In this document: positions 1-64,000 of the stretch, in pieces
Layout of the letters: each line of letters begins with the position of its first letter
Position numbering within the stretch: the first letter of the stretch is position 1
Assembly: GCA_947646735.1 (NCBI GenBank)
Contig: CANTFK010000981.1
Span: forward strand, 1-64,000
Direction: 5' to 3'
Source of the DNA: Peronospora farinosa
Lineage: Eukaryota > Oomycota > Peronosporomycetes > Peronosporales > Peronosporaceae
DNA: 64,000 nt
The notes under the pieces: model-generated
Told to the model about the DNA's origin: nothing
What the model saw: only the letters and a program-made list of their open reading frames with translations
Database searches by the model: none
Program-made: the position numbers and the translations under genes

Positions 1-16
1 GGGAAGCAAGCTCCAC

Positions 17-1050
17 ATGTCAACCGCTGATCATCCCCAGACCGATAGCCAAACAGAACGTGCCAATAGAGTTGTGGCGGACGAGCTGAATGCTAAAAGC
101 GCGAGCGAAGCTCAGCGCTTTGTGGATGAGCGATTAGCCATCACACATAAAGTCCGTGACGCGATGGAAAGCGCACAGGACAAGCAAAAACAATATGCAG
201 ACCATCATGGTCGCAAAAACAATGAACACTTTAGTGTGGGGGACAAAGTGCTATTAAGTACTGCTACCCTACCTAACATGCAATTTCTTTACTACCTGGT
301 GGTACTACTAAGCTATTGCCCCGATTCATTGGGCCCTTTACAGTGGTTGTAAAAGTTGGAGACCTAAATTATAGGCTCACTTTCCCACCGTATATGAAGA
401 CGCACCCCGTATTTTACGTGGGTCGTCTGAAACGGTATGTTAATCCAGAAGAGATCACACATCCACATCGGTATAACGAGACCAATGGTGACGTCGACTG
501 TGAGTCGAGCCTTGTTGTCTATCAGGTGACGAGGAAGCTGATAGGCTTCCCGTATACGAACGAGGGCTCGGTAGAGGACTCGGTGAACGAGGAGGACTCC
601 ACGCTTGACGCGGTTTATCATCACCAGTCGCTCTAAGATGTCCAAGCGGATCTTCAGGCGGTCATACCCCTGACGGTCCCTCGTCCTCGCATCGCGCAGA
701 TCCAAAGTCAGTCGCAAGACTTAACTCTCGAGATGTGCCACCTGCCTCTTTAGCGCAGCAGACTCAGCCTGCGAATGAACAGCAGCAGGGTAGGCAGCCG
801 CGAGTAGGTGGGCGTAATCGCCACTCCTATCGGGTTCCACCTGTGTTGGTGGACACGGAAGGAAATACGCGCTTCCTTGTTGGAAGGCTGTTGGCCCACC
901 GGCTTGTGAAGCGAAAGCTCCAAATCCTTTTCCAGTGGAAGGGTTACCCAACGAGCTTTGACTCATGAGAGCCTGAGGACGCTTTGCGCGTCGACTTGCC
1001 TGGGCTGGTGACTGCTTATGTGAAGCAGCACCAGCATTCTTCTTTCTGCT
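17..1050 (+). pseudogene. Integrase C-terminus and chromodomain remnant (element A)
   Basis: Broken frames at 17-352, 316-636 and 735-968 align in order with the end of the element B polyprotein. They show the integrase core piece STADHPQTDSQTERANRVV, the GPY/F-type segment (PRFIGPFTVV, FYVGRLKRYV) and the chromodomain (RFLVGRLLAHRLVKRKLQIL, QWKGYPTSFDS). Compared with B, the stretch between the integrase core and the coiled region is deleted after ANRVVADEL. A stop also replaces the Trp of the chromodomain SWEP motif (TCATGA near 960-967). The remnant cannot make a functional integrase. Confidence 0.85.
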
Positions 1051-1917
1051 AGGTTCGGAAGGACTAGCAGAAGAAGCGTGGCGAGAATTAATTGGGGGTC
1101 GCTTACCACCCAAAATTTCATGCGCACGCTTCATGGCGAAGCTGATTCGCTGCGACCGCTGTTTAGTTGCATCTTCATGCAAGGTAACACGGCGCCGAAG
1201 TTCAGCTTCATAGTCGTCGGCTGTTTTGTTAGAACGCAGCACGACTGGAATTGGGAAAGCACGACCAAGTGCTTTGCCCTGCTTTTTCCACAAGGGAAAG
1301 CACTATAAAACTTATGAGCGTCAATAGTGGCACGCTGCAAAAGCGCTGCACTAGACCCATCCGAGCTCATCCACTCAGATGGAGGTGGCATTGGTGGCAA
1401 GCCACCACTCACGTAGCCGCCCTCGCGACGGCGGGCTAGTGAGGCCGACGGTGTACTTGGCGGAGCTTTAAGCTCACCCTCGCCTGAGTCTGACTCTCCA
1501 TTATGGATTGTCAAGACATCAGCATGAGGAGTCATATCTGATGAGTCGAGACTACTCCTTTCGACGTAGCGTGCTCAGCGTTTGTTGCTGCACTCGTAAG
1601 TGCAGGCGACGAGGCTTTACCTTCGCTTGCAGGAAGCATAGAAGCTCTTTCAAGAACGGGTGCCTCAAATGATGGGTACATATGTCCCATCAATGCGCTT
1701 TGCTCATCGCCACTTTGGGGTGATGGCAATGGCGTGCTCTCATTGTAATCTACAATGAGAGATGGATCTTCATCCACATTATAGTGAGATGGAAGATCTA
1801 CCCCAGTGTCTGAAGCACTTTGCGACGACTGCGATAAATCGCGGCGCGTGCGCTTAGTGTTGGACTGCATGGGCGCCTTTGCAGGCAACCCATCAGCAAA
1901 CCACCTTTCGGTGGCGT
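530..1917 (-). pseudogene. Antisense ORF remnant (element A copy of the element B antisense ORF)
   Basis: The minus strand opposite and downstream of the pol remnant encodes a decayed homologue of the 459-codon ORF at 46114-47493. Long readable pieces remain at 1532-2035, 1131-1535 and 721-1293, in different frames, so at least two frameshifts are present. The codon matching the element B start (CAT on the plus strand) reads CGT at 1915-1917, so the start is lost (ATG to ACG). Recognisable stretches include the PSLIVDYNESTPLPSPQSGD block and the AFPIPVVLRSN motif. The product and function are unknown. Confidence 0.8.
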
Positions 1918-2022
1918 GAGAATTGAGTACACTAAGCGGCTCGTTTATAACGGCTCGCAAATCTCTCTGTCTCCTAGGCGATGTTTTACAAAATGTAAAA
2001 ATCATTCTAAAACGGGGGATGG

Positions 2023-2626
2023 TGTGACAGGGCATCTAGTTACACGCAAACATTACTTAATATACTTAATGTTTGGTCTTAAAGTATCCATGATTACTTT
2101 TGACCTGCCACTTGGGTGCGATACACAAATGTGATCCACCCTCGTGAATGTGATATCCATTTATGGACTCACATGGGAAGGGATGACGCTAGTTGAAGCT
2201 AGGCATCGCGACGTCTCAGAAGGACGTCAATTCGCGATCTTAAATCTAGATTTAAGTTCATGCAACAGGATACGCTTCTAAAGAGTCGCGTATCCGATCT
2301 ATATATATATATAGCCAATCAGTAGATAAGTTTATATTTAGTTATAATTTATTAAATATAGCTCAGTCTTGAATTTGCTAACATCAAAAGCACCACGCAC
2401 GAGAATCTGAAGAAGCTTCCTACGTGACGTCGGTGCCTTCTTGTCTTAAAAGTTCGTTGCACTCTCGCTTAAGCGAGAGTAAAACTGGTGTTACAACTGC
2501 TTAAGCAGTCGACCAACCTCCTAACCACCCTCGCACGCAAAGGTAAGACGGTCTAACCGCTTCCTCGCTTGTGCTGAAGGTGTGTGCTAGTAGCACGAGG
2601 CAACTTCGTAGAAGTGCCCGTCTACA
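2023..2626 (+). repeat. 3' LTR of element A (604 bp)
   Basis: The LTR begins TGTGACAGGGCATC just after the purine-rich tract AAAACGGGGGATGG and ends CCCGTCTACA. It aligns along its length with the LTRs of element B. It contains the same palindromes as B: a TTAAATCTAGATTTAA core and two stems centred on CTTAAG. Confidence 0.9.
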
Positions 2627-4430
2627 TGATAAATTTAAATAGGAAGATCATGGGGTGTTTTCACTTGTAAATTGGCAATGCCACTGACGAGGCCCCGGCG
2701 GGGGCCAAAACGCGTCTGCCACGCGTTAATATACAATTTATGTATGTTAACGTTATTCTTACTTTCTAACCCGGACAGCAATTACTGCCAAGGTCTTGCC
2801 TCTGACAAAGATGCCTTTTATGCAATGAACCTCGTGCCAACTAACTCGATCATCCCACCGGTTTATTTCGGAAGTGAGTGAACTTTACCTAGCAGCCCAG
2901 CTTTGCTCTGACGTTCAATATGGGATCCACGTCTAGCAAAATTCGCAATCATTGCAAAAATCAGGAATACTGAGCTAATGTTTACACATAACCTTCAAAG
3001 GTATTGACAGATTCTCGATTTCTGGGCAGGAGGGTGTCATCACGCAGGACATGATCCTTTTCGTCTACCCGAGACGAAGTTTATCTCCAATACTTTGCCT
3101 AGTTGTCATCAGAATTATGATAAACCTGGAATGTGATAATGAGAACTGTCTTTATGTTTGTGCGAATGTTGCTCCGAGTAAACAAATATTCACTGTCATA
3201 CGCATGCAGGCGTTAGTTTAATCGACTCACTTCATGAAAATAAGCGACTTAAATGAGCAACTCGATCTATAAAGGTGAAACAACTTCAGACCCCTTATAA
3301 TTTTAAATTACTGCTATACGCCTTAATCAATTTACGATGATGAGTATTGTGTGATAGTAGGGTACATGGACTGTCCTGCAGTCACTCTGTTGTGATCAGT
3401 TAAATTCGTCTGTTCCAAATACACAGCTTCATATGTGCGATAAAGAACATCAAGCTAACATACAGTAGTACATGCTTGAGTGCAAGGACATGCTTGAGAA
3501 TGTTTTTACCAACACTAAATGAGTAAACAAAAGTTACACTGATTTAGTGTTGGCAAGACATCATGTGTCGTCAACGGCATTATAAGACAAATTAAGGAAT
3601 ACAGTACGGCATCTTCTGCAGAACAGTACAATGCAACGACATTAATATTGCCATTGCAAGCACCAACAGCCGTACACCTTGACAGTTGTTTCAGCTAATG
3701 GTTATCTTTTGAAAATTCAAAAGTATCTCTTTTTTCTAGTAGAAAATAACTCCAAATGTAGCTATACCGCCGACGTGTACCGATATGATTACCTCTTCTG
3801 TACGCCTTGTTAGGTATTCCTTTCTGATTCGTTAAAACACCGTCTCCACCAATCACGGGACAGTATAAGGTACTATTCAGTTTTAGTCACAACAAGGTCA
3901 CATCCAGTCAAGAAATCGCCCTCCAGCCAAACAGTCCATTAACTACATCGACTTCGTTTCGTCGTCTCGCTCTCTTGTTTATCTACGCGTGGATTATCAG
4001 TACCTTATTACCAACTTGTGTATCGAAGGTCTTGTAGCTTCCCGTCGTTTTTTTCTCTCGTCGATCGCGACCTTTGGTGTCTGAATTGAGCAACTCTGAA
4101 TTCCCTGACGTTTCGCCGAATCCACTGGTTGTGGGAGTGGAGAACAGCCCCGTATCGAGCTTTTTGAGTCGGGTAAAGTTGTTTTTTTTTTTGCAACGTC
4201 AAGACGTTTTTATTTTCGGCGGTGATATACCTTCGACGAGTAAAGAAAGTGACAGCGCAGTCGACGGATGGGATAAGTTTGGTAGGCCTAGACCGACCAA
4301 CACGCAACGACAGTGCCTTCTTGCCTTGTAGAGAATCAGCAGTGCTTTTCCTTTTTTTTACAAAGTTGTGGACACCTTTTGCCACCTTTTTACTTCCCTT
4401 TAAAAACTATAGAGACGCACTCTTTGAGAT
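2627..4430. other. Intergenic; one short inverted repeat seen
   Basis: I see no supportable coding region. Short ORFs here use non-ATG starts or carry no recognisable motif. The 3' part (about 3960-4430) is pyrimidine-rich and probably contains the promoter and 5' leader of the phosphatase gene. A 12-bp perfect inverted repeat lies at 3509-3553. Confidence 0.5.
3509..3553. repeat. Inverted repeat, 12-bp arms, 21-bp loop
   Basis: The arms CCAACACTAAAT (3509-3520) and ATTTAGTGTTGG (3542-3553) are perfectly complementary. The region is non-coding. It could be the tip of a small decayed transposon or a transcript hairpin; nothing in the sequence decides between these. Confidence 0.6.
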
Positions 4431-5041
4431 ATGATGATTGCGCCAACAAACAAACCGACAATGGTCAAATGGGAACATCTCTCCTTTGTGATCATGGACG
4501 CCCCTAATGACAGTAATTTGCACATTTACTTAAAGGAGCTCAAGAAACACAACGTTACGAACGTTGTGCGTGCCTGTGAAGTCACTTACAGCAGTGAATC
4601 TGTCGAGGCTGCTGGTATTCACGTGCACGAGCTCGAATTCCCGGATGGTGAATCGCCTGATCCAGATATATTGGATCAATGGCTTGATCTGGTGGAAGAA
4701 TGTTTCAAGGATAATGCCATTGATTGTAAGAACAATAAGTCGATCGCTGTGCACTGCGTCGCCGGACTTGGCCGGTGAGTAGGTTGGCGTTGATGAGATG
4801 GACGTGCTGACAAAACGGGTGGGAAGTTGCTAATGCTTGTGTAAATTTTCGTTGCTATTTTATTCATCACAGAGCTCCTGTGCTGGTAGCTATTGCATTG
4901 ATCGAATATGGACTGGACCCTATCAATGCCGTGGAGCATATTCGTAAGTTTCGGCGTGGAGCTATAAATTTGCGACAGCTCAAGTATCTGGAGAAGTACC
5001 AGCCTCGGCGTGGTAACAAGGGAAAATGTTGCATCATGTGA
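4431..5041 (+). CDS. PRL/PTP4A-type dual-specificity protein phosphatase, prenylated
   Basis: Two exons, 4431-4774 and 4873-5041, give a 170-aa protein. The 98-bp intron has GTGAGT at its 5' end and CACAG at its 3' end, and it splits the Arg codon of the active site. The joined P-loop is HCVAGLGRAPVLVA, the HC(X5)R signature of the phosphatase of regenerating liver family, with Ala after the Arg as is typical of PRL. An aspartate-containing segment upstream (FPDGESPDP) fits the general-acid loop. The C-terminus is basic and ends CCIM, a CAAX farnesylation box expected to anchor the enzyme to membranes. Length and order match PRL proteins closely. ATG occurs at both 4431 and 4434; the first is used here. 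In animals PRLs bind CNNM magnesium transporters; that role here is inference. Confidence 0.95.
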
Positions 5042-5610
5042 AGGGGTGAAGAGAGCGAAGATGCTGAGCGGATGTCGTGAAGGTGCTGGCTTTTCACATG
5101 TTTGTTTGACTGTTGCTGGCTGTCGATCTGCCTGCCTTCCCCCACGACTTTTATTTTGCTGCTTAGCATATTTCGTTCTCCGCCAGCCGGCCACGATTGC
5201 GGCACGGTGAGAAGAAATGAAAGTTAATGTCACCTACAGTAAGCTTCTTGACCTTTAAATATCATATTCACAAAGTAATGGTATCGCTGAAAGCGTTGAT
5301 GGTAAATATCTGCTCAAAATGACTGTATTTCTGTTCATAGTCCTCAAATACTGCATGGAAGCTATTAAACGCCTAAATTGGAGGGGAATTTATTTGACGA
5401 CTGAGCAGCTATTTAAATTTTCAAGTTTGTCAATGCACTGGTCAACACTCGTAGAGGTCTAGTAGTATTGCTTCCTTATTAATATTGCTTACCTTCTAAT
5501 ACCATAGAGGATATATGTAAATAGGGTAATTTGTGGGTCGACTGTTCCATTACTTTGACCAAGTGCTTTTATTCAAAAGCTAAATAAATGATGCCTTTAA
5601 TACTTCAATA

Positions 5611-6372
5611 CTACGCTGGCGGCAATTGAAAACGATCAATAGAGACTGAGAAAACAATATCTTCCTTACTCAAAGTAAGCATTGCTTGACCGCCAGGTTG
5701 TTTCCTAATGATATTGCCAACTGTGGCTCCTACCATGTGGTTGGCAGTTCGTGGTCGAAAATCTGCGAGCTCGCTGAACCATTTCACAACTGCAAAGTGG
5801 CTGTTGTAGATTGCAAAGTCAATGGCCACAGTCGTGCAGCCTTCCGTGCGATTTGCCCACAGCCACTGGACCGTAGCCAAATGGCCTCCAGCTGCAGCGG
5901 TATCGATTGCTCCTGTCGTGCAACCCTCTGTGCGATTCTCGTGCAGCCATCGAACGACATCAAGGTGACCACCTGCGGCTGCACTGTTCATTGCGTGCAC
6001 AGAGCAGCCTTCGCTTCTATTCTTGTGAAGCCACTTAACTACTTTCAAATGCCCCCGCAAAGCTGCTGCATCCATCGCACGTGTCGATATCTTGACATTT
6101 GGGCGATAAGCCGTGAGCCACTGAACAATATTCAGGTATCCTTCAGTCGCTGCAATTTGCAAGGACCAGTCCATGCCGTGATCGGTAATCTCTGCGTTTC
6201 GTTCACCCAACCGTTTCAAAAGCGAAAGGTACCCACTGCATGCCGCCTTCTGGACAGTCCACGAAGTGGAGAAGTCTAAGAACGACTCGATGAGTTCCGG
6301 CACCAACCCTCTGGCAATGGGGTCAACCTGATCTCTTACGACTACCTCAACACTTATCATCCGTTCCATCAT
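5611..6372 (-). CDS. Ankyrin-like repeat protein (paralogue 1)
   Basis: A 253-aa single-exon ORF starts at ATG 6370-6372, with a second ATG directly after it. After about 60 residues it consists of roughly six ankyrin-like units of about 33 residues. Examples are GYLNIVQWLTAYR, GHLKVVKWLHKNR, GHLDVVRWLHENR and GHLATVQWLWANR, linked by EGCTT-type turns. This repeat style is abundant in Phytophthora and downy mildews. No signal peptide, membrane segment or other domain is visible, so it probably acts as an intracellular protein-binding scaffold. It lies just upstream of, and in tandem with, a second paralogue at 6732-7496. No partner can be named. Confidence 0.85.
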   Translation of the reverse strand: MMERMISVEVVVRDQVDPIARGLVPELIESFLDFSTSWTVQKAACSGYLSLLKRLGERNAEITDHGMDWSLQIAATEGYLNIVQWLTAYRPNVKISTRAMDAAALRGHLKVVKWLHKNRSEGCSVHAMNSAAAGGHLDVVRWLHENRTEGCTTGAIDTAAAGGHLATVQWLWANRTEGCTTVAIDFAIYNSHFAVVKWFSELADFRPRTANHMVGATVGNIIRKQPGGQAMLTLSKEDIVFSVSIDRFQLPPA

Positions 6373-6731
6373 CGTCGGGTGTTGATCTGCTCTGCTTCCT
6401 GAATTATTTGCTAATTGGAAAATGAGGAAACGCTATGTGGCATTCATGCAAAGCTATTGCCATACGTCAAGTTCAGTGCTGACCTCGTCAAGTCGGCGCT
6501 AAGAATGTATCAGCCCAAAAGGTCTATCGTCGGCCCCGAGGTGACCGTTGATCTGAGACACTTCAGCATCCATTGGTACTACTACCTAACTTTAGTCTCC
6601 AGTAAAATAGCTTCAACATCTAACCGACAACACGGTTCTTATACTTAATTACTGTAGCTTTAATAGCTCTTCGGATCTACGTCAACCGACTCTTGGATCC
6701 CGTTGCTGTGCTTCGTTCGCACAATTCACAC

Positions 6732-7496
6732 TCAGTTCCGGCACGACAGACCCGTACTCAGCCGACGAGGGCGATGCCGTGGCGTTTCCAACAGAGTGGC
6801 ACTCAGTCGTCGTTCTCTACGAGACGAGTGCACCGGTGAGCGTGCACCCATCGTCCGATCAGCGTTTTGCACCTCCAGATTCTGCTCGTTCAGCCATCGT
6901 AGGATGTGCATGTGGCCATTGAGAAGCGCAAAATGCGATGCAATACTTGTGCAGCCTTCTTTGCGGTTAGTCGTGAGCCATTGCACAATCTTAAGGTATC
7001 CTCCAGCAGCTGCACTATCCATAGCAGCGGTAGTGCAGCCCTCGGAACGGTTTTCATGCAACCATTGAACCACATCCAGTCGACCGTAAGCGGCGGCACT
7101 GTCCATGGCTGCAGTCGTACAACCTTCATCACGGTAGTGGTGCAACCACTTGACAATACTTAGATGACCACGCAGAGCTGCCGAGTCCATCACTTGGGTC
7201 GAGCACTCCATGTCGGGTTGGTACGCAGTCAACCACTTGACGACACGAAGATCCCCACGGTCTGCAGCATTACGTAAAGCCCAATCAAGCTCTCGTGGTG
7301 ATATTGGCAACTCTTTCTTGCCCAAACGTTTAAGCAACGTCATGTATCCGGCACAGGCAGCACTTTCAATCACCCATTTGTGCGACGAGTCCAAGTACTC
7401 ACTGATCATTTCAGCCACATGGGGACATCCAGCCAGTGCTTCTTGTTCACGTATCACACATTCTACGGCAGTAAATACAATAATTCGTTCGCTCAT
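6732..7496 (-). CDS. Ankyrin-like repeat protein (paralogue 2, diverged C-terminus)
   Basis: A 254-aa ORF starts at ATG 7494-7496 and is related to the neighbouring 5611-6372 gene along most of its length. It carries the same units (GDLRVVKWLTAYQ, GHLSIVKWLHHYR, GRLDVVQWLHENR, GYLKIVQWLTTNR). Similarity ends after about residue 210. Where paralogue 1 continues with a hydrophobic tail, this copy switches to an Arg/Ser-rich tail (SSRRERRLSATLLETPRHRP), which suggests a frameshift or rearrangement at the 3' end. The pair reads as a tandem duplication. Function is unknown beyond likely protein binding. Confidence 0.8.
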   Translation of the reverse strand: MSERIIVFTAVECVIREQEALAGCPHVAEMISEYLDSSHKWVIESAACAGYMTLLKRLGKKELPISPRELDWALRNAADRGDLRVVKWLTAYQPDMECSTQVMDSAALRGHLSIVKWLHHYRDEGCTTAAMDSAAAYGRLDVVQWLHENRSEGCTTAAMDSAAAGGYLKIVQWLTTNRKEGCTSIASHFALLNGHMHILRWLNEQNLEVQNADRTMGARSPVHSSRRERRLSATLLETPRHRPRRLSTGLSCRN

Positions 7497-8224
7497 AATG
7501 CAAGAAGCAGTGCAAATTCAAATCTGGTAATGAGGATGCGTTAACGTGTTGGTCACCTGGTTCGGCGAATAGCTCCTGAGCACGAGCATGTCCTTTCCGC
7601 AATTCCATAAGCGCTGACGTACCCCCACGACCTTTGAGAGTCACTTTATATGCGACGGTTGGTTTCTGACTATATCCTAGGAGTCAGTAAGGCAACATGA
7701 CGATTGAAAGGAAAGTAGCAATTCGATCATGTGGACGCAAAGAGCTTCAATATGTTACACACTCATAGACAATGACGTATACTTGTGAACCGTCGCTCTA
7801 AAAAAGACTGGCTTTTACCTAAACTGACTCGTAGTCTCTATCTTTTTTTTGAAATCGACGACACTTCCATTGTCATATTAAAACAAGTAGTTGTTGTCCG
7901 CTGTTATGTCTCAGATCGTTTTTCGTCCGTTATGCGACGCTTCAAGTGAACAACACTCAAGTTGAAGCTGCGACGGGTGTATGCGTCACTTCGCACTGAT
8001 GTGTCCCACGCTGTATTTACGTGCGACACACACTTCCTATGAGTATTCAAGACCTAAATGCCATCCGTCCTAAACTTCCTATACAAATTGACCAGCGTTA
8101 CCGCTGCAACGGGGTAGTAAAGAAGACTTGGGGTCATTTCTACAGAAGAACAGAACCGTTAAGATTGTACGCAATGTTTATAATTTAAAGTTCGACCAAG
8201 TGATCAAGATACTGATAACGAAGC
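7497..8224. other. Intergenic
   Basis: No coding region or repeat could be supported here. The stretch probably holds the divergent 5' flanks of the minus-strand ankyrin gene and the plus-strand gene at 8225. Confidence 0.5.
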
Positions 8225-8507
8225 ATGCCGCAGAGCCGCGAACTCACTAACAAGAAGAACGAGCACAAGGATCGTCAACAACGTGGTCCTATTGGCACGG
8301 GAGTAGGCGGCCCGAAGAAAGGTGTGTATCCGTTGAAACGGGAGTAATGGTCATAAGGTCCGTAGCTGACGTTATATGATTGACCATTTTGTTGCAGGCG
8401 GTGCTGGGGCGCATAACTGGGGCACCTTGACGGCTCCAGCTAGGGAAGATGAAGCTATTCCTGTGGACCGCAATGATCCGAATTATGTCAGTTCACTAGA
8501 CCATTAG
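8225..8507 (+). CDS. Small HABP4/SERBP1-like protein (68 aa)
   Basis: Two short exons, 8225-8321 and 8398-8507, are joined across a 76-bp intron (GTGTGT to TTGCAG). They give a basic 68-aa protein with start MPQSRELTNKKNEHKDRQ. It contains GPKKGGAGAHNWGT, close to the GAGxxNWG motif of the hyaluronan/mRNA-binding (SERBP1/HABP4/Stm1) family, followed by an acidic tail ending DPNYVSSLDH. Neither exon alone is large enough to stand out. The case rests on consistent phase across the intron and the motif spanning the junction. Family members bind RNA or idle ribosomes; this role is inferred from the short motif only. Confidence 0.7.
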
Positions 8508-8766
8508 CTAAGTCACAGGCAGATGGGGCTGTCATGAGATTGATTTTTGACAAAGTGAGGGCACATATTGTCAAAACGATATATAGAATGCGACGCGTAG
8601 GGACGGACAGTTTGTGACGAGACTGTAAAGAAAAGACCGAAATCTAACCTAGTGTAATTCACCCAATATTTTGGGCTGTTTATTAATTTTTGCAGTGGAT
8701 GCATTCCGTTCATGTCGTCCGAAGGTGTTACATTCCCACCACCAAAAACGACTAGTGAGTAACACC

Positions 8767-9861
8767 ATGACAATGCCATCACCTGATACAAATGCAGCAT
8801 CCGTATCAATTATTCCAAACGCCATGTGGCAATCGCCTTGTTTAATCCAAGAAGGTTCTCTTGTTATTCTTTTTGAAACGCATCATTCCGTCACATATTG
8901 TTACGCTCAACGTCACGCCATTTATCAAAATCGTCATGGTGCATTTTATCACAATGATATGATCGGTCAACCCTTTGGTTCCAAGATCATTTCAAGAAAG
9001 AAAAAGGCCATGGGGTATTTAATTCTTTTGGCTCCAACACCCGAACTTTGGAGTCGCGCATTGCGTCATCGCACGCAGATTGTTTTTACACTGGACGCTA
9101 GTGCCATCATGTTTGCGGCTGCTTTGCACTCGGGTTCACGTGTCGTCGAGTCTGGAACGGGCAGTGGGGCACTCACTACGAGTTTTGCGCGGACAGTAGC
9201 ACCTCATGGTCACGTGTTTACCTTTGAGTTCAATGCCCATCGTGCCGAAATTGCGCGTCAAGAATTCAAACGGAATGGCTTGGAAAGCGTCATCACGGTG
9301 GAATGCAGAGACGCATGTGAGCAAGGGTTTCCTGAGGAGCTTGAGAGATCCATTGATATGGTGTTTTTGGACTTACCTAGCCCCTGGTTAGCTGTCGGTC
9401 ATGCCGCCAAGATGCTGAAACAAGGAGGATTCTTTGCATCCTATTCACCATGCATTGAGCAAGTGCAAAAGACGTGTGGTGCTTTAAGAAGCGCACATTT
9501 TGAGTGTAAGTAGATCTTAACGTCAACGAGTTGGAGACAATTTCTCTTGCTGACTTGATGCTGTTTTGCAGTGATTCGCACGATTGAAACGAGGCTGATA
9601 CCGTACAATTCACGACGAATTGATCTTCCCGTGCCGGACTTTGGATTTGGAAAAAAGGTGCAGACAAAGAATGGAACTGCGACATTGACGGATGTCGAGA
9701 ACGAGTTAGAAGAGAAAACGGAGCAGGAACCGAGGAAGAACGGCGGACGCAAGCGCAAGTATGTGCCTGGCGGTGTCGGAGAACACATTGTGGCCAAGAA
9801 GGACGATGAGATCCGCGGACACACTGCGTACCTCACGTTTGCTACCAAGTTCTTCGAGTAA
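8767..9861 (+). CDS. TRM61: tRNA (adenine-N1-)-methyltransferase catalytic subunit TRM61
   Basis: Two exons, 8767-9505 and 9572-9861, give 342 aa. The 66-bp intron (GTAAGT to TTGCAG) splits a Leu codon and the frame continues. The N-terminal part matches the TRM61/TRMT61A barrel (HNDMIGQPFGSK, LLAPTPELWSRALRHRTQI). It is followed by a Rossmann methyltransferase fold with the SAM-binding motif VESGTGSGALT, the acidic FTFEFN strand and VFLDLPSPW. CIEQVQKTC and the C-terminal HTAYLTFATK are further family signatures. With its partner TRM6 the enzyme makes m1A58 in tRNAs in the nucleus. The frame is open upstream to 8671, but family similarity begins near residue 20, so ATG 8767 was chosen. A Lys/Arg-rich insert (about residues 275-310) is less conserved. 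Confidence 0.93.
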
Positions 9862-10420
9862 TGATCGTCGACGTTGGAAGAGTCAATACCGTGATTTCGT
9901 ACAGTGTGACGAAGTTTGGGATAGCGGTAGATAAGATGTACACATGCATAGCGGGGCTGCATCCTTTGGAACTCGACGCAGGTGGGTTGTGCATTGTAGC
10001 GGACGTACTTCACACAACGTTTTGACCATTGTGCCTTGTGCTTCACAGTAATATTGCAAAAACGTGCTTGGTTTTTCCGATCAGTTGGTTATGAAGCATC
10101 CGGGTATGTCGACTTCAGCAGAATACGAAACTCGATATAGTGCATCTCGAGCTAAATCAGGTTCCAGTGTTAGATTCTCAAGAATTGCTGACGACTGCTA
10201 AGATGGGATCAATGGATCGACTCAGCCCGTACTGCTCTAAACGACACCGAAGTAGGACGCATTAACGTGCCGATGAACGAACGTTGCCGGAACCTACATC
10301 TATATAACCATTCAGACTTACAAGACATTCCATTTCGCCATCATTGAACAAAACAACTCGAAACGTGCAAGAAGAACGCATGCGATAGTATTGACACTTC
10401 GGCCGACGTGTTTGCCGTCT
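9862..10420. other. Intergenic between convergent genes
   Basis: This is the region between the 3' ends of the TRM61 gene (plus) and the RMND1-like gene (minus). It presumably holds both 3' UTRs. No coding region is supported. Confidence 0.5.
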
Positions 10421-11705
10421 TCACCCCCAATGGAAATAGCCTAAAACGTCTTTAAGAATAATCTCCCATCCGATAGCAATGACAACTTGAAACACAAGCA
10501 TCCAGATGATAATCCACTCAAGCTTGGATCCTTGATGTTGTGTCAATTGTTGGTTCAAAACACCCACCCTACGAAAAGCAAGAACAAAAAAAAAACATTA
10601 GCGGGTTACAAGCTGAAAAACGTTTGCGAGACTCACAAGTCGCGGATGATGCTGAGACGCTTGTTCAAGATGGCCACACGGTTGGCCACGTCCTGGTACT
10701 TGAGCATTCTCTCGTACAAGTACTTGAAGTCGTCATTATCTTGCGATTTGAGAAAGTATTCCGGTTCATCCAAAATGTTGGAATGGATGTTTACATCGGC
10801 AAGCTCGATGAAAAGCTGACCGATGAGCTTTGACATGTCTTCTTGAGAGTACTGAATTGATCCAACTGATGCAAGCCTGGATGGGATGTGCTTTGTCGAT
10901 CGAATACGATCTTCAACACGAGTCTCAAAGGCACTCAGCGTTGCTGACTGTGACATCGCAAAAGATAGAGCCATTTTTTCCGCCACACTTATCATGCAGA
11001 GTATAATGGCATCCCTAGCGATACTGGATCGGTCTCCATAGCTAAATTCCATGACTTGTGCATCGACTTGATCCATCATCCCCGACGAAAACGGAGTCAG
11101 CATCATAAGATGCCGAGCCTCTTCTTCTCGTGTCAGCCCCCAGAATACACAGCATCCCGTGCTACAATGTCAACCGAATTCAAAAAATAGCCACCACAAG
11201 AGCAAACTGAGCAGAAAATCATTTTAATCATTGAAAATCGTCACAAATTTTAACTTACGCAAAGTAAAAAGCATGTTTTTCTTGAAGAGCTGCTTCTCGT
11301 TAAGTTTTAATTTTATCTCCATCATTTGTGTTGATAGTATCAACACATTGTTCCGGTGTAAAACTCGAGTGTAGTACATCAAGATGCAACGTGTTCTTCC
11401 ACTTTGGAAATTGAACACGTCGTTCTTGATTTTTTTTCATTTTTTTTTCTTCAATTTTTACAATTTTCTCTTTTTTTTTTGTCCATCCAATTAAAAAACT
11501 TGAACAATGCAAGTTTTTCACACGTGTAATAAATTGCCACACGTCTCTTGTCAGTGTGGGTGGGTGATAGAGAAGGTTTAAACAGATGAACGCGTGCTAC
11601 TTCTTCATCATAATCTGGAGCATGAGCACGCCATCGTCTTCCACTTGGTTGACGAGTTACAACTTTTAATGGAATTGTATTATTAATCTGAGCCATTTTT
11701 TGCAT
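10421..11705 (-). CDS. RMND1/Rmd1-family (DUF155) protein, with an apparent one-base frameshift
   Basis: Four minus-strand exons are inferred: 11705-11347, 11289-11259, 11161-10637 and 10568-10421. The 97-bp and 68-bp introns have strong donors (GTAAGT, GTGAGT); the 57-bp intron (11290-11346) has a weaker GTGTTG donor but keeps phase and removes an in-frame TAA. The product, about 353 aa, shows DUF155 landmarks: RRVAIYYTCEKLAL, FPKWKNTLHLDVLH, FYFATGCCVFWGLTREEEA, MEFSYGD, ELADVNIHSNILDEPEYF, VANRVAILNKRL. The C-terminal helix LEWIIIWMLVFQVVIAIGW is a membrane anchor. The family acts in mitochondrial translation or inner-membrane organisation. In exon 1 an A10 run (T10 at 11471-11480) breaks the frame; one A fewer restores it. 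This may be an assembly error, an allele defect or a misread splice. Confidence 0.8.
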
Positions 11706-12190
11706 ACTCTCAAGTTAATTCACTGGTAAAAAAAAAACATAACGACGGTACAAAACGCACCATTTGTTCTCTAAATTGCAATCTGAGGTTGGAATCAGAA
11801 ATTTATATTGTCCGAGGAGACTATTTTAAGTCTCGAGGATTGGAAAAGTCAAGATTTTGTTTTTGAAATTGAGTCCTGCATGATTAGAAAAAAAAACAAA
11901 TTTAAAAAAAGGGAGTAATTAGTCAAAATTCGCATTTGCTTTGGTTACTTTTTGAATCGTATTTGATTTTTTACCTGGATAATTATTTTTGAGTCTTAAG
12001 TAAAGAAAATAAGTTGATAATGTTTGGACGATGGCGTATGGTTCGACCTGGTATGGGAAAAGCGAGGACCCAGTACAATCATGATTTTTTGCTTGTGTAT
12101 TTTAAAACGGCAATGGTATTGCCTTAAAGAAGTACTTTTAAGTTGAAAGATGGCATCCCATTCTGTAGCTCATTCTTGTTGTAATACTAG
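11706..12190. other. AT-rich intergenic stretch
   Basis: An AT-rich, homopolymer-rich stretch between the RMND1-like gene start and the putative membrane-protein exons. No supportable gene was found. A possible small upstream exon with ATG near 12020 (MFGRWRMVRP) could belong to the next feature but is unproven. Confidence 0.4.
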
Positions 12191-12927
12191 GTAGCTGTCT
12201 TGACTAGCGGCTGGGATTTTGTTGCTGAAATCACTCACAGTAGCGACTTTGCAAGAGCGTTGGGGCTTATTTTACCACAATTAGCCCTACTTGCTATCAT
12301 TGGAATTCAATACGTTTCGGTTGTTGATCGACGTATTTGCAGACGTACACATGTATGTACAGAACTGTATTTCGTGTAGGAAGTCCTACATTAGAATTAC
12401 AATAATATTCATGCTACTTGATTGTATGTCTCGTTACAGATCATGGTAGTGCTGATACTGCTAGTTTTAGTCATTCTCATCGCTGCTGTCTCTTCTGGCT
12501 TTCGAATGGGCATCAGTCTTTGTTGCTGCAGCCGTTCTTTCTGGTATGTACTAGGACTACTTTTCATACATGGTAATGAATCTACTTACCCCCCTATTTC
12601 GTTGCGTATTGCTAGTCCGACTACATTTTCCACCAAGTTGGAGCCTGATCACACTGCATGCGGACTTGTCGTGATTAACTGGTATAGTCACTTCTTATTA
12701 CTGTATAAAAGTCCATTAACATACTTGTGACGATGCTTTCACTTGTGTATCTTTTATCGGACCAGTTATATGGCGTTTATTCGCAAGATTGCTCACTTTT
12801 ACGGCATCTCAAGCTCAGTATCCATCTTGGTAAAGAAAAGCTCATAATTTATACTCAAATGTGTAAAAAACACTTTGCTGACGGTATATTTGCTATTTCT
12901 AGGCTGCAATTAGTTTTGATATATTGA
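12191..12927 (+). CDS. Putative multi-exon membrane protein fragment
   Basis: Four phase-compatible segments with plausible splice signals can be joined: 12191-12352, 12440-12543, 12616-12681 and 12903-12927. Donors are GTATGT or GTATAG and acceptors are ACAG, CTAG and CTAG. The product has two hydrophobic helices, LGLILPQLALLAIIGIQYV and IMVVLILLVLVILIAAVSSG, followed by a Cys-rich patch (SLCCCSRSF), and it ends LQLVLIY. The N-terminus is not resolved. I do not recognise the family; a polytopic transporter or channel remnant is possible. Such dense introns would be unusual beside the intron-poor neighbours, so the model is tentative. Confidence 0.3.
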
Positions 12928-13249
12928 CCAACACTACTCGCCAACTCTCTGCACGTACGAGTTGCTTGAATTTTCTAGCCAAGACGCGTCTTGAGAAGAT
13001 GGAATAACAAAGTTTGATAATTTATATTTAAGCGATCTTGTAGTGTTGACACTTTCTGAATATTTTGTATTATACGCTATTAAAAGTCCAAAACTTGATA
13101 TTGGAATATCCGCAAGGATAATTTGCAAATAATAGGCCAAGTCCACAATTATCATTTCTAATTTTAAACCACCTAAAAAGTCGTTGAAACTGCTTTTAAA
13201 ACGTCTTTTAAGCGTCCATTTTTTCGTTTATTTTCCGATAGTTCTCGAG

Positions 13250-16200
13250 ATGTCGCTCTTACCTTCTCAAGCTTCTACCGACGTGACTAGAGCGTCTCCA
13301 TCCAAACCATTACATTATCCATCTACTTCATCGTCTTGTCTATCGATTCATATTGCTACATCGTCTTCTCCACTTACAGAAGACGCATCAGAAAGTTTCA
13401 AAAAACCCAACGATTTGTTTGCTTCTTCCTCTAGTTTCGACGACGATTCGGACTATTCGCCGAGTTGCAGCAAGAAAACGCGTACATACAAGAAACAAGA
13501 GAAAAAACCACCGAAACGAAGGCGATTACGACGTAAAAACAGCCCGAAATTAAAAAAACCCGTGGTATCAGATGCAGAATCAGAACTGAGAAATGTCAAG
13601 TCTCAAGCGCGTACGTCGACTAACAAGAACTTGCAATACGACAGAAAAGCTGCAGCTGCTACATGGGCAGATGATGGAAGTTTGGATCTTTATCGACGTC
13701 GATTGCATGAATTACGTCAAGAATTGCACAATTCGGTCATGGAAAATCGAAAAACCTTTTACAATAATCCAAAGCCAATGGAGATGCTGGAAACCCAAGA
13801 ACCAAGTCGGAAAATTCAAGAAGATGATAAGGAAAAGAACTTTACAACTGGACTTAAGTTTTATTCACCGTGGGACGTGACGGAAACGGCATCAGGACTT
13901 TTAGTACCGACATATGTGATGACTCAATTGTTACCACATCAACGAGAATGTCTCGAGTGGCTACATAAACTTCATGAACGAGGAGTTGGTGGTATTTTAG
14001 GGGACGATATGGGACTTGGAAAAACAGTGCAGTTAGCATCGTTTTTAGGAGCACTACATCGTGCAAGAAGACTGCAAACAGTTTTGTTGTTATGTCCAGC
14101 ATCGGTCTTGTTGCAGTGGGTACGAGAGCTGCATAAGTGGACGCCATGGATGCGTGTTGTGCTACTTCATGCATCAGGAACAGGCGTGAATACGTCATTC
14201 TCAAGTGAATGCTATGAACAGCTGATTGAAGAGGTATTTCGCTTCGAGGACGAAGTATCGGATGGTGAAGCAGCGGAAAATAGCTATCATGAAATGAAGG
14301 AAGATGTTCCTACCAGTGGTGCTGTGATCATCAGCACGTACGAGAATGTTCGACAGTATCAGAGCTTGTTTCTTACACGCGAGTGGGACTATGTTGTACT
14401 GGATGAAGGACACCGTATTCGCAACCCGGATGCTGAAACGACACTTGCATGCAAACAGCTGCGCACGATACATCGTATTATCCTCTCGGGTACACCAATT
14501 CAGAACCGACTTCGCGAGCTTTGGTCGCTTTTTGACTTTGTTTACCCAGGACGTTTAGGTACTTTGCCAACCTTTGACGACGAGTTTGTGTTGCCTATTC
14601 GAGCTGGAGGATATGCAACAGCTACCAAGATGCAGGTGCTGATGGCGTACAAGTGTGCACTCGCCTTGAAGGATCTTATTAAGCCGTTTCTTCTTCGCCG
14701 CACAAAGCAAGAGGTTTTGACTAGTGGTGCCAGTGGCGAAATGGGTACATTGCTTCCTGCCAAGCAAGAACAGATAATATTTTGCCGGCTTACGACAAGA
14801 CAGCGTGCACTATATAAGCGTTTTTTAGCCTCACCTGAAGTCGCGTCAGTGTTACGGCGAGACATTCGACCGTTTCGCGCCATTTCCGTACTGCGGCATA
14901 TTTGCAACCACCCAGACTTGCTAGCCTCGTTTGGTGATGGAAGACTGGCGGACAAGAAACGGCAAACCTATGAGGAAGACGAAGAAGAAGGCTTGTCAGG
15001 CATTGCCGGTCTGTTGGACGAGACCGAAGACGGAAAAGATGTTGAAAGCGATGAATCTTTTGGTGCAGTATCGGCGAGCGGAAAAATGGTTGTTCTACGC
15101 AAGGTGCTAACAGTATGGAAAGAGCAGGGTCACCGAGTATTGATATTTACTCAAACACGTGGTATGCTGGACATCTTGGAAAGTTTTGTGGCTAGGGATG
15201 GCCATGCATGTACTCGTCTCGATGGAACGACGGGTGTGGCAGAACGACAACAGCGACTTGATGCTTTTAATGCTCCGGACAGCAAACTTTTTGTGTTCTT
15301 GCTGACAACTCGTGCTGGTGGTATTGGTGTAAACTTGGTTGGTGCCGACCGTGTTGTCGTGTTTGATCCTGACTGGAATCCGTCAACGGATCTTCAAGCT
15401 CGCGAACGCGCTTGGCGTATTGGACAGCTGAAACCCGTGACTGTGTACCGGTTTGTGACTGCTGGAACGATTGAAGAGAAGATCTATCACCGGCAGATTT
15501 TCAAGCAGTACCTTAGTAGCAAGGTATTGCACGAGGCCAAGCGGAAACGGTGTTTTAACAAGCACTCGCTGCGAGATTTATTTGTCCTAGAGGACGAGAA
15601 AGGAGAAGGAGAGGGAGTCGCAGAGACAAACGAGTTGTTTGTTGCTGGTAACGTAGAGCGACCTGCTGAAGTGGAAGACGGTGAGGAGGAAGAGGAAAAA
15701 AGTGTCGAGCAATCCGGTGACGGCAGAAACAACACGGATGGTGGAGACAACGACGTTGTGCTGAAGCAATTGTTTGACGATGGCGATGTGCGCGGTGTGT
15801 TTGATCACTCAGCTGTTGAGTCCGATGGTGTGCAGAACCAAGAAGCAGATCTAGTGGAGATGGAGGCGACAAAGATTGCGCAAGGGGCATTGAGTGCACT
15901 TCGAGCATCTGGTGCTCTTGTACGACAACAGCGGGAAACTATCTATACACCAACATGGACAGGTCGATCGGGTGTTGCTGGCGATCCATCTCAACGACGT
16001 CAGCAGCATTCAGCCATTCGTGGTCGTGATACCCTACGAGGTCGAGGCAGAGGCCGTGGAAAAGTCGAGCGCAATGGAGGAGTTTCGTCTCGTGAAATGC
16101 TTGCAAGGATCAAACAAAGACGTGATGGTGTCGCAGCTCAAGTGACTCGATTTTCAGCTCACTCTCGATCTACAGCTTCAGGTGCTTGTCAATCTTTGGA

Positions 16201-16423
16201 ATCAGGTTCCATAAGTGCAAGTGAAATGGCAAAGCGTTTGCACTCTTTTCTGGTTCCCAATGAAGCAAAAGGAGTCACAACCGAACGGCTCTTAGAGCAT
16301 TTTGGTAACATTGTTGGACCTAAAGACAAGCTCGTTTTTCGACATGTCTTACGTGATATGGCGAAATGTCGGAATCGGCGCTGGACATTAAAACCGTCGT
16401 ATTCGAACAATTTCGACTCGTAA
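13250..16423 (+). CDS. CSB/ERCC6 (Rad26)-like SNF2-family DNA translocase
   Basis: A 1057-aa single-exon protein. ATG 13250 is preferred over the upstream in-frame start at 13184 because the extra 22 residues are hydrophobic and unlike the family. The N-terminus is Ser-rich then basic (KKTRTYKKQEKKPPKRRR). The SNF2 ATPase core follows: motif I GDDMGLGKTVQ (about residue 250), motif II LDEGHRIRNPD (about 384), SGTPIQNRLRELWSLFDFV, then the C-lobe with TRAGGIGVNLVGADRVV and DPDWNPSTDLQARERAWRIG (about 705). The C-terminus has a basic RGRGRGRGK patch and a winged-helix-like end (MAKRLHSFLVPNEAKGVTTE). Order and motifs match Cockayne syndrome B, which remodels stalled RNA polymerase II in transcription-coupled repair. 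The acidic linkers are typical. Confidence 0.92.
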   Translation: MSLLPSQASTDVTRASPSKPLHYPSTSSSCLSIHIATSSSPLTEDASESFKKPNDLFASSSSFDDDSDYSPSCSKKTRTYKKQEKKPPKRRRLRRKNSPKLKKPVVSDAESELRNVKSQARTSTNKNLQYDRKAAAATWADDGSLDLYRRRLHELRQELHNSVMENRKTFYNNPKPMEMLETQEPSRKIQEDDKEKNFTTGLKFYSPWDVTETASGLLVPTYVMTQLLPHQRECLEWLHKLHERGVGGILGDDMGLGKTVQLASFLGALHRARRLQTVLLLCPASVLLQWVRELHKWTPWMRVVLLHASGTGVNTSFSSECYEQLIEEVFRFEDEVSDGEAAENSYHEMKEDVPTSGAVIISTYENVRQYQSLFLTREWDYVVLDEGHRIRNPDAETTLACKQLRTIHRIILSGTPIQNRLRELWSLFDFVYPGRLGTLPTFDDEFVLPIRAGGYATATKMQVLMAYKCALALKDLIKPFLLRRTKQEVLTSGASGEMGTLLPAKQEQIIFCRLTTRQRALYKRFLASPEVASVLRRDIRPFRAISVLRHICNHPDLLASFGDGRLADKKRQTYEEDEEEGLSGIAGLLDETEDGKDVESDESFGAVSASGKMVVLRKVLTVWKEQGHRVLIFTQTRGMLDILESFVARDGHACTRLDGTTGVAERQQRLDAFNAPDSKLFVFLLTTRAGGIGVNLVGADRVVVFDPDWNPSTDLQARERAWRIGQLKPVTVYRFVTAGTIEEKIYHRQIFKQYLSSKVLHEAKRKRCFNKHSLRDLFVLEDEKGEGEGVAETNELFVAGNVERPAEVEDGEEEEEKSVEQSGDGRNNTDGGDNDVVLKQLFDDGDVRGVFDHSAVESDGVQNQEADLVEMEATKIAQGALSALRASGALVRQQRETIYTPTWTGRSGVAGDPSQRRQQHSAIRGRDTLRGRGRGRGKVERNGGVSSREMLARIKQRRDGVAAQVTRFSAHSRSTASGACQSLESGSISASEMAKRLHSFLVPNEAKGVTTERLLEHFGNIVGPKDKLVFRHVLRDMAKCRNRRWTLKPSYSNNFDS

Positions 16424-16584
16424 AATTATTTTAAATAGTTTGTTTTAATATAAAAACGTTGAAACGTTTAATGAAATATCCACCGCATTTTTGCAATGCA
16501 AGTTGGATGTATACCGTATACGGTATACACTACATTTCGATACCAATAGAAACGATATTTCGTCTCGTCGTTTCTACTGGATCA

Positions 16585-19500
16585 ATGGCTCATTCTCGGG
16601 ACGTCACACGTCACAGTCGCTCTCGCTCTCATGGACGTCGTCGCTCCCCTTCTCTCCATCACAATCGACGCAGCAGTCGCAATGTCTCTCACTCGCGAAA
16701 TCGTCGTAGTCCAAGCATCACTAGAGCCTCCAGGAGGTCCCCTCAACGTCGCATTTCTACTTCTTCTCACGTTTCGAAAAGCATTTCTAACCGTCCTTGT
16801 GTTTCTAAATTAGGACTGGATAAATTAGCCGCGGCCAAACGTGAAATTGATTTAAACCAAAAAAACGTGAAATCCTCGTACTTAAGACGTCAAAAAGACG
16901 TCAAAGGGTTGAATGCCACTGAGTGGGAAACTTCCGAACAGTTACAAACTGTATCGAAACGTTTGCAACACGATACAAAACAATTAGACGAAACGGTCCG
17001 ACCACGTGATAAAAATAGTTCAACCAAGAGATTAAGTTCAAGTTTGAGACAAGAGACGAGACATTCCAGCAATCAAACCAATCGGATTGAAACACTGACA
17101 AAACGTGTACCTTATTCTCCTAGTCGATTGAGTTCTCGACGGAGAGAGAAAGTGGAAGGTCCAAAGAAAGAATACGAGGATAACGTGGAGGAAGAATTTG
17201 ATCGGGAATTCTACTTGAATGATGATGCAGGAGGCATTGAAATGCATGAAGGACATGTGTTTCTTGGTAATAAAGAGAAATTTAAAGCATTGGAAGAACA
17301 ATTGGAGCAGACAAGAGCTAGAGGTGAGAATAAATTAAAAGGAATGTCGGCAAGAGCATCAGCGCTCTCGGCGGACCAAGACGCGTGGGAAACAAACAGA
17401 TTGTTAACAAGTGGCGTCGTGGCATCGGGACGAGTGGCCACGGATTTTGACGAAGAATTGGACTCGAGAGTGCAGATCATGGTGCACAGTACGAAGCCGC
17501 CGTTTTTGGATGGACGAGTGGCGTTTACAACACAGGTAGAGATGGTAGCAACAGTGAAAGATCCGACGTCTGATATGGCCGTTTGTGCGAGGAAAGGCAG
17601 TGAACTGTTACGGGAAGTGCGGGAACAGCGTGAAAGGAATAAGATGCGGAAACGATTTTGGGAAATTGGCGGGTCGCGAATGGGCGACGCTATTGGTGTG
17701 AAGGCAGACGTTGGGTCTGATGAAGAGGAAGACGCAAAGCAGGAAGAAGAGAGTGGAGAGAATTATAAACATGACTCGCAGTTTTCGACGCATTTAAAGA
17801 AACAAAAAGCTGTAAGCATTTTTGCCAAGACCCGAACACTCCGTCAGCAGCGTGAATTCCTGCCAATTTTCCAGTGTCGTGAAGAAGTGCTGCAAGTGAT
17901 TCGAGAGAACCAGATTGTGGTAATTGTTGGCGAGACCGGTTCGGGAAAGACCACGCAGCTCACGCAATATTTGCATGAAGAAGGATATTCGCAGTTTGGT
18001 ACTATCGGTTGTACGCAACCGCGTCGTGTGGCAGCCATGTCAGTGGCTCAGCGTGTTAGCGAGGAAATGGACGTAACGCTTGGCGAAGAAGTGGGGTATG
18101 CTATTCGATTCGAGGATCTTACATCTGACAGGACAATTATTAAGTATATGACAGAAGGCGTACTCTTGCGCGAGTCGCTGCGTGAAGCTGATCTGGATTC
18201 GTACTCTTGTGTGATTATGGACGAGGCCCATGAGCGTGCTCTTAACACAGACGTACTCTTTGGTATTCTTCGCAAGGTGGTCCAGCGTCGCAGCGACTTC
18301 AAGCTTGTTGTGACGTCGGCGACATTAGATGCGGACAAGTTTGCGAGGTTCTTTGGTGGAGTGCCTATGTTCACCATTCCTGGGCGGACATTCCATGTGG
18401 ATACCCGTTACGCTAAATCTCCCAGTGAGGATTTCGTAGACGCGGCGGTGAAGCAAGTCATGCAGATTCACCTGTCTCACCCGCCTGGTGATGTCCTAGT
18501 GTTCATGACAGGCCAAGAAGACATCGAGGCAACGTGCTACGTGCTGGCAGATCGGATGGGTAAGCTGGATGGTGCGCCACCACTGATGGTTCTCCCTATG
18601 TATTCACAATTGCCGGCAGACATGCAAGCAAAGATCTTCGATGCCTCGGATGTTCGAAAATGCATTGTGTCTACCAATATTGCAGAAACGTCACTTACGG
18701 TGGACGGTATCAAGTACGTTATCGATGCAGGATTCTGCAAGGTTAAAGTCTACAATCCCAAGATTGGTATGGATGCGCTGCAGGTAACTCCCATCAGTCA
18801 GCAAAATGCCAATCAGCGTGCTGGTCGTGCTGGTCGAACAGGCCCCGGTGTAGCTTACCGTTTGTACACAGAGCGGCAGTATGTCAATGAGCTGCTCGAA
18901 GCACAGATTCCAGAAATTCAGCGAACAAATCTGGGTTATGTGGTGTTGCTGCTTAAATCGCTCGGGGTCTCCAACTTGCTCGAGTTTGATTTCATGGACC
19001 CGCCACCACAGGACAATATCATTAACTCGATGTATCAATTGTGGGTGCTTGGAGCACTTGACAACACGGGTGAGCTGACGGAAATGGGTAAGAAAATGGT
19101 TGTGTTTCCGTTGGACCCTCCTCTGGCTAAGATGCTATTATTCAGCGAGCAGCTAGGTTGCTCGACCGAGGTACTCGTGGTGGTGAGTATGCTATCAGTC
19201 CCGAGTGTGTTTTTTCGTCCCAAGGATCGTGAGGAGGAGAGCGACGCCGCCCGAGAAAAGTTTTTCGTGCCGGAGAGTGATCACCTTACGTTATTGAATG
19301 TTTATCAGCAGTGGGAAGCGAACCGCCGTTCGGCTCAATGGTGTTCCGATCATTTTATTCATGCAAAGGGCTTGCGCAAGGCTCGCGAGGTGCACGAACA
19401 ACTAGCCGATATCATGAAGCAACAGCACGTGCGACTTTGTTCGTGTGAGGGGCGCTGGGATGTTGTACGCAAGGCGATCTGCTCAGCGTATTTCTACAAC

Positions 19501-19962
19501 TCTGCTCAAATTAAGGGCATTGGCGAATATGTAAACATGCTGACGGGTATGCCATGCAATTTGCACCCAAGCGCTGCGCTATTTGGTCTTGGCTACACAC
19601 CAGACTTTGTAGTTTACCATGAACTCATTTACACGAGTAAAGAGTACATGCAGTGTGCAACAGCCGTGGAAGGTGAGTGGCTAGCAGAGCTAGGCCCCAT
19701 GTTTTTCAGTGTAAAGAAGTCGTTCCAGTCACGTTTACTCAAGCGCATGAAGGAAAAGGAAGAAGCCATTGAGATGGAAAATGAAATGGAAGTTTCACAA
19801 CAGTTGAAAAAGTTGAAACGTCACGATGATATGGAGAAGAAAGAAGCTGTAACAAGTCGTCGAGAGCACAAGAAACAACGCATGGCAGTGGTGGAAATCG
19901 GTCAAGCAGATGTTGCGAGCACGAAAACAACAGCAAGACGTCCTCGTCGTTATGGGTTTTAG
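16585..19962 (+). CDS. PRP16/DHX38-type DEAH-box splicing helicase
   Basis: A 1125-aa single-exon protein from ATG 16585; the upstream 42 in-frame codons look like leader. Residues 1-80 are Arg/Ser-rich, as in splicing factors. PRP16-specific segments follow ([65 protein letters not shown]). The DEAH core has [15 protein letters not shown] (about 449), [22 protein letters not shown] (about 545), [15 protein letters not shown] (about 577), [14 protein letters not shown] and [12 protein letters not shown] (about 745), then the winged-helix, ratchet and OB domains. The N-terminal segments distinguish it from PRP2/DHX16 and PRP22. It should drive remodelling between the two catalytic steps of splicing. 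It starts 161 bp after the CSB-like gene on the same strand. Confidence 0.93.
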
Positions 19963-20066
19963 AACTGCTCAATAAGGGACCACCTATTTTTTAGAGTGCC
20001 TTAAGGACAAAAAGGGTCGTATCCAGTCCTATCTGTCCTCAAACGTTGTTTCAATTTGTGTCTGAT

Positions 20067-20509
20067 CTACTCGAGTTTGCCCAAAATGTCTTCATCACGG
20101 AACAAATAGAGTTCCTCGTCGCCCAATTTGACCGAGCTGCCACCGTATTCAGGCAATAAGACCTTGTCACCTACAGCACTTTGAGCTGGAATAAGAGAAC
20201 CATCAGAAGAACGGGCACCAGGTCCAACAGCCACGACTTGACCTTCATTTTGTTGCTTGGATTCAGCATCAGGCAAGTAAATGCCACTTGCCGTCTTGGC
20301 GACAGCCTCGAAACGTTTGACCAGGACGCGGTTACCAAAGGGGATCAGTTTACGGAGGGAGCTCTACACATAAATGAAACATAATAAATAAACAGGTCTT
20401 AGCAATGGAATTCCAATACAAAGAGAGAGAGAGAGGAAAAGACGGACAACAACAACAACAACAAACCATTGTGTGGAATGCGAGTAAAATGCCAACTGAC
20501 CGCTACCAT
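20067..20509 (-). CDS. Cpn10/GroES-type mitochondrial co-chaperonin
   Basis: Two exons on the minus strand: a 9-bp first exon (20509-20501, Met-Val-Ala) and 20363-20067. They are joined across a 137-bp intron (GTCAGT to TGTAG), giving 101 aa. The product reads SSLRKLIPFGNRVLVKRFEA at its start, then the mobile-loop region (KTASGIYLPDAESK), GQVVAVGPGA, VGDKVLLPEYGGSSVKLGDE and the roof end LFRDEDILGKLE. Length and motifs are those of Hsp10, the lid of mitochondrial Hsp60. The tiny first exon is inferred from phase and splice signals and is the least certain part. No long cleavable presequence is seen, which is normal for eukaryotic Cpn10. Confidence 0.9.
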
Positions 20510-21282
20510 TGAAGACGATGTGGTGTTGCAACCTTCGAGCGACCGTGAGAAGGATGTTAGATTTGTAATAAATGACATACTTTTATAGCTTGTTTTGTAA
20601 ATTAAGAACCATCAACACTTTTTCTCGATTGTTCTAGAAAGCATCAGCTTTTCAATTGTGTAGTAAAAACAAAGAGCATACAGAAACTCTATAATAAGTA
20701 CATTTAAATATAATAGGGCACTACGCCCTACATGAGCTGCGCGAGTTTAAGAAACAACCAGGTCATACATATACAATCTTCACTCTTGCACTCCGCCATT
20801 TAGAGTTCATATTCTAATAATGCACCATTCGAACACAGCATGCAACACAATATAAGATTTTACAATACAAGATTTTGTTAAGCAGATTAGAGTAATCAAT
20901 GCAGCCTCAGAGGCACGCAGAACGGCAAAGTGCTGCTGGTTTAATGCATGCATTCTACATGCGTTATAGACGTTGCATCAAGTAACAATCAGGATTATCC
21001 TGTCGAAGCATATAACTTCTCCCAGTGACGTTAAGTCCCCCTATCAATAAGCTGAGGCCACAGCTGAAAAGGCCAGAAGCCGATTGTTTAAATATCTAAA
21101 TGACTCACTAGAGCAGAAGTGACAGCGGGAGCTTAGAAAAGAGTCGGAGTAGATAGCCATTGGCATCCTACACTGTTTAGGATGCACGGTCGGCTAGCAG
21201 TATTGAACGTTTATATATATACAAGCCATGGACAGCCGTCGTTCAGTAGGTTCAAGTACAACTACTTGCGCTTCATACTGAT
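20510..21282. other. Intergenic
   Basis: No coding region is supported. Simple repeats lie nearby inside the Cpn10 intron (a GA run near 20422 and a CAA run near 20447-20465). Confidence 0.5.
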
Positions 21283-21873
21283 TGTAACAGGGTATCTAGT
21301 TACTGTACACGTTAACATTAAGCAATATACCTAATGTAAGGTCTAAGTATCTATGATTACTTTTAACCTGTCACTTGGGTGCGATACACAAATGTGCTCC
21401 ACCCTCGTGAATGTGATATCCATTGATGGATTCACATGGGTAAGGATGACGCTAGTTGAAGCTACGCATCGCGACGTCCCAGAAGGACGTCATTAGCGAG
21501 CTTAGGAAGCTCACACGTCAGGATATGCTTCTAAAGAGTCGCGTATTCGATCGTTATATAATCAGCCAAGCAGTAGTTAAGTTTTGTAATCAATAATAAT
21601 TCATTTGATATAACTCAGTCTTGAATTTACTACACACTGTCTACTGCGCACGAGAAGCTGAATAAGCTTTTGCGTGACGTAAGTAGGACACTTTTAGTCG
21701 CTTGTGCGCTCTCGCTTAAGCGAGAGGCAACTGGTAGAACGACTGCGTAAGCAGCCGACCACTCGTACATCCACCCTCGCACGCGAAGATAAGACGGTAT
21801 AACCGCTTCCTCGCTTGTGCTGAAGGTATGCGCTAAGTAGTACGAGGCAACTTCGTAGAAGTGCCTGTCTACA
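21283..21873 (+). repeat. Solo LTR, family 1 (591 bp)
   Basis: This LTR aligns with the element A and B LTRs and has no internal region on either side. It starts TGTAACAGGGTATC and ends GCCTGTCTACA. The flanks are CTGAT (21278-21282) and GTGAT (21874-21878), a five-base target duplication with one mismatch. It therefore looks like a product of recombination between the two LTRs of a former full element. The CTTAAG palindromes are partly decayed. Confidence 0.85.
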
Positions 21874-21944
21874 GTGATCATCAACAAATTACCTTTCATG
21901 TTGCGATCATTGGACCGAGGAGGCATCAGAGGAAACAAAAAACC

Positions 21945-22194
21945 TGTCACGGGGTTACACGACGGTTAAAGACCTGTCCCCAACATTACATCACGGTTAA
22001 ATAACCATGAATCTTGCATAAATATGTATTCTTGACACTTCCCCTCAAGGAGCCAAAGCAACCTAAACTTAAACTAATTATTATAATAATCATTAAAATT
22101 TGCAGACCTGCTTAAACGGCCCACTGCCTTATGCCACTTATGTGATTATGTACTATTCCTATACCTACTTATGTAATAGGTTGCCCCATTACAT
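21945..22194 (-). repeat. 3' LTR of a truncated minus-strand LTR element
   Basis: On the minus strand this begins TGTAATGGGGCAACC at 22194 and ends ACCCCGTGACA at 21945. A polypurine tract (GAGAGAGGGGGTGA on the minus strand) directly precedes it at about 22195-22210, which marks it as a 3' LTR. Its first 70 bases resemble the LTR at 63408-63724. The internal region to the right (to about 22860) is short and not recognisable. Confidence 0.65.
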
Positions 22195-22864
22195 CACCCC
22201 CTCTCTCTTGAAGTTGTGCTTAATTCAACGTAAACACATAGCATCTAACCACTCTTTTCGACAAATCATTAACAGCATATTCTCGAACCTGCTCAGTAAC
22301 GCATACAACTGAGCAGCATGGACCCTGACCTCGTGCGCAAGGATACATCTGCCAGCAACAACCGTACGATCTGGAGGGAACAGGAATATGCGAGTCACGG
22401 GTAAGGACGTGACACAGTAGACGATTTTTTTTTCGCTTATTGCAGCTGATCATTCGATAGTTCCTCAAGCCATAAAGAAGCTCTTTATCCGCTGTCGTTT
22501 AGGTGGTGCAGTGATTTTCTAATGGCATCTTGATCGTGATGACGCGATTTTGATCCCCAAGTGCGTCAAATTCGACTCGCTATGGTCATGAATGCAGGCG
22601 CGATGGACTGCAATATTATTCAAGTTTTCCCGGGCCTCGTAACAGGTCTCGGAGCCGCTCGGAGGATCGTCGTAACTCCGTTGCTCGCGAGCGTTATGGG
22701 TCGCGAGATCGGGGGTGGAATCGGCAGCGTCGGTCCCGATCGCCGTCTTTCTACGTATTTCGTAGTCCTCGACCACGTCTGGACCATCCTTCAATAGCAG
22801 ACTAGTAAATACGTAGCGCCTGATGCTATCGCGTGTTATTTTCGTCAACTTCGCGAGTGAAATC

Positions 22865-23075
22865 TCACTAGAGTGTCTGAGATGATTGATGGTTCTAGCG
22901 TCTACCGGTGTGTCGTACTTAGTACTTCAATATCGGTACCTTACTATAACCAGTAAGATACAGTATCATCAATATCACCTATAATGGAATACATAATACC
23001 TCTTGAAAGAGAGAGTATCAAGCTTACATCTTATGAATTTTGACCGATTTCCAACCGTCGTGTAATCCCATCACA
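22865..23075 (-). repeat. Probable 3' LTR boundary of element G
   Basis: A TG-starting end, TGTGATGGGATTACACG on the minus strand, sits at 23075. It is directly preceded by a purine tract (CTGGCGGGGGAAAG, about 23076-23089). This fits the left (3') LTR of the minus-strand element whose pol lies at 24-28 kb. The left border of this LTR is not resolved; the start given is approximate. Confidence 0.4.
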
Positions 23076-24084
23076 CTTTCCCCCGCCAGACTGATGTTAC
23101 CTCATAAAGTCAATCGACACATTTCCTCAACGAGGTTGTGAGCTGTACGAACGTGAAACCTATCGGTTGCTCATAGTACACGCACACATGATACCCCATG
23201 GACATGAGTCGTAGACTCTACGTGATATCCTTGAAGGAAGTCTCAAGTACGTGGTGGATTAAGGAAAGAAACCAACATCCGGAGAGATTATAAATCTAAA
23301 CCCAGTCCTAAGCGTGAAGACGAATCTCGACGCGCACCAAATTCGTCCCCTGAACGAGGTGCTGCAGACACGCTCACTGCGTTGCGTTATACACCAGATG
23401 CAACGCCAACCCCAATTGAGTACACATCCGCTCAATGAGTAGCAGCAACAAATTATTACACAGGAAGAGGGTGCTAAGCACCGATCGAGTTGTATGGATT
23501 TACTCCAAGCTAATCGAGGTTATACCTTTTAAGCAACCATCTGTGTAGACGCGTCTCAGAGAGACAACTGGTCAAACGCTAGCGTTTAGATCATAAGCCG
23601 TGAGGCTACCTCACCGGAAGCAATCGTAAAGCGGACGGCGTTACGCACAAAGTATCTGAAGCCAGGTTAAATGTCGCAAAGCCAATATAAGGCACGGCTG
23701 GCCAAGCAAGCACGAGGTGTATCATTCCAGCCGTTAGAGGCGTACCCATCCTTCTTGCCGAAGTAGTGAAGAACACAATGCTCATCGAGCAGCGCTGGCG
23801 GAGGCCGGTATATCGGCGACAGCTCACGCTAATTTGTTTACGAAGTAAAGTGCCTTTTTTAGACACTAATCGCGGTGAAGAAACGTTTACGATGGAGCAG
23901 AAGCAACCTTGGTTGGAGGGACAGCTAGACGTCCTGATTCGAATGTTACAGCCTACGGCAGAGCCAGCTTTCTCGGCGTAAGCGTCTCCACATTTACGTG
24001 GATTGGATCACGATATGGCATGGGCATGCCAACGTAGAACACAGGGTGTGCGCGCAATTGTTTCGGCAGATTTGAATATATACG

Positions 24085-25300
24085 CTAGGCCCGTCTTGGC
24101 CACGTACACAAAGGATCTGATAAAGTGTGGGCGCAACTCGTCTTAAAGACAGCAGATGCTACAATTGTAGGTAGATTTTTAGCATTTAGAAAGGCTTGGT
24201 CATCAACCTCATAGCTTTCAATACAAGTTGTGCCTTTAGCATCCGCTTGTTTGCTCTGTTTGACTTGTCGATTAGCCATTGCATCGCGCACATATCTTAA
24301 GACATTCAAACGTGTCATAAGCAACGCGTTAACTGATACTAAAGTCTGACATCAGCAAGCCGATCGGCAACATCTCCCCCACCAAGCCCTGAACCACTCG
24401 GTGGTAGCTTTTACGAAATGCGTGAGGCCATTCACATAGAACGAAGTATAGCAGGTTGAGCCGTGTACAGCACTGTTAAGTGCAAACTCAGCAACAGGGA
24501 GCATAGAGCTCCAATGCTTTGAGGTTTCAGCCTAAATGCTGAGGAGGATATCTTCAACAACGCGATTTATGCGTTCGGTTTGACCAACGATCTGCATAGT
24601 ACCGCTGTAGACACACCCAATCGTTTGCTTAGCCCCTGGAAGATGGACTTCCAAAATTTACTTGTAAAACGAGAATCACGGTCAGAAAAAATTGCCACAG
24701 GCAAGCCATGTTAGCGAAACACACGATCAATAAATAGCTACGCTTCACTATCGATCGGGTATGGCACAGCCGCTAAATGATACATCTTGCTCAAACGGTC
24801 AACCAAGACCACAATACCCGTATTGCCATGCGAATCTGTCGGTAGGCCAAACACATTTTATACTAATGGACTCCCAACACCCACGTGAAATTCAAAAATT
24901 AGGTAAAGGCGCTGCCGAATGGGGTAAGGGTTTCACCTGTTGACACGTTTCACACGTACGCACATATGTGCTCACTAATTTATACAGTTTAATCCACTAA
25001 TAACATTGGCATACTGAAACATAGCTCTTATTACGACCCAAATGACCACCAATGGCGGTGTCATGTACCTCATAGAGAATACGATACTTCAGGTCCTCGT
25101 CATGAGGTACCACAATGCGCGGTGGATCCGTAGCGTCCGTACAATAGTACAGCAGCCCCTAATTCGATGAAAGCTCGCACGTAATCGTGCCGACAGTTTA
25201 ATGTCCGAGTTTTAAAGTCTTTACTGTCAAGGGCACGTAGCAGAGCTACGCAGTGCTTAGATTTAGCGTTACCGGCACGAATGAGATCGTTGATCAGCAA
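24085..25300 (-). pseudogene. Integrase remnant of element G
   Basis: On the minus strand, the integrase core end reads SSMLPVAEFALNSAVHGST around 24390-24520. The C-terminal part at 24085-24324 has LNVLRYVRDAMANRQVKQSK. These match the positions of FVEFAINNSVHASTGETPFY and KVRDAIESAQDKQKQYAD in element B. Frames are broken many times. No chromodomain could be found downstream of it. Confidence 0.7.
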
Positions 25301-26660
25301 AGACAGCGTCGTGAAATATTAAAGCTAATAGTCAGGTATACGTGGCAACACATCAGCCAAAGCGTTTTGCTTTCTCGGCTTATACTTCGCCTCAAAGTTA
25401 TATTTAGCAAAGAATGAAAGACATCTGGCCTTTCTTTGCGAGAGATGAGGCGACTGAGTAGCAGTGCGTTGATACGCATGATCGTTATAGATCACAAATG
25501 GCTCCGAGCCCAGCAGATGAACTCTGAATTTGACTCATGCATACTTCATTGCAAGTTAATCGCTTTCGTGAACTGGATAGTTCTTCTCTGCAGCTTTCAG
25601 ATGGCGAGATTCAAAAGCGATCACACGCTCATGACCTTTATCATCTGTTTGTAACAGAGCACTGTCAATTTCAAAATCCGAAGCGTCACAGACGACGCTA
25701 AACGGTCGGTAAGGGCCTGGAAATGCCAAAATGGGAGCATGAAGAAGGCTAGTCTTCACCGCTTGAAAAGCGTCCTCGTGTTCGGTATGTCAACACCATT
25801 CTACATCCTTTTTAAGAAGATTGGATAATGGCCGAGCCATATCAGCGTAATTCTCGCTGTGCTTGTGTAAGTAATTGGCAAGGTCAAGCCAATTACAAAG
25901 AAGGACTTACGAAAGTCCTTCTGAAACTCCGGACAAACGGGCCAATCGCCTATGGCTTTGACCTTAGCGGAATCCGCTCTGAGGCCTCATTTTTCAATGA
26001 AGCACCCTAAAAAGAGAATCTATGCGGCACCAAAGATGCACTTAGATGCATTAGCATATAGCTTATGAGTGCGCATGCACTCGAGCACAGCTCGTAAATG
26101 AACAATATGGTTCTTATATCTGACCGCCCATGTTCAGCACGGCTATGGACAAAAAATGTCATCAAAGTACGTCTGTGCATAATTTCGATGGGGTCGAAAC
26201 AATTGCGTCACCAAACAGTTAAGCGTAGCCGAAGCATTCGATCGCCCATGGGGCATGAATAACCACTCCCAGAGAATACCGCTCGTAGTACTAACAGCAG
26301 TAAGCGGAATATCACTAGCTTGCATGAGCAATTGGTAATAACCATCGACTAAGTCGAGCGCACTGTACATAGTACAACCGACCATATTGTTCTGAAGAAC
26401 ATCCTTTCTAGGTATTGGCGTCTGTGCAGGTATAGTGGCTGCATTGAGCTTATTATAAGCATAAACGATACGCCATTTACCATTTGGTTTCTTAACACAG
26501 AAAGTGGGTGTCGAGTGTGGAGATTTGCTCTCGCGCACCATGCCCGCCGCGTGCTTTGCACGAAAGAACTCGTCAATGACGTCACACTGTTCTTTGGGTA
26601 AAGTCCACTGCCGTGTTACGCAATATTTGGTTCAAGAAGCCAAGCCAACTTCATGACGTA
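25300..26660 (-). pseudogene. Reverse transcriptase and RNase H remnant of element G
   Basis: The RT piece at 26143-26541 has the fingers/palm segments SPHSTPTFCVKKPNGKWRIV, YSALDLVDGYYQLLM and the catalytic YFDDI. The RNase H piece at 25556-25759 has FSVVCDASDFEIDSALLQ and ERVIAFESRHLKAAEKNYPV. The catalytic motif YxDD is kept, but stops separate the blocks, so the enzyme is not made. Confidence 0.85.
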
Positions 26661-27303
26661 CACCTCTATCCGAAGGTAAAACAGACGGTGGATCATGGCA
26701 CACCACGTCCTGGAATGACTTAACTAAAGTATAGTAGGGATCTGAAGGGCCCTTCAGAATAGATACCCCGCTACGTGCACTAAGTGCCGCCTTTTTATCT
26801 TCAAGGACTGTCTTATCGACAAGCGAGGATTAGTTCAGCTAGGTTAGGTCGAATGACCACCATATCACATAGATCACCAGCCTTCAAGGCTTGATGAAAT
26901 TCATCCACAGACATTTTGTCTATCTTTAAGAGAGCGATTAATGATGGGAGGGGCCTCAAGGTCAACCTCATCACTGTCACTCCATTGACCAGGGTATACA
27001 ACTGTTCACTGACATCACTCCGTGATAAAACAGACGCCTTGCGTCTCGCAGCCTCCATCTGGAGACGCTGCCGTATCATTGACGAGACAGTACCTTTGAA
27101 GTACTTGGGATACCATTATTTCCAAAGTCAATAGATTCCTTGACCTTAACCTGCTTTATAAGAGAGCTAATGTCAGCACCAACATTTATTAAGTCATCGT
27201 CACATGTAATATCACTAACTAGTTCATCGACCTTTACTTGCCTTATGCGAGATCCGATGTCATTATCGACATCTAGTGACTCAATATTACTATAAGTCTC
27301 ACT

Positions 27304-27933
27304 TTACGGAATACGTGCCGTTCCACTAGGTGTCACTGAGCTATGCTCGAAAGTATTGTCTTTTACGTTAGAATTTATAAACTCAGACACTCCAATGTCC
27401 AGCACACTAACTGACTTAGTTAATGGCTCGCGCCAAAAACGCTTCTGTTTCCTATCGAAAGTGGGTTCATGACTCTCCGAAGCTTCGCTAGGAACATTGC
27501 GCGTGGCGCCTAAGGTTTCGGATCTCAAATCGATCCATGTCTCATGGCGTTCCAGCCAGGCCATACCGAGAATGAGATCACTTTTCGAGTCCAAATCTAG
27601 GACAAGACAGCGTTTAACGCTATTAAAGTCTAAAAGCTTCACACCTAAGTTCAACGGAACTTTAGGAATGGTGACACGTACACCGGTCGCGAGACGTACG
27701 GTTATACTGTCACCCTCTTGCGCTTCTAGCGCCTCAGCATACAGCTAACTCCCCTCAAGGGAACGACGTCGGACATAATTACCTAACGCCCCTGAGTCAA
27801 TTAAAATTGACCATGGTTTCTCAAAAACCTTAACGGTTGCCGACACAACCAACAAGCCTGGCTTGTATTCATGCTCCACAAAAACTTCCACAGAAACATC
27901 TGGGGCTAAGCCTTGTTTACCTCTACCTCCCAA
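27304..27933 (-). pseudogene. Retroviral-type aspartic protease remnant of element G
   Basis: The active-site segment ILIDSGALGNYV is followed, after a stop, by LILGMAWLERHETWIDL. The latter matches the LILGMPWLAKHQPWIDW segment of element B. The order is correct between gag and RT. Confidence 0.75.
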
Positions 27934-28079
27934 AGTTTCAACAGAGCTTAATTCTTCCCCAGTAGGGTCCCCGCGTCTACAAAAAGTATTCGTTTTCCCA
28001 GCTATGCCAGCCTTTCGGCTTGGGACAGGGTTATGACTGTACTAATTATGACGTTGCTTTTGCAGCGGAAAACTGCCTC

Positions 28080-28965
28080 GTGCTTCCGCAGATGTAACAT
28101 TTAAGGATGCTACATCTTCTGCTCTGCAGCTTGGAGCTCAGCTTCTTCACTCTCAACATAACGAAAGTTCATGAGATCAGCCCTTTCAAGCGAGCTTGAG
28201 GAATACCCATGGGCACCAAAGCGAGCAACTTTAAAGCTGAATTCGGCATTTAATGCCACACCGACCGTATCTTCGAAGGTCGACAGATTAAACTCGGAAG
28301 ACTCCTGTTCTAGCAGCATAGTGCATAGTCACTTCCATAGAAATGGTCACCCGAACCTCTTTTGTTAGAGGGTCCATATGCATAGCAGCAAGGAGAGTTT
28401 TATGCTCTTGGAAATAGTCCAATAATAACTCCTCCTTCCTTTGCCGGGAAGCTAAGAAGCGTGACCGCACGCGATAGGCCTGATTGGACGGTGCGAACAC
28501 ACAGACATCAGATACTTTAGCGAATTCCATGTGCATAATGCGACGTCTACAGATGAATCGCATGTTAGTGCCCATCCCCAGGCTCTGCCACCAAGTTTAG
28601 AAATGGCCATGTCGACGCGTTGCTGCTCAGATCTGAGCATTGGCGGCGCTCATTGCCATATTAACTTCTCGGATACAGATAAGGGGGTTTCCTCTCTTTC
28701 CCCTCGAAGGTCTTAGCGCTTAACACAAGCGGACGAGCCTTTTGATCTTTAGCGACCAACTGAATGTAGCGCGTCAGCATAGCCGATGCTACATGTGTTC
28801 GATAAAGGTTGCCTCGTAACTCATAAAAGCCTGAAGGCGTGCAGTATGCACTTCCGAGCCTTGGGCCATAATATGATCAATCTGATCAGCTCCATTTAGC
28901 GCTGACAATTTATTAAGTGCGTAGTTGTTGCGTCTCAGAGAGGTGATTACGACTCTACATCCTCA
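28080..28965 (-). pseudogene. Gag remnant of element G
   Basis: Broken frames include KLSALNGADQIDHIMAQGSE near the start, then [20 protein letters not shown] and RFGAHGYSSSSLERADLMNF. The same three segments occur in the same order on the plus strand at 56038-56940, which defines this as one gag family. No zinc knuckle was seen. Confidence 0.65.
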
Positions 28966-29019
28966 CAGAGGATCAGTCTTAAAGACTCAGGTGTATGATT
29001 GGCCTCAAGCGCTACCAAG

Positions 29020-29428
29020 TGCAGCGGGGATTCGTAGCTCATTATATCAGAGGAAGACTTAAAGGCTAAACTTATCTTAATTTTATAGAGCTCATAAAAC
29101 AGACTACGGCTTCAAGTCACTATATTTCTAAGGAACTAATGTAGCGAATAAGAAATCTACCCTTTCTTCAGAACTGGGAGATACTTCTACAGTCAACGAG
29201 CTTTCGCTTAACAAGCTTACGGCTCTGGGAACCAAACGCGCGAAGTGCACAAGAGAACAAGCCTTACAAAAGCTTTGACTTTATAACTTAGAATGAGGAC
29301 TGGTTATATCTATGCATTGAGATGAAAGGATAAACCTACCCTAAGTACCCAACACTAGAATACACACTATAATAGTAACCATAATAGTAATTTAATATGC
29401 AGACTTCTTTATACGTCATCCCATAACA
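29020..29428 (-). repeat. Probable 5' LTR of element G
   Basis: On the minus strand the LTR would start TGTTATGGGATGACG at 29428 and end CCCCGCTGCA at 29020. Two bases later comes TGGTAGCGCTTGAGG, a primer-binding site like those of element B and of the LTR at 63408. The start is chosen from the TG and the similarity to the TGTGATGGGATTACACG end at 23075. Confidence 0.5.
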
Positions 29429-29767
29429 TACATCAGTGTATGTTGTACTCCTTATCAGTTATCGAATCGATACCGATTATATATAGTATTACCGAATGCC
29501 CGTCCACACTTGCTGTAATACTCCTCATAAGGAATAGTATCAAGAATGTAATATACGCGTTATTCATGATGTTTATATGTACTTTCGATATAATTGTATT
29601 ACTGTCGTGTAACCACCGTTACAAAATGATTGCAAATACTTTTTTTAAATTAAAAACAAAGGCGAAAAAAATGAGATTTTATCCATATATTTCTATAAAA
29701 TCCATCAATTCTTCACAACTGTAAAGTGGTGTATACAGTACATCAAAACGTCCCATTTAAGGGACCA

Positions 29768-32700
29768 ATGGCTTCTTCCCAATTAGCAGACAGCGCACCG
29801 CTGGAGATGGCGGTGCTCAAGGCGCTTGGCTCATTATACCAGCCCCATTTGACCAATTTACACGAGATGCAGGCGTCCGACGCGTTTCTACGCGGTTTCC
29901 AGCTCACACCCGCGGCCTTTAACGTCTGCGCATCGCTGCTGGACCAATTCGTACTAACTTCTGTCACGGGGACACTTTCTCCGGACAGCGTGCCCGTGGT
30001 CTTTTTTTCTGCACAGACATTGGCCAATAAGCTGCGTCGCCAATTTTCTTCTTCAACTTTGGACGCGAATATCTGGACACTGCGAATCGTAACCTGGTTA
30101 TCCGGCCGCCCAAACTTACCGAAAATGGTGGTTACGCAGCTGTTACTCGCCCTTGTAGCAGCTTTACCACAGCTCCAAACCCAAGATCTTAAGGTTCAAT
30201 ACGCTCAAGACACTGCTGTTCACTATAGTCAAGTGTTCGCGGCCGTCCAGGAGAGTTGCGCCCAGTGCAATGGCCAAAGTGTTGTGGGGTACGCTCTGCT
30301 ACACTTGGCTCACCATGGCGTAACCTCGACGGTACTGGCGGAATTGCTATTGCTGATGGTAGAGGAAGTAAGCACTTTGATCGAACGCAGTTCTCGACAA
30401 AGAATGCAGGACGAGGTGGACGCATGGGCACCCGCGGTACTGGACAACTTGCTGCCGCAAATAATGCACGAGGTCAGTAACCAGGAATCGGGCAGTTTTG
30501 CGGATACAGTGGAGACGCAGGAGATGGTGTTGCGCACACTTACCAGCTGGTTACGTTACGTCCGAGTAATCCCTGAAGTGGTGGTGCGTAACCCGCTATT
30601 ACACTCGTTGACGGGCTTTTTAGCTCGCGATGAATTATTCGATACAGCAGTGGATTTAGCCGTGGAATTGGTGAGGTCATACTCGCACGACAAATTGGTG
30701 GTACAATGGCTGACTCCTATGTTATTGTCGCTGAGAGGAGCATTTGAAGCTGCAGTGGAAAAGGAAGACTTGGATTTGTGTTTGGGACTTTGTCGCATTT
30801 TCACGGAGATGGGGGAATCGTATTTGGAGCTTTTACAGAAATATGGAGATGGGAACGACACTGCAGCCTTGGTAGACTTACTGCTGGACTGCATGAGTTA
30901 CCATGACGCCGAAGTGGCTGACTTGACCATCCCCTTTTGGTTTCGGCTGTTGGCAGAGCTGCAACATCATGTCACGTCTGCTCTTCTGGTGCAGTACAAC
31001 CCAAGACTTGAGAGGCTAGCAGGGCTGTGCATGAAAAAACTGCAGTTCCGAGAAGACTTCCCGAGTCTGCCTGCCGACAAGCAGCAGGACTTTAAGGCAT
31101 TCCGACTGGAGCTTGGTGACATTCTGCGTGATTGCTGTCAGCTGCTTGGTGTTGAGGCTATTCTTCAGCATTGCGTGAATGGACTGAACCAGGTCTTCCA
31201 GACAGCTGCTGAATCGAAAAGTTGGGAGGCGGTGGAGGCTCATTTGTATTGCTTTCGGTCTATTGCGCGCGAGGTTGAAAAAAGCAAAACGAATGGCGTG
31301 GCTCTGGACGCACCGATTACGTTAATTTTCCAACATCTTCAGTCATTCGCTGACCACCCGGCAATATGCTACACGTCGTGTCTGATAGTGTCGCGTTATG
31401 CGAAATGGTTACGCTTGCACCCTACGTTACTCTCGACTCAGGTGGGATTCCTTAACACTTGCGTGACAAAAAGCGCGGGGGACCTGCGTTTCGCAGAATG
31501 GGAAGTGGCGCGAGCTGCTGCTGCAGCCGTTCGTGCTCTCGCTATGGACTGCTGGGTGATACTTGGAGGAGATGTCGTTGCATTCTACCTGCACATTGAG
31601 CAGCATGAAGTCATGGCTGTTGAGGACCAGGTGCTAATTCTTGAGGGCATTTGCGCTGGTGTGGCGGGCTCTGGGGATATGCCACGCATCTTTTCCGTCT
31701 TAGATCAGGTTATGAAGGGTATTGGCCAGCGACTATCTACCCTGTGTGCCTCAAAATCAGCCAAAGATCACGTACAGGTTGCTCTCAACGAGCTACTGCG
31801 ACTCATGTGTCTTTACGAGTACCTTGATATCAAGAAGCTCCATGGGGGAAAGCATCCGCTGGTGACACTCACGGAGCAGTTGTGGCCGCTCTTCAATCAG
31901 ATGCTCGCTTTGTATCGTGGTCATGATGAGCTAGTGGAGCGTGTATGCCGTTGTTACAAGCGTATTCTTCGCACGTGTGGCGAGCAGGTTGCGCCGTTGC
32001 TGCCACAGCTTGTTGACAACTTGCTGGCGTTTTACCAAGCCGAGCCCAAATCTTCATACCTATACACTGCAAGTATGGTGTTGAAGTTCTTCTCCCAAGA
32101 CGACAACCGCAGCAATTCAGCGGAGATGAACACACTGTTCGCGCGAATGCTTTTCACGTTGATTGAGATGACGACCCCCATTTTTGCAAATGTGAACGAC
32201 ATGGAATCGCGTCCAGATGTAGTGGAAGAGTTCTTCTATCTCATGGAGCGTGCCGTGCGATGTGTACCGCAAGTACTCGCTGCTCCTGTTCCTGCTTCTT
32301 CGAGTATTTGTTTACAAACGCGACCACTAATGGTGAACTTGTTTTCATGCGCGGTGTCAGCGCTGGATATTTCGCACAATGACGCCAATAAGGCGGTGCT
32401 ATGCTTTTTGGAGAAACTATATATGCAGTCTCAGACTGATCACTCGCGCGTGAAACTTGCGTCATTTTGTGCATCTAATAGTGAAGTGTACGAGAACAGC
32501 AACAAGATTTTGGTAAATTACCTACTGCGTGGTGTTGTTCTGGGCGCTATGTCGCCTTCTCGTGTGGACGCCGACTATGGATCAGTGGCAGGAGTGATGG
32601 TGCAACTTGCAAAAGTTAATGGTTCGCAGCTTCATCAGTGGATTGCAGAATGGTTTGAGCTAGCCACAGCGGGGACGTTCGCAACCGCAGCAGTTAATTT

Positions 32701-32842
32701 TCTCACCCCAGACGAGGCGCAGGAGTTTCAGAGTGAACTGTTTAGCGCTTCTAGCGAACGCGAATTCCGGCGTACTGTTCGTCATTTTGGCAAGCTTTGC
32801 GCTTCTCGCAATACATCACTCAAGGATTGCGAGCGTCAGTAG
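29768..32842 (+). CDS. Transportin-3/importin-13 (Mtr10)-like karyopherin beta
   Basis: A 1024-aa single-exon protein from ATG 29768; an in-frame start 14 codons upstream precedes the conserved region. It is alpha-helical throughout, with HEAT-repeat-like hydrophobic periodicity. The N-terminal part carries the importin-beta/Xpo1-like segment (VFFSAQTLANKLRRQF), and later segments such as YSHDKLVVQWLTPMLLSLRG and CYKRILRTCGEQVAPLLPQL resemble the TNPO3/Mtr10/IPO13 group. Such receptors carry SR proteins and other cargo through nuclear pores under Ran control. Human TNPO3 is somewhat shorter. The assignment to this subgroup rather than another karyopherin rests on general pattern. It is flanked by transposon debris on the left. 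Confidence 0.75.
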   Translation: MASSQLADSAPLEMAVLKALGSLYQPHLTNLHEMQASDAFLRGFQLTPAAFNVCASLLDQFVLTSVTGTLSPDSVPVVFFSAQTLANKLRRQFSSSTLDANIWTLRIVTWLSGRPNLPKMVVTQLLLALVAALPQLQTQDLKVQYAQDTAVHYSQVFAAVQESCAQCNGQSVVGYALLHLAHHGVTSTVLAELLLLMVEEVSTLIERSSRQRMQDEVDAWAPAVLDNLLPQIMHEVSNQESGSFADTVETQEMVLRTLTSWLRYVRVIPEVVVRNPLLHSLTGFLARDELFDTAVDLAVELVRSYSHDKLVVQWLTPMLLSLRGAFEAAVEKEDLDLCLGLCRIFTEMGESYLELLQKYGDGNDTAALVDLLLDCMSYHDAEVADLTIPFWFRLLAELQHHVTSALLVQYNPRLERLAGLCMKKLQFREDFPSLPADKQQDFKAFRLELGDILRDCCQLLGVEAILQHCVNGLNQVFQTAAESKSWEAVEAHLYCFRSIAREVEKSKTNGVALDAPITLIFQHLQSFADHPAICYTSCLIVSRYAKWLRLHPTLLSTQVGFLNTCVTKSAGDLRFAEWEVARAAAAAVRALAMDCWVILGGDVVAFYLHIEQHEVMAVEDQVLILEGICAGVAGSGDMPRIFSVLDQVMKGIGQRLSTLCASKSAKDHVQVALNELLRLMCLYEYLDIKKLHGGKHPLVTLTEQLWPLFNQMLALYRGHDELVERVCRCYKRILRTCGEQVAPLLPQLVDNLLAFYQAEPKSSYLYTASMVLKFFSQDDNRSNSAEMNTLFARMLFTLIEMTTPIFANVNDMESRPDVVEEFFYLMERAVRCVPQVLAAPVPASSSICLQTRPLMVNLFSCAVSALDISHNDANKAVLCFLEKLYMQSQTDHSRVKLASFCASNSEVYENSNKILVNYLLRGVVLGAMSPSRVDADYGSVAGVMVQLAKVNGSQLHQWIAEWFELATAGTFATAAVNFLTPDEAQEFQSELFSASSEREFRRTVRHFGKLCASRNTSLKDCERQ

Positions 32843-35139
32843 GAAGCGATGGAAGTACCAAGTTATCAAGAGTAACACCACGGAATCTTCCTGATCAGGT
32901 AAGTCTGTTTCACGCGGACGGCATGGAAGAACGGAGTATTGCGCCGTCGTCTAGGTGGGTATCGGCGGTGGGGTATGAGTGATAGCAGGAATTTCTAGAT
33001 TGAGACCTGCTGTCAATATGATTAATCCTCTCTATATTCAAGGAACAGGCTGCATTCGCCACTTCTTTCGCCACTCCTGCGATCAATTCGAGTCCTCTGG
33101 TGGTTTAAGCGCGCCACTTGGCTTAGGCTGGACGTGTTTTTTATGCAACGTGCAGACACAATGGCGTAGGTGAAGTTGGTCGATATGTGGCTCCTCGTCT
33201 TCATACGAAATCGGGCGTCATTAACAGCACGTGAGCCCCAAGTCGCGCCACTCCAACGTAAGATCGAAGGCGTTGCTACTCCTCGGCATTTTCATGCCGC
33301 AAGCTTCTTGTCATACTGCAATACAGTATGGACGTTCTTATCCAACCGATCGTCTGGCAGTGGGGCAGAGTATCCGCAGTATGGTAAGGCTTTAATGTGT
33401 CGCAGGACGTTGGCCAAAATGCAGAGTGTCCTACTTGTTCTCTGAGGTGCACGTGGTTCAGGATTGCGGAAACCCGCACTCTAGCATGTGTGTCTGCATC
33501 TCTGGTCTCATCATCGTTCGCTTCAAAGTCACAGCTACCACTCCTGCGTCGACGTATTCACTATTGCGAAAAGGAAACGTCAGCAGCATCCTCTGTGCTG
33601 TACTGCTTACATTGACGACCTGAAGGTCCTCAGCGACAATACCGCTGGCATTTTACGTACCACGGCATTGTCGCTGGGTTGCACACGAAGACATCCGAAG
33701 TGTGCGAGCCTGGTCCTGACAATGAACGTTTACGGCTACATCGGTCCGCGCCGCCATCACCCCTATTAGGCCTCACGACAGCTAGCACATACCTGGGAAT
33801 GGGCGATGGCTTCGATCACGAATGAACACTTGACCATCAGTATATCGGCAAAACATATACTAGTAGTTTAGTAGATACGTGAAGTGACGTTTCCCGACAA
33901 AAAGAACATGCGAAACGACCTCGTCAAGTATCCGGTCGGAAAACTTCACACATACTTGGCGAGGCCATTTCAGATTTGTTTTATTCACTCCGTCCGGTAG
34001 CAATTGATTCATCCTAAGAACGTCATTCGAATTGGTGCAGTGTGTGCCGAGCATTCTATCAAGACCTGTTGACTTCATCAAGCCAGACCGAAATGTGTTT
34101 CTTGTTGCAAATCGAAGCTACACATGGATAAAGAACGATACTTATATTTAATGCGCAATCACACCGACTTACCAATAACAATTACGAACCTTTTCACTTC
34201 CTTTGTTTGGCTAATGCGCCTGCGTACAGATTCGATCAACAAACTGCAACCAAAACGAAGCTAATCATTCCGCTACATGACAACAATAAGTGAAACGCAG
34301 CATTACCGCGTAGTCGGCTGAAGAAGTAACTTGAATCGCTCAAACACGGCAGTTTTTTTCAGTCTTCCAACGCCAAAAGGTGTGATGAATGCAGCTCTCT
34401 CTCACATCACGGTTTCTACACCATCAAATCAGTCAGCTTCAAAATCAACCTTAAATGCCCCAACGTTTTAAAAGCTCCATTAATGTGCTTGCTGGTATTC
34501 AGCATCTCCCAGCAACAGCGCCAGCACAAATCGGCTTAGAGTAGTTACCTCAATTGCCTTATTACAGTTGTGTCCTACTGCAGTATTAACCTGTTTTCAT
34601 AATAAAAAAAGGCACCTTCGCAGTCAGTCTGAAACGTTCAACTCAGCCTCGGCACTCCATTGCTCACCTTATTCAAGTTTCCTCAAGTGGCAACACGTCA
34701 CTCGCGATAATTTACATTTCACATGCCCCAGTGTCATTGTTAGAAGCGACAGCGTGGGTGCACGCCTCGTTGAGCGCAGGTCCGCCACCGCCAAAGGCGG
34801 AAAAGCTGCGTCAACGCCTGCACATTTTCGGACGTAAAGAGACTCTCGACATTTTTGTTTCTTCTGAATCCATCGTTTGATCTGGTTTTGGTACATATAG
34901 AAGTCTCAGATAAGCTGACGGTGTTCTTCTTGCCAGCAAAGAAATGTCCACAAAGACACATATATGCATGGAAAGATACAGTAATATCAAGAAAAAGGAC
35001 ATAGCGAGCAAGTAGTGACGCACCATGAGGCTCATGTCCGCGTTCCGCATGATTACAGTGCGGAAACGGAAGAATGATTGTCAGTGCAACATGCGAGTTT
35101 TTATGTAATTTTAGCCAATCATGAGTCGGCTTAGGTCGA
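32843..35139. other. Intergenic, with a faint non-LTR reverse transcriptase relic
   Basis: No intact gene is seen across about 2.3 kb. A weak relic near 33560-33770 is listed separately. A GTAAGT near 32900, just after the karyopherin stop, could be a splice donor in its 3' UTR but is not needed for the coding model. Confidence 0.5.
33560..33770 (+). pseudogene. Possible LINE-type reverse transcriptase relic
   Basis: One frame reads CCTAYIDDLKVLSDNTAGI followed by RHPKCASLVLTMN. This resembles the YxDD catalytic block and the following NPKKC-type strand of non-LTR retrotransposon reverse transcriptases. The similarity is short and its surroundings are decayed, so this is only a suggestion. 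Confidence 0.35.
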
Positions 35140-36307
35140 ATGTCGAAATACATATCCGAGACAAGCTTAAAACAGGAATTGGAGATGACGACGCCGGCGA
35201 GGATCGAAGGTGCGGTGCCCAAGAAGGTGTACATGCACTACGAAGAGGGTGAGGAAGAACAAAAACTAATGCTCAAGATGACGCTTCCATCTAAATGGGC
35301 GGGTCATACCGTGGATTACCTCAAGGAGGTTGGTAGTCGTAGAATGTTCTGGAAAATCGACTAAAAGAGTGAAGACTGACGAAGACTTATATCGATTGCA
35401 GTTCTTCGTAGAACATTACAATAATAAGAAACCAGATAACACGTTGGATAGCGCCCAGTTGCATCTCGAGAAGAAAGGCAAGACGCTGTTGTTTGGTGAC
35501 GAGTTGCTGCACACGGCCGTGCAAAAGTACGACGATCTGTTTCTTAAGGCTGGCGTTTCGACACTTAAGCCCGTACCTGTGACAAGTAAGATGCTAGTAG
35601 TAGTACTATTGTACTAGTAAGTTGTATTCTAAAGGCTTTATTTGCTATTCGCCTTAGATAATGCGGTGCCCGCTGTGTCGGACAAGAAATATCTCCAGTG
35701 CAAGAATCACGGCTGCCAGCAAAAAATTTTGGACGAGGAGAACAGTGACCAGGCGTGCCGTCACCACATTCTGCCGCCATTATTCCACGATATGAAGAAG
35801 GGCTGGCAATGCTGCTCGTCCAAGATGGTCTACGACTGGGACGATTTCGAAAAAATCGAACCGTGTACCGTCGGCCGCCATTCTACTGTGGGACCCAATG
35901 AGCAATTCGCAATGTCGCCTACCGTGGCAGCAGCAGAGAATGCTGCAGCGAGCTCTGTGAACGTAGCTACTCCGCAGGCAGCGGCCCCGCTAAAGTCGAT
36001 TGACGACTACAACCAGAAGAATCCAAACGCGGTAACTGCCGTTTCTGCAGCCAAGGAGAGCCAGACGACGGCACCTCCAAAACGTACCGATGGCAAGGCG
36101 AAATGTGTCAACTTTGGCTGTCAGCAGGAGTACGTGGTGGCGGAAAACAATGATACGTCGTGTCGACACCACGCCGGCGCACCCGTTTTCCACGATGCCA
36201 GCAAGTACTGGAGTTGCTGCCCAAAGGACGTCAAGTACGATTTTGACTCGTTCCTCAATTTGCCGGGCTGTGTCGTATCCGCCCATACGGATGTCAAGAC
36301 GGCTTAG
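35140..36307 (+). CDS. CHORD-domain protein with two zinc-binding CHORD modules
   Basis: Three exons, 35140-35328, 35402-35585 and 35658-36307, keep phase across introns of 73 and 72 bp (GTTGGT to TTGCAG; GTAAGA to CTTAG), giving 340 aa. An alternative start is ATG 35185. Residues 1-120 form a domain around the spliced junction DYLKE/FFVEHYNNKK that I cannot name; it may be ubiquitin-like. CHORD I (CKNHGCQQ through PPLFHDMKKGWQCC and PCTVGRHS) and CHORD II (CVNFGCQQ through APVFHDASKYWSCCPKDV and GCVVSAHT) have the expected Cys/His pattern. The linker is Ala-rich. CHORD proteins (plant RAR1, animal CHP-1) are Hsp90 co-chaperones. The C-terminal CS domain of animal CHP-1 is absent. Confidence 0.93.
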
Positions 36308-37565
36308 ACGGACCACGGCACTTGCTAGCGACTGTTGTAGTGGTTCTTTGGGGGCGTTATGGGTAACTGCAAGAGAAGTCTAGTTTTCAACTTAGAAGAG
36401 AAATGATGGAAGCACATCCTTCTCCAAAATGGTCATCGAGTTTGAATTCAATGACGGTTGCTGTGATAACTACTGAGGTCTACCTAGATGTCTCCAGCAG
36501 CTTGGTAAAAAAATTAGCTCGCTTACGAGCAATTTAAGCTCGGTTCTTGCCATTGAGTACCTTAATGACTCAGCCACCTGAAGTCAAGCAAGTGTTGGAC
36601 GCTAGCTATTCTGAGGTTACACGCTGATGGATCAGGGAGATGTACAACTTCTTCATGATACCGAAATATTAAGCAAACAATTTCAGAATGAGCTCGTAGA
36701 TCTCAAGCACAACGTATGAAAACAGCAAAGGAACGATGGCTTACATGAAAATTCATTGAGGCTGCAGGCACCAAGACACATAATATTGCTATCGAGCTGC
36801 TGATGATCGTGAAAAAGGTTTTTGAAACAGTGAGGACGCGATTACTTAACGGAGCGAGTGTGTGCATCCTGAATGTAAGATCTAAAGGTCACACTACGAA
36901 AAAGGTGATACACGCAAGTTTGGCTCAATAGTACGGTACATACTTTAGCTTTCGTTCATCTATCAGCTGAAAACGGGTTAAGTGAGCTCGGTGCAACGGC
37001 ATCTAAGGCTCACAGAATTCAGATACAAGGGAGATATTACTTTTTTCATTATCGCGTACAGTTCGTAATGAGACCAAGTGTGTCTTGAGTTTATGAGGTG
37101 TGCAGTTCTCAAACTATTTGTGTCTTCGCTGACAAAGATTGCGACTAGGCTGGATTTGGTGTGGATAGCGAAGAAGTGACGATGTAATCTCACAGCTCAA
37201 GGATGTCAAATGAATTATGGCGGCGCTTGGGGATAATCATGAGCTTCTCTATGCAGACAGTGTCACTCTTGTCCCTGGCAAAGTGTAGGGTGGTGAAGGC
37301 TAGGAGATTCATCTCCACCTCATTAATTGGTGCACTTTATACCTGTTGGCAATTCGTCCTGTTTGTTTTCCAGCACAAAAACAATTGAGAACGAAGAGTA
37401 GGGAGAGGACAAGAGTTGGGCACGTAGACACAAAGGACGAGTCTTAAAAGTGTTTTAGAAAAGCAGCTTTGATTAGATTTAATCAAGAGAAATGGTGAAT
37501 ATAAAACTTGTATGCTAAGTAGGTAACGTTTTATCTACTTAAGTGCCAGATCTGTAGACGTATGT
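36308..37565. other. Intergenic
   Basis: No coding region, RNA gene or repeat could be supported in this stretch. Confidence 0.5.
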
Positions 37566-37640
37566 TTTCTTTGTATTTGGCGTCATTGAAAGGAGCCTGG
37601 ACAAGCTCGAAAGGTTATTCCGCGCTTTCGAGCCTTTTCA
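37566..37640 (-). pseudogene. Partial C-terminal copy of the NLP gene
   Basis: The minus strand here repeats, with changes, the 3' coding end of the neighbouring NLP gene. A readable piece, FELVQAPFNDAKYKENI, matches FNHVQAPFNDANFKNNIYK of the intact gene (near 37700-37770). A stop lies just before it. This is a remnant of a tandem duplication or of local recombination. Confidence 0.65.
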
Positions 37641-37664
37641 GTTGAATGCACAGTAAGTAACAGC

Positions 37665-38390
37665 TCATTTCGTAACAGGCAAACCTGAAGCCTCCCAAGC
37701 CTTGTAGATGTTGTTTTTGAAATTGGCGTCGTTGAAGGGAGCCTGGACATGGTTAAAGCTCGAAGGGTCATTCAAAGCTTTCTGAGCCTCCTTGGTCAGC
37801 TGATCCCACGCAATAAGGGGTTGGCGCTTTCCTTTGGACGATTTATTGGGATAAAGGATTTTTTTTTTGTTATCGTACACGACCTTGAAATGCCCGCCAT
37901 CTATGAGCGCATTTTCATCGGGGGGGTTTTGAGATTTGTAACTGTTGATGTTCTTGGCGTTGCCGGGTGAGTACGAAACAGCCAAAAGCTTTTGATGGTT
38001 GACGTCGGGATTGTTTAAGAACGTAACGACGTTCACCCAGGTAGTGTTTGTTCCCTTACTCGGAATATAAACCGCATTCATTTGAGCCCAGCGCTTCTTA
38101 TGCCACATACCACGGGTGTAGGCCTGAGACTTTTCCGACGGGATTTTGCAGTCATCAGCGTCTTTCGGAAGTCCCTTACTGGTCACACCGAATTTGTCTA
38201 CTGCAGGATACGAGGAACACGGCCCCTCAATTTTAAAATACGGCTGAAACTCGAGAGCAGTGAGCTCAACGCCATCTTGTGCTTCTGGCGTCTTGAACGG
38301 CTCTATATCGTCTGCATAGGCTGTCGTTTTGTCGGCCTCCACCATTGCAAGGCAAGCGCTTACGGCAGCAAGAAGTGCAATGATGTTCAT
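37665..38390 (-). CDS. NLP (NPP1/Nep1-like) secreted protein, divergent and probably non-cytolytic
   Basis: A 241-aa ORF from ATG 38388-38390. Residues 1-19 form a classic signal peptide (MNIIALLAAVSACLAMVEA). The mature part keeps the NLP fold landmarks: the early Cys pair region (GPCSSYPAVDKFG, ADDCKIPS), SQAYTRGMWHKKRWAQMNAV, the VNVVTFLNNP strand, GGHFKVVYDN and LIAWDQLTKEAQ. The conserved heptapeptide and metal-binding residues expected between the MNAVYIP strand and VNVV are absent; a short TNTTW segment is there instead. Downy mildews are known to carry many such non-cytotoxic NLPs. A role as an apoplastic effector recognised as a pattern by plants is inference. A partial copy lies directly downstream and transposons begin about 1.3 kb upstream of the start. 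Confidence 0.9.
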   Translation of the reverse strand: MNIIALLAAVSACLAMVEADKTTAYADDIEPFKTPEAQDGVELTALEFQPYFKIEGPCSSYPAVDKFGVTSKGLPKDADDCKIPSEKSQAYTRGMWHKKRWAQMNAVYIPSKGTNTTWVNVVTFLNNPDVNHQKLLAVSYSPGNAKNINSYKSQNPPDENALIDGGHFKVVYDNKKKILYPNKSSKGKRQPLIAWDQLTKEAQKALNDPSSFNHVQAPFNDANFKNNIYKAWEASGLPVTK

Positions 38391-38584
38391 AAAGAAAATG
38401 GAGTTGTAGTAACTGGGAATTGCGTGGAAAATTGAAAAGTGATCATATACGTGGTGCTAAGAATTCGTTTCGCAACAAATGCTCAGTCTGGGTATAATTT
38501 GAGAGAGTTTCTTATAGCTTGGTTTTATTGTGATACCAAATTGATCAGGAGGGGTATCAATTTAAAAAAAGATACTTTTTTCTC

Positions 38585-38624
38585 AGCAACACCTGTTATA
38601 ATTTCCTTATTTACAGGTGTTGCT
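38585..38624. repeat. Inverted repeat, 12-bp arms
   Basis: The arms AGCAACACCTGT (38585-38596) and ACAGGTGTTGCT (38613-38624) are perfect complements with a 16-base AT-rich loop. It lies about 195 bp upstream of the NLP start codon. It may be a small transposon remnant or a regulatory hairpin. Confidence 0.6.
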
Positions 38625-38807
38625 AAAAGGGTATGGTCACCAATCTCAAGATAAGAGCCGGATGTCGGGAGGAGGGACTTGCATTTCGCAAGACCGGCTC
38701 GAAAAGGATATTGTATTCACCATCATGATTGTGTATGTTCTCAACCGCTTTCCTCCGAATATTATATAACAAAACTTTCTATTTACTATCCAGGTTGCTT
38801 CTCTTTC

Positions 38808-39295
38808 AATCTATATCAACATTGTAATGCATTCTCAGCTACTAGGTACGGTTTGACCGGTGGTGGCAAGCCTCGTCATGCATGCATGGTCAGATCTGAA
38901 AGGAATCTATTGCATGTTCAACTTGCCTTTCCATCGGACCGGCCCTTGTCGATCGCGCACGTATCATAAACATTGGTATTTACAGTACCGATCCCTTAGA
39001 TTGATTGGCCGTTGTTTAATACACACGTATCGTAAAACATTGGGCTTGGTCTCAACTCACTTCTACCGGTCAATTAGTATTTGTATTGCTTGCGCTTGGT
39101 CTGAACGAAGCCTTCTGATTTGATTCTACTTCAATCTATATCAACATTATTATGCATTCTCAGCTACTAGGTACAGTTTGACTGATGGCATGTTTATGTG
39201 ACAAGCCTCGTCATGCACGCATGGTCAGATCGAAGCCCATCGCATATTCAGCTTGCCTTGGGCGTTGTTGATCGCACACGTATCGTAGACATTAC
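38808..39295 (+). repeat. Direct duplication, two copies of about 165-170 bp
   Basis: Copy 1 (about 38808-38975) and copy 2 (about 39130-39295) share TCAATCTATATCAACATT, ATGCATTCTCAGCTACTAGG, CAAGCCTCGTCATGCA and GTATC(A/G)TA(A/G)ACATT in the same order. They are separated by about 155 bp. Copy 2 has a short insertion (GATGGCATGTTTATGTGA) and a deletion. The block is non-coding. Confidence 0.75.
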
Positions 39296-39731
39296 TCTTT
39301 GGTCAAGTCTTTCAAGAGCTACTTTATGAGACGTGCGAGATGAAGTAACGTGCGTCCGAGATAGACAAGTTACATAAGCTGGGCAGGGATTTTAGCTTAC
39401 AGTAGAAACTGTCTAGAATGATACTGCCTAAACTGATAATTTGTCTAAACTGCTAAAAATATTTAGTCTCGTGTTCATCCCATATTGAAACTAATAAACC
39501 TCCATAACCTGTTATTTGATATATTTCTGTCGGCCCCAATACTTTTGTAAACGAGTATACCCTAATTTAAAGCACCTTCAAAAACCCAGAGCTAGTGCTA
39601 TGCAGTGTACGAGTCCCTGGCCAAGAAGTAAGCATGGCTTAAAAATTATAAAATTTAATATCGCGTAACACATTTTCCATACCGATTGGATCGGCGGTAA
39701 ATCCGCCATCAAAAGTCATACAAACTGTAAT

Positions 39732-39867
39732 TGTAATGGGGCACCCTCCGACTATACTGATGGCAGTACATTTTTTCTACATTCACTAATGACAGTGATA
39801 GCAGGTGACTCAAAACCTTTCTACACAAAGAGGCAGATCAAGATTTATTTCTAAACAATACACTTAG
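39732..39867 (-). repeat. Distal part of the element D 3' LTR, split by nested insertions
   Basis: The minus strand of this piece aligns with the last 135 bases or so of the solo LTR at 59069-59528, including GTATAGTCGGAGGGTGCCCC and the terminal CATTACA. Its other part lies at 48626-48952. The two parts are separated by a solo LTR that itself carries element B. The outer flank is GTAAT (39727-39731). Confidence 0.85.
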
Positions 39868-40058
39868 TGTAAATGGGCGCTTCGTAAAGAAGCTGCTACG
39901 TACTACGCGGGCACACCTTCAAGCATTGCGAGGAAGCGGTTAAACCGTCTGACCTCCGCGTGCGGTGGTGGCTGCGTTGCTCGGTCGCTCAAAGCGCCGA
40001 ACCAAACTGTATCCGGCCGCTTAAAAGCGGTCCGCGCAACGAACGACTAAGAACTGCC
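39868..40058 (-). repeat. Old family 1 LTR, part 1 (host of element B)
   Basis: The minus strand is a diverged family 1 LTR end (reverse complement of the ...CCCGTCTACA side). It is interrupted exactly at the element B target site CTGCC (40054-40058). The rest continues at 48214-48625. The two parts sum to about 603 bp, the family's usual LTR length. Outer flanks CTTAG (39863-39867) and CATAG (48626-48630) are a one-mismatch target duplication, so it is a solo LTR inside the element D LTR. Confidence 0.85.
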
Positions 40059-40667
40059 TGTAACAGGGTACCTATTTACACGTAAACATTAGGTAATATA
40101 CTTAATGTTTGGTCTAAAAGTATCCATGATTACTTTTGACCTGTCACTTGGGTGCGATACACAAATGTGATCCACCCTCGTGAATGTGATATCCATTGAT
40201 GGATTCACATGAGAAGGGATGACGCTAGTTGAAGCTAGGCATCACGACGTCTCAGAAGGACGTCAGTTGCGATCTTAAATCTAGATTTAAGATCATGCGA
40301 CAGGATACGCTTCTAAAGAGTCGCGTATCCGATCATATATATATATATATATATATATAGCCAATCAGTAGTTAAATATATATTTAGTTATAATTAATTA
40401 AATATATCTCAGTATTGAATTTCCCTAAACAAACACACCACGCACGAGAAGTTGAAAGACTTCTGCGTGACGTCGGTGTTCTAGTGTTAAGAAGTTCGTT
40501 GCACTCTCGCTTAAGCGAGATGCAACTGGTGGTACGACTGCTTAAGCAGTCGACCAACCTCCCAACCACCCTCGCACGCGAAGGTAAGACGGTATAACCG
40601 CTTCCTCGTATGTGCATAAGGTGTGTGCTCGTAGTACGAGGCAACTTCGTAGAAGTGCCCGTCTACA
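40059..40667 (+). repeat. 5' LTR of element B
   Basis: 609 bp, TGTAACAGGGTACC to CCCGTCTACA. It contains an (AT)n tract near 40335-40360. Three perfect palindromes are present: 40271-40294 (GATCTTAAATCT and its complement), 40505-40520 (TCTCGCTTAAGCGAGA) and 40535-40552 (CGACTGCTTAAGCAGTCG). Confidence 0.97.
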
Positions 40668-40669
40668 CT

Positions 40670-40687
40670 TGGTAGCACTAGTAGTCC
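40670..40687 (+). promoter_or_regulatory. Primer-binding site of element B
   Basis: TGGTAGCACTAGTAG starts two bases after the 5' LTR. TGG complements the CCA end of a tRNA. Similar sequences occupy the same place after the LTR ends at 55976 (TGGTACCACTTGTAG), 63724 (TGGTAGCACTTTG) and, on the minus strand, 29020 (TGGTAGCGCTTGAGG). Confidence 0.75.
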
Positions 40688-40726
40688 TTCCCACGACCCG
40701 TCTCTCTGAGCGTGCGTGTGGTTGAC

Positions 40727-41809
40727 ATGGTCCTTAATATGGACTGGAGTGACTTCCCTCACCTCTCCCAACATCATAGGGAGTTGGCAGAGCATATGGC
40801 GCAGGGACTTGGTGAACAAGCCCTGGTCAATCTCTTGCATTGTCCTTCTGAGCAACATGTTGCTCAGTTGGAGCAATTTGAGGCGTTTGTGCTCGGACAG
40901 CGTAGAAACGCGTCCGAGGTAAACAGCCAAGCCACCGCTGAGTCCATCAATAAGACTCAGGATGAGCTTAGGCTTGAGCTGGCACGTAATGAGGCGCTCA
41001 ACAGGACTGTTGAGACGCTTTCTGCCCGGCCTGCTCAACCGAGGCCCATTCGGATGGACCCTCCGAAGTTCGATGGAACTAGCCCTCACACGATTGTTCA
41101 CTGGCTATTAGCAGTGGAGCAATGTGGAGTGGCGCAGCTCATCGAAGACGACACTAGAATGGTGTCGTATGCCATGTCCAACTTACGTGGCAAAGCGTCA
41201 GAGTGGGCATACTCTGCGCTGATGGCAAATGCTGATGCATTTCCATCATGGGCGATCTTTAAGGCAAAGATTCGCGCCATGTATCAGCCGCCTAACAACG
41301 AAGTGTTGCTTATGGCGCGCTTCTTTGGAGCACGACAGGCGAAACGCTCTCTGCAAGAGTTTGTGCAGGAGATGCGTTCGCTGTCGGCGTCCATCAATGG
41401 GGAACCGATACCAGAGCGTATCAAGGTAGCCACGTTCATGAATGGACTTAGGCATGGCCCATCGCGTCAGGCCCTTTTCAGAAAGGTGCCAGCGACGATG
41501 GAAGAGGCAATTGACATTGCCTTAGTTGAGGAGCAATCCTACAACAGCGCCTCGGCGACAGCCTATTACAGGCCGTCTTCCGAGAATTCTGATGCCACTC
41601 CTATGGAGTTAGGCAATGCAGATGTGATCTGCTACAAGTGCGGCAAGCGAGGCCATATGATGGCTCGCTGCTATGTCAAGGTAGCTGCTGGTGCTAAGGC
41701 AGCCAGCAAAAGGTCTCCCAACCCGAAGGGAGGTGCGAAAAACCAGCGTGCACGACGCACGGGTTCAGCACCTGCCCAAGATGGGTCGGGAAATGCGGGA
41801 GCGCAGTAG
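40727..41809 (+). CDS. gag: Gag capsid-nucleocapsid protein of element B
   Basis: A 360-aa open frame from ATG 40727; the frame runs back to a GTG at 40712, but ATG is preferred. The N-terminal region is helical and Glu/Gln-rich. The capsid-like retrotransposon gag domain follows (PPKFDGTSPHTIVHWLLAVE, MSNLRGKASEWAYSAL, FGARQAKRSLQEFVQEMRSL, FMNGLRHGPSRQALF). The C-terminus has one zinc knuckle, CYKCGKRGHMMARC (CX2CX4HX4C), followed by a basic KAASKRSPNPKGGAK tail for nucleic-acid binding. It should assemble the virus-like particle and package element RNA. It is in a different frame from the protease that follows, as in many Ty3/gypsy elements using frameshifting, but here the shift cannot be told from mutation. 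Confidence 0.92.
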   Translation: MVLNMDWSDFPHLSQHHRELAEHMAQGLGEQALVNLLHCPSEQHVAQLEQFEAFVLGQRRNASEVNSQATAESINKTQDELRLELARNEALNRTVETLSARPAQPRPIRMDPPKFDGTSPHTIVHWLLAVEQCGVAQLIEDDTRMVSYAMSNLRGKASEWAYSALMANADAFPSWAIFKAKIRAMYQPPNNEVLLMARFFGARQAKRSLQEFVQEMRSLSASINGEPIPERIKVATFMNGLRHGPSRQALFRKVPATMEEAIDIALVEEQSYNSASATAYYRPSSENSDATPMELGNADVICYKCGKRGHMMARCYVKVAAGAKAASKRSPNPKGGAKNQRARRTGSAPAQDGSGNAGAQ

Positions 41810-41811
41810 GG

Positions 41812-42324
41812 GCGGGATGCCCTACTGTCGCGGACTCTGAAGCTACCCCTAAGTTCAGAGTGATCGAACAAATGGGTAGCATAGTCCCTGAGGTTCCGAA
41901 AGGTCGGACCTCAACCCTTTTGGTCTATAGCGCTCGAGTACGAGGCTATGACCAAGTGATGACCCTTCTCGTGGATTCGGGTGCATCACAAAACTTTGTG
42001 AAACTCGCGGCTCTGAAAAAGAGTCCGGCGAGTTATGAGTCGCTTTGCCAGGATGGCAAGCGAGAAGAGGCGATCTTTCGTTTAGCGAACGGCGCGCTCG
42101 TCAAATCGGAGGGAGTTCAAGTTGAACTCGCCTTCAGCTTTAGTGACTTCTCTTGTAAAGAGAAGCTCACAGTGCTAGGTATGGAGAGTCCGTATGACCT
42201 CATCCTAGGCATGCCTTGGTTGGCTAAACACCAACCATGGATAGACTGGCGTACACGCACAGTCGCTAGCTCCACCCAATACACCGGAAAGGATGTGCTC
42301 TTGCGAGAGGCTTATGTGAGCTGA
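41812..42324 (+). pseudogene. pol: Aspartic protease domain of element B pol
   Basis: This open stretch encodes the retropepsin-like domain: active site MTLLVDSGASQNFV (DSG triad), flap region and LILGMPWLAKHQPWIDW near the end. It lies in a +2 frame relative to gag and ends at TGA 42322-42324, immediately before the linker frame begins. The protease core itself looks intact; the polyprotein it belongs to is interrupted. Confidence 0.8.
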
Positions 42325-43072
42325 TGTTGTGTCCAACACAGTCGAGAGCGCTATAACGGTATGTCAATCGGCACCAGGAACTACCCAGCTCGAAAGGAGT
42401 GGTGTAGTCGGAAGTGCACTGGCGGAAAGCCAGGTGACACATATTCCTACCCAGGTCGAAGAGACTGGTGTAGTGAATGGGGCGATGACAGGTAGTCATG
42501 CGTACAATGGTCCTGCACAGAGCCGAGAGCCTGTGGCAGTTGATGGTGGGCTGACAGGAAGTCAAGCGCCACAAGAACCGGCACAGAGCCAAGAGCCTGG
42601 TGCGGTTGGAAGGAGTGCGTTAGCTGAGATAGCAACGACACCTTCTTCCAGGTCAAAGGTCGTGGTGACTCGAAGAACGAGCACCAGACGTATTAAGACG
42701 ATCAAGGGCACGTCGAAACGAGTGACCCTTGGATCAGTCTCGGTCCAAGAGGACGGACCTACGAACGAGTTGTTCGAGGCCGTCGAAGACAAAATGTCGG
42801 AGGCATCCTCAGTTGAGGTGCTCCAACTTGTCTTGGCATCTGCCGAGGAGATAGTAAATCTCTCGGAGATGACGTGGGATCTGTTCCTGTCCGAACTAAA
42901 GGAAGGAAAGATCCACGAGATAGTCGCACCAGTTCCAGAAGAGAACATGGTGGACTGTTGCTCTTCATCCACAATGGATGAGAGCGTCTTGGAGACCGAC
43001 AAAAAGAAACGGTTCGCTGCTCAAGGCTGGTATGCCTTGAAGGACAGCCCGTTCTATGATGTTCTGTGGAAA
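42325..43072 (+). pseudogene. Protease-RT linker region of element B pol
   Basis: About 245 codons stay open in frame 2 between protease and RT. The first half is low-complexity (repeats of PAQSREPVAVDGGLTGSQ type), the second half more ordered and acidic (EVLQLVLASAEEIVNLSEMT, LFLSELKEGKIHEIV, KKRFAAQGWYALKDSPFYDV). No known enzyme domain is visible. The frame ends where RT resumes in frame 1; the junction (YDVLWKH to PDVFPAEVPS) suggests a small indel near 43070. Confidence 0.7.
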
Positions 43073-43644
43073 CACCGGATGTGTTTCCAGCAGAAGTGCC
43101 GAGCCGCCTACCGGCCGATAGGGGCATCAGGCACGAAATTGACCTGGAGCCTGGCACCAAGTATTGTGTGACCAGGCAATGGCCGTTGCCGAAGGAACAA
43201 GTCGATTACATCGATGAGTTCTTCGACAAGCGAGCTAAGGCGGGACATGTACGTGAGAGCAAGTCGCCTCACTGCAGCCCGACCTTCTGTGTGCGTAAAG
43301 CAACAGGTGGATGGCGCGTGGTTCACGCTTATAATAAGCTGAAAACGGCCACCATTCCAGCTCAAACGCCGATCCCGCGGAACGATGTTTTGTTGAATTC
43401 CATGGGAAAGCCAACTATCTTTTCCGCGTTGGATCTGAAGGATGGCTACTATCAGGTCCTCATGAGAGATACCGATGTAGCCAAAACGGCAGTAAGCACC
43501 CCAAGCGGTATGCTGTGGGAGTGGCTTGTGATGCCACAAGGGTTGAAAAATGCTCCGGCAACATTCAACCGAGTGGTGGCTCACGTGATGCGTCAGCACC
43601 GTGCCTACGCGCCCCATTACTTTGGACGATGTATTCGTGCATAG
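43066..43644 (+). pseudogene. Reverse transcriptase (N-terminal part) of element B, broken at YFDD
   Basis: RT fingers and palm are clear: RHEIDLEPGTKYCVTRQWPL, SPHCSPTFCVRKATGGWRVV, IFSALDLKDGYYQVLM, WEWLVMPQGLKNAPATFN. The frame breaks inside the catalytic motif: B reads TACTTTGGACGATG while element C (52988) reads TACTTTGACGATG. One extra G at about 43621-43622 turns YFDDVFVHS into YFG plus a short wrong tail. The rest of RT continues in the next frame. Confidence 0.9.
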
Positions 43645-45115
43645 TAGGGCGGAGGACGGTCTGAGTGCAATAGAGTCGCACAAGCGTCATTTAGACGCTG
43701 TGTTGCAGACTCTGGGTGACGCCCAATTATACCTGAACTTGCGAAAGTGCGTAATAGGGGTCCCCGAGATACCTGTACTGGGCTGCATCGTAGGTGCACA
43801 TGGTGTACGAGCAGACCCAGAAAAGGTAAAGGCTGTAAAGGAATGGCAAGTCCCACGTCATGTGAAGGATCTGCGCCAATTCCTTGGGCTCGCTAATTAC
43901 TTGCATAAGTACAGCAAGAATTATGCAGAGCAGACCAAGCCATTGTCTGAACTTTTGAAAAAGGATACAGAATGGACTTGGTCAAAGGAGCAAGTAGATG
44001 CGTTCACTTCAGTGAAGCAATCTCTTGTAGAGGCACCGGTCTTGGCATTGCCAGACGCGGATAAGCCCTTTAGATTCGTCTGCGATGCAAGCAATTTTGC
44101 AATCGGCAGCGCGCTCATGCAGAAGGATGACAACGGCGTTGACCGTGTCATTTCTTATCAGTCTCGGCTTTTAAAAGCTGCCGAGCTGAAGTACCCTGTG
44201 CATGACAAGGAGCTACTTTCAATTAAGTATGCCCTTGTGAAGTTTCGGGTGCACCTCTTGGAAACCGAACCTTTTGTGGTTTATACGGATCACGCATCAC
44301 TGGGGACCGCTATAAATTCACCGCACCTCTCGCCGAGAATGGCAAGATGGCTGACATTCTTCTCTGAATTTAATTTCAAAGTTAAATATAATCCAGGTAA
44401 GTCGAATGTCTTGGCTGACGCGTTATCGCACAGACCAGACTTCGAGGCCAGACACCAGGAAAGTGTGTCTCGTGCGAAAGCACAAGTTGAGTCGTCAACA
44501 TTGGCAGCCATGATGGCCTACCATGTGACGAGCTCAATGGCCTCCGATATCAAGGAGTGTTACAGTCAGGAAGAACATTGTCGCCTGCAGTTGGATCATT
44601 TTGGTGGACGAAAGGTTACCCTTCCGTCGCACCTCAAAGCGAAGTTAAATCGCTTTAGTTACAGTGATGGCCTGCTATGGCATCAACTGTCACCCTGTGA
44701 TCCCTTGAGAATCTATGTCCCTCATGACACAGATCTCAAGCTGATGATACTTCACGAGTGCCATGATGCGCCATCTAGTGGGCATCTGGGCCGTGAAAAG
44801 ACATTCTTACGAGTGTCAGAGGAATTTTGGTGGCCCCACCTATATCGGTGGGTGGCCAACTATATTCGCTCTTGTGAAGAGTGTCAGCGCATAAAGCCTG
44901 CACCTTCAAACAGTGCGCCACTGAAGCCACTGCCGATTCCAACTGAATGTTGGAAGTCGGTCAGTTTGGACTTCATGTTTGGCTTACCGCCTGACCATAA
45001 AGGCAGGACGGGGCTCGTCGTCTTTGTAGACAGACTGAGCAAGACGGTGCATTTGGCACCATGTAGCACCAAGATCTCAGGAAAAGAGGCTGCCCTCTTG
45101 TTCCTAACCGTGTAG
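43622..45115 (+). pseudogene. RT C-terminus, RNase H and integrase N-terminus of element B
   Basis: The second pol frame carries DDVFVHSRAEDGLSAIESH, the RT connection (ADPEKVKAVKEW, LRQFLGLANYLHKYS), RNase H (FRFVCDASNFAIGSALMQ, ELKYPVHDKELLSIKYAL, VYTDHAS, GKSNVLADALSHRP), the integrase HHCC zinc finger (HECHDAPSSGHLGREKT through CEECQRI) and the beginning of the core (LDFMFGLPPDHKGRTGLVVF). It ends at TAG 45113-45115, where element C reads CATGTGTATCGACTAC. An extra base in B (GTGTAGTCGACTAC) shifts the frame. Confidence 0.9.
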
Positions 45116-46625
45116 TCGACTACACGTGATTCCCGAGTCCATAGTATCGGACCGGGATCCGCGTTTTACGTCGGGTTTTTGGTGACATTTGTTCGAGCTG
45201 CTGGGTAGCAAGCTCCACATGTCAACCGCTGATCATCCCCAGACCGATGGCCAAACAGAACGGGCCAATCGAGTCGTGGCGGATGTGTTGCGTACAATAG
45301 CGACTCCTAAAGAATGGAGCAAGCAATTGCCATTCGTGGAGTTCGCTATTAATAACAGTGTTCACGCCAGTACGGGTGAAACACCGTTTTACAGTAACGG
45401 ACTGCGTCATCCTCGAACGCCAGTCTCGTTTGTACGCAGCCCAAGTCTTAGTGGGGGAGGGCCCCTCACTTCTCTCGGTGAGAATGCCAAAGAGGGCCAA
45501 GGTTGCCCTAGTGACACTGCTAGTTTAGCAGTGGTCACGTCACCTATAGGTGTCACAGAGGAGGCACGGCAAGAAATGCCAGTGCTCCTTGATGATGACA
45601 CTATAGTGTTGTCAACAGCGTCGACCCATAAACGACCTCTTGGAGGCGTCATAGGCGAGCTGGATGCTAAAAGCGTGAGCGAAGCTCAGCGCTTTGTGGA
45701 TGAGTGATTAGCCATCACACATAAAGTCCGTGACGCGATCGAAAGCGCACAGGACAAGCAAAAACAATATGCAGACCAGCATGGTCGCAAAAACAATGAA
45801 CACTTTAGTGTGGGGGACAAAGTGCTATTAAGTACTGCTACCCTACCTAAACATGCAATCTCTGTACTACCTGGTGGTACTACTAAGCTATTGCCCCGAT
45901 TCATTGGGCCCTTTACAGTGGTTGAAGAAGTTGGAGACCTAAATTATAGGCTCACTCTCCCGTCGTATATGAAGACGCCGTCCGTATTCTACGTGGGTCG
46001 TCTGAAACGGTATGTTGATCCAGAAGAGATCACATATCCGCAACGGTCTAACGAGACCGATGGTGACGTCGACTGTGGGTCGAGCGTCGCGGCCGATCAG
46101 GTGACGAGGAAGCCTAGAGGCTCCCCGTATATGAACGAGGCGATAGAGGACTCGGCGATCGAGGAGGACTCCGCGCTTGACGCGGGTCTCTCATCACCAG
46201 TCGCTCTAAGATGTCCAAACGGGTCTTCAGGCGGTCATACCCCTGACGGTCCCTCGTCCTCACATCGCGCAGATCCAAAGTCAGTCGCGAGACTTGACTC
46301 TCGAGATCTGACACCTGTCTCTTCAGCGCAGCAGACTCAGCCTGCGACTGAACAACAGCAGGGTAGGCAGCCGCGATTAGGTGGGCGTAATCGTCACTCC
46401 TATCGGGCGCCACCTGTGTTGGTGGACACGGATGGGAATACGCGCTTCCTTGTTGGAAGGCTGTTGGCCCACCGGTTTGTGAAGCGAAAGCTCCAAATCC
46501 TTGTCCAGTGGAAGGGTTACCCAACGAGCTTTGACTCGTGGGAGCCTGTGGACGCTTTGCGCGTTGACGTGCCTGGGCTGGTGGCTGCTTATGTGAAGCA
46601 GCACCAGCTGTTTTCTTTCTGCTAG
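45116..46625 (+). pseudogene. Integrase core end, GPY/F region and chromodomain of element B
   Basis: The third pol frame resumes with integrase core segments [33 protein letters not shown] and EFAINNSVHASTGETPFYSN. Then come an acidic insertion, a TGA at 45703-45705, the helical SAQDKQKQYADQHGRKN, the GPY/F segment (LPRFIGPFTVVEEVG) and a C-terminal chromodomain (RFLVGRLLAHRFVKRKLQIL, QWKGYPTSFDSWEP). Element A has CGA where B has TGA, so the stop is a CpG transition. The last 512 bases overlap the antisense ORF. Chromodomain integrases direct insertion to marked chromatin. Confidence 0.9.
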
Positions 46626-47493
46626 GTCCGGAAGGACTAGCAGAAGAAGCGTGGCGAGAATTAATTGGGGGTCGCTTAATGCCCATAATTTCATGCGCAC
46701 GCTTCATGGCGAAGCTGATTCGCTGCGACCGCTGTTTCGTTGCATCTTCATGCAAGGTAACACGGCGCCGAAGTTCAGCTTCATAGCCGTCGGCTGTTTC
46801 GTTAGAACGCAGCACGACTGGAATTGGGAAAGCACGACCAAGTGCTTTGCCCTGCTTTTTCCACAAAGGAAAGACGCTATAGAATCTATGAGCGTCTATA
46901 GTGGCACGCTGCAAAAGCGCTGCGCTAGACCCATCCGAGTTCATCCACTCAGATGGAGGTGGCATTGGTGGCAAGCCACCACTCACGTAGCCGCCCTCGC
47001 GACGGCGGGCTAGTGAGGCCGAAGGTGTACTTGGTGAAGCTTTAATCTCACACTCACCTGAGTCCGACTCTCCATTATGGATTGTCAAGACATCAGCTTG
47101 AGGAGTTACATCTGACTGAGTCGCGACTACTCCTTTCAAAGTAGCGTGCTCAGTCTTAGTCGCTGCGCTCGTAGGCGCAGGCGACGAGGTTTTACCTTCG
47201 CTTTTAGGAAGCATAGATGCTTCCTCAAGGACGGGTGCCTCAAATGATGGGGACATATGTCCCATCAATGCGCTATGCTCATCGCCACTTTGGGGTGATG
47301 GCAATGGTGTGGTCTCATTGTAGTCAACAATGAGAGATGGATCTTCATCCACATTATCGTGAGATGGAAGATCCACCCCAGTGCCTGACGCACTTTGCGA
47401 CGGCTGCGATAAATCGCGGCGCGTGCGCTTAGTGTTGGACTGCATGGGTGCCTTTGCAGGCGACCCATCAGCCTTACCACGTTTCGGTGGCAT
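46114..47493 (-). CDS. Antisense ORF of element B (459 codons), unknown function
   Basis: An uninterrupted minus-strand frame starts at ATG 47491-47493, about 107 bp inside the 3' LTR, and runs against pol. Codons 1-288 lie beyond pol; codons 289-459 overlap the pol 3' end. Residues 1-30 are basic (MPPKRGK, KRTRRD; a possible nuclear signal). Residues 40-190 are acidic and Ser/Pro-rich (DEDPSLIVDYNETTPLP). Residues 200-275 look structured (AHRFYSVFPLWKKQGKALGR, AFPIPVVLRS, RVTLHEDATKQRSQRISFA). Residues 290-380 are Pro/Gln/Ala-rich, 385-433 form a probable coiled coil (AALKRQVSDLESQVSRLTLD), and the tail is SPPRSPSP-rich. No signal peptide, membrane helix or enzyme motif is seen. Family members A and C hold decayed copies. 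A regulatory or nuclear role is speculation. Confidence 0.75.
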   Translation of the reverse strand: MPPKRGKADGSPAKAPMQSNTKRTRRDLSQPSQSASGTGVDLPSHDNVDEDPSLIVDYNETTPLPSPQSGDEHSALMGHMSPSFEAPVLEEASMLPKSEGKTSSPAPTSAATKTEHATLKGVVATQSDVTPQADVLTIHNGESDSGECEIKASPSTPSASLARRREGGYVSGGLPPMPPPSEWMNSDGSSAALLQRATIDAHRFYSVFPLWKKQGKALGRAFPIPVVLRSNETADGYEAELRRRVTLHEDATKQRSQRISFAMKRAHEIMGIKRPPINSRHASSASPSGPSRKKTAGAASHKQPPAQARQRAKRPQAPTSQSSLGNPSTGQGFGAFASQTGGPTAFQQGSAYSHPCPPTQVAPDRSDDYAHLIAAAYPAVVQSQAESAALKRQVSDLESQVSRLTLDLRDVRTRDRQGYDRLKTRLDILERLVMRDPRQARSPPRSPSPLSPRSYTGSL

Positions 47494-47585
47494 GAGTATT
47501 GAGTAGACTAAAGCGGCGCGTTTATAACGGCTCGCCAGTCTCTCTGTCTCTTAGGCGATGTTTTATAAAATGTAAACATCGTTCT

Positions 47586-47599
47586 AAAACGGGGGATGG
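47586..47599 (+). promoter_or_regulatory. Polypurine tract of element B
   Basis: AAAACGGGGGATGG lies directly before the 3' LTR and would prime plus-strand DNA synthesis. The same tract precedes the LTR of element A (about 2009-2022). Confidence 0.85.
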
Positions 47600-48208
47600 T
47601 GTAACAGGGTACCTATTTACACGTAAACATTAGGTAATATACTTAATGTTTGGTCTAAAAGTATCCATGATTACTTTTGACCTGTCACTTGGGTGCGATA
47701 CACAAATGTGATCCACTCTCGTGAATGTGATATCCATTGATGGATTCACATGAGAAGGGATGACGCTAGTTGAAGCTAGGCATCACGACGTCTCAGAAGG
47801 ACGTCAGTTGCGATCTTAAATCTAGATTTAAGATCATGCGACAGGATACGCTTCTAAAGAGTCGCGTATCCGATCATATATATATATATATATATATAGC
47901 CAATCAGTAGTTAAATATATATTTAGTTATAATTAATTAAATATATCTCAGTACTGAATTTCCTTAAACAAACACACCACGCACGAGAAGTTGAAAGACT
48001 TCTGCGTGACGTCGGTGCCTTCTAGTGTTAAGAAGTTCGTTGCACTCTCGCTTAAGCGAGATGCAACTGGTGGTACGACTGCTTAAGCAGTCGACCAACC
48101 TACCAACCACCCTCGCACGCGAAGGTAAGACGGTATAACCGCTTCCTCGCTTGTGCATAAGGTGTGTGCTCGTAGTACGAGGCAACTTCATAGAAGTGCC
48201 CGTCTACA
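47600..48208 (+). repeat. 3' LTR of element B
   Basis: 609 bp, nearly identical to the 5' LTR. Differences seen include CCACTCTCG versus CCACCCTCG, GTACTGAATTTCCTT versus GTATTGAATTTCCCT, GGTGCCTTCTAG versus GGTGTTCTAG and ACTTCATAG versus ACTTCGTAG, plus AT-tract length. The 24-bp palindrome recurs at 47812-47835. Confidence 0.97.
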
Positions 48209-48213
48209 CTGCC

Positions 48214-48625
48214 TCACTTACGTCACACAGAAATTTATCAAGCTTCTTGTGCGAAGTGGGCAATAGTTAGTAAATTCAAGACTGACTTATATTTAATATG
48301 TTTTAACTAAATATAAGTTTAACTACTGATTGGGTTATTATGCAAAGATTAAATACGCGTCACTTTAGAAGCGTATCCTTACGTACGAGCTTTAAATATA
48401 TTTAAGCTCGCTGGTGACTTCTGTTTGAAGCGTCACCATGACGCCCAGTCCCAACTGGCGTCATCTTTGTTAAATGTGAATCCATCCATGGATATCACAT
48501 TCACGAGGGTGGGTCACTTTGATGTGCCACATCCAAGTGGCAGGCCTGAGGTACCTCGTACCCATTTAGACCTGCCCTTCAAGTATTCGATACTTAACGA
48601 ACCGTGTAACTTTTAACCAGTTACA
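48214..48625 (-). repeat. Old family 1 LTR, part 2
   Basis: The minus strand continues the LTR interrupted at 40058 and ends, on the plus strand, with CCAGTTACA at 48625 (TGTAACTGG start on the minus strand). It shares the ATATCACATTCACGAGGGTG segment with the other family 1 LTRs and is diverged throughout. Confidence 0.85.
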
Positions 48626-48952
48626 CATAGAAGTAGGAAAAAAGAGAACTGCATTTAATATAGTTAAACTATCTAATGAAACTAAATCATTAATAACCTT
48701 TTCTCAACTATATTAAAGTACAAATTTGTGTGCTACCTTCGTGCTCTTCATTTATTGCGCGCGTCCATCGGTCATTGGTCAGCGCCTTGGTTGATAAATT
48801 GGCCTATATCAACCAATTAAAGGGCATCTCCAACTTTTAGGAAATGCGAGGACAATATTATATGTAAAGATAATATTGTCAAATATTATTAGCTAGAATA
48901 ATACTTTTATTGGCACTTCAATAACATTATGTAACAGGCTTACCCCGTTACA
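48626..48952 (-). repeat. Proximal part of the element D 3' LTR
   Basis: On the minus strand this starts TGTAACGGGGTAAGCC at 48952 and aligns with the first two-thirds of the solo LTR at 59069-59528. Directly upstream on the minus strand is a polypurine tract (GGTTAAGGGGGAA, plus-strand 48953-48965), so it is a 3' LTR. The rest of the LTR lies at 39732-39867. Confidence 0.85.
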
Positions 48953-49499
48953 TTCCCCCTTAACCAACAGTCACGTTAGTGACTATTTTGTGACTATTTA
49001 GTGACTATGGGAAGGGATCAGTTGTTGATTTTTCTTTTATCTCAGCAACTGCAACGCAATAATCAAGTCAATGCGCGTCGCTGCCAAGGTGGCAAATTGT
49101 TTGGCTGCACGCCTGTGTGCAGCCGCTACTGAGGCTTCACAGCCTCAGCCAGCAGACACTAATGTGTCTGCTGGAAGTCAACATCAGCCTGCAACGTCTG
49201 TTGCAGGTTCACGTGGCGCTTCGCCACGTAAAGATGCTGACCCAAAGTTATCTGTTGACTACTATGCTGAGTCGGATGACGCATCCAGCTCAAAGCCACC
49301 TGCTCCACTCCCGGGCTCGCCCCGAGGTGATATCTCATCGTCGAGACTTACGAAGAGGGGCCGTGGTACATTGTGTTAATCAATTCACCGTGAAATGTTC
49401 GGATCGTCTGATGAATCAGATGACTTGCGAAACGAGTCGAGGGATGGTGAATCGGTTGGGAGTAGTAAGGTTATGTCAGTGCTTCTAACTGACATCAAT

Positions 49500-49612
49500 A
49501 CACGTTGTGCCGGTACTTCTATTGACACCAATGCACGTGGTGTCGGTACTTCTGTTGACATGGTGTCGGTACTTCTGTTGACATGGTGTCGGTACTTCTG
49601 TTGACACCACGC
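49500..49612 (+). repeat. Tandem repeat, 23-bp unit
   Basis: The unit GACATGGTGTCGGTACTTCTGTT occurs in perfect tandem and is preceded by diverged units (TGCCGGTACTTCTATTGACACC). It lies within the antisense coding remnant of element D. Because 23 is not a multiple of three, added units would shift the frame. Confidence 0.8.
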
Positions 49613-50195
49613 AGGAGGCTTTAGACCGCAAAGTTTTGCGTCTTTCTCCTAATCGCAAGCCGTGGATGTTATCTAAGCATCTGCTTGATCGTTGGTCTGG
49701 AAAGACCAACGAATGGTTCCCCATACGTTGTTTGATGCGTCAAAGCTTCACGATCTTGACGCCAGTGCGAAGAACTTTCGCACTGAGAACGATGCTGCAT
49801 CGATATATTTCTGGATCATCAGTGGTATGGCCCATTCAAATCGCGTGAGGCTGGCGCGTTTCACCAATCTTGGAACGTGTTCAGCACCAACGTTTTAAAC
49901 GTTGGGAAAGAAAATTGGCTTCAAAGACTTTATGCTAGCCGCAAGAATGTTGAGAAACGAATCACGTCCGGTGCATGCTATCATTTGCACCAGTTATCTA
50001 AAGAGGCAGGCCTGTTATGCCTCTCTTGGGGCGACCCATGCCCGGGATGCCTGAGCACCTGGACAAGAGCGCCTAAGGAGGTGTTCCTCCTTAATAAGCC
50101 CTGGTGGAAAGTTCGCATCTCTTCAGAAATGCGTGAAGGGATTGCTACCTTATATTTCCTTTACGAGCGCGCCGGGCGCTCGTTTTCCGATGGCC

Positions 50196-50456
50196 TTACT
50201 TTTTCATCGGATGTCCCTTGTCGTACTGTTCGACAAGTCCGGGAACGTCGACCATCAGTTGGGCCCGTGGTTCCCATCTATCCGCCGAAGGCGGATAGCC
50301 ACACCACCGGAAGAGATAATTCGTCCGACGTCCCTTCACCTCATGGTAATTTAGCAAGCGTTCCACTAGAAAGCACTTACCATCATGAAAGTCGACCAGC
50401 GGATGAGGTGGTGGCGGGAAAACCCTGTCCGATACTTCCATCAGACTTTGCTGCAT
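50196..50456 (-). pseudogene. Chromodomain at the pol 3' end of element D
   Basis: The minus-strand frame has HDGKCFLVERLLNYHEVKGR, YLFRWCGYPPSADRWEP and MVDVPGLVEQYD. It aligns with the element B chromodomain (RFLVGRLLAH, QWKGYPTSFDSWEP, VDVPGLVAAYV). Upstream on the minus strand the frame soon meets a stop and integrase cannot be followed. The three aromatic-cage positions (Phe, Trp, Trp) appear to be kept. Confidence 0.85.
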
Positions 50457-50990
50457 AGTTGGAAGGTTTTGATCGTGTAGCTCGCGGGTTGATCAATGAG
50501 CTGAATCATGATCAAGTCAGGCGTTATCGCCCCGAAGGTCTCTGTGAATAAGCTTGAGTTGGACCAGAACAAGGCCCTGGCAACTCAAGCTTTGCACAGT
50601 TGGAAAATGAATGGAAGTATCTTACTGGCTAGCTGTCGACAGCTCGTTAGGAGATCGCCCAATGTCATGGGACGATCTCGTCTTTAAACGACCAGGTTGA
50701 GAAACTGGTTCGTGTCAACAAGAATCTGAAGGGGATTCTTGAGCGTGGTGGATATCTTCGTCATTAGAAGAAGCCGCGTACTGATTGTACGGACGAAGAC
50801 GTCCCACGTAAAACGTAGGATGCGTACGCATCCTGCGTGGCAGCTCAATCGTGTACGCGCTGTCTATGTGGAGAATTGCTAAGAAAATCAGGGCACAAAG
50901 AGATATATGAACTGGGGGAAGAGAATTCCCGGTCGCTTTCTCGAGGGAGTGACAACAACACGGCCTAGCATATCCACAACATCACACCAC

Positions 50991-52527
50991 GCCCCAGAAG
51001 TATGAAGAATATAAGGACCCAACAGTGCAGAGTCAGTACAGGTCCCAAGGTACAAAGGGTTCAAGGTCTAAGGGTCCAGAGTACCAGGGGCCCAGGGTAC
51101 AAGGGCCCATTGCCCGAGGGTGCAGAGCCAGTACACGGAACCCCGACGATTACAGAAATTACAGGTACCGAGGAGCCAGTTCTTCCTACAAGAGTCGACA
51201 TGTGGCAATATCCAAAGCGAAGGGTTAGGGTTAGGCAAGAAAAAGCATACAAAGTGTAAGATAACTAAACACACTCGAATTTGCATTACACTTGGCAGCT
51301 CTAAGCGCCTCCTCTTAGCTTCTACGTCGCCCCACCTCTTCTGGGCGGGATACCCTTTGATTCCCCGACGTCAGCAGGTGTTAGACGGCTCAAGCTATGC
51401 AAGTTGAACCTCAGGATGGTTGGCCTGAGGTGTCAAGTAAGTGTCAAGACACCCAACGCTCGCTACAGCAAGCGGGTTCCCTACGAGGAACAAGAGAAAG
51501 AAGTCCAAGGATAGAGAAACCATTAGACATCGAAAGGGTACATAGTACCAGGTGCATTGATCTCGACACAGTCGATTGAGCCCAAGAAACCCCGGGCCAG
51601 AGTGAAGTATATCCACTTGTGGGCCCCCAAGTCTCTCCATACAAGAGCCAAGTCGATAAGTCTTCTGCGTCTAACGAGGAGCAAGACCAGCCAAGCCGAC
51701 GTGTACACAAGGTGAGACCAAAGGTTAACGCGACACAATATCGTTGCCAGACAACGCTTACTAAAAGTCCACGTGGTTTTGCAACTTGTGCGTGATCCTT
51801 GAGTAAAGAAAAAGCACTTAAGATGAATTACAAGCAGCTGAAGAAGACGCCACAAATTTATCTTTTATGTATCGAGACGCAACGTCTTGCAGTGACAACA
51901 TTAAGTTTTGGTAATGGTTTCTTTAGCTTCAAACATTTCCATACAATGTACCAGGTTAAGAAGCTGGTCTTCCTGTCGCTGATGCTGTTGCACAGATGCA
52001 TCACAATCCATTTTTCTTGATTAAATTGGGTCGTACTCTTTTTTAAGCGTACGAATGTCCCAATCAGTTCACCTTCAACATTTGGAACAGGTGTTTCAAG
52101 TCATGCGGGACAACGATACCGTGTCGCATCAACCTTGGGTCTCACCTTGTGTAGACGTCGGCTTGGGTACCCCCTTCGTAAGTCGGCAGTCCGGCGGTGT
52201 GTGTTTGTAGATCATCTAACGTCTTTTGAGAATCCACTCCACAACAGAGGTGCGCGTCCTCGGATCATTGGAAGACGCGGGATTTCACTGTGAGCCTCAC
52301 GAAGGAATTAATACAAGGTCAAGATAGACCAAGGGACGACCAAGACACTGGAACCCGAATCGTCAGTGATCAAGAAGGAAAAGGATCGGAGGACCTGCAG
52401 AGATCGGGGAGGAGCTCTGCTATTGAGGTCAAGTTGAAATATGAAGAAAAGACAAAAAAATTCCCTACCGTCTTCGTTGAAGAAGACAACATGGTCCATA
52501 AAATACATCATGGTACATAGCCGTGCA
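50991..52527. other. Unassigned accessory DNA
   Basis: No intact gene is seen. Around 51020-51140 the plus strand has irregular repeats of GGGTACAAGGGCCC and GGTCCAGAGTACC type, giving an RG/GP-rich frame (SQGTKGSRSKGPEYQGPRV). Near 52290-52520 a short acidic frame leads into element C. This is probably decayed retrotransposon sequence of another family. Confidence 0.4.
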
Positions 52528-52538
52528 CCAAATATATT

Positions 52539-54225
52539 TTGACCAGGCAATGTCCGTTTCCGAAGGAACAAGTCGATTACATCGATGAGTTCTTCGACAA
52601 GCGAGCCAAGGCGGGACATGTACGTGAGAGCAAGTCGCCTCACTGCAGCCCGACCTTCTGTGTGCGTAAAGCAACAGGTGGATGGCGCGTGGTTCACGCT
52701 TATAATAAGCTGAACACGGCCACCATTCCAGCTCAAACGCCGATCCCGCGGAACGATGTTTTGTTGAATTCCATGGGAAAGTCAACTATCTTTTCCGCGT
52801 TGGATCTGAAGGATGGCTACTATCAGGTCCTCATGAGAGATACCGATGTAGCCAAAACGGCAGTAAGCACCCCAAGCGGTATGCTATGGGAGTGGCTTGT
52901 GATGCCACAAGGGTTGAAAAATGCTCCGGCAACATTCAACCGAGTAGTGGCTCACGTGATGCGTCAGCACCGTGCCTACGCGCCCCATTACTTTGACGAT
53001 GTATTCGTGCATAGTAGGGCGGAGGACGGTCTGAGCGCGATAGAGTCGCACAAGCGTCATTTAGACGCTGTGTTGCAGACTCTAGGTGACGCCCAATTAT
53101 ACGTGAGCTTGCAAAAGTGCGTAATAGGGGTCCCCGAGATACCTGTACTGGGCTGCATCGTAGGTGCACATGGTGTACGAGCAGACCCAGAAAAGGTAAA
53201 GGCTGTAAAGGAATGGCCAGTCCCACGACATGTGAAGGATCTGCGCCAATTCCTTGGACTCGCTAATTACTTGCATAAGTACAGCAAGAATTATGCAGAG
53301 AAGACTAAGCCATTGTCTGAACTTTTGAAAAAGGATAGAGAATGGGCTTGGTCAAAGGAGCAAGTAGATGCGCTAACATCAGTGAAGTAATCTCTTGTAG
53401 AGGCACCGGTCTTGGCATTGCCAGACGCGGATAAGCCCTTTAGCGTCGTCTGCGATGCAAGAAATTTTGCAATCGGCAGCGCGCTTGTGCAGAAGGATGA
53501 CGACGGCATTGACCGTGTTATATCGTATCAGTCTCGGCTTTTAAAAGCTGCCGAGCTGAAGTACCCTGTGCATGACAAGGAGCTACTTTCAATTAAGTAT
53601 GCCCTTATAAAGTTTCGGGTGCACCTCTTGGAAACCGAACCTTTTGTGGTTTATACGGATCACGCATCACTGCGGACCGCTATGAATTCACCGCACCTCT
53701 CGCCTAAGATGGCGAGATGGCTAACATTCTTCTCTGAATTTGATTTCAAAGTTGAATATACGCCGGGCATCTGGTCCATGAAAGACATTCTTACGAGTGT
53801 CAGAGGAACTTTTTGGTGGCCCCACCTATATCATTGTAGCCAACTATATTCGCTTTTGTGAAGAGTGTAAGAGTATTGAGTCTGCACCTTTTAGCAGTGA
53901 GACATTGAAGCCACTACCAATTCCAACGGATTGCTTGAAGTCGTTCAGTTTGGACTTCATGTGTGGCATACCGCCCTGGGGACGGGGCTCGTTGTCTTTG
54001 TAGACAGACTGAGCAAGATGGTGCGTTTGGTACCATGTAGCACCAAGATCTAATGAAAAGAGGCTGCCCTGTTGTTTCTGGATCATGTGTATCGACTACA
54101 GGGGATGCCCAGATCCATAGTATCGGATCGGGATCCGCGTTTTACGTCAGGCTTTTGACGTCATGTGTTTGAGTTGCTGGGAAGCAAGCTCCACATGTCA
54201 ACAGCCGAACATCCCCAGACGGTGT
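52539..54225 (+). pseudogene. RT, RNase H and truncated integrase of element C
   Basis: RT is open from 52539 through the catalytic YFDDVFVHSRAED, which element B has lost, up to a TAA at 53388-53390. RNase H follows at 53412 (FSVVCDARNFAIGSALVQ, KYPVHDKELLSIKYAL). A deletion then joins the end of RNase H (FDFKVEYTPG) to the integrase zinc finger region (CEECKSIESAP). The core remnant breaks off at TCAACAGCCGAACATCCCCAG near 54200. This copy is useful for reconstructing which bases in element B are new. Confidence 0.88.
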
Positions 54226-54239
54226 GCTAGTAATGCCGA

Positions 54240-54760
54240 CTGTGAAGTCGAAAGGTCATTTTTCACACCCTCACCTAACTCTGACTCTCCGTTGATGGAT
54301 TGTCAAGACGTCAAACTTTGGGTTGACAGAGGCGGTCAATTTAAAACGATGTTGAGTCGCGGCTGTTTCCTTCGAAGCAGCGCGCTCAGTTGTGATCGCT
54401 GCTCCCGTTGACGCAGAAGACGAGGCATGACCCTCACTCTCAGCATATATAAAAGCTTCCTGAAGGTTGGATGCCTCTAGTGATGGGGACTATGTCTCAT
54501 CAACACACTGTGATCATTACCACGTAGACGAGATGGCAATGACGTAGTCAACAATGAAAGACAAGTCTTCATTCGCACCATTATAGGATAGATCATTGTT
54601 CTCTGCTGACAAGCTGACATTAGATAATGGAGTTGGCACCGAGACATTTAGCGACGGCTGCAAGTTATCGCGGCGCGTACGCTTGGTGCTGGTCTGCATG
54701 GGTCCCTTTGCAGGCGACCCATCAGCATTTCGGCGTTTCGAGTGGCATCTCTTCTTTTTG
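54240..54760 (-). pseudogene. Antisense ORF remnant of element C
   Basis: The minus strand encodes the N-terminal part of the family 1 antisense ORF. Readable pieces are MQTSTKRTRRDNLQPSLNVS and NEDLSFIVDY (54517-54699), matching KRTRRDLSQPSQS and DPSLIVDY of element B. The rest of the protein is deleted. It lies directly inside the 3' LTR, as in A and B. Confidence 0.75.
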
Positions 54761-54803
54761 ATATTGTACGAAATATAAAAATGGTCTTAAAGAAGGTGGA
54801 TGG

Positions 54804-55390
54804 TGTGAAGGGCCGATATTTACGATATTAAGTATATACTAATTAGCGGGCAGGCCTCCAAAGGTTTGTAAGTACTAAAGAACTGTCGCTTGGGTAAGAC
54901 ACACCATGTGTAACACCCTTGTGTATGTAGGTGTATTCACATTCGACGGGGATGACGCCCAGTTGGGACTAGGCGTCATATTGACGTCACAGATGGACGT
55001 CATCAGCGAGCTTATATACATTTAAGCTCGCGCGTAGGATAAGCTTCTACATAGATGCGTAGTCGATCTTTACATATCAACCAATCTGTAGTAAGAGTTA
55101 TATTTAATTAGGACCTAATTATTATATGTCATTCTAAAATTTTCTAAAGAACGTCCACTGCGCACGAAAAGCTGATAAGCTTCTGCGTGACGTAAGTTAG
55201 GCACTTGCTAGTTGTCCGATGCGCGAATCGCTCTAAGCGGCCGGCAACAGTTTGGTTCGGCGCTTTAAGCGGTCGGCCAGCTCAACCACCACCGCACGCG
55301 CAAGTAAGACGGTCTAAACCGCTTTCTCGCGCTGCTTGAAGGTATTACCGCGTAGGACGTGGCAGTATCTTTACGAAGCGCTCGTCTATA
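54804..55390 (+). repeat. 3' LTR of element C (587 bp), diverged family 1
   Basis: It starts TGTGAAGGGCCG after a weak purine tract (AAGAAGGTGGATGG) and ends CGCTCGTCTATA. It aligns with the other family 1 LTRs through ATCTTT, CGCACGAAAAGCTGATAAGC and CGCACGCGCAAGTAAGACGG. The palindromes centred on CTTAAG are decayed. Confidence 0.8.
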
Positions 55391-57010
55391 CGACGGTCGG
55401 GAAGATATACCGACAGTTTACGGCTAAAGTTTCTATATTGCATAAGAATATTCTTGATAATTCTCTTTAATATTTATTGAGTATGAGTATTAAGACACAG
55501 TATTCGGTAATACCGTATCCTATCGATAAGGATTCGATAATCGATATCGCTGTACTAAGTACATTATTTACAGATGTTTGGACGACACATCGTGTCATAA
55601 AGACGACTGCATATTCTTTGACTTTTATAGTATATGAATTAGTTACTTCAGGTTATTATTAGATATATTTTAAAAAATCATAAATTAAATTCAGTTCTCA
55701 TTTTGAATTATAGAAGCAAAGTCTTTATATACATGTTTTCTAGTACACCTTGTGCGTTTGATGCATCAAATCGTAAGCTTGTTAAGCTTGTGGGCGTAAT
55801 CTCGTAGACTGAAGGAACCTCTCCCAGTTCCGTAGATCGGGTGGACTTCATAGTCGTTTAATTAATTTCATAGAACTAAGAGGCCTTTAGCCATTAATTT
55901 ACTTAGTTCTATAGAACTAAGAGGCTTTCAGCTTAATAGTCTTCCTCTGACTTAAGAGCTGTGTAGCTCCGCTACACTTGGTACCACTTGTAGTCAACCC
56001 GACGCCTGAGTTGTATAGACAACTGACCTAAGTGGAAATGAAGAGTAGTAATCAACTTTCTAAAGCGCACTGCCTTGCGCTGAATAAATTATCAGCGCTA
56101 ATTGAGACCGACATAATTAGTCACATAATGGCCCAAGGCTCGGACGTCACGTCTTGAGGCATCTATGCGTTACGAGGCAACGCTAATAGGCCAAGTTCAT
56201 GACCATGCAGTGTCGGCTTTGCCGACATGCTACCCTTCGGTAGCCGATGAGAAGAACTGAAAGGCTTGACCGCTTGCATCAAGCGTTAAACCTATGAAGC
56301 CAAGGAGTGGCGATTTTTTTTTAATCCGGGAGGTGAAAATGACTATGAGCGCCGCTATGGTCAGATCGGAGCAGCAACGGAGGATAATAGCCATTTTGAA
56401 GCTCAGCAGTAGAGCCCGTTAATAGGCATTAACGTGCGATGCGTCTATAGACGCAGCGTTTTCACCTAAGAGATGCTAAAACAGCATATATCCCAAAGTT
56501 TTGCACCACCTAATCAGGCTTATCGCGTGCGACCACGCTTCTTGTCTTTTCGGCAAAGGAAGAAGGATTTATCAGACTTTTGTCCAGAATTTTTGGAACT
56601 CTCTTTGCTGCTATGCAGATGGGTCTTCTGTCAGAGGAGATCCAAGTTATTGTTTAAATGGAAAGACTCCGCACTAGGGGTTGCTAGAACGTAAATTGTT
56701 GCTATTACTCCTATCGACCTTCGCAGAAGCGGTCAACGTGGCAATGGATGTTTAATTTAACTACAAGGCGGATCGCTTTAGTATTCATGGGTATTCTTCA
56801 ACCTTGCTTGATAGGGCTGATTTCATGGACTTCACTTATGTTGAGGGTGAAGAATCTTAGCTTAAGTTGCAGAGCAACAACGTAACATCCGAAGATGTTT
56901 CATGTAAGGCACCTCCGCCCAAGCTGTCCGTTGCATAAGCAACGCCAGAACTAGAAAAGTCGTAATCCCGTTCTAGGCCGGAGGGCTGAAGTGCCGGGGG
57001 GAACCTTGGA
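55391..57010 (+). mobile_element. 5' part of a Ty3/gypsy element (same gag family as element G)
   Basis: An LTR ends at about 55976 (TAGCTCCGCTACA), followed two bases later by a primer-binding site (TGGTACCACTTGTAG, 55979). A decayed gag lies at 56038-56940. The LTR start is not resolved. The element is joined near 57010 to a different fragment. Confidence 0.65.
56038..56940 (+). pseudogene. Gag remnant, element G family
   Basis: In order: LNKLSALIETDIISHIMAQG, FAPPNQAYRVRPRFLSFRQR and RFSIHGYSSTLLDRADFMDF. They match the minus-strand gag of element G segment by segment. Stops and frameshifts interrupt it. Confidence 0.65.
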
Positions 57011-57019
57011 ATCCCACTA

Positions 57020-58770
57020 GTCGCAGGGCGCCCTACTAGAAGTTAACTAAGCTTTGTGGAACTTCTAGGAGGTATAGGTGAACAGAAATTAGCCCAATAT
57101 CTCTTAGAGGAGTCACGGAGCGTGACAAAAGCCGCTTCGCCACGTGAAGATTTTGATCCAGAATTATTCGTTGGCTGCTCTGGTGAGTCGGATGACGCAT
57201 CCGACTAATAAACATCTGCGCCAATCTCATAATTCCCCCGGGAGGATACCTCATCTTCGGTTCGTTCGAAGAAGGGCCGTGGTACATTAGGTAAATTAGT
57301 GTACGATGATATGTGTGGGCCATCTGATGAATCAGACGACTCGCCAAACGAGTCGAGAGATGATGACTCGGTTGGGAGCAGTAAGGTTTATGTCAGTGCT
57401 TCTACTGACACCACTGTACGTGGTGTCGATACTTTTGTTAGCTCCATTGTACGTGGTGTCGGTATTTCTGTTGCCACCACGCAGGAGTCTCTTGATCGCA
57501 ATGTATTGCGTCTTTCTCCTGATTAGAAGCGTTGGATGCTACCCAAGCATCTTATAGATTGTTAGATTGGAAGGACCAGCGAACGGTTGACGATTCCTTT
57601 GTATCCAGCGTCAAAACCTTACGATTTTGACGCCAGTGCGAATAAATTTGCACTGAAAAATTCTACATCGATGCATTCCTTCAGAATTGATGGTATAGCT
57701 CACTCCATAAGCGTGAAGCTGATGCGTTCCTCCAAGCTTGGAAGGTATTTGATCGCAACGTTCTTAATTCTGGGCGTGATGATTGGCTTCGAAATCTTAC
57801 TGCTAATCGCAATAGGGGTTGGTAGATTCAGTATATTCGGTGCATGGTATCACTTGCGTTGATTGTCAAGAGAGGCTGGACTTCTTATCCTCCTCTGGGG
57901 CGACCCTTGACCGGAGTCCGTGAGCACCTCATCAAGAGTGCCTAAGGAGGCGTACCTTCTCAATGAGAATTGGTGGAGAGCTCGCATCTCTTCTGAGATA
58001 CGAGAAGGGTTTGCTACTTTACAATCCCTCTACGAGTGTGCTGAGCGCTCATTTTCCGATGTTCCTTGTCGTACTGATCGACAAGGCCAAGAACGTCAGC
58101 CACCAGTTGGGCTCGGGGTTCCCATCTACCCGCCGAAGGTGGATAGCCGCGCCAGCGGACGAGATTATTATCCGACGTTTCTTCACGTCACGATGGTTCA
58201 GCGAATTTTTAACAAAGCAGCGCTTCCGGCCATTCGAGCCCACGCTGTCCGATTCTTCCATCGGACTTGTCTGCTGAGTCAGACGGATTTGCCCGTGTAG
58301 CTCGTGAGCTACGTCGTGAAATTAGTTACGAGCGGGATAAGCGTTACCGTTTAAAAATACTGTGCGACATTTTGGGATGACTACGAGAAGCCTCGGGCAA
58401 ACAATGCTGTCGCACTGTTGAAAAATGAACGGCGGCTTCATTTACTGAGTAACGGGCTGGCGACAGATCTTCAGGAGATCATATAATATTATGATATGAT
58501 ATCGTCTCAAAACAATAAGGTATCGAAATCGTCTCATGACAACAATAATCGGAAGAGGATTATTAAGAGTGGCGGCTTTCTTCGTCGTTCACTTTAGCCG
58601 CGTACTGAATGTATATATGAAGACGTTTCACCTTAACGTAGAATGTGTACGCATCCTACGTGGCAGCTCGATCGTGTATGCGTTGCCCAGGCGGCGCGAT
58701 ACACAATATGAGCCGATGTACTTGGGCAACAATTTTTGTGCTGCCCACGTAGGTCACTACGTATGTTGGT
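57020..58770 (+). pseudogene. Antisense-type ORF remnant, element D family
   Basis: Plus-strand frames (57299-57526, 57587-57862, 57920-58300) match the element D antisense remnant: SDESDDSPNESRDDDSVGSS, PYDFDASANKFALKNSTS, NENWWRARISSEIREGFATL. On the opposite strand at 58049-58261 a very decayed chromodomain can still be aligned (RCFVKNSLNHRDVKKRR). Thus the same overlap arrangement is seen. The fragment belongs to a minus-strand element that has been joined to the plus-strand gag fragment on its left. Confidence 0.6.
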
Positions 58771-59068
58771 AGATTTACTTATAACAGAAAAACTAAGTTC
58801 CCTATAATGAATGTTCGAGCATTCGCCCTTTCATTATTGATTGCATTTCGTTTCTATTTGTACATCTCTTTTTCGGTGGACTTAATACGATGCTGAAATT
58901 GACCGTGCTTGGGATTAATTGGAGGTTCGATCGCGCGGAAACCTTCACGCGATCGAGGGTTACTTCGGGCACTCTATTGAGTCTCCCTGATCTTTCTTGA
59001 GACCGCCTTTTCCAAAAAATGTAGATACTTGGTCCACTTGATACACTTGACCTTCTGAACACTATAGC

Positions 59069-59528
59069 TGTAACGGGGTGAGCTCGTTACATAATATTGA
59101 CACTTATATGAAGTGTAAATAAAATATTATTATAACTAATAATATTTTGACAATATTACCTTTTCTTATAATATTGTTCCTAGATCTCCTTGAAGTTGGA
59201 GATGCCCTCTTATTGGTTGATATGGGCCATCATATCAACCAACGCGCTGACCAATGACCGATGGACGCGCGCAATGAGTGGAGGGCAAGTTGTCGACATA
59301 CATAGTTGTAGTTTAATATAGTTAACATAGGTTATAACAGATTAGTTTTATTAAGATAGTTAACTATATTAAATACAGTTTTCTTTTCCTCTACTTCTAA
59401 GCGTTTGTTTAGAAGTAAAGCTTCCTCTGCCTCTTGTGTAAGAGAGGTAATTGAGGCACCTGCTTTCACTGTAATCAGTGAAAGTAGACTATACTGTAAT
59501 CAGTATAGTCGGAGGGTGCCCCATTACA
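59069..59528 (+). repeat. Solo LTR, element D family (460 bp), perfect target duplication
   Basis: It starts TGTAACGGGGTGAGC and ends GGGTGCCCCATTACA. Flanking ATAGC occurs on both sides (59064-59068 and 59529-59533). No primer-binding site or polypurine tract adjoins it, so it is a solo LTR. It is the reference that shows the two parts of the element D LTR (39732-39867, 48626-48952) belong together. Confidence 0.93.
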
Positions 59529-59533
59529 ATAGC

Positions 59534-60197
59534 CATCTCGAGATTTTGTGCCTTGTTCTTTACTTGATATTGCGTCCAATCGCGGGCGAAATTTGTCTGT
59601 GAGAGATCTTGGAATTACTGGCCAAACAAAGGAGGGATATCTTCGTAGGTAGGGTGACAGAAGCTCTTGATCGTGGGGGGGGGGCAACAATATCCCACCC
59701 GGAAGAGAATTTTGCGTGCGTAGTTAGAAGTAAAAGAAACTCTGTTTAAATTTATTTAATCAAGTGCTAAACCTTTGATGCTGCCTATCTGTATACCAAG
59801 GTCTTCCGTCACGTGTCGTTCCTTCCGAAAAATTAGATCTCGATGTCTGACCCACTCCAATATAGCTCCGATCTCACTCTTGGTTACGATGTCGATCGTG
59901 ATCGCATTTTATGATCGCAATTGTGTCAATTGTGATCTGATCGCAATTGTGTCCATGTCGATCTAACCATAATTATATCCATGCCGATCGTCTCGACCGC
60001 GATCCCGATCTCAGATACACTCGATCGTAACCGATAACGATCGCGATTACGATCGCAGTTGCGATTGATCGGGAGTCGTCGCAATCGCAAATTTTATGTT
60101 CGACTTCACCACAGCCGTCCCCTGCGCCGATTACCGACATACAATGTTAGTGTATCTGTGCATCTTTGTTCAAATTTTCTTTATCGCGATATCAACA
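59534..60197. other. Non-coding, with GATCG-rich simple sequence
   Basis: A G9-10 run lies near 59676-59685. At about 59880-60085 the sequence is dominated by degenerate GATCGCAATTGTG, GATCGCGATTACGATCGC and similar words. No gene is supported. Confidence 0.5.
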
Positions 60198-62300
60198 TGT
60201 CGCAATCACCATCCGGAACATCTGCGTCCCCTAATCCTACCAAAGAATCTAAGGGTAGACCTGCCGCGATCACTCTTTCATGTTCTGCCAGCTTCCCTAG
60301 TGGTCGAGCTTAATTTATCCCTGATGTGAATAGGGCTACTTTGCTCAAGCTTAAATCGATTGTCTTTATGACTGCATCGCATCCCACCAAGATCTTAACG
60401 ATCGTTATAACTCAATTTACGACCCAAAAAATCCGCAACGATCGCTTGGAAAAGAAGATCAAAGCTGATCAAGAGCTGGCTATTTTTCGTTAAATTTCGT
60501 AACTTCAAAATACAATGGTTTATGTCACCAGCTGGAGGACGTGACCCAATAAGAAGATGATTATCGGGAGATATTGGGTCATCTCGATTAATATCAAAAA
60601 GAGATCTCGGACCTACGTCCCTCTCTTCTCGACACCACTGCGTCTCGTCACAGAGATCAAGAAAATTTCAATTGCACCTGCGCGCCGTCAAAAAACGGCT
60701 AGTTTCTGAGATCGCTGCAGTTCAAGCTGCCGACGGAAAAGTGACGCAAGCAAAAAATTTCGAGAGCGAGTATAATATCCATTACGAGGTTTTCAAGCAC
60801 AAATTAAATCGTATGAAGATCCAGCTTGATGCGACTTAAATCGAGTGTGATCAACTCCTGTCAGCGGTCGATGACCGTGAGACCGATCGTGAACTTTTTG
60901 TTACTAAAGTCATTGATTTTGAATCCGAGCGCGATCGCGCAATACGTGATCGAGATCCTCTGTTCTCTCGTTTGGCCAATTTACTCTCTGATACAGGATT
61001 TCCGCTTCCACATCGTTGTCCACTACGACCTCCACTGAAACGATTCATCAACGAAACAAACGTCAGCACCAGGTTACTACCCCGGATAAAACAACCTCGA
61101 AGAGTTCGCGCGGTGCTACCACACCCCCCTGATCACCGCCCACTCCTATTTCTGACCATTTTAAATCCAAATCTCACATCCCGGATAAATCCCTCTCACC
61201 TGATCCCTTTGGGCCCCCTGCTGGAGATCCACCCAGTAATTTATCTCCGTCCCCCCATCCGGAAATTCTGACGAAGATGATCGATCTTTTAAATCGTCTT
61301 ACCAGACCGACGATTCTTTGCTGGCTGAGTTATCGTCGTCTCGAACCACTTCATGTCGACGTGCTGCGGTACAGTCTAAGACGGCTCCGTCTTCTTACCG
61401 ATAACAGTCGACACTCCCAGCCCGATTGCCTAACCTCCTAATACTCATCCTCACGTATCCATGACCGAATTCCTTAGGAAATCGTCCTATCATTCCAAAT
61501 GCACCGGTAGCGAGCTTCGAAGTCCATCAAATCAGCTGTTATCTACGGAAGAATTTATGATCTCCCAGCCACAACTATTTCTCGCGACCAATGGCTTTTA
61601 GGCTATCGTGATCGGGGTCTCTATCACTTGCTGATACAATTCCTTGGTCGGCTCGAAAGATCAGCTGGATGTGTATTTCGGAGCTGAAATTAAGAAAAAA
61701 AAGATTTCACAGCTTTTTCGAACCCGACAGGCATTTTCTTCCCTGTATTTGATGTAAAAAACCGTACTTCACCTGACTCCGACTGGTCTTCTCAAATGAA
61801 TACCTATTCCCAAATTAAGCGATTATATAATTCTTAGCCTTGGAATATATACGATTCCATAGTCGATCCAGCACACCGGGTGGGCTCGAAATTGATTACT
61901 CTGTATTATGCTTTTAAACTTCGTCACCGTCAAGCCCTAAGGGACGCAACCCACTTTCTTCCGATTCCCATCAAGCTACGTCGATTCGATCCTACACTAG
62001 CCACTTTTGCTAAGGTGCAAAGTCAACGGCGGTCGAGAGCTGGTCCCAAATGGAAAAAAGAAATCGCTGAAGATATTTCGAGGTATGATCGACGGACATT
62101 GTGATATCGACATCCTGTTGGGCCCCATATTTTCTTCACTTCCCTCGTCCGAACGAGGTAAAATTGTGGTATCCACGTTTGGCCACAAAGCAAATCAACA
62201 TTCAACATTTGATCACCGCGTATTCCATGAGCAACTAGACAGAACCCTGGTGAAACCAATCTCTTTCTTCGATGAAAGATCATTCCATATATTCCATTGA
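60198..62300 (+). pseudogene. Plus-strand coding remnant opposite element F
   Basis: Broken plus-strand frames start MSQSPSGTSASPNPTKESKG (60198) and continue with a Lys/Glu-rich probable coiled coil (RNDRLEKKIKADQELAIF). A Pro/Ser-rich stretch follows (PDPFGPPAGDPPSNLSPSPH, about 61200-61260), then ITLYYAFKLRHRQALRDA and HFLPIPIKLRR near 61890-61990. The last piece resembles the FYSVFPLWKKQGKALGRAFPIPVVLR block of the element B antisense ORF. It lies just beyond the end of a minus-strand integrase (62679), so it again occupies the antisense place. Many stops are present; no enzyme domain is recognised. Confidence 0.45.
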
Positions 62301-62678
62301 CCGCTTGGCCGGCAAGTTTTTAGCTCGTGAGTAATTTCTCTGATGTAGCTTGTTAAATGCGGTCCTTTCATATAATTACAATATTTGTTTCCCACTTGAA
62401 TCGCATCCAATTTTTCTTTTCTTCCTTTAATCGTGTAATCGTGATAAATATAAATTCGAATAGACCATTTCCGATCGTTTACTCACCCCATAGCCCATTA
62501 CATTTCACGCGTGACCTCTTCACACCTTTACTATCCCTAACAGCCCACCGCCATAAGTCATGACGTTCCTCCTCGTGTGATTGCATCACTTCAAACGATT
62601 TACACTTGCTCGATTACGATCAAACTCTTTCAGCAAAGCACCGCAGCTTAAATAGGCCTCATCTATAAAGACGGATTG

Positions 62679-63407
62679 TCATAATCCTTCCAATACACCA
62701 AAAATTGACGTGCACCAGACCATAACGTGTCTTACGGCCCGATCGTACATCTTAAACCCTTTACACCTCAAGTTCACCCTCCCTCTCCAGCTATCTTCCG
62801 TCAATAGTGCTTCATCGAAATCAATTCGATCTGCCTCGTCTGTATTCAGCAAATTCGTAAGCCGTTCCGGAAACACTTTGACTAGTTTTAATGTGGAATC
62901 ATGGACTAATGAAAACATCCTATATTGATTACCCACGATTTTAAATCGTACAGCGTAATTATCACATTTGTCGGCTACACGAAACGGTCCATGCCACATG
63001 TGGGCCAATTTCCGAGCGAAACCATCCTTGATCCGATCCAGATAGAGCCATACTTGCGATCCACAACTTATATCCAATAGATCGTGATCTGCATTATGGC
63101 GATCATCTCGATCTTGAATCGCAATCTTTTTTGGGTCATTTATTACTGATCGTGCTCTTTGATACTGGCGTTGTATACCATATCTCCATTGTCGTGAATC
63201 TCGATACCGTGGTTTCGTGCTTTTAAACGGCAGGGTGTCCTTCAAAGTTGATCGTGGATCCCGAACGTGAATCAGAAAGAACAACGTGTCTCCACGAACA
63301 CGATCTTGCGCGGTGTTAATCGCAAATGTCAATCGCTCTGCATATTCGTCCCAGTCTTTTTGATTCTTATCCGTCACATACATCTTAAATGCTCTTGTCA
63401 AAGTTTG
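62679..63407 (-). pseudogene. Integrase C-terminal part of element F (minus strand), interrupted by an LTR
   Basis: The minus-strand frame is open from the insertion point at 63407 to the stop at 62679. It shows the integrase core end (WDEYAERLTFAINTAQDRVR, DTLFFLIHVRDPRSTL), the helical KPRYRDSRQWRYGIQRQYQR, and the GPY/F region (SQVWLYLDRIKDGFARKLAH, MWHGPFRVADKCDNYAVRF). The upstream part is cut off by the LTR at 63408. The C-terminal chromodomain region is not clear. Confidence 0.8.
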
Positions 63408-63724
63408 TGTAATGGGGCAACCTATTACATGAGTAGTTATGGAATAATACATAATTACATAAGTAGGCATAGAGCAGTATCCGATTAGCGGATACTGCGC
63501 ATCATTTTATTATTAGTTTTATTATTGGGGTGCCAGACTCAACAATTAGTAAATAATTAATTGACTTCCATATTGAGTAGTTTCCATGAGCTAGAATACA
63601 TATATGCATTTTCTGCAAATCATAACAAAAAAAAATAAAAACAAAGTTGTTTTACGAGTAATCTTAGAGTGCTTCCTCAACGCCCTTTTACTGTAAGACG
63701 ATTACGGGTCCATACCCCGTTACA
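63408..63724 (+). repeat. 5' LTR of element H, inserted in element F integrase
   Basis: It starts TGTAATGGGGCAACC and ends CATACCCCGTTACA (317 bp). It is followed two bases later by the primer-binding site TGGTAGCACTTTGAAG (63727). The left flank is GTTTG (63403-63407). Its 3' LTR lies outside the window. The first 70 bases resemble the LTR at 21945-22194. Confidence 0.85.
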
Positions 63725-63750
63725 CCTGGTAGCACTTTGAAGTCTTTTCA

Positions 63751-63978
63751 ATGACCAGATCTGAGGTGAACATGGACGAGTCTTCGGTGGCTCCATCGGT
63801 CTCGCTGGAGCATTCTGACTTCCCACATCTCACCTCGGTGGAGTGGCAGGCACTACATCGCCTCGCGGCGGTGTCTGGTGAAATTATCGTAGCGTCGATT
63901 GTAACGGGGCTAGAACGTACCGTCACTAGCTTACACGTGCGCTTAAAGGTAGACCCAAGCCCAAGTAACAAATATTAA
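63751..63978 (+). CDS. Start of gag of element H (short frame)
   Basis: ATG 63751 opens a 75-codon frame with EHSDFPHLTSVEWQALHRLA, comparable to MDWSDFPHLSQHHRELAEHM at the start of element B gag. It stops at 63976-63978, so either gag is broken here or the frame continues after a frameshift beyond the window. It marks element H as Ty3/gypsy. Confidence 0.6.
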   Translation: MTRSEVNMDESSVAPSVSLEHSDFPHLTSVEWQALHRLAAVSGEIIVASIVTGLERTVTSLHVRLKVDPSPSNKY

Positions 63979-64000
63979 GTAAATTTAAATCTTTTTTATT

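Follow-up and report, generated by a model that had tools for sequence, protein, structure and literature searches.

Antisense accessory genes of LTR retrotransposons are, to our knowledge, known as a kind of gene, but not in their roles. The closest described systems are the antisense open reading frames (ORFs) of Grande, RIRE2 and Retand, with which the ORF reported here shares position, orientation and presence in many copies (excerpts of PMC7264820 and PMC11963269). The Grande product is described in the same excerpts as nuclear and as having its own promoter. Unlike Grande and Retand, the present ORF occurs in an oomycete, belongs to a chromodomain element (Retand is a non-chromovirus) and overlaps the chromodomain end of pol. 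Grande gene23 is likened to it by position and description, and a search of six family members with the Retand TRP28 domain (PF04195) gave nothing at E ≤ 1.

Such genes are not limited to plants. An extra antisense gene, brtn, also exists in the Boty-like LTR elements of Botrytis cinerea, another filamentous plant pathogen (excerpts of PMC8365987 and PMC7264820), although the host kingdom differs, and this likeness too is one of description. The mussel LTR element MchSLE-1 carries an antisense ORF, and its antisense RNA is commanded by the 3' LTR; it is an animal element, whereas ours comes from an oomycete (excerpt of PMC10974842). Antisense genes occur in deltaretroviruses as well, where HBZ combines an activation domain at its N-terminus with a bZIP at its C-terminus (excerpt of PMC10186651) and is nuclear (excerpt of PMC11963269). 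The gene reported here resembles HTLV-1 HBZ/APH as an antisense gene on the 3' LTR side and in the coiled coil near its C-terminus. It differs in the RS-like tail that follows the coiled coil, and the likeness implies no sequence relation: no Pfam bZIP match was obtained, and no basic region directly preceding the coiled coil was seen by eye.

Within oomycetes, Chronos is likewise a Ty3/gypsy element with a chromodomain in Peronosporales, but carries a second, archaeal-type RNase H (excerpt of PMC5348765). The words "antisense" and "additional ORF" are absent from the main text of that paper.

We analysed a window of 64,000 nucleotides from Peronospora farinosa, within a searched genome of 46.9 Mb. 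A preliminary description, made from the letters and a list of their open reading frames, had pointed out a long minus-strand frame in a chromodomain Ty3/gypsy element. This element lies at 40059-48208. Our best explanation, set out in full below and held with a probability of about 0.6, is that the frame serves a Peronospora chromodomain Ty3/gypsy element as an accessory gene on the antisense strand; it sits between pol and the 3' LTR, in tail-to-tail overlap with the end of pol.

Architecture of the Element

The element is a chromodomain Ty3/gypsy LTR retrotransposon, as its order of reverse transcriptase (RT), RNase H and integrase, its terminal chromodomain, its LTRs and its target duplication indicate (table 1). 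The full order of domains is gag, protease, RT, a single gypsy-type RNase H, integrase zinc domain, SH3-like integrase end and chromodomain. Of the solved RTs, 4ol8_A (reverse transcriptase/ribonuclease H) and 7q5b_A (Ty3 polyprotein) matched best. No archaeal-type RNase H was found beside the gypsy-type one; in the piece 43589-45112, only RT_RNaseH models matched. The window copy is young: in an alignment of 607 columns, its 5' and 3' LTRs differ by 7 substitutions, with 4 gap columns in addition.

The pol gene of this copy is broken, as the preliminary description had said. It consists of six pieces in shifting frames (41698-42324, 42320-43171, 43060-43644, 43589-45115, 45186-45707 and 45708-46625), which were chosen by position among 32 stop-to-stop ORFs. 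In at least one other genomic copy, pol is open for more than 1,600 codons and the antisense frame is open as well.

Table 1. Features of the retrotransposon and its antisense frame (positions in the window)
Feature	Position	Strand	Remarks and basis
5' LTR	40059..40667	+	609 bp, TG...CA; repeat search, ends read and aligned
3' LTR	47600..48208	+	609 bp; repeat search, ends aligned
Target-site duplication CTGCC, 5 bp	left 40054..40058, right 48209-48213	+	sequence flanking LTRs
Polypurine tract adjoining 3' LTR	47586..47599	+	sequence; identified by position
gag ORF	40727..41809	+	Pfam Retrotrans_gag; zinc knuckle slightly under cut-off
pol remnants in several frames: protease, RT, RNase H, integrase zinc domain, SH3-like domain, chromodomain	41872..46625	+	Pfam, ORFs
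Chromodomain, pol terminus	46452..46598	+	Pfam PF00385, E=1.6e-8
Antisense ORF as open in window copy	46114..47493	-	459 codons from ATG
Remainder of 481-codon family frame, starting at the private stop of the window copy	46048..46116	-	copy alignment; P0002
Antisense-only coding part, codons 1-289	46627..47493	-	omega 0.40, variants in at least 3 rows (computed on 46626-47493)
Basic N-terminus, residues 1-26, KRTRR-type cluster	47416..47493	-	alignment of relatives
Conserved acidic/hydrophobic motif DEDPSLIVDYNE, residues 49-60	47314..47349	-	alignment
Most conserved block, residues 161-270	46684..47013	-	alignment; three helices modelled, low confidence
Predicted 70-residue helix with heptads (coiled coil), residues 366-435	46189..46398	-	model and heptads
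Antisense frame appears constrained, sense not	46048..46404	both	omega antisense 0.35, sense 4.26
Sense chromodomain appears constrained, antisense not	46405..46622	both	omega sense 0.40, antisense 7.32

Extent of the Antisense Frame

By position, the frame agrees with an antisense additional ORF of the aORF-3R kind: it is long, antisense to gag-pol and located between pol and the 3' LTR, and it partly overlaps pol. The open stretch of 459 codons from a minus-strand ATG was found as first described. The last sense ORF ends at 46625 and does not reach codons 1-289 of the frame; the remaining codons lie opposite the chromodomain-bearing end of pol. The earlier word "intact" applies to the window copy only in part: the frame is open there, but truncated relative to the family, since its terminal stop is private. 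This stop at codon 460 was present in none of the 43 other aligned copies. The commonest frame length was 481 codons, reaching 46048, in 16 of 44 rows, of which one has no ATG, and an ATG followed by at least 470 codons was present in 18 of 44; these rows, the window and 43 copies, were mostly picked for high score, so that the fractions are not population fractions. Considering the private stop, the 481-codon family frame and a P. effusa relative of 481 aa, we infer that the window copy lacks about 22 residues of the C-terminal tail.

Frames of this length were not reached by chance. Among 2,000 dinucleotide shuffles of 46114-47600, none reached 459 codons (maximum 243), and among 2,000 shuffles of 46626-47600, none reached 288 (maximum 250). 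The longest sense ORF opposite codons 1-289 was 138 codons from stop to stop. When the genome was searched with the protein, 51 of the 92 matches listed (the best of 1211 candidates) spanned the query from residue 1-2 to residue 458-459, and all 92 had at least 80% identity. Random stops, which the preliminary description had expected in the copies of a frame without function, were lacking in 27 of the 51 full-span matches listed, the window included, in a list ordered best first.

A TATAAA occurs 28-33 nt upstream of the antisense ATG in 32 of 42 rows, too near the ATG for an ordinary start. In 27 of 42 rows, a change disrupts a second TATAAA farther out (positions read by hand). No antisense promoter was located.

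Selection on the Antisense-Only Part

In a family of elements, variants of a single copy arise mostly after insertion, while variants common to several copies come mostly from lineages that kept multiplying. Omega (dN/dS) was computed on 41 of 42 aligned rows (the window and 41 copies; L063 was dropped, and L066 and L067 never entered), with only the best BLAST stretch aligned for each copy. A first pass had used 39 of 44 rows, L057, L058, L063, L066 and L067 being dropped.

Over 46626-47493, variants in at least three rows comprised 38 non-synonymous and 36 synonymous changes (omega 0.40, bootstrap 0.26-0.64), whereas singletons comprised 198 and 78, respectively (omega 0.94, bootstrap 0.74-1.23). 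The contrast between singleton and shared variants gave a Fisher P of 0.0013 for variants in at least three rows and of 0.0053 for those in at least two. The dN/dS over the non-overlapping codons, which the preliminary description had suggested measuring, is thus 0.40 and not 1 for variants in at least three rows, within the limits of the sample given below. No stop occurred in the coding frame among variants in at least three rows (3.0 expected), and one occurred among those in at least two rows (5.6 expected). The integrase part of pol, read in the sense frame, gave omega 0.98 for singletons and 0.52 (0.31-0.92) for variants in at least three rows, so that the antisense ORF resembles the element's own genes in its conservation.

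The density of variants in at least three rows leads in the same direction. Per 100 bp, the antisense-only part had 7.8-9.1 such variants and pol had 7.5, against 23.7-30.5 in the LTR, so that the density in the antisense-only part was about a third of that in the LTR. The leader between the ORF and the LTR, with 17.8 shared variants per 100 bp, had more than the ORF. Among the six frames of the antisense-only part, the same class of variants gave omega 0.40 in the coding frame, 0.49 in its third-position mirror and 1.45-2.58 in the other four. The mirror frame, on the other strand, contained 6 shared stops (3.5 expected), and the coding frame none.

LTR control frames treated as coding gave omega values of 0.64-1.41 (variants in at least three rows, six frames, no interval computed). 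The lowest, 0.64, came from the minus frame in phase with the ORF and shows how far noise or linked variants can move omega. The rows were drawn from at most 92 of 1211 candidate matches, most of them for a high protein score; such a bias could lower omega in general, yet leaves the neutral singletons and the strand switch described below unexplained. Some rows are possibly neighbouring duplicates, which would raise omega, and shared variants are not independent events. We hold it as nearly certain that the antisense ORF is a gene under protein-level selection.

Apparent Strand Switch of Constraint in the Overlap with pol

In the overlap, antisense third codon positions are sense second codon positions. 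Because of this phasing, constraint on one strand shows as an excess on the other, which reveals the ruling strand. In the coiled-coil and tail part (46048-46404), variants in at least three rows were 13 non-synonymous and 19 synonymous in the antisense frame, and 27 and 3 in the sense frame. In the chromodomain part (46405-46622), they were 8 and 9 in the sense frame, and 16 and 1 in the antisense frame. These counts are small. The contrast between the two parts gave a Fisher P of 0.00024 for the antisense frame and 0.0037 for the sense frame, values that are optimistic because the border at 46404/46405 was set only once a first pass over these data had been seen. Comparison of shared with singleton variants was weak within either part alone (tail, P = 0.015 antisense and 0.09 sense; chromodomain, P = 0.08 sense and 0.10 antisense), and over the chromodomain omega was 0.40 in an unrelated minus frame too. 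Constraint seems to change strand within the overlap, and the direction of the change is firmer than the values.

Predicted Protein and Its Relatives

The following modules first noticed in the translation were recovered: a basic start, an acidic Ser/Pro stretch, a block with AFPIPVVLRS, a coiled coil and an SP-rich tail. The part opposite the chromodomain is the linker of the antisense protein. From the composition and familiar motifs, we take the KRTRR-type cluster at the N-terminus to be a possible nuclear import signal, and we likewise read the C-terminal tail as RS-type. A basic RS/SP-rich tail was present in all five relatives examined.

The full-length model had a mean pLDDT of 47.5 and was confident only in the long C-terminal helix, and the model of residues 151-283 was also low (mean 49.0). 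Along the helix (residues 366-435), ten-residue means were 65-95, and at least 79 for residues 371-430. In six sequences, 67-75% of the heptad a/d positions of the best 42-residue stretch were L, I, V or M, while the maxima over 100 shuffles of each were 0.50-0.63 by the same ad hoc score. That the protein forms oligomers through the coiled coil is supported by this prediction.

A known domain for the window protein was rejected, its single Pfam match lying below the cut-off of that family. Across six relatives, Pfam returned six weak families, mostly coiled coils, the best being CLZ (leucine zipper; E=0.0013, cut-offs not given). NCBIfam gave no match for P0001 and two below cut-off for P0014, and a profile search of the Protein Data Bank gave one match only, in the coiled-coil part (E=0.34). 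Profile comparison with the element's own gag found no similarity (hhalign probability 0.1%), and no zinc knuckle or RNA-binding domain was recognised with Pfam.

Out of 8000 candidates scored in a protein search, 14 proteins had E ≤ 0.001. Among them are P0002 of P. effusa (481 aa, 94% identity) and, from ENA/Logan contigs, P0009 (488 aa, 61%), P0012 (559 aa, 49%), and P0013 and P0014 (480 aa, 46%), together with P0015 (419 aa, 81% covered, 49% identity), which is without the coiled coil. P0016-P0018 were added by profile search and P0019 by a search with the conserved block. No relatives were found in viral or prokaryote contig collections. The distant relatives align across nearly the entire length, and residues invariant in six of six diverse members include VDY-E, P-MP-P--W, GR--PIPVVL--NET-D-YE and QRSQR.

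P0012 and P0017 are extended at the N-terminus, and their extensions are similar to the LTR/polypurine junction of the window in translation (E=0.002 and 7e-4, respectively, when compared with the 8.3-kb element). It is likely, judging from such resemblance, that these two relatives occupy the same element position in another lineage. Queries of the genome with P0014 and P0012 returned the same family, among the matches listed.

Proposed Role and Alternative Explanations

The simplest reading is an accessory gene that aids the spread of the element, because its codons appear to be kept in multiplying lineages and decay once inserted. According to this proposal, an antisense RNA would start in or just inside the 3' LTR and run back into pol, and would be translated into a mostly disordered protein of 481 aa. 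The protein would oligomerise through its coiled coil, enter the nucleus through the basic N-terminus and/or the RS-like tail, and act there in trans on RNA or chromatin of the element itself, in the manner of Grande gene23 or HTLV HBZ. Copies carrying the gene would thereby spread better. A nuclear product is plausible from its composition, and for a nuclear accessory protein that would act on the element we see about an even chance. Its role may be, in falling order of belief, transcriptional control (HBZ-like), RNA handling (Rev-like) or a role in the particle.

More specifically, and only tentatively, the gene may represent a family of antisense retrotransposon proteins that evolved independently and is specific to oomycetes. 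Its product would regulate the element in an HBZ-like way, and its 3' end would share DNA by turns with pol. In such an arrangement, the antisense coiled coil and RS tail would lie opposite a loose linker of pol, and the sense chromodomain opposite a loose linker of the antisense protein.

Among the alternatives, the strongest, although we regard it as rather unlikely, is that the gene is real and selected but encodes a structural or RNA-handling factor (for export or packaging of genomic RNA, or as a component of the particle) and not a transcription regulator. The basic RS/SP-rich tail and the coiled coil would fit an RNA-binding, oligomerising protein. However, the profile comparison with gag and the search for a zinc knuckle or RNA-binding domain were both negative, and one would hardly expect bulk structural protein to be made from a minus-strand mRNA.

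It is considerably less probable that the frame is a captured host gene or a remnant of a nested element, preserved but unused by the window element. Such an origin would agree with the lack of resemblance to gag and of any Pfam family above a given cut-off. Against it stand the uniformly high identity (at least 80%) of the 92 genome matches listed and the return of the same family, among the matches listed, by the distant-relative queries, as well as the selection visible among the element's own copies and the likeness of the P0012 and P0017 extensions to the LTR/polypurine junction. A weakly similar host gene would fall outside the matches listed, and a capture long ago is therefore still compatible with these results.

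Very improbable, in our view, is that the frame is incidental and that the antisense RNA itself matters, restraining the element in the form of double-stranded RNA, small RNAs or a long non-coding RNA. Antisense small RNAs of Gypsy elements exist in Phytophthora infestans (excerpt of PMC3522703), and such roles are discussed for plant elements (excerpt of PMC7264820). But a function of the RNA predicts no constraint specific to codon phase, whereas omega was low just in the coding frame and its mirror (0.40 and 0.49), and the distant relatives align over nearly their full length.

That there is no gene, and that the frame is open by chance, by composition, as a shadow of pol on the other strand or through the youth of the copies, can be practically dismissed: the element is young (LTRs 7/607), the frame lies partly opposite pol and one LTR control dips to 0.64, but this reading is already contradicted by the shuffles and by the lack of a sense ORF above 138 codons opposite codons 1-289, and shared variants are constrained while singletons are neutral, and relatives exist at 46-61% identity.

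Significance for Peronospora and Its Elements

As the preliminary description had supposed, no antisense gene of this kind is reported for oomycetes in the titles and abstract openings of the open-access papers that our searches listed. Its choice of plant elements as a parallel was apt for Grande, RIRE2 and Retand, but too narrow in view of Boty in Botrytis and the mussel element. As far as the literature shows, the gene appears to be of a known kind, but with its own protein, a new host group and an overlap with an apparent strand switch. The case also shows that genes of such elements are present in databases as unnamed downy mildew proteins.

A family with many copies allows the variation of multiplying lineages, which is constrained, to be separated from decay after insertion, which is neutral. 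The separation indicates that selection acts on the minus strand at the protein level, about as strongly as on pol. The element is also a natural example of overlapping genes in antiparallel orientation, with constraint that seems to pass from one strand to the other within about 570 bp. Should the distant relatives turn out to come from Phytophthora or other genera, the gene would date back as far as the corresponding part of the Peronosporales.

Element Copies and Deposited Proteins

Eight related database proteins (P0002-P0005, P0007, P0008, P0010, and P0011), deposited as unnamed proteins of Peronospora effusa and P. farinosa, were found to be antisense proteins encoded by the element; one of them, P0003, looks like a gene model that was joined over a frameshifted copy. 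Among the matches listed, copies on six genome contigs (C57, C213, C266, C267, C42, and C216) occurred as closely spaced, oppositely oriented pairs whose members lay on the same contig and scored almost alike, and these pairs are either palindromic duplications or fold-back assembly artefacts. An indel disrupted each of the lower-scoring copies L057-L062 within the acidic low-complexity stretch, where it fell at nt 345-490 of the antisense ORF. In the aligned copies, the indel site was identical in two of them, and therefore some of these copies may share ancestry.

Related Sequences within the Window

Further sequences related to the element were collected together with other features of the window. 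The imperfect palindrome differed among element copies. The two LTR-like pieces derive from related subfamilies.

Features of the window outside the antisense gene
Feature	Position	Strand or orientation	Match	Remark
Copy of the element's 3' third	82-2626		91.7%	
Surviving antisense frame of that copy	1532-2035	-		ORF
Two adjoining ankyrin-repeat-like ORFs	5611-7496	-		253 and 254 aa; identified by eye
LTR-like piece	21283-21873		79%	apparently solo
Imperfect palindrome	47556-47581			CGATGTTTTATAAAATGTAAACATCG; between antisense ORF start and polypurine tract
LTR-like piece	48220-48544	inverted	73%	
Diverged copy	54218-55364		64%	antisense gene start and LTR

In the diverged copy, the N-terminal frame was still recognisable (approximately 38-53% identity to several relatives) and contained stops. 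Thus, an older subfamily seems to have existed once.
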